Notes under the pieces: generated by a model
Told to the model about the DNA's origin: nothing
Seen by the model: the letters and a program-made list of their open reading frames with translations, nothing else
The model's database searches: none
Shown here: positions 1 to 16,418 of the stretch, piece after piece
Layout of the letters: each line of letters opens with the position of its first letter
How positions within the stretch are numbered: the stretch's first letter is position 1
Made by a program: the position numbers and the translations under genes
Assembly: GCA_028706735.1 (NCBI GenBank)
Contig: JAQTVS010000020.1
Span: 1 to 16,418, forward strand
From: Thiomonas sp.
Lineage (GTDB): Bacteria > Pseudomonadota > Gammaproteobacteria > Burkholderiales > Burkholderiaceae_C
Length of the DNA stretch: 16,418 nucleotides
Direction of reading: 5' to 3'

Positions 1-1097
1 AATTGCATCTGCGCCACGAGCGTCTGCGCCCTGCGGGCGAAGGCGTTGCGCCACCGGGCGTACTGCGCTGGCGGCAAGGCCAGTGGCGCGAGCTGCGCGC
101 GCGCGGCCATGACGGCGTCGTAGCCGATTTTGATGGCGCGGTCACCGCCCTGAAAGTCGAGTGAGGACAGATTGCCCAGATCCGGCGAGATCAACACGTC
201 GCCGGGCTTGAGGCTGGCGATCTGCGCCCGGATGTTCTGCTCGATCAGGATGTTGATCATCTGCGAGGTCAGCCCGACGATGTTGTCGAGCGCCTCGCGC
301 GATTCCAGCGGCGTGCCGATATTGATCGCCACGATATGCTGCGCCCCCATGGCGCGCGCCACGTCCACCGGCAGGTTGTCCACCAGGCCGCCGTCGCCCA
401 GCAGCACGCCATCGACCTCCGTGGGGGGAAACACCCCCGGCACCGACATGCTGGCGCGCAATGCATTGGCCAGCGTGCCCCGCTGCAGAATCACCTTCTG
501 TCCCGTGACCAGATTGGTCGCCACGGCGCGGAACGGAATCGGCAGATCATTGAAGTTGCGCACCGGAATGGCCGGCAGGGTGAGATTGGTCAGCACCTGT
601 TCAAGCTGGGTGGTGTTGACCGCCGCGTTCGGAAACTGCACCTGCCCCCGGTCGCTCAAGCCGAACTCCATGCCACCCGGCATCTGCTCGTCGGCCTGCT
701 TGCGGCGGAAATTCAGCCCCGCGCGCGCAGGACGGCTGGAGAGCACGCCGGCCCAGTCCATGCCCGAGACCTGGCTGCGCAGCACATCGGCCGACACCCC
801 TTCGGCGTACAGCCCGCCGATGATCGCCCCCATGCTGGTGCCGGCAATGCAGTCGATCGGCACATGGAGTTGCTGCAAGGCTTCCAGCGCGCCGATGTGC
901 GCGAAGCCGCGCGCGCCGCCGCCCGACAGCACCAGACAGGTGCGCCCGGCGTCTGTGGATAGCGCCGCGCTGGACGGCGCAGGAGCAGGCTGAAGGGCCG
1001 CAGCACCCGCCAGTGGAGCCGCAACCGCTGCCGCCGCGGCAGCCAACAGCAGCGCCAATGCGCTGCGCATCAGGGTGTGCGAAAAGACTGTACTCAT
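1..1097 (-). CDS. Secreted patatin-like phospholipase, C-terminus cut by window edge
   Basis: The protein is read from an ATG at 1097; 365 codons are visible and the frame is still open at base 1. All patatin hallmarks are present: the oxyanion loop GGGARG (residues 59-64), the nucleophile elbow GTSMG with Ser88, and the DGG motif with the catalytic Asp235 followed by LVDNLPV. The N-terminus has a Leu/Ala-rich segment (about residues 10-34) typical of a signal peptide, so the enzyme should be exported. Patatin-family enzymes hydrolyse acyl esters of membrane lipids. Secreted proteobacterial members often continue into POTRA and outer-membrane barrel domains (PlpD/type Vd type); the missing part decides whether this one does. 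Start choice: a stronger AGGAGA-ATG lies at 1128 but is out of frame, and its product has no signal peptide. The start used here has only a weak AAGAGA upstream; Met10 is an alternative. A MITE-like insertion ends 42 bp upstream of the start. Confidence 0.93.
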   Translation of the reverse strand, partial: MSTVFSHTLMRSALALLLAAAAAAVAAPLAGAAALQPAPAPSSAALSTDAGRTCLVLSGGGARGFAHIGALEALQQLHVPIDCIAGTSMGAIIGGLYAEGVSADVLRSQVSGMDWAGVLSSRPARAGLNFRRKQADEQMPGGMEFGLSDRGQVQFPNAAVNTTQLEQVLTNLTLPAIPVRNFNDLPIPFRAVATNLVTGQKVILQRGTLANALRASMSVPGVFPPTEVDGVLLGDGGLVDNLPVDVARAMGAQHIVAINIGTPLESREALDNIVGLTSQMINILIEQNIRAQIASLKPGDVLISPDLGNLSSLDFQGGDRAIKIGYDAVMAARAQLAPLALPPAQYARWRNAFARRAQTLVAQMQ

Positions 1098-1130
1098 GCG
1101 GGCATTGTCTCTTGCCCGAATGCCGCATGT

Positions 1131-1333
1131 CTCCTGAGAGGGTGTGAACAAATCCGCCATGTCCGCTCATCGCACCCAAATCGTCCCACTCGGCGTTGCA
1201 AATGCGCGCCGTGCCGACGGGCACGGCTGTGCTTTGCGCCTGGATTGGAACCCTTTGGGCGCGCTGCTCGGCCACGCCGGATTCATTCACACCCTCTGAG
1301 AAAACGCCGGGCCGCCCCAAGTTTTCTCAGGAG
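1131..1333. repeat. 13-bp inverted repeat split by an insertion
   Basis: The right arm GTTTTCTCAGGAG is at 1321-1333. Its complement CTCCTGAGAAAAC is not contiguous. CTCCTGAG is at 1131-1138, and CTGAG plus AAAAC is at 1296-1305, on the far side of the insertion at 1139-1295. Removing the insertion and one CTGAG copy restores a perfect 13-bp stem with a 15-nt GC-rich loop. It may have been a terminator-like or operator hairpin between the patatin gene and whatever lay upstream. No long T-run follows on either strand, so its role is unknown. Confidence 0.75.
1139..1295. mobile_element. MITE-like palindromic insertion 1 (157 bp, CTGAG direct repeats)
   Basis: The ends are a perfect 10-bp terminal inverted repeat, AGGGTGTGAA (1139-1148) and TTCACACCCT (1286-1295). 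They are flanked by a 5-bp direct repeat CTGAG (1134-1138 and 1296-1300), which looks like a target-site duplication. The self-complementarity runs on imperfectly through the whole element to a central 8-bp stem, GCCGTGCC (1208-1215) and GGCACGGC (1220-1227), around a GACG loop. No transposase is encoded, so the element would need one supplied in trans. The family is not identified. An alternative reading is a structured remnant of a larger IS. Confidence 0.7.
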
Positions 1334-1708
1334 CAACGGCACGGCAACTCCGGAGGCCGCAGCCCCGCGCGCATCGACGCCCGCCTGCAAGCGGCCGCCT
1401 GCAAATGCCCGCGCACCTGAAACAGCACGATCAGCCCGGCGAGGATCGGCGCCGCAGCGGCAAGATAGAGAAACAGATTCTCGATGCGCTAGGAGCCTGT
1501 CGGGCTTGAGTCGCGTAGAGCGAAAAATGGGGGTGGGGATGGCCTGCGGCGGCGGATTTGCCGCCCCATAGACCAAGCTATGGGGCAAAAAGCCGCTGCC
1601 GCAGGACGCCGCACAGCCTTTTTGCAGCCCGCGATTCTCAAGTCCGACAGGCTCCTAGGGATTGGGCAGATTGAGCGCCAGGCTGCGGTCGGAAAATTCG
1701 CCGCTCAT
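1327..1708 (-). pseudogene. Possible remnant of a small membrane-protein gene broken by an insertion
   Basis: Downstream of the second zinc-ribbon gene, an ATG at 1708 (no clear ribosome site) opens a frame reading MSGEFSDRSLALNLPNP, which ends at a TAG at 1655-1657, where the insertion begins. On the other side of the insertion the frame from 1488 to the TGA at 1327-1329 reads RIENLFLYLAAAAPILAGL and onward for 53 residues. It contains one good transmembrane helix followed by an Arg/Cys-rich tail. The halves look like pieces of one short membrane protein. However, deleting the element plus one CTAG copy leaves an in-frame TAG at the joint, so the join is not clean. No family is recognised. 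It could also be two chance fragments. Confidence 0.3.
1493..1654. mobile_element. MITE-like palindromic insertion 2 (162 bp, flanked by CTAG)
   Basis: The terminal inverted repeats are GAGCCTGTCGGGCTTGAG (1493-1510) and CTCAAGTCCGACAGGCTC (1637-1654), matching at 17 of 18 positions. Each end is bordered by CTAG (1489-1492 and 1655-1658), which could be a 4-bp target duplication or part of the repeat, since CTAG is itself a palindrome. A second nested palindrome fills the middle: CCTGCGGC (from 1543) pairs with GCCGCAGG (to 1605), and CCCCATAG (1564-1571) pairs with CTATGGGG (1578-1585) around a six-base loop ACCAAG. No protein is encoded. Its ends do not resemble those of the insertion at 1139-1295, so the two belong to different families. 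Confidence 0.7.
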
Positions 1709-1758
1709 GGTGATCGATTGGGAGTTGAAAAAGCGCTGATGGGTGTTCCGCGCAAAGG

Positions 1759-2889
1759 CTATTTCAGCCTGTGGCCGCAACTGCCGCAGAACACATCGTC
1801 GGGCTGCACTGCGGCGCCGCACGCGGGGCAGTGCGTTGCCGCAGGAGACGGCTCCTCCTGCGGCGCAGGGGGCTGATCGGCCGACGGTTGAACGGGCGAT
1901 GCCGGGCCTGCAGACGGCGGGGCCACCGGCGCGGCGCGGGGTTTGTATTCATCGAGCTTTTGCTTGAACTGCGCCAGCTTCTGTCCCACCACGTCAGAGG
2001 CCTCGGAACCCACCCCTTCGCCAACAGCGCGGTACACAAAGATCATGCCCAGGACATAGATCAGGCTCACGACCGACCACGCCAGAAACCACACCAGGCT
2101 GATGGACAGTCCCGCGCCCCCCATGCCCGCTCCGCCCAGCGCCACACCTTCCATGCCGCGCATCCCGCCGAAACCACCAAAGCCCCCCATGCCCATGCCG
2201 CCGAAACTGCCTGCGGCGAAAAATCCACCGACGAACATGCTGCCCGCGAACACCACGGCAAAGATGAAGGCCACCGCCGGGAACACCAGCAAGCCGAGCA
2301 CCAGAAAGTGCATGAACACCTCCAGCGGCCGCTTGGTCACGATACCGACCGCACGCGACAGGCTCGCAATGAAGCCCTCGCCGTGCCACACCGCCGCGAT
2401 CATCAGCGGCCCGGCCAGCAGCAGCACGGCATAGGCCAGCGCCACCACCACAACCAGCGGCCCGCCGAGCAAAAAACCAAACAGCCCTCCCACCCCCGGA
2501 ATGCGTCCAAGCAGCGACAACAGATAAGCCGCCAGCAAGACCACCGCAAAGCCCAGCCCCAGCAGAATGAGCAGGCCAATGACATAGAGCGCCGACTGCA
2601 CGCCGCCCAGAAAGGCCGGGCCGAAGCCGCGGATCGGCTGGTCATACGCCTGGTCGATCAGCATCAGCCCGCTGGCATTCATGCCCACGATGATGATGAT
2701 GGCCCCCAGCAGACTCATGAGCATCATCACCGCCGCGCTGCCCGAGCTCGTGCCGGCCGCAGCGCCGCCACTGATGGCCAGCCCGCCCAGAACAAAGCTG
2801 CCAGCCAGCATGGCCAGCGCGCGCCAGTTGTGCAGCGCCTCATAGCTGCGCAGCAGCACGCCGAGGTTATTGGTGGTTTTCACAGTCAT
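1759..2889 (-). CDS. Polytopic membrane protein with C-terminal zinc ribbon
   Basis: The product is 376 residues, read from the ATG at 2889, which has a strong AGGGAGGAC ribosome site; the frame is open further upstream but without a comparable site. Hydrophobic segments give about six to seven membrane helices, roughly at residues 28-50, 53-72, 92-125, 130-165, 190-225 and 265-295. Between the last two lies an extreme Gly/Met-rich stretch (many GGMG and GGFGG units). A charged segment and a Pro/Ala-rich linker (about 310-350) lead to a C-terminal zinc ribbon with Cys354, Cys357, Cys368 and Cys371. The gene lies 44 bp downstream of another zinc-ribbon protein on the same strand, so the two are probably co-transcribed and may form a complex. 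No enzymatic motif is visible, and the function is unknown. Confidence 0.85.
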   Translation of the reverse strand: MTVKTTNNLGVLLRSYEALHNWRALAMLAGSFVLGGLAISGGAAAGTSSGSAAVMMLMSLLGAIIIIVGMNASGLMLIDQAYDQPIRGFGPAFLGGVQSALYVIGLLILLGLGFAVVLLAAYLLSLLGRIPGVGGLFGFLLGGPLVVVVALAYAVLLLAGPLMIAAVWHGEGFIASLSRAVGIVTKRPLEVFMHFLVLGLLVFPAVAFIFAVVFAGSMFVGGFFAAGSFGGMGMGGFGGFGGMRGMEGVALGGAGMGGAGLSISLVWFLAWSVVSLIYVLGMIFVYRAVGEGVGSEASDVVGQKLAQFKQKLDEYKPRAAPVAPPSAGPASPVQPSADQPPAPQEEPSPAATHCPACGAAVQPDDVFCGSCGHRLK

Positions 2890-2933
2890 GATGTCCTCCC
2901 TGGACGGTTGACGGCGCGAGGCGCGCCGCGCAG

Positions 2934-4238
2934 TTACGGGTTGTTGGGCTGTTGCGCCGAATTCGGACACTCGGCGACCTTGCCCCACAGCGGGTCAGGC
3001 GAGAGTGGAGCACCACAATATTTCCATCGTGTCTCCTGAATGCAGAGTTGCCGGGTGAAAAAATTGCCCTTCTGCTCGCAGGCGGCCAATCCCGCGCGCA
3101 GGGCCTCCACCCGCCCCACCGGCCTGGCAGGCGCGACGGGCGCGGGTTGCGCCGCAGGGGCGGGAGCTGGCTCGGCACGCCGCGTGGATTGCGACGCCTC
3201 CTCACGCACAGGCGCCGGTGCAACATGCGGCGCTGGCTTCGGGTGTTCTGTGCGCAGGGGCGCCGGCTTGAATGCCTCAGGACTGGACTTGGCAGCAGAC
3301 TGGCCGGAGAGCGTCGTCCGTGGCGCTGCAGGGGGAGCCACCGTGGGCGCGGCCTGCGGCATGGATGCGGGGCTCACAGGCGTCGGCGTTGCAGCCGAAA
3401 TCACAGCCGGAACGGCAGTTGCAGACGGACTGGCGGCGGACTCCGCGCTGCTGACCGCTGCGGGCGCGCCGCCCTTGTCCTGCTGCGGATGTTTCATCGC
3501 CCACCACAAGCTGCCCCCGCCAATCAGCGCAAACGCGATGGCCACGGTGGCGACGCCGCCGAAGAGCACCGCATTGCTGCCCTTGACCGCCTCGTGCACT
3601 GGCTCCGTGGGCGGGGACGACGTGGCTGGTGCGGCTGGACGTGGCCGCGCCTTGACAGCGGCTGCCGACGCCTCTGCCCTGGCGCGGATGTCCGCCTCCA
3701 GCCTGGCGGTTGCCGCACGCCGCTCCTCCTCGCGGTGAGCGCGTTCCTTCTGCGCCGCGGCCTCGGCCTGTTCCGCTGCCTGTTCCGCTGCCTGTTGCGC
3801 GGCTTGCTGTGCAGCCAGCTGTGTGGCAAGCGCCGCGGCGGGAGCCGACTCCTGTTCGCGTTGCTGCCGGGCCGCCAGGGCCTGCCGCGCCGCGGCAGTC
3901 AGCGCCGCCTGCTCGGCGTGGGCCCGCGCCCACGCCGCCTCGGCAAGGCGTCTGGCATCAGCCTCTTCCGACGCGTGCGCTGCATCCGCTGCATCCGCTG
4001 CATCCGCTGCATCCGCTGCATCCGCTGCATCCGCTGCATCCGCAGCATCAACGTGCTGCGTGTGATGCCGCTCCAGCGCCGCGCGCTCCACCGCGTCCTG
4101 CTGCGCGTCGGCCCCTGGCAACTCTTCCGCGCCCGGTGCCGCCTCCCCGTCATTGGGCATCATGGACGCACCACAGTGCTTGCAGAATTTGGCCGCGTCC
4201 TTGTTTTCTATACCGCATTGGGTGCAAAAGCGTGACAT
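2934..4238 (-). CDS. Zinc-ribbon, coiled-coil, single-pass membrane protein with DAA repeats
   Basis: The product is 434 residues; the ATG at 4238 follows GGAGAG at good spacing. In order: an N-terminal C4 zinc ribbon (Cys5, Cys8, Cys19, Cys22); an acidic linker; a run of Asp-Ala-Ala triplets (about residues 62-88) coded by a 9-bp tandem repeat; a long Ala/Gln/Glu/Arg-rich stretch likely to form a coiled coil (about 90-205); one membrane helix (about 222-248, ending WWAMKH); a Pro/Ala-rich spacer (about 255-375); and a compact C-terminal domain with four Cys (LAACEQ, RQLCIQ, WKYCG, AECPNS) that is probably extracytoplasmic. The zinc ribbon would face the cytoplasm. The C-terminal pattern resembles tails of other betaproteobacterial hypothetical proteins. 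The role is unknown; coupling to the next gene suggests an envelope complex. Confidence 0.85.
   Translation of the reverse strand: MSRFCTQCGIENKDAAKFCKHCGASMMPNDGEAAPGAEELPGADAQQDAVERAALERHHTQHVDAADAADAADAADAADAADAADAAHASEEADARRLAEAAWARAHAEQAALTAAARQALAARQQREQESAPAAALATQLAAQQAAQQAAEQAAEQAEAAAQKERAHREEERRAATARLEADIRARAEASAAAVKARPRPAAPATSSPPTEPVHEAVKGSNAVLFGGVATVAIAFALIGGGSLWWAMKHPQQDKGGAPAAVSSAESAASPSATAVPAVISAATPTPVSPASMPQAAPTVAPPAAPRTTLSGQSAAKSSPEAFKPAPLRTEHPKPAPHVAPAPVREEASQSTRRAEPAPAPAAQPAPVAPARPVGRVEALRAGLAACEQKGNFFTRQLCIQETRWKYCGAPLSPDPLWGKVAECPNSAQQPNNP
3979..4050. repeat. 9-bp tandem repeat coding for (Asp-Ala-Ala)n
   Basis: GCTGCATCC occurs seven times without a mismatch (3979-4041), followed by a diverged eighth unit GCAGCATCA. 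The unit is a multiple of three, so gain or loss of copies changes the length of the DAA stretch in the minus-strand zinc-ribbon protein without shifting its frame. Perfect copies imply recent expansion by slippage or recombination. Confidence 0.95.
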
Positions 4239-4338
4239 TGCAACTCTCCGTATCCGAATGGAGCCGATGGTAGCGAGGCGCCCGGCAGGCCCATGCCAAA
4301 CGCTGCACCCCGATATCGCGCAACAGGAGCCTGAATAC

Positions 4339-4376
4339 GCAAAAAGCCTGCCATCCTCTCGGACGGCAGGCTTTGC
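4339..4376 (-). terminator. Intrinsic terminator of groES-groEL
   Basis: On the minus strand, a 10-bp perfect stem (AAAGCCTGCC/GGCAGGCTTT; arms at 4365-4374 and 4343-4352) with a 12-nt loop is followed by a run of five T. It lies about 60 bp after the groEL stop and about 100 bp before the zinc-ribbon gene on the same strand. It should therefore insulate that operon from chaperonin transcription. Confidence 0.9.
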
Positions 4377-4433
4377 GATGGCCCGAACTGCCAGGGCAGT
4401 CGGACCAGCAAGCAGCAGACTCTGGGTCTGGAC

Positions 4434-6140
<1,707 letters not shown>

Positions 6141-6161
6141 TCAGCCCATCTGGATCTGGAA

Positions 6162-6452
6162 TTACTTCTCGATGACAGCCATCAGGTCGTCTTCGCGCAT
6201 CACCATCAGCTCGTCGCCGTCGACCTTGACGGTCTGGCCAGCGTACTTGCCGAACAGCACGCGGTCGCCCACCTTCACCGCCATGGCCACCAGCTTGCCC
6301 TGGTCGTCATGCTTGCCCGGACCCACGGCCAGCACTTCGCCTTGATCCGGCTTCTCCGCCGCGCTGCCCGGGATCACGATGCCCGAGGCAGTGGTGGTTT
6401 CTTGTTCGATACGCTTGACCACGACACGGTCATGCAGAGGGCGCAATTTCAT
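6162..6452 (-). CDS. groS: Co-chaperonin GroES (10 kDa)
   Basis: The 96-residue product has the standard GroES layout: [14 protein letters not shown] at the start, the mobile loop that docks on GroEL ([13 protein letters not shown], about residues 19-31), and the GEVLAVGPG and [13 protein letters not shown] strands. The ATG at 6452 follows AGGAG with good spacing. It is the first gene of the groES-groEL operon, with about 140 bases of untranslated leader between the CIRCE site and the start codon. Confidence 0.99.
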
Positions 6453-6589
6453 GCAAATCTCCTGAAGTTTGTGGAAAACCGGGCGCCTGCTTGGAGCCCA
6501 ATGACAAACCGCCTCCCGGACGATGCCCGGAACCGACGGCTAGAAACCCATTTTGAAGGCGCATGCAGGACAGTGCGATGACACGGCTG

Positions 6590-6616
6590 TTAGCACTCAC
6601 CTTCAACGAGTGCTAA
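6590..6616. promoter_or_regulatory. CIRCE operator (HrcA repressor site)
   Basis: TTAGCACTC (6590-6598), nine bases, then GAGTGCTAA (6608-6616) is an exact match to the CIRCE consensus. In known systems HrcA binds this inverted repeat and represses groESL; heat inactivates HrcA. Here it directly abuts the -10 box of the groES promoter. hrcA itself is not in the window. Confidence 0.98.
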
Positions 6617-6644
6617 TTATAGGGACGGACTTTCGGGTTTCAAG
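6616..6644 (-). promoter_or_regulatory. groESL promoter
   Basis: On the minus strand, TTGAAA (6638-6643) and TATAAT (6616-6621) are separated by 16 bp, giving a strong sigma70-type promoter. The upstream box extends to CTTGAAA, and CCTATAAT resembles the downstream half of a sigma32 promoter, so the start may also respond to the heat-shock sigma factor; that second reading is tentative. Transcription would begin within CIRCE. Confidence 0.85.
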
Positions 6645-6769
6645 AGGCCGTCCCGCAAGACTCCACGACTGCGGCCTGGATGGCCTGAACCCCTCCGTCG
6701 GTCGGCGCGCCTGCCTTGTCGATCCGGATTGCAACCGAATGTGCCCTGGGTAACGACACGAAAATTCCG

Positions 6770-6803
6770 ACCGTTCGTCGGATGATTGATACCGTTCGTC
6801 GGA
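6770..6803 (+). promoter_or_regulatory. LytTR/AlgR-type direct-repeat binding site upstream of the pilin operon
   Basis: ACCGTTCGTCGGA occurs twice without mismatch, at 6770-6782 and 6791-6803. The 21-bp period puts both copies on the same face of the helix. The 9-bp core ACCGTTCGT fits the LytTR-domain consensus (two repeats with about 12 bp between cores), and ACCGTTCGTC is the AlgR binding core known from Pseudomonas. The pair ends 56 bp before the ATG of the first pilin. In P. aeruginosa AlgR activates the equivalent minor-pilin operon, so an AlgR-like activator is the natural reading. No strong -10 box is visible downstream; a weak AACAAT lies at 6833-6838. Confidence 0.75.
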
Positions 6804-6859
6804 AAGTCTGCGGCGCATCCTGCCAGAGACGAAACAATGCGCGCAAGGAGAGTCCATCC

Positions 6860-7504
6860 ATGCAGCGCAACCGCGGTTTCACCCTGATTGAATTGATGAT
6901 CGTCGTGGCGATCATCGCCATTCTCTCGGCCATCGCCATTCCGGCTTACAACCAATATGTCACGCGCAGCAAGCTGACCGAGGCGTTCTCTGGGCTGTCG
7001 GGCATGAGCGTCGCCCTGCAGCAGTACTACCAGGACAACCGGACCTATGTCGGCGCCCCAATCTGCACGACGCCGCCCACTGCGAAAGACTACCAGTTCA
7101 GTTGCCAAACGCTGACCGCCACCGCCTTCACCCTCGCCGCGACACCGACGGGCAACCTGGCGGCCCCCAGCTACGCCATCGACCAAGACGGCAACAAATA
7201 CACCACCAGCGTGCCCGCCTCCGGTTGGGTCATGCCGCCCGGGGTGAACACGCCGCCCAGCACGCCGCCTCTGCCAGCCGGAACCACCGCGAACGGCTGG
7301 GCGCGCGATCAGTCCGGAAACACTTGGCATGTCCACTCTCAAGCTCCGTCAGGCCGGCTTCACCCTCATCGAAATGATGGTGACCATCGGCATCGCAGCC
7401 ATCCTCGGCCTGATGGTCGTGCCCAATCTAGTGAGCATGGTCGATTCCGGCAAAACCTCGGTGCTGGTCAACAAGTTTCCGCAAGACGTGGCCTGGGCGC
7501 GTAA
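6860..7504 (+). CDS. PilE-like type IV pilin with abnormally long C-terminus
   Basis: The ATG at 6860 follows AAGGAG (6845-6850). The short leader MQRNRG is cut before FTLIELMIVVAIIAIL, a textbook class III (prepilin peptidase) signal with Glu at +5. The body matches PilE-like minor pilins: QQYYQDNRTYVGAPIC, FSCQTLTATAFTLAATPTG and YAIDQDGNKYTTSVPASGW. Relatives end soon after that with a CW...C disulfide loop; here that loop is absent. The frame instead continues for about 58 codons over the start of the next gene, reading Arg/His/Pro/Gly-rich sequence that looks like out-of-frame translation. The native protein may end near residue 157, which would imply a lost stop, a frameshift or a sequencing error. 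First gene of the pilin operon. Confidence 0.88.
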   Translation: MQRNRGFTLIELMIVVAIIAILSAIAIPAYNQYVTRSKLTEAFSGLSGMSVALQQYYQDNRTYVGAPICTTPPTAKDYQFSCQTLTATAFTLAATPTGNLAAPSYAIDQDGNKYTTSVPASGWVMPPGVNTPPSTPPLPAGTTANGWARDQSGNTWHVHSQAPSGRLHPHRNDGDHRHRSHPRPDGRAQSSEHGRFRQNLGAGQQVSARRGLGA

Positions 7505-7811
7505 TCAGGCGGTAACTACGCAGCAGCCGGTCACTATCACCCTTGGGGCAAACAACACCTGCACCTGGAGCACCAGTGTCGGCGGTACGGTGATTGCGGA
7601 GCACTCGATGTCGCCGAGCCAAATCGCAGCCAGCTACCCGAACGTGTCCTGCAGCATCACCGGTGGCAACACGCAGACGCTCACCTTCGATAGCCAAGGT
7701 TTCATCAACACGGCGCCCACCATCACGGTCACTGCTGCGCAAGGCCAGACCTGGACGTTGCAGGTGCTCGCCTCGGGCAGTGTGATTCTCAACGCCAACA
7801 CCGCATCATGA
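7329..7811 (+). CDS. fimT: FimT/GspH-type minor prepilin
   Basis: The 160-residue product begins with leader MSTLKLRQAG, cut before FTLIEMMVTIGIAAILGLMVVPNL, with Glu at +5. The globular part has the GspH/FimT pattern (VAWARNQAVTTQQPVTI, LTFDSQGFINT). FimT/FimU-type pilins help prime assembly of the type IV pilus at the inner membrane. The prepilin signal fixes the start at 7329, so the 176-nt overlap with the preceding pilin frame cannot be explained by mis-choosing this start. A GGAAA lies about nine bases upstream. Its TGA overlaps the ATG of the next gene (ATGA), suggesting translational coupling. Confidence 0.9.
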   Translation: MSTLKLRQAGFTLIEMMVTIGIAAILGLMVVPNLVSMVDSGKTSVLVNKFPQDVAWARNQAVTTQQPVTITLGANNTCTWSTSVGGTVIAEHSMSPSQIAASYPNVSCSITGGNTQTLTFDSQGFINTAPTITVTAAQGQTWTLQVLASGSVILNANTAS

Positions 7812-8314
7812 CGCGCCCATCCACTTCCCCTGCCCGCGCCGCAATGCATCAGGCCGGCATGTCGCTCATCAGTGTGCTGGTTGCCATCGTCATCTTCGGC
7901 CTGGGGATGCTGTCGATCGCATCGCTTTATAGCCTGGCCGTGCCGGCACAGACCGCCAACCAGGAAACGCTGGACACCGCAGCTTTCGGCAACCAGTTCT
8001 GGGCCATTCTGCAGGCCAGCCCGCAGGTGGTGTCGCAGCTCGGCGCGGGCGTCACGCAAAGCTACAGCAGTGCATCCGCAAGCGCCCCCGCCGCCCTGCA
8101 ACCGTGGCTGGCCAATATTTTCAACAGCCCATCCATGATGCTTCCAGGCGCCAAGGTCACCATCACCACCGGAGCGGGCGCCGACGGCAACCCCTGCGAT
8201 GTGAGTAACCCCAATGCGCCGCTGTGCGGGGTGACGCTGACCATCGCCTGGGCCGCAGGCAAGGGCGGTGGCGGCGTGCGCAGCCAGACCTATCAATATC
8301 AGGCGGGCTTCTGA
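7808..8314 (+). CDS. pilV: Minor prepilin PilV, with Ser instead of Glu at +5
   Basis: The 168-residue product sits at the pilV position between fimT and pilW. The leader ends QAG, followed by MSLISVLVAIVIFGLGMLSI, the typical PilV/GspI helix. The residue at +5 of the mature protein, normally Glu (SLIEVLVA), is Ser here. Glu+5 is normally needed for methylation and for docking between subunits. Alternative start: Met13 (7844) would leave a five-residue leader. The first ATG overlaps the fimT stop and has no ribosome site of its own. PilV is part of the priming/tip complex with PilW, PilX and PilY1 in P. aeruginosa. Confidence 0.9.
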   Translation: MTRPSTSPARAAMHQAGMSLISVLVAIVIFGLGMLSIASLYSLAVPAQTANQETLDTAAFGNQFWAILQASPQVVSQLGAGVTQSYSSASASAPAALQPWLANIFNSPSMMLPGAKVTITTGAGADGNPCDVSNPNAPLCGVTLTIAWAAGKGGGGVRSQTYQYQAGF

Positions 8315-8315
8315 C

Positions 8316-9632
8316 ATGCGACACCTCTCCACCCCCCTTTCCTTATCCGCCGCCCGCCGCCAGCACGGCCTGAGCCTCATCGAGTTGATGGTGGCCCTGG
8401 TCATCGGGCTGATCTTCGCCATCGCCGTGCTACTGGTGCAGTCGTCCCTCACCAAGCAGAACGTGCAGATGAGCGACGTGATGCAGAGAGATACCCAGAC
8501 CCGCGCCGCGCTCGATCTGATTAGCCGCGATCTGTCCAACGCCGGGTTCATGCTCGGCGGCGTGCAGTCGCGCTGCAGCATGCTGCTGGCCTACGACAGC
8601 AGCATCGGCGGAAGCCAGCCGTTTGCGCAGTACCCAGTCTCTGCTGCGTCGCAGCCGATGGCCCTGCCCACCAGCACCACAGCAGGCAGTGCCTACTACC
8701 CCAGCATCACGCCTGACCCCTCGGTCTATGGCACCAACCAGCAGTTCACCGACATGCTGTTTTTTACCGGTGCCACCAGCGCGCTGCAAACGCCAGGCAA
8801 CGGCAACCCCACCGCTTACGTCGTGCAGAACTCCACCACCAAAGCCGACAACGGCCAAGGCACGCTCAACAGCAGTGAACTGCCCCTGGGTTCCACCGCA
8901 GGCCTGAATGTGGGCGATGCTGCACTGCTGCGCATGCCGCTCAATGGGAAACTGGTGTGTTTCCGGGTTCCTATCGCCTATATCGGACCCAGCACTTCAC
9001 CCTCATCCACTTATATCAATAGCAATAGCAGCACACTGTTTCCCAGCACTGGTTACGCACCCTTCAACAACCAGCTGATCGCTGCCGGGGCGCTGCCGCC
9101 CGGCGGCATGCTGACCAATCCGAATTTCGTGCAATCGCGCCTTACCGACCTGGGGCCGCAAACCAACAGCAACGTGCAGACCGTGGTCTATTACATCGCC
9201 CAATATGCGAATGCGGGTGGCGGCTCCTACCCAGTGCTGGTGCGCGCCGTGCTCAATGCGCAGACCGACGCGCTCATGAGCCCGCCAGTGCCCGTGGCGG
9301 CCGGCGTGGTCAGCCTGCAGGCGCTGTTCGGGGTAGATGAAAACAACTCCGGCAGCGTGACCAATTACCTCACATGGCCCGCCGTCGTAAGCGGCCAGTA
9401 CACAGCAAATGTGCGCAGCGTACTGTTCGCGCTGGTCACCAAATCGCTGCAGAACGACACCGGCTACACCGCGCCTGCAACCATCGCCCTGCCCAGCCCG
9501 AGCCTGGGCCCGGCACAGTTCACCCCCTACACCGTGCCCACCGGCGCTGGCGGTCTGCTCGACTACAGCCACAACCATTTTTCCGTCATCGAATCCGAAT
9601 TTGCCGTTCGGAACCAGCTATGGCCGCACTGA
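8316..9632 (+). CDS. pilW: Minor prepilin PilW
   Basis: The 438-residue product has a leader ending RRQHG, cut before LSLIELMVALVIGLIFAIAVL (Glu+5 present). It then shows the PilW pattern MQRDTQTRAALDLISRDLSNAGFMLGG, a large beta-rich body, the GVDENNSGSVTNYL segment where PilW proteins often carry an Asp/Asn-rich loop, and the C-terminal FAVRNQLW. An upstream in-frame ATG at 8268 would lie deep inside pilV, so the ATG at 8316, one base after the pilV stop, is used; AGGCGGG precedes it. The last 13 bases overlap pilX. It is longer than many PilW proteins, mostly through Ser/Thr/Pro-rich loops. Confidence 0.93.
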   Translation: MRHLSTPLSLSAARRQHGLSLIELMVALVIGLIFAIAVLLVQSSLTKQNVQMSDVMQRDTQTRAALDLISRDLSNAGFMLGGVQSRCSMLLAYDSSIGGSQPFAQYPVSAASQPMALPTSTTAGSAYYPSITPDPSVYGTNQQFTDMLFFTGATSALQTPGNGNPTAYVVQNSTTKADNGQGTLNSSELPLGSTAGLNVGDAALLRMPLNGKLVCFRVPIAYIGPSTSPSSTYINSNSSTLFPSTGYAPFNNQLIAAGALPPGGMLTNPNFVQSRLTDLGPQTNSNVQTVVYYIAQYANAGGGSYPVLVRAVLNAQTDALMSPPVPVAAGVVSLQALFGVDENNSGSVTNYLTWPAVVSGQYTANVRSVLFALVTKSLQNDTGYTAPATIALPSPSLGPAQFTPYTVPTGAGGLLDYSHNHFSVIESEFAVRNQLWPH

Positions 9633-10225
9633 CCCCCAACCTGACGCGTCGCGACGAGGGGGGCTACGTGCTGCTGCTCACTCTCATCACCTTGGTGGTG
9701 CTGCTGTTCGGCGTATTGTTCACCATGCGCGGAACACTGCTCCAGGGGGTGATGACCGGCAACACCGTGCAGCGGCAGAAAGACGTGCAGGCCGGCGATC
9801 TGGCCTTGCGGCAGGTGCAGCAGGCGATCATCCAAACGGCAAGCGGCGCAGGCGATGTGCCACTGGAAATCGCCGCAAACGGCGCGTCCTGGTTCTACCT
9901 CCCGCCCAATACCAGCAGCCCGTGGGCCGTGCCTGGATCGAGCGCTGCCTCCACCTATTGGCAGAGCTGCCAGGCCGCCAAAACCTGCGACACCTTGAGC
10001 AACGTGGCCAGCGCCATCAGCCCTGCACCGCCAGCGATTGCCGCGGGCTACACGGCTCTTGTCACCGTCGTGCCAACCAATTTGCCAACCGACGCCTACA
10101 GCTGCGGCACGACCGGATTCACCGCGAACTATTACGACATTTTTCTGCATGTGCAGGAAGCCAACGGCCAGACGGGAGTCAACACCGAAAGCGTGTTCAA
10201 ACTCTGCACACCGGGGTCCTCTTGA
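9620..10225 (+). CDS. pilX: Minor prepilin PilX
   Basis: The 201-residue product starts at the ATG at 9620 inside the end of pilW. The leader ends RRDEGG and the mature helix reads YVLLLTLITLVVLLFGVLF. The absence of Glu at +5 is normal for PilX/GspK-like subunits. The QRQKDVQAGDLALRQVQQAI stretch corresponds to the conserved PilX N-terminal helix region, and paired Cys (QSCQAAKTC, YSCGTTG, KLCTPG) could form disulfides. PilX works with PilW to incorporate PilY1 in known systems. Fifty-eight bases separate it from pilY1, with no strong promoter visible. Confidence 0.9.
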   Translation: MAALTPNLTRRDEGGYVLLLTLITLVVLLFGVLFTMRGTLLQGVMTGNTVQRQKDVQAGDLALRQVQQAIIQTASGAGDVPLEIAANGASWFYLPPNTSSPWAVPGSSAASTYWQSCQAAKTCDTLSNVASAISPAPPAIAAGYTALVTVVPTNLPTDAYSCGTTGFTANYYDIFLHVQEANGQTGVNTESVFKLCTPGSS

Positions 10226-10283
10226 TACGGCTCCAGCATTTACTCACAGTGACCACCCTTGATTCTTGAATGGATTGCCCATC

Positions 10284-13265
10284 ATGACCACTCAATCTCT
10301 GCTACGTCGGATCATGATCTGGCTGAGCGCAGGCATCGCGCTCAGCACCATGCTGGCTTTTGCCTTTGCCCAGGCACAGACCGCAAATGTGCTGCAAGAG
10401 GATTTCACTGGAGCAGCGCCAAATTTGAATTGGCATTCCTTCGGTGGAGCCTGTTTAACTGCTGGCTCTGCCACCAATAGTGGCCCCAGCGGGGCCAGCA
10501 ACACCGGCATTCCAGCGTGCTTGGGCGATAGTTACTACGCAATGGGCGTTCTGTCGTATGGAGCAACGCCAACAACACCAGCGCAAACACAAACCGGGCT
10601 GACCAACAACCAAGATGCTCCAGGGCAAGGCGCCCTCCGACTGACGAACGGCTGCGCGACCGTCGGCGGAACCAACGTGTGTTACCTCCAACAGGCTGGC
10701 GCAATCATCCTGGACCAGACATATCCCTCGAATCAAGGCATCCGGGTGACATTCACGACCTACACCTATGGAGGCGATGGCAGCGGGGGTCATGGCGCAG
10801 ACGGTATCGGGTTCTATATCTTGAATGGCACAGCAACCCCAAATGTTGGTGCGTGGGGAGGAAGTTTGGGGTATAGCTGTTCCAACACGAATTATCCGTA
10901 TGACGGCATGAGTGGTGCCTATCTCGGCTTGGGGATGGATGAATTTGGAAATTTCCTCAATCAGGGCGATAACACCGGAACAGGAATTAATCCAACCTCA
11001 TCCCCAAACCAACAAAATCCTGGAGAAATCGGTATTCGCGGCTACGGAAATATCAACCTCGCAGCACTCAACGCCATAAAGGGCGGCGCCACGGCTGCCG
11101 ATGTGCGAAGCACCTGCAAAAATGGCGGCTCATATGGTGGAAAAACGCTGCCAGACTATCAATTGGTTCCTCCCGGTCCTAATGGTTACCCAACCGGGCT
11201 GGCGATTGCAAATGAATCGGCCACAACGCGCACCGCAGCGACACCCATTACCTACACGCTTGAGATCACACCCAATGGCCTACTCAGCCTTTGGTATAAA
11301 TACAATGCGACAAATACAGTGAGCGGGTTTGGCACACCAGTTCTCACCAATGTCAGCATTGCTGACCCGGCTTTGTATGGCCCTATGCCATCGACATTTC
11401 GCTTTGGTTTCGGCGCGTCCACTGGAGGTAGCGACAACGTTCACGAAATTACCTGCTTCCAGGTCGTACCGGCCACGCAGGCAGTCACGTCGCCTGTTGC
11501 CCCGGTTTCGATCTCGGGCGGCAGTTATATCTACTCGTTGAGCAGCGATCCAAACCCCATTGCAGGTCACGTTCAGGCGTATCAAACCGTTGCGACGCCA
11601 ACCTCAAGCGCAAGCGCGCCGCTAGGCACAGCTTCCGGCAACCCCGTGTGGGATGCGGGCGATGCAACCCACATGTCGGGCAGCACCCGCGCGACTAGTC
11701 TTTACTCCACCTCAACAACCCCTACGGGTGGCCAGACCGGCTCGGGGAGCCAAAAGCTGATCACTGCCCTTGACTCAGCCGCGTTCGGCACATGGACGAC
11801 TTCTACTTGCCTACCCTCTGGAAGTACCGGCATTGGAATCATCCAGTCTTACACCATCGATCCCAATTACACCAACGGCACCTGTAGCTATCTTGCAGGA
11901 CGCAAGGCGGGGTGGATGCTGGGTGGAATGAGCAGCAATGACGCCGCTGCGTTTTTGGGCGCCCCGGGCAATGCCAACTTGCTCAACCTGCCTGGCTATG
12001 TGGCTTTTGCCCGGGCAAACAGCAGTCGCGAGAAGGCCGTTTTGTTCACCAGCAACGATGGTTTTCTCTATGCGGTTGATGCCACAAGCGGCAATCTGAT
12101 TTGGGGCTGGATGCCACGCCCATTTGTCGCCTCACTGGGTAATGCGCCCGGCCTCGTGGGCGCGCTTTGCGGTAATCCGAATACCAATGGCGCCTGCTTT
12201 GACGGCCAGTTTGTGACTGCTGACGCCGTGAATACAACTACCGCGCCGACTGCCAGCAACTGGTCCACTTATGTCGTCGGAACCGCTGCCGGTGGGGCAT
12301 ATCACTACGCTCTGCAGCTGGCTACAAATACCTCGGGCGCACCGATGCCCAGCAAACAAACTTGGGGAATCAGTGTGACAAACGGCAGTTCCCCACAAGA
12401 GCAAGCGCCCGTCATTGCCACCATCAATGGCCAGCAGTATGCAGTGTTCACTGTCAACACCACAACCACCACAAGAGGGACGACAACGACCACGAGCAAG
12501 CTGTATGAAGTGAATGTTGCAACTGGAGCCAATTCTGCATTTTCTGCAACGCTGCCCTTCATCGCCAACAGTTCCATCACCTATGTACCGTCCACTGGCA
12601 CGCTGTGGATGGGAGATACAAAAGGTGGCGTGTGGAGTTTGAACGTGTCCGGTTCCGCGTCGACTGATGCGAGCGGATCTGTGAAAGTTGCGGCCATGAC
12701 TCCAGCAGACCCGGTAAATTTTGTGGGATATACCGAAATTGGTGGGCTACCTTACATTTGGGCCGCGTCAAAAAAAGAAATTGAGGCATTTTCTCTTTCT
12801 GGAGCAAACTCTCAGCCGATCTGGGCAAGCGCAGGCGGCAGTTCCCCAAGCGGATATTTGCCGAATAATTCGGGGGGCCTCGCCTCCAACACCGCCGTCA
12901 TGGCCTTGCAAGTCAATGGGGAAATTTCCGCTGCCCCAGCACTAATCAACGGCGTGCTAGTGGTCCCGGTCTATGTCCCGCCCACTGGAACCTGTGGGGA
13001 AACTGGCACTGGTTATTACGACTTGTTCGATTTGGTGAGTGGCGGGCTGCCGAAAATACCAATTACCTACAAAAATAATGCTGTCACCAATGGCGTTATT
13101 TCACTGGGTTTAGGCATCCCATATACGCCTTCTTATACAGTGACCGCCTCTGGCACGCTGGTTTATCCCGGCAACAGCCAGCCGCCCTCTCCCGCGCAAG
13201 GGATTAACCCAATTGAGTTCGGTGGCAGCGTGATGAACAAACCCATCGCCTGGCGCCAATATTGA
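10284..13265 (+). CDS. pilY1: PilY1-family pilus tip protein with N-terminal lectin-like domain
   Basis: The product is 993 residues from the ATG at 10284; a TTG at 10266 is a less likely start, and neither has a strong ribosome site. A signal peptide ends near AFAQAQ (about residue 31). Residues about 35-395 look like an L-type (legume-type) lectin fold: HGADGIGFYIL, GGSLGYSC, GAYLGLGMDEFGNF and the closing FGFGASTGGSDNVHEITCF. The PilY1 C-terminal part follows: NPVWDAGDATH (about 455), the propeller strand KAVLFTSNDGFLYAVDATSG (about 583), TLWMGDTKGGVWSLN (about 773) and the end KPIAWRQY. PilY1 sits at the pilus tip and acts in adhesion and surface sensing. The usual vWA domain is absent, and no Asp-rich calcium loop precedes the GDTKGG strand. 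The gene is visibly AT-richer than its neighbours. Confidence 0.9.
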   Translation: MTTQSLLRRIMIWLSAGIALSTMLAFAFAQAQTANVLQEDFTGAAPNLNWHSFGGACLTAGSATNSGPSGASNTGIPACLGDSYYAMGVLSYGATPTTPAQTQTGLTNNQDAPGQGALRLTNGCATVGGTNVCYLQQAGAIILDQTYPSNQGIRVTFTTYTYGGDGSGGHGADGIGFYILNGTATPNVGAWGGSLGYSCSNTNYPYDGMSGAYLGLGMDEFGNFLNQGDNTGTGINPTSSPNQQNPGEIGIRGYGNINLAALNAIKGGATAADVRSTCKNGGSYGGKTLPDYQLVPPGPNGYPTGLAIANESATTRTAATPITYTLEITPNGLLSLWYKYNATNTVSGFGTPVLTNVSIADPALYGPMPSTFRFGFGASTGGSDNVHEITCFQVVPATQAVTSPVAPVSISGGSYIYSLSSDPNPIAGHVQAYQTVATPTSSASAPLGTASGNPVWDAGDATHMSGSTRATSLYSTSTTPTGGQTGSGSQKLITALDSAAFGTWTTSTCLPSGSTGIGIIQSYTIDPNYTNGTCSYLAGRKAGWMLGGMSSNDAAAFLGAPGNANLLNLPGYVAFARANSSREKAVLFTSNDGFLYAVDATSGNLIWGWMPRPFVASLGNAPGLVGALCGNPNTNGACFDGQFVTADAVNTTTAPTASNWSTYVVGTAAGGAYHYALQLATNTSGAPMPSKQTWGISVTNGSSPQEQAPVIATINGQQYAVFTVNTTTTTRGTTTTTSKLYEVNVATGANSAFSATLPFIANSSITYVPSTGTLWMGDTKGGVWSLNVSGSASTDASGSVKVAAMTPADPVNFVGYTEIGGLPYIWAASKKEIEAFSLSGANSQPIWASAGGSSPSGYLPNNSGGLASNTAVMALQVNGEISAAPALINGVLVVPVYVPPTGTCGETGTGYYDLFDLVSGGLPKIPITYKNNAVTNGVISLGLGIPYTPSYTVTASGTLVYPGNSQPPSPAQGINPIEFGGSVMNKPIAWRQY

Positions 13266-13408
13266 TTGGAACGGCGCCGCCAACCCGGCAGCGCCTTGTG
13301 GGTTTTCCTCCACAGCGCGCCACTGGTTTGTGCCGCATTTCACAAAACCGGCCACGCGCTGAAGTGCGGCCCTTGTTACGTACTGGGTGGCGGCGCTACA
13401 AAGCTTGC

Positions 13409-13885
13409 ATGAACCTGTCCACCCCCTCCTGCACGCCTAGCATGCGCTCGCGCGGCTTTACCCTGCTGGAGTTGATGATGGCCATCGCCCTGGTGGGCGT
13501 GCTCACCGCCATCGCCCTGCCGATTTACAGCGGCTACCGGCTCAAGGTTGAGAATGCGCAGGCGCAGCAAGATGTGGTGTCCATCTCTGCGGCCATCCAG
13601 AATTACTGGGTTTACAACCGCACGCTGCCCAACTCGCTGGCCGACATCGGCATGGCGGGAAAGCTCGACCCCTGGGGCCACGCATATGTTTACTACAACA
13701 TTGAGGAAAACGGCAAAGGCCACGCGCGCAAGGACAAGGCGCTCAACCCCATCAACACCGACTTCGATCTCTACAGCATGGGCGCGAACGGGCAGACTAA
13801 ATCGCAGATCAGCAACAAGGCCAGCCTCGACGACATCATCCGTGCGAACAACGGCGCGTATATCGGTCTGGCCGCCAATTACTGA
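13409..13885 (+). CDS. GspG-like minor pilin closing the PilY1 operon
   Basis: The 158-residue product has a leader ending RSRG, cut before FTLLELMMAIALVGVLTAIALP (Glu+5 present). The body follows the major-pseudopilin GspG pattern: YWVYNRTLPNSLADIG, LDPWGHAYVYYNIEE and FDLYSMGANGQT, then a tail SLDDIIRANNGAYIGLAANY. GspG proteins bind calcium through this C-terminal loop. In many betaproteobacterial operons this position is annotated pilE, but the C-terminal disulfide loop of PilE is absent. Two starts fit: 13409 (16-residue leader) and 13442 (5-residue leader); neither has a clear ribosome site. It follows pilY1 by 143 bp, a gap that holds only a weak AACCC/GGGTT hairpin. Confidence 0.87.
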   Translation: MNLSTPSCTPSMRSRGFTLLELMMAIALVGVLTAIALPIYSGYRLKVENAQAQQDVVSISAAIQNYWVYNRTLPNSLADIGMAGKLDPWGHAYVYYNIEENGKGHARKDKALNPINTDFDLYSMGANGQTKSQISNKASLDDIIRANNGAYIGLAANY

Positions 13886-13913
13886 GCCCGTGGTCTGCGC
13901 CTCTGACTTCCCC

Positions 13914-13939
13914 TGCGGCGCTACGCCGCATTGTTGTTG
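13914..13939 (+). terminator. Hairpin with T-rich tail after the pilin operon
   Basis: TGCGGCG (13914-13920), loop CTA, CGCCGCA (13924-13930) form a perfect 7-bp stem followed by TTGTTGTTG. It lies between the last pilin and the GGDEF-EAL gene and overlaps the latter's upstream region. It could terminate or attenuate transcription into that gene. The tail is not a pure T-run, so strength is uncertain. Confidence 0.55.
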
Positions 13940-13946
13940 AGCGCCG

Positions 13947-16418
13947 ATGCGCCCGCCGCGCCTGTCCGCCTGGTTTTCCGGCAGCCGTTTGGGGCGCCAG
14001 TTGTTTGCGTTGTTTGTCGTCGCGGCCCTGGCGCCGCTGGCGCTGTCGGACTGGTTGTCGAGCACGGCGGTCAATCAGGTGGCGCGGCAGCTCAATGTGC
14101 AGAGCCAGCAGCGCATGACCCGGCAGGTGAGCCGTCAGGTGTTCGACCGTTTGCTCACGGCCAAAACCCTGCTGCTCGCCTTGCCGTCCTCTGCGCCGCA
14201 GTCTGACGCGCAGCCCCCGGGTTTAGGGCGGGTGTTTGACGCGCTGCTGCTGCAAACGCCGGAGGGCAAGCCAGAATGGGCCTCCGCCAACGCCGCCAAT
14301 CTGTGGCGCAACTGGCAGCGCGCCTTCCCCGCCATTCCGCCGGCTCAACCCCTCATGGATGCCAGCGCCGGTTTGACGCAGGTGTTGTTGCGCACGCATA
14401 GCGCGACGGGCGAGCCAACACGGGTCTACCTGGCCGCTTTGCAAAATAGGCAGCCGCGGTGGATTGCAGAACTCAACCCGCAATTCCTCTGGGGCCCGGT
14501 GCACGATGCGATGGATGGCGGCGTGTGGAGCGTGCGCAATGCCGAAGGAACCTCGCTTTACCCCGTTGCCAACGTCACCGCGCCTGCCGCCCAACGCGGC
14601 GCGGCGGCCGACTCGGTGTTTCGCTTTCAGCTCTTTCTCGGCGGCGAGTTTGGCGCTCCAGACTGGCTGTTCATTCAGCAAGCGCCGCCGCCCCGCGTGA
14701 GTTGGCTGGGCTGGCCGCTGGCGGTGTGGCTGGGCCTCGTAGCGGCGGCCACGCTGCTGCTGATCGCCCTGCTCGCGCAGCGGCAGATTCGCCGCACGCT
14801 GGTGCCGTTGGAACAACTCACCGCGGGCACACGCAGCCTGGCCGCGGGCGACAACAGCGCGCGCGTGCCAGTGCACAGCCAAGACGAGTTCGGCGTGCTG
14901 GCCGGTGCGTTCAACGACATGGCGGCCAAGATCGGCGCGCAGTTTCATGCGCTGGAAGGGCTGGCCGCGATGGACCGCGACATTCTGTCGGGCGCTTCGG
15001 TAGACAGCCTGGCCCGGCGCGTGCTCGATCAACTCGAAGGGCTCTACCCCAAGGCCAGCGCTGCGGTGATCTGGCAGAAAGAGCCGCAAAATTTCCGCCG
15101 CGCCGTGCTGTGGCAAGACGGCAAGACGCACAACACTGTGTTCGACGTGCGCGATGTGGCCTGCGGTGCGGTCGCCCAGTCTCAATGGTCAGGGCTGCAA
15201 GGGGATCGGCAGTTTCAGATCAACCATGCGGGCGAAGACGCCCTGCGCGACGCCCCCTGCCTGCGCAGCCTCATGCCCCCTGCGGCCGACTGGGTGGCGC
15301 TGCTGCCGCTGCGGCAGGGCGAAGCGGTGCAGGCGCTCATCGCCCTCGGCCTGCCTGCCGAGCCCGCCGCGGGCGAGTTGCAAGCCGCCGCCGAGGTGCG
15401 TGACCGCCTGGCCGTGGGTCTGGCCGCGCAAGACCGCGAACGGGCGCTGCAGCATCAGGCCACGCACGACAGCCTCACCGGCCTGCTCAACCGCCACGGC
15501 CTGCACGAAAAGCTCGACGCCCTGCTGACGCCTGGGCAGACCGTCGCCCCGCTGGCCTTGCTCTATATCGACCTCGACAACTTCAAGGAAGTCAACGACA
15601 GCCGCGGCCATGCTGCGGGCGACGCGCTGCTGTGCCAGGCCAGCGAGCGGCTGCGCACCCGTCTGCAGGCCAACGGCATCGTGGCGCGCCAGGGTGGAGA
15701 TGAGTTCACCCTGGTGCTGCCCTTGGCCGACGCGGCCACGGCGCAGGCCGTTGCGGACATGGCGATTCGCGCCCTGCGCGAGCCCTTCGATCTGGCGGGC
15801 GGCCCGGTTCAGGTGGGCGCCAGCGTGGGCATTGCCCTGTGCCCGCAGCATGCGCGCGAGCGCAACGAACTGCTGCGCTGCGCCGACATCGCGCTATACG
15901 CCGCCAAAGCCTATGGCCGCGGCCGCGCCCAACTGTTCAACCCCACGCTCGATGCCGAAGCCCGCACGCTGGCTCAGTTGCTGGCCGACCTGCGGCAGGC
16001 GCTGGAGCGTGGTGAATTTGTCGCCCACTATCAGCCGCGCGTCAACGCCGCCAATGGCCGGATCACCTCCGCCGAGGCGCTGATCCGGTGGCATCACCCG
16101 CAGCGCGGGCTGCTGTTGCCCGATGCGTTCATTGCCGTGGCCGAGTCGTATGGGCTGATCGAGCCCATCGGCCGCTGGATGCTCGACGCCGCCTGCCAGC
16201 AGATGGCGATGTGGCTGCGCGCAGGCATCGACATTGCGCGGGTCTCGGTCAATGTCTCCGCCGTTCAGCTTGAATCGGGCGCACTCGTGGGGCAGGTGCA
16301 AGACGCGCTGGCTCGCCACGCCATTCCGCCCGCCACGCTCGAACTCGAATTGACCGAAAGCCTGCTCGTGGACGAAAACGACGCGCTGTTCGCCCAGCTT
16401 TACGCGCTGCGCGACATG
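13947..16418 (+). CDS. Membrane GGDEF-EAL cyclic-di-GMP protein, C-terminus cut by window edge
   Basis: 824 codons are visible from the only possible ATG (an in-frame TGA lies at 13938-13940). Order: membrane helix (about 17-38), extracytoplasmic sensor region (about 40-250), second helix (about 252-275), HAMP (about 276-330), a GAF-like region (about 335-495), GGDEF (about 505-665) and EAL (from about 675). The GGDEF domain has THDSLTGLLNR, YIDLDNFKEVND and an intact GGDEF at 583-587. The inhibitory RxxD site is missing (QANG in its place). The EAL domain has EALIRWHHP (Glu710), SVNVSAVQL and LELTES; later catalytic residues lie beyond the window. It may therefore make, break or only sense cyclic-di-GMP. 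It lies 61 bp after the pilin operon on the same strand, which fits control of pilus-based attachment. Confidence 0.95.
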   Translation, partial: MRPPRLSAWFSGSRLGRQLFALFVVAALAPLALSDWLSSTAVNQVARQLNVQSQQRMTRQVSRQVFDRLLTAKTLLLALPSSAPQSDAQPPGLGRVFDALLLQTPEGKPEWASANAANLWRNWQRAFPAIPPAQPLMDASAGLTQVLLRTHSATGEPTRVYLAALQNRQPRWIAELNPQFLWGPVHDAMDGGVWSVRNAEGTSLYPVANVTAPAAQRGAAADSVFRFQLFLGGEFGAPDWLFIQQAPPPRVSWLGWPLAVWLGLVAAATLLLIALLAQRQIRRTLVPLEQLTAGTRSLAAGDNSARVPVHSQDEFGVLAGAFNDMAAKIGAQFHALEGLAAMDRDILSGASVDSLARRVLDQLEGLYPKASAAVIWQKEPQNFRRAVLWQDGKTHNTVFDVRDVACGAVAQSQWSGLQGDRQFQINHAGEDALRDAPCLRSLMPPAADWVALLPLRQGEAVQALIALGLPAEPAAGELQAAAEVRDRLAVGLAAQDRERALQHQATHDSLTGLLNRHGLHEKLDALLTPGQTVAPLALLYIDLDNFKEVNDSRGHAAGDALLCQASERLRTRLQANGIVARQGGDEFTLVLPLADAATAQAVADMAIRALREPFDLAGGPVQVGASVGIALCPQHARERNELLRCADIALYAAKAYGRGRAQLFNPTLDAEARTLAQLLADLRQALERGEFVAHYQPRVNAANGRITSAEALIRWHHPQRGLLLPDAFIAVAESYGLIEPIGRWMLDAACQQMAMWLRAGIDIARVSVNVSAVQLESGALVGQVQDALARHAIPPATLELELTESLLVDENDALFAQLYALRDM

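Follow-up and report, generated by a model that had tools for sequence, protein, structure and literature searches.

PilY1 is among the foremost candidates for a touch sensor in type IV pili, with the response to force ascribed to its vWA head. In P. aeruginosa, the gene for PilY1 lies with those of the minor pilins, and the DxDxDxxxD loop of the protein binds Ca2+. Earlier publications already describe PilY1 with modular heads and type IV pili tipped with lectins. PMC9210963 points towards a force-sensitive vWA head in its title and the start of its abstract, and elsewhere deals with FimH. Excerpts of PMC8179133 describe 68 modular architectures of PilC/PilY1 with varied N-terminal modules, and its Dataset S2 may include a combination of lectin and PilY1. 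According to parts of PMC9934059 and PMC8179133, PilC of S. sanguinis binds glycans, and in parts of PMC9109919 and PMC11046646 one of the PilY1 heads of M. xanthus is proposed to bind sugar with Ca2+. The searches made in open-licence PMC papers turned up no report of a PilY1 with an L-type lectin head.

The current work concerns a stretch of 16,418 nucleotides from Thiomonas sp. (contig JAQTVS010000020.1), referred to as the window; its genome assembly measures 2.93 Mb in 425 contigs and is 92.5% complete. Thiomonas are known as environmental bacteria. In the window, type IVa pilus genes stand in the order pilin-fimT-pilV-pilW-pilX-pilY1-like-pilE and are followed by a gene for a HAMP-GGDEF-EAL protein, with groEL upstream of the run on the opposite strand; the Rfam scan gave 0 matches. 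The ORF of the pilY1-like gene begins with ATG 10284 and has its stop at 13265, and an alternative upstream start, TTG 10266, is possible. Its product is probably a PilY1-like tip protein of type IVa pili, in which the usual N-terminal vWA head has been replaced by a Ca2+-dependent L-type lectin. The genes and protein parts are as follows.

6860..7504, + strand: major-type pilin (PF16732, N_methyl)
7329..7811, + strand: FimT/GspH-type minor pilin (PF12019)
7808..8314, + strand: PilV-type minor pilin (N_methyl; TIGR02523 at 30 bits, below cut-off)
8316..9632, + strand: PilW minor pilin (PF16074, E 9.8e-14, scanned from 8313)
9620..10225, + strand: PilX minor pilin (PF14341, E 0.0043, below cut-off, scanned from 9629)
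10284..13265, + strand: pilY1-like gene, 993 aa, with signal peptide, L-type lectin head and divergent PilY1 body (ORF and operon position)
10377..11474, + strand: predicted L-type lectin head, residues 32-397
10284..10376, + strand: putative N-terminal hydrophobic export signal, residues 1-31, from inspection of the sequence without a predictor
11475..13262, + strand: body, a divergent PilY1-type tail, residues 398-993 (hhalign against canonical PilY1 tails; without PF05567)
13409..13885, + strand: PilE-type minor pilin (N_methyl and T2SSG)
13947..16418, + strand: HAMP-GGDEF-EAL protein, truncated by the end of the window (domain matches)

In the major-type pilin ORF, the stop codon of its kin is missing, and the frame reads on into that of fimT.

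The original prediction had read three L-type-lectin-like motifs in the N-terminal part of the protein. All three are present in the ORF at 10284..13265, within the domain that matches Pfam Lectin_L-type_dom (PF18483). The window head scanned alone matched this profile with an E-value of 8.1e-5 and 23 bits, the curated cut-off being 78.3, and the full-length protein had no match in Pfam, NCBIfam or PDB. The head family (alignment A2, n = 74) comprised 71 of 80 related loci, the window, L021 and L029, and the segment sample used 27 of 37 eligible segments. At E<=0.01, 54 of the 74 members matched Lectin_L-type_dom (best E 6.4e-13), 10 matched Lectin_legB and 8 matched Lectin_leg-like. A profile search of PDB reached lectins at E 3e-7; the 5-sequence head profile (A1) found no lectin there. 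A 5-sequence AlphaFold run was poor, with pLDDT 52.5. Structure prediction together with two fold searches gave an L-type lectin sandwich, the concanavalin-type jelly roll; with this fold and the profile matches, neither of the two refuting outcomes named by the original prediction came about. Among the 50 matches listed in each fold search, all were described as lectins, lectin-type carbohydrate-recognition domains or cell-surface adhesins. A chance likeness of motifs was rejected, since profile, fold and conservation agree, and the models support an L-type lectin fold for the head.

The lectin head recurs in other Beta- and Gammaproteobacteria. A contig search for relatives returned 100 contigs, of which 80 were kept, from genera including Ralstonia, Cupriavidus, Chromobacterium, Dyella, Variovorax, Rhodanobacter, Aquabacterium and Aquitalea. 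The ORF extends past the head in 78 of the 80, and the head begins at most 62 residues after a start codon in 80/80, a result that is partly by construction because the start search was limited to 75 residues. At least two same-strand prepilin-like ORFs, as called by an ad hoc motif pattern, flank 76 of the 80 loci (opposite strand, 3/80), so that the position of the PilY1 gene inside a minor-pilin operon is found in the window, in the loci of the genus and, by this pattern, in most of the kin. At E<=1e-10, the head profile matched 18/250 family, 10/369 class and 9/299 phylum genomes, in samples that overlap. Full-length heads occur in 11 of the 250 family genomes (G000, G006, G008, G027, G068, G102, G132, G193, G210, G235 and G274). 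Every one of the 11 belongs to a PilY1-type ORF: in four the ORF also contains PF05567 (G027, G132, G210 and G235), and in seven it has the Thiomonas-type tail. The strong matches in the class besides the window, G289, G594 and G637 (partial), all have PF05567 in the same ORF; among the weaker partial matches of the three samples, a PF05567 ORF was seen for the second match of G068 only. PF05567 itself was found in 205/250 family genomes and in 0/14 control genomes. That plasmids or phages supplied the head as a mobile unit was considered and rejected; tblastn gave 0 phage matches and one weak plasmid match (29%). A viral fold library gave one match at E 4e-9, to an uncharacterised phage protein, and others that were weaker.

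The body had been predicted to be a PilY1 propeller; it is a divergent one, which PF05567 misses and in which the propeller Ca2+ loop is lacking. PF05567 has no match in the window protein, the tail at residues 398-993 included, and therefore membership in the PF05567-based family does not hold. The DxDxDxxxD Ca2+ loop, present in 30/30 canonical lectin-headed tails, is absent from the window body and from all 26 Thiomonas-type tails with either head. A profile of 11 tails of the window type nevertheless aligned with 30 canonical PilY1 tails (alignment A5, 30 of the canonical tails) with an hhalign probability of 96.0 and E 4.5e-9 over columns 172-387, pairing NDGFLYAVDA and WMGDTKGGVWSLN with NDG-x-LHGF and YAGDxxGNVWRFD of PilY1. 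Used by itself, the tail profile A4 missed 3hx6 in PDB; when 67 tails from lectin-headed kin, 7 of them divergent, were built into a profile, it matched 3hx6 with E 8e-94. This tail set (A3) represents 67 of the 80 loci, leaving out 7 ORFs cut by contig ends, L078 with its short tail, and L041, L042, L049, L057 and L098. PF05567 matches 60 of the 67 scanned tails of these relatives with the same head. The Thiomonas-type tails within the set, from 29 loci scanned, are those of L043, L044, L045, L046, L050, L055 and L116; these are presumably the seven without a PF05567 match, L043 alone being named as such. Because of the profile-profile match, the operon position and the PF05567 matches of the kin tails, the window body is regarded as PilY1-like, and these comparisons support both its remote homology to PilY1 and a similar way of working.

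Among 13 genomes of the genus, this tail is found in 9, with no match in G004, G007, G009 and G012. The lectin head is carried by G000, G001, G006 and G008, and an alternate head of about 560 residues by G002, G003, G005, G010 and G011. Thiomonas bhubaneswarensis has a counterpart of the lectin-headed window gene at 85% identity. The alternate head is assigned to the PilY1 vWA type because it carries VILVTDGLPT and is homologous to L140, a PilY1 head of another genus with the full DNSQSMD motif (L140 against L028, E 8e-17). The vWA-type profile, of which L028 (from G025 of another genus) is itself a member, matches L028 at 1e-219. The vWA domain of A. thiooxidans PilY1, of 540 aa according to parts of PMC6322766, is near this head in size. 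Pfam VWA matched 3/7 alternate heads weakly (E 0.16, 0.038 and 0.039), with VWA_2 at 0.0033 on one of those three, and neither profile matched any of 4 other PilY1 heads, all with a DxSxS start; for PilY1 heads, Pfam VWA has little diagnostic value. In PDB, the vWA-type profile reached one chain, a putative secreted protein, at E 3.1e-4 and in a part match. This profile was strong in 5/5 vWA-headed genomes of the genus and found in 0/4 lectin-headed ones, of which G000 and G001 are incomplete. Conversely, the lectin head was unmatched in the five vWA-headed genomes, in which the tail alone was matched; in G005 the head profile gave no match either. No vWA domain with a MIDAS was found in the window head, where the lectin stands instead. 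The same upstream genes thus precede a vWA-type head in other loci of the genus, with pilX directly before the gene in 9/9, and the replacement proposed in the original prediction is supported.

How the difference arose is suggested by the surrounding DNA. The pilY1 gene, head included, has probably been exchanged at one locus; the most likely course would be recombination, with the minor pilins and the gene for the c-di-GMP enzyme kept in several species. An alternative, which we consider somewhat unlikely, is that the lectin and vWA versions are old paralogues kept differentially through duplication and loss, and not exchanged alleles. It agrees with the distance between the two kinds of tail, 51-64% identical in lectin-vWA pairs of the genus (lectin-lectin pairs, 80-86%), and with two genomes of another genus, G193 and G274, which carry both heads, the lectin and the vWA type, at separate loci. 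The downstream side also differs in vWA-headed G010 and G011, in which no pilE or GGDEF homologue was found in the 2.7 and 4.6 kb covered. Paralogy is, however, opposed by the constancy of the setting: besides pilX, groEL lies upstream in 7/9 loci, the contigs of G001 and G010 ending before it, and pilE follows in 7/9; a full GGDEF homologue is present in 6/9 and a part match in G005. It is also opposed by the DNA of vWA-headed G003, whose alignment with the window covers 6834-10213, breaks off where pilX ends, restarts weakly at 11557 and continues firmly over 11958-16418, so that its flank matches up to the edge of the head. The DNA of lectin-headed G006 and G008 aligns as one block, and in G002, G005 and G011 the gap is wider than in G003 or the match is in pieces. 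Moreover, the flanks pair against head type. The GGDEF protein of G001 (lectin) is nearest that of G002 (vWA), at 84% against 68-73% to other lectin species, and that of G008 (lectin) is nearest that of G003 (vWA), at 77%. Since flank similarity conflicts with head type, exchange of the pilY1 gene is the probable explanation.

The exchange would have involved most of the gene and not a clean head swap, because within the genus a lectin-headed and a vWA-headed protein differ by 36-49% in their tails; the tail of G003 is intermediate, and there is therefore no clean cut at the head edge. In a tree of 26 tails, from which L124, L129 and L057 were left out as copies, head type changes twice, two changes are forced by well-supported branches and the bootstrap gives 2-3; with a midpoint root, the Thiomonas vWA clade is placed among lectin-headed tails. 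The label vWA in this tree stands for every row without a lectin head, including L027, which had a weak match to the vWA-type profile (3.4e-7) and none in another scan.

In legume lectins, the monosaccharide is bound by an Asp, a Gly-loop and an Asn, and Ca2+ is held by a series Asp...Asn...Asp. Candidate counterparts were located in the head, in protein numbering (head numbering + 31).

10794..10814, + strand: GADGIGF motif with Asp173 (D in 74/74; aligned with ADGIIFFI of peanut lectin)
10857..10874, + strand: GGSLGY loop with Gly192/193 (both Gly in 74/74; pairs with GGGTLG of peanut lectin)
10938..10970, + strand: DEFGN...D with Asp219/Phe221/Asn223/Asp229, candidate Ca2+ and sugar ligands (conservation; peanut-lectin alignment)
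11406..11459, + strand: last lectin strand, GFGASTGGSDNVHEITCF (G350, N354, H356, E357 and C360 in head numbering, in 74/74)

The alignment with peanut lectin pairs ADGIIFFI with ADGI.F, GGGTLG with GGSLG and VEFDTYSN with LG[IM]DE[YF]GN, so that D219 and N223 fall on the D and N of the last peptide. We take Asp173 to be the counterpart of the sugar-binding Asp of legume lectins and the GGSLGY loop to be that of their GGxLG sugar loop; D219, N223 and D229 are presumably the Ca2+ ligands, D229 being assigned from residue order alone. Both the sugar triad and the Asp...Asn...Asp series are present: Asp219 and Glu220 are found in 74/74, F or Y at 221 in 74/74, and Asn223 and Asp229 in 73/74 each. 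Binding of metal and sugar by the head is likely on the basis of these residues.

A lectin fold with a protein, a mineral or no particular ligand, in which the conserved Asp and Asn would be structural for Ca2+ alone, is unlikely. A common fold is no proof of function, and the position of the legume Mn2+-site Glu (Glu of VEFD in peanut lectin) is Gly in 74/74, although this Glu is not common to all L-type lectins. Going by the title of Clark 2023, cited in PMC7616799, noncanonical legume-like adhesins have also been reported. Conservation nevertheless goes beyond the Ca2+ ligands, with the sugar-contact Asp and the GGxLG loop invariant and the Asn nearly so. The concanavalin-like superfamily also includes glycosidases. 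That the head is such an enzyme cutting polysaccharide is highly improbable, even though parts of PMC9934059 name the PilC module class lectin/glucanase, as lectins and adhesins fill the listed fold matches and glycosidase families matched 0 of the 74 members at E<=0.01.

For the favoured sugar-binding tip protein, a course of action may be proposed. The protein would be exported by its N-terminal signal, and its body would dock on the minor pilins, PilX among them, and prime pilus assembly. The lectin head would then project at the pilus tip, placed there through the minor pilins as parts of PMC11046646 describe for M. xanthus. Ca2+ would be held by Asp219, Asn223 and Asp229, and sugar contacts would come from Asp173, the Gly192-193 loop and Asn223. 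In this way the head may bind polysaccharide, either the matrix of the cell itself or its neighbours or another surface glycan, and retraction would then draw the cell. The neighbouring c-di-GMP enzyme is a possible read-out, although two vWA-headed loci are without it in the DNA covered.

Natural replacement of vWA by a lectin at a single locus sets two roles of the PilY1 head apart. Should contact still raise c-di-GMP in lectin-headed species, the vWA head is dispensable for sensing; should it fail to do so, this head may be needed. The Thiomonas loci are ready natural head swaps for asking how a pilus picks its target, and bacteria seem to alter this target by exchanging the head. A wider picture is offered tentatively: the single Thiomonas pilY1 locus may be a site of allelic exchange for recognition, sugar by the L-type lectin or another ligand by vWA, on a body type without the propeller Ca2+ loop. 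The lectin head may have taken over control by Ca2+ from the propeller, and a PilY1-dedicated lectin subfamily may spread this choice across Beta- and Gammaproteobacteria.

Compared with P. aeruginosa PilY1 (3HX6, with a vWA head and a Ca2+-binding propeller), the window protein shares large size, a variable N-terminal head and a propeller-type body; its head, however, is an L-type lectin and not vWA, and its body lacks the PF05567 match and DxDxDxxxD. Compared with legume lectins, ERGIC-53/VIP36 and YwfG, the window head is longer, 366 against about 230 residues, with extra loops and an invariant Cys, and it lacks the legume-lectin Mn-site Glu. In A. baumannii, as described in parts of PMC10374093, the head of the tip adhesin ComC varies in the genus and the cassette has been replaced at least twice; the ComC variants described there all have the vWA fold, and what sets them apart is an inserted finger. 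PilY1 bodies with differing heads are also described in parts of PMC9109919 and PMC11046646 for M. xanthus, as PilY1.1 (DUF4114) and PilY1.3 (vWA), but these are separate paralogues in one genome, and the Thiomonas head is an L-type lectin instead of DUF4114. The same pair of modules occurs at the type IV pilus tip of S. sanguinis in PilC (lectin) and PilB (vWA), according to parts of PMC9934059 and PMC8179133. There the modules are on two coexisting minor pilins, whereas in Thiomonas they alternate on one PilY1-type body.

The canonical propeller Ca2+ loop (DxDxDxxxD) has been lost in all 26 of the Thiomonas-type tails that were scored for it, whichever head they carry. These tails were those of the window gene and of the relatives' sequences L019-L028, L043-L046, L050, L055, L116, L125-L128 and L130-L133.

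A second PilY1, which does match the PF05567 propeller family, is located at a separate locus in three genus-mates: L134 (genome G005; no match to its head in a Pfam scan), L135 (G006) and G008:C2:345204. No such second gene was found in the window's own genome, the assembly of which is incomplete. In genome G011, contig C30 (L027) contains a second, divergent cluster of minor-pilin and PilY1-type genes. Downstream of the pilY1-type gene in G010 and G011, within the 2.7 and 4.6 kb of sequence covered, other genes occupy the place of pilE and the GGDEF gene, and one ORF in each of these loci shares the stretch MYLERIKRIY:

L024 1-2652 (G010), downstream locus without pilE and GGDEF
L026 1-4625 (G011), downstream locus without pilE and GGDEF

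Two other ORFs of the window were also noted:

6860-7504, major-type pilin ORF, with no stop at the end point of close relatives' pilins
3978-4049, minus strand, eight Asp-Ala-Ala repeats within ORF 2934-4238

Pilins of the close relatives end after DQSGNT (G006) or after DQSGDC or DQSGNC (others), and the window ORF continues for about 60 extra residues into the fimT frame; this read-through may be either a true extension or a sequence error. The C-terminal Cys is absent in both the window and G006. At the start of ORF 2934-4238, also on the minus strand, two CxxC motifs form a pair resembling a zinc ribbon.

Among PilY1 heads of other kinds, the roughly 1000-residue head of L137 (948-4049) has a PA14 match slightly below the cut-off and is another possible sugar-binding head. 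In the vWA-type heads on the Thiomonas-type body, the first Asp of the MIDAS motif DxSxS is absent in all six that were aligned, the motif being GNSQSMD in L022, L023, L025 and L026, GNSESMD in L024 and TNSQSMD in L028. Unlike these six, the PilY1 head of L140, from another genus, retains this Asp.
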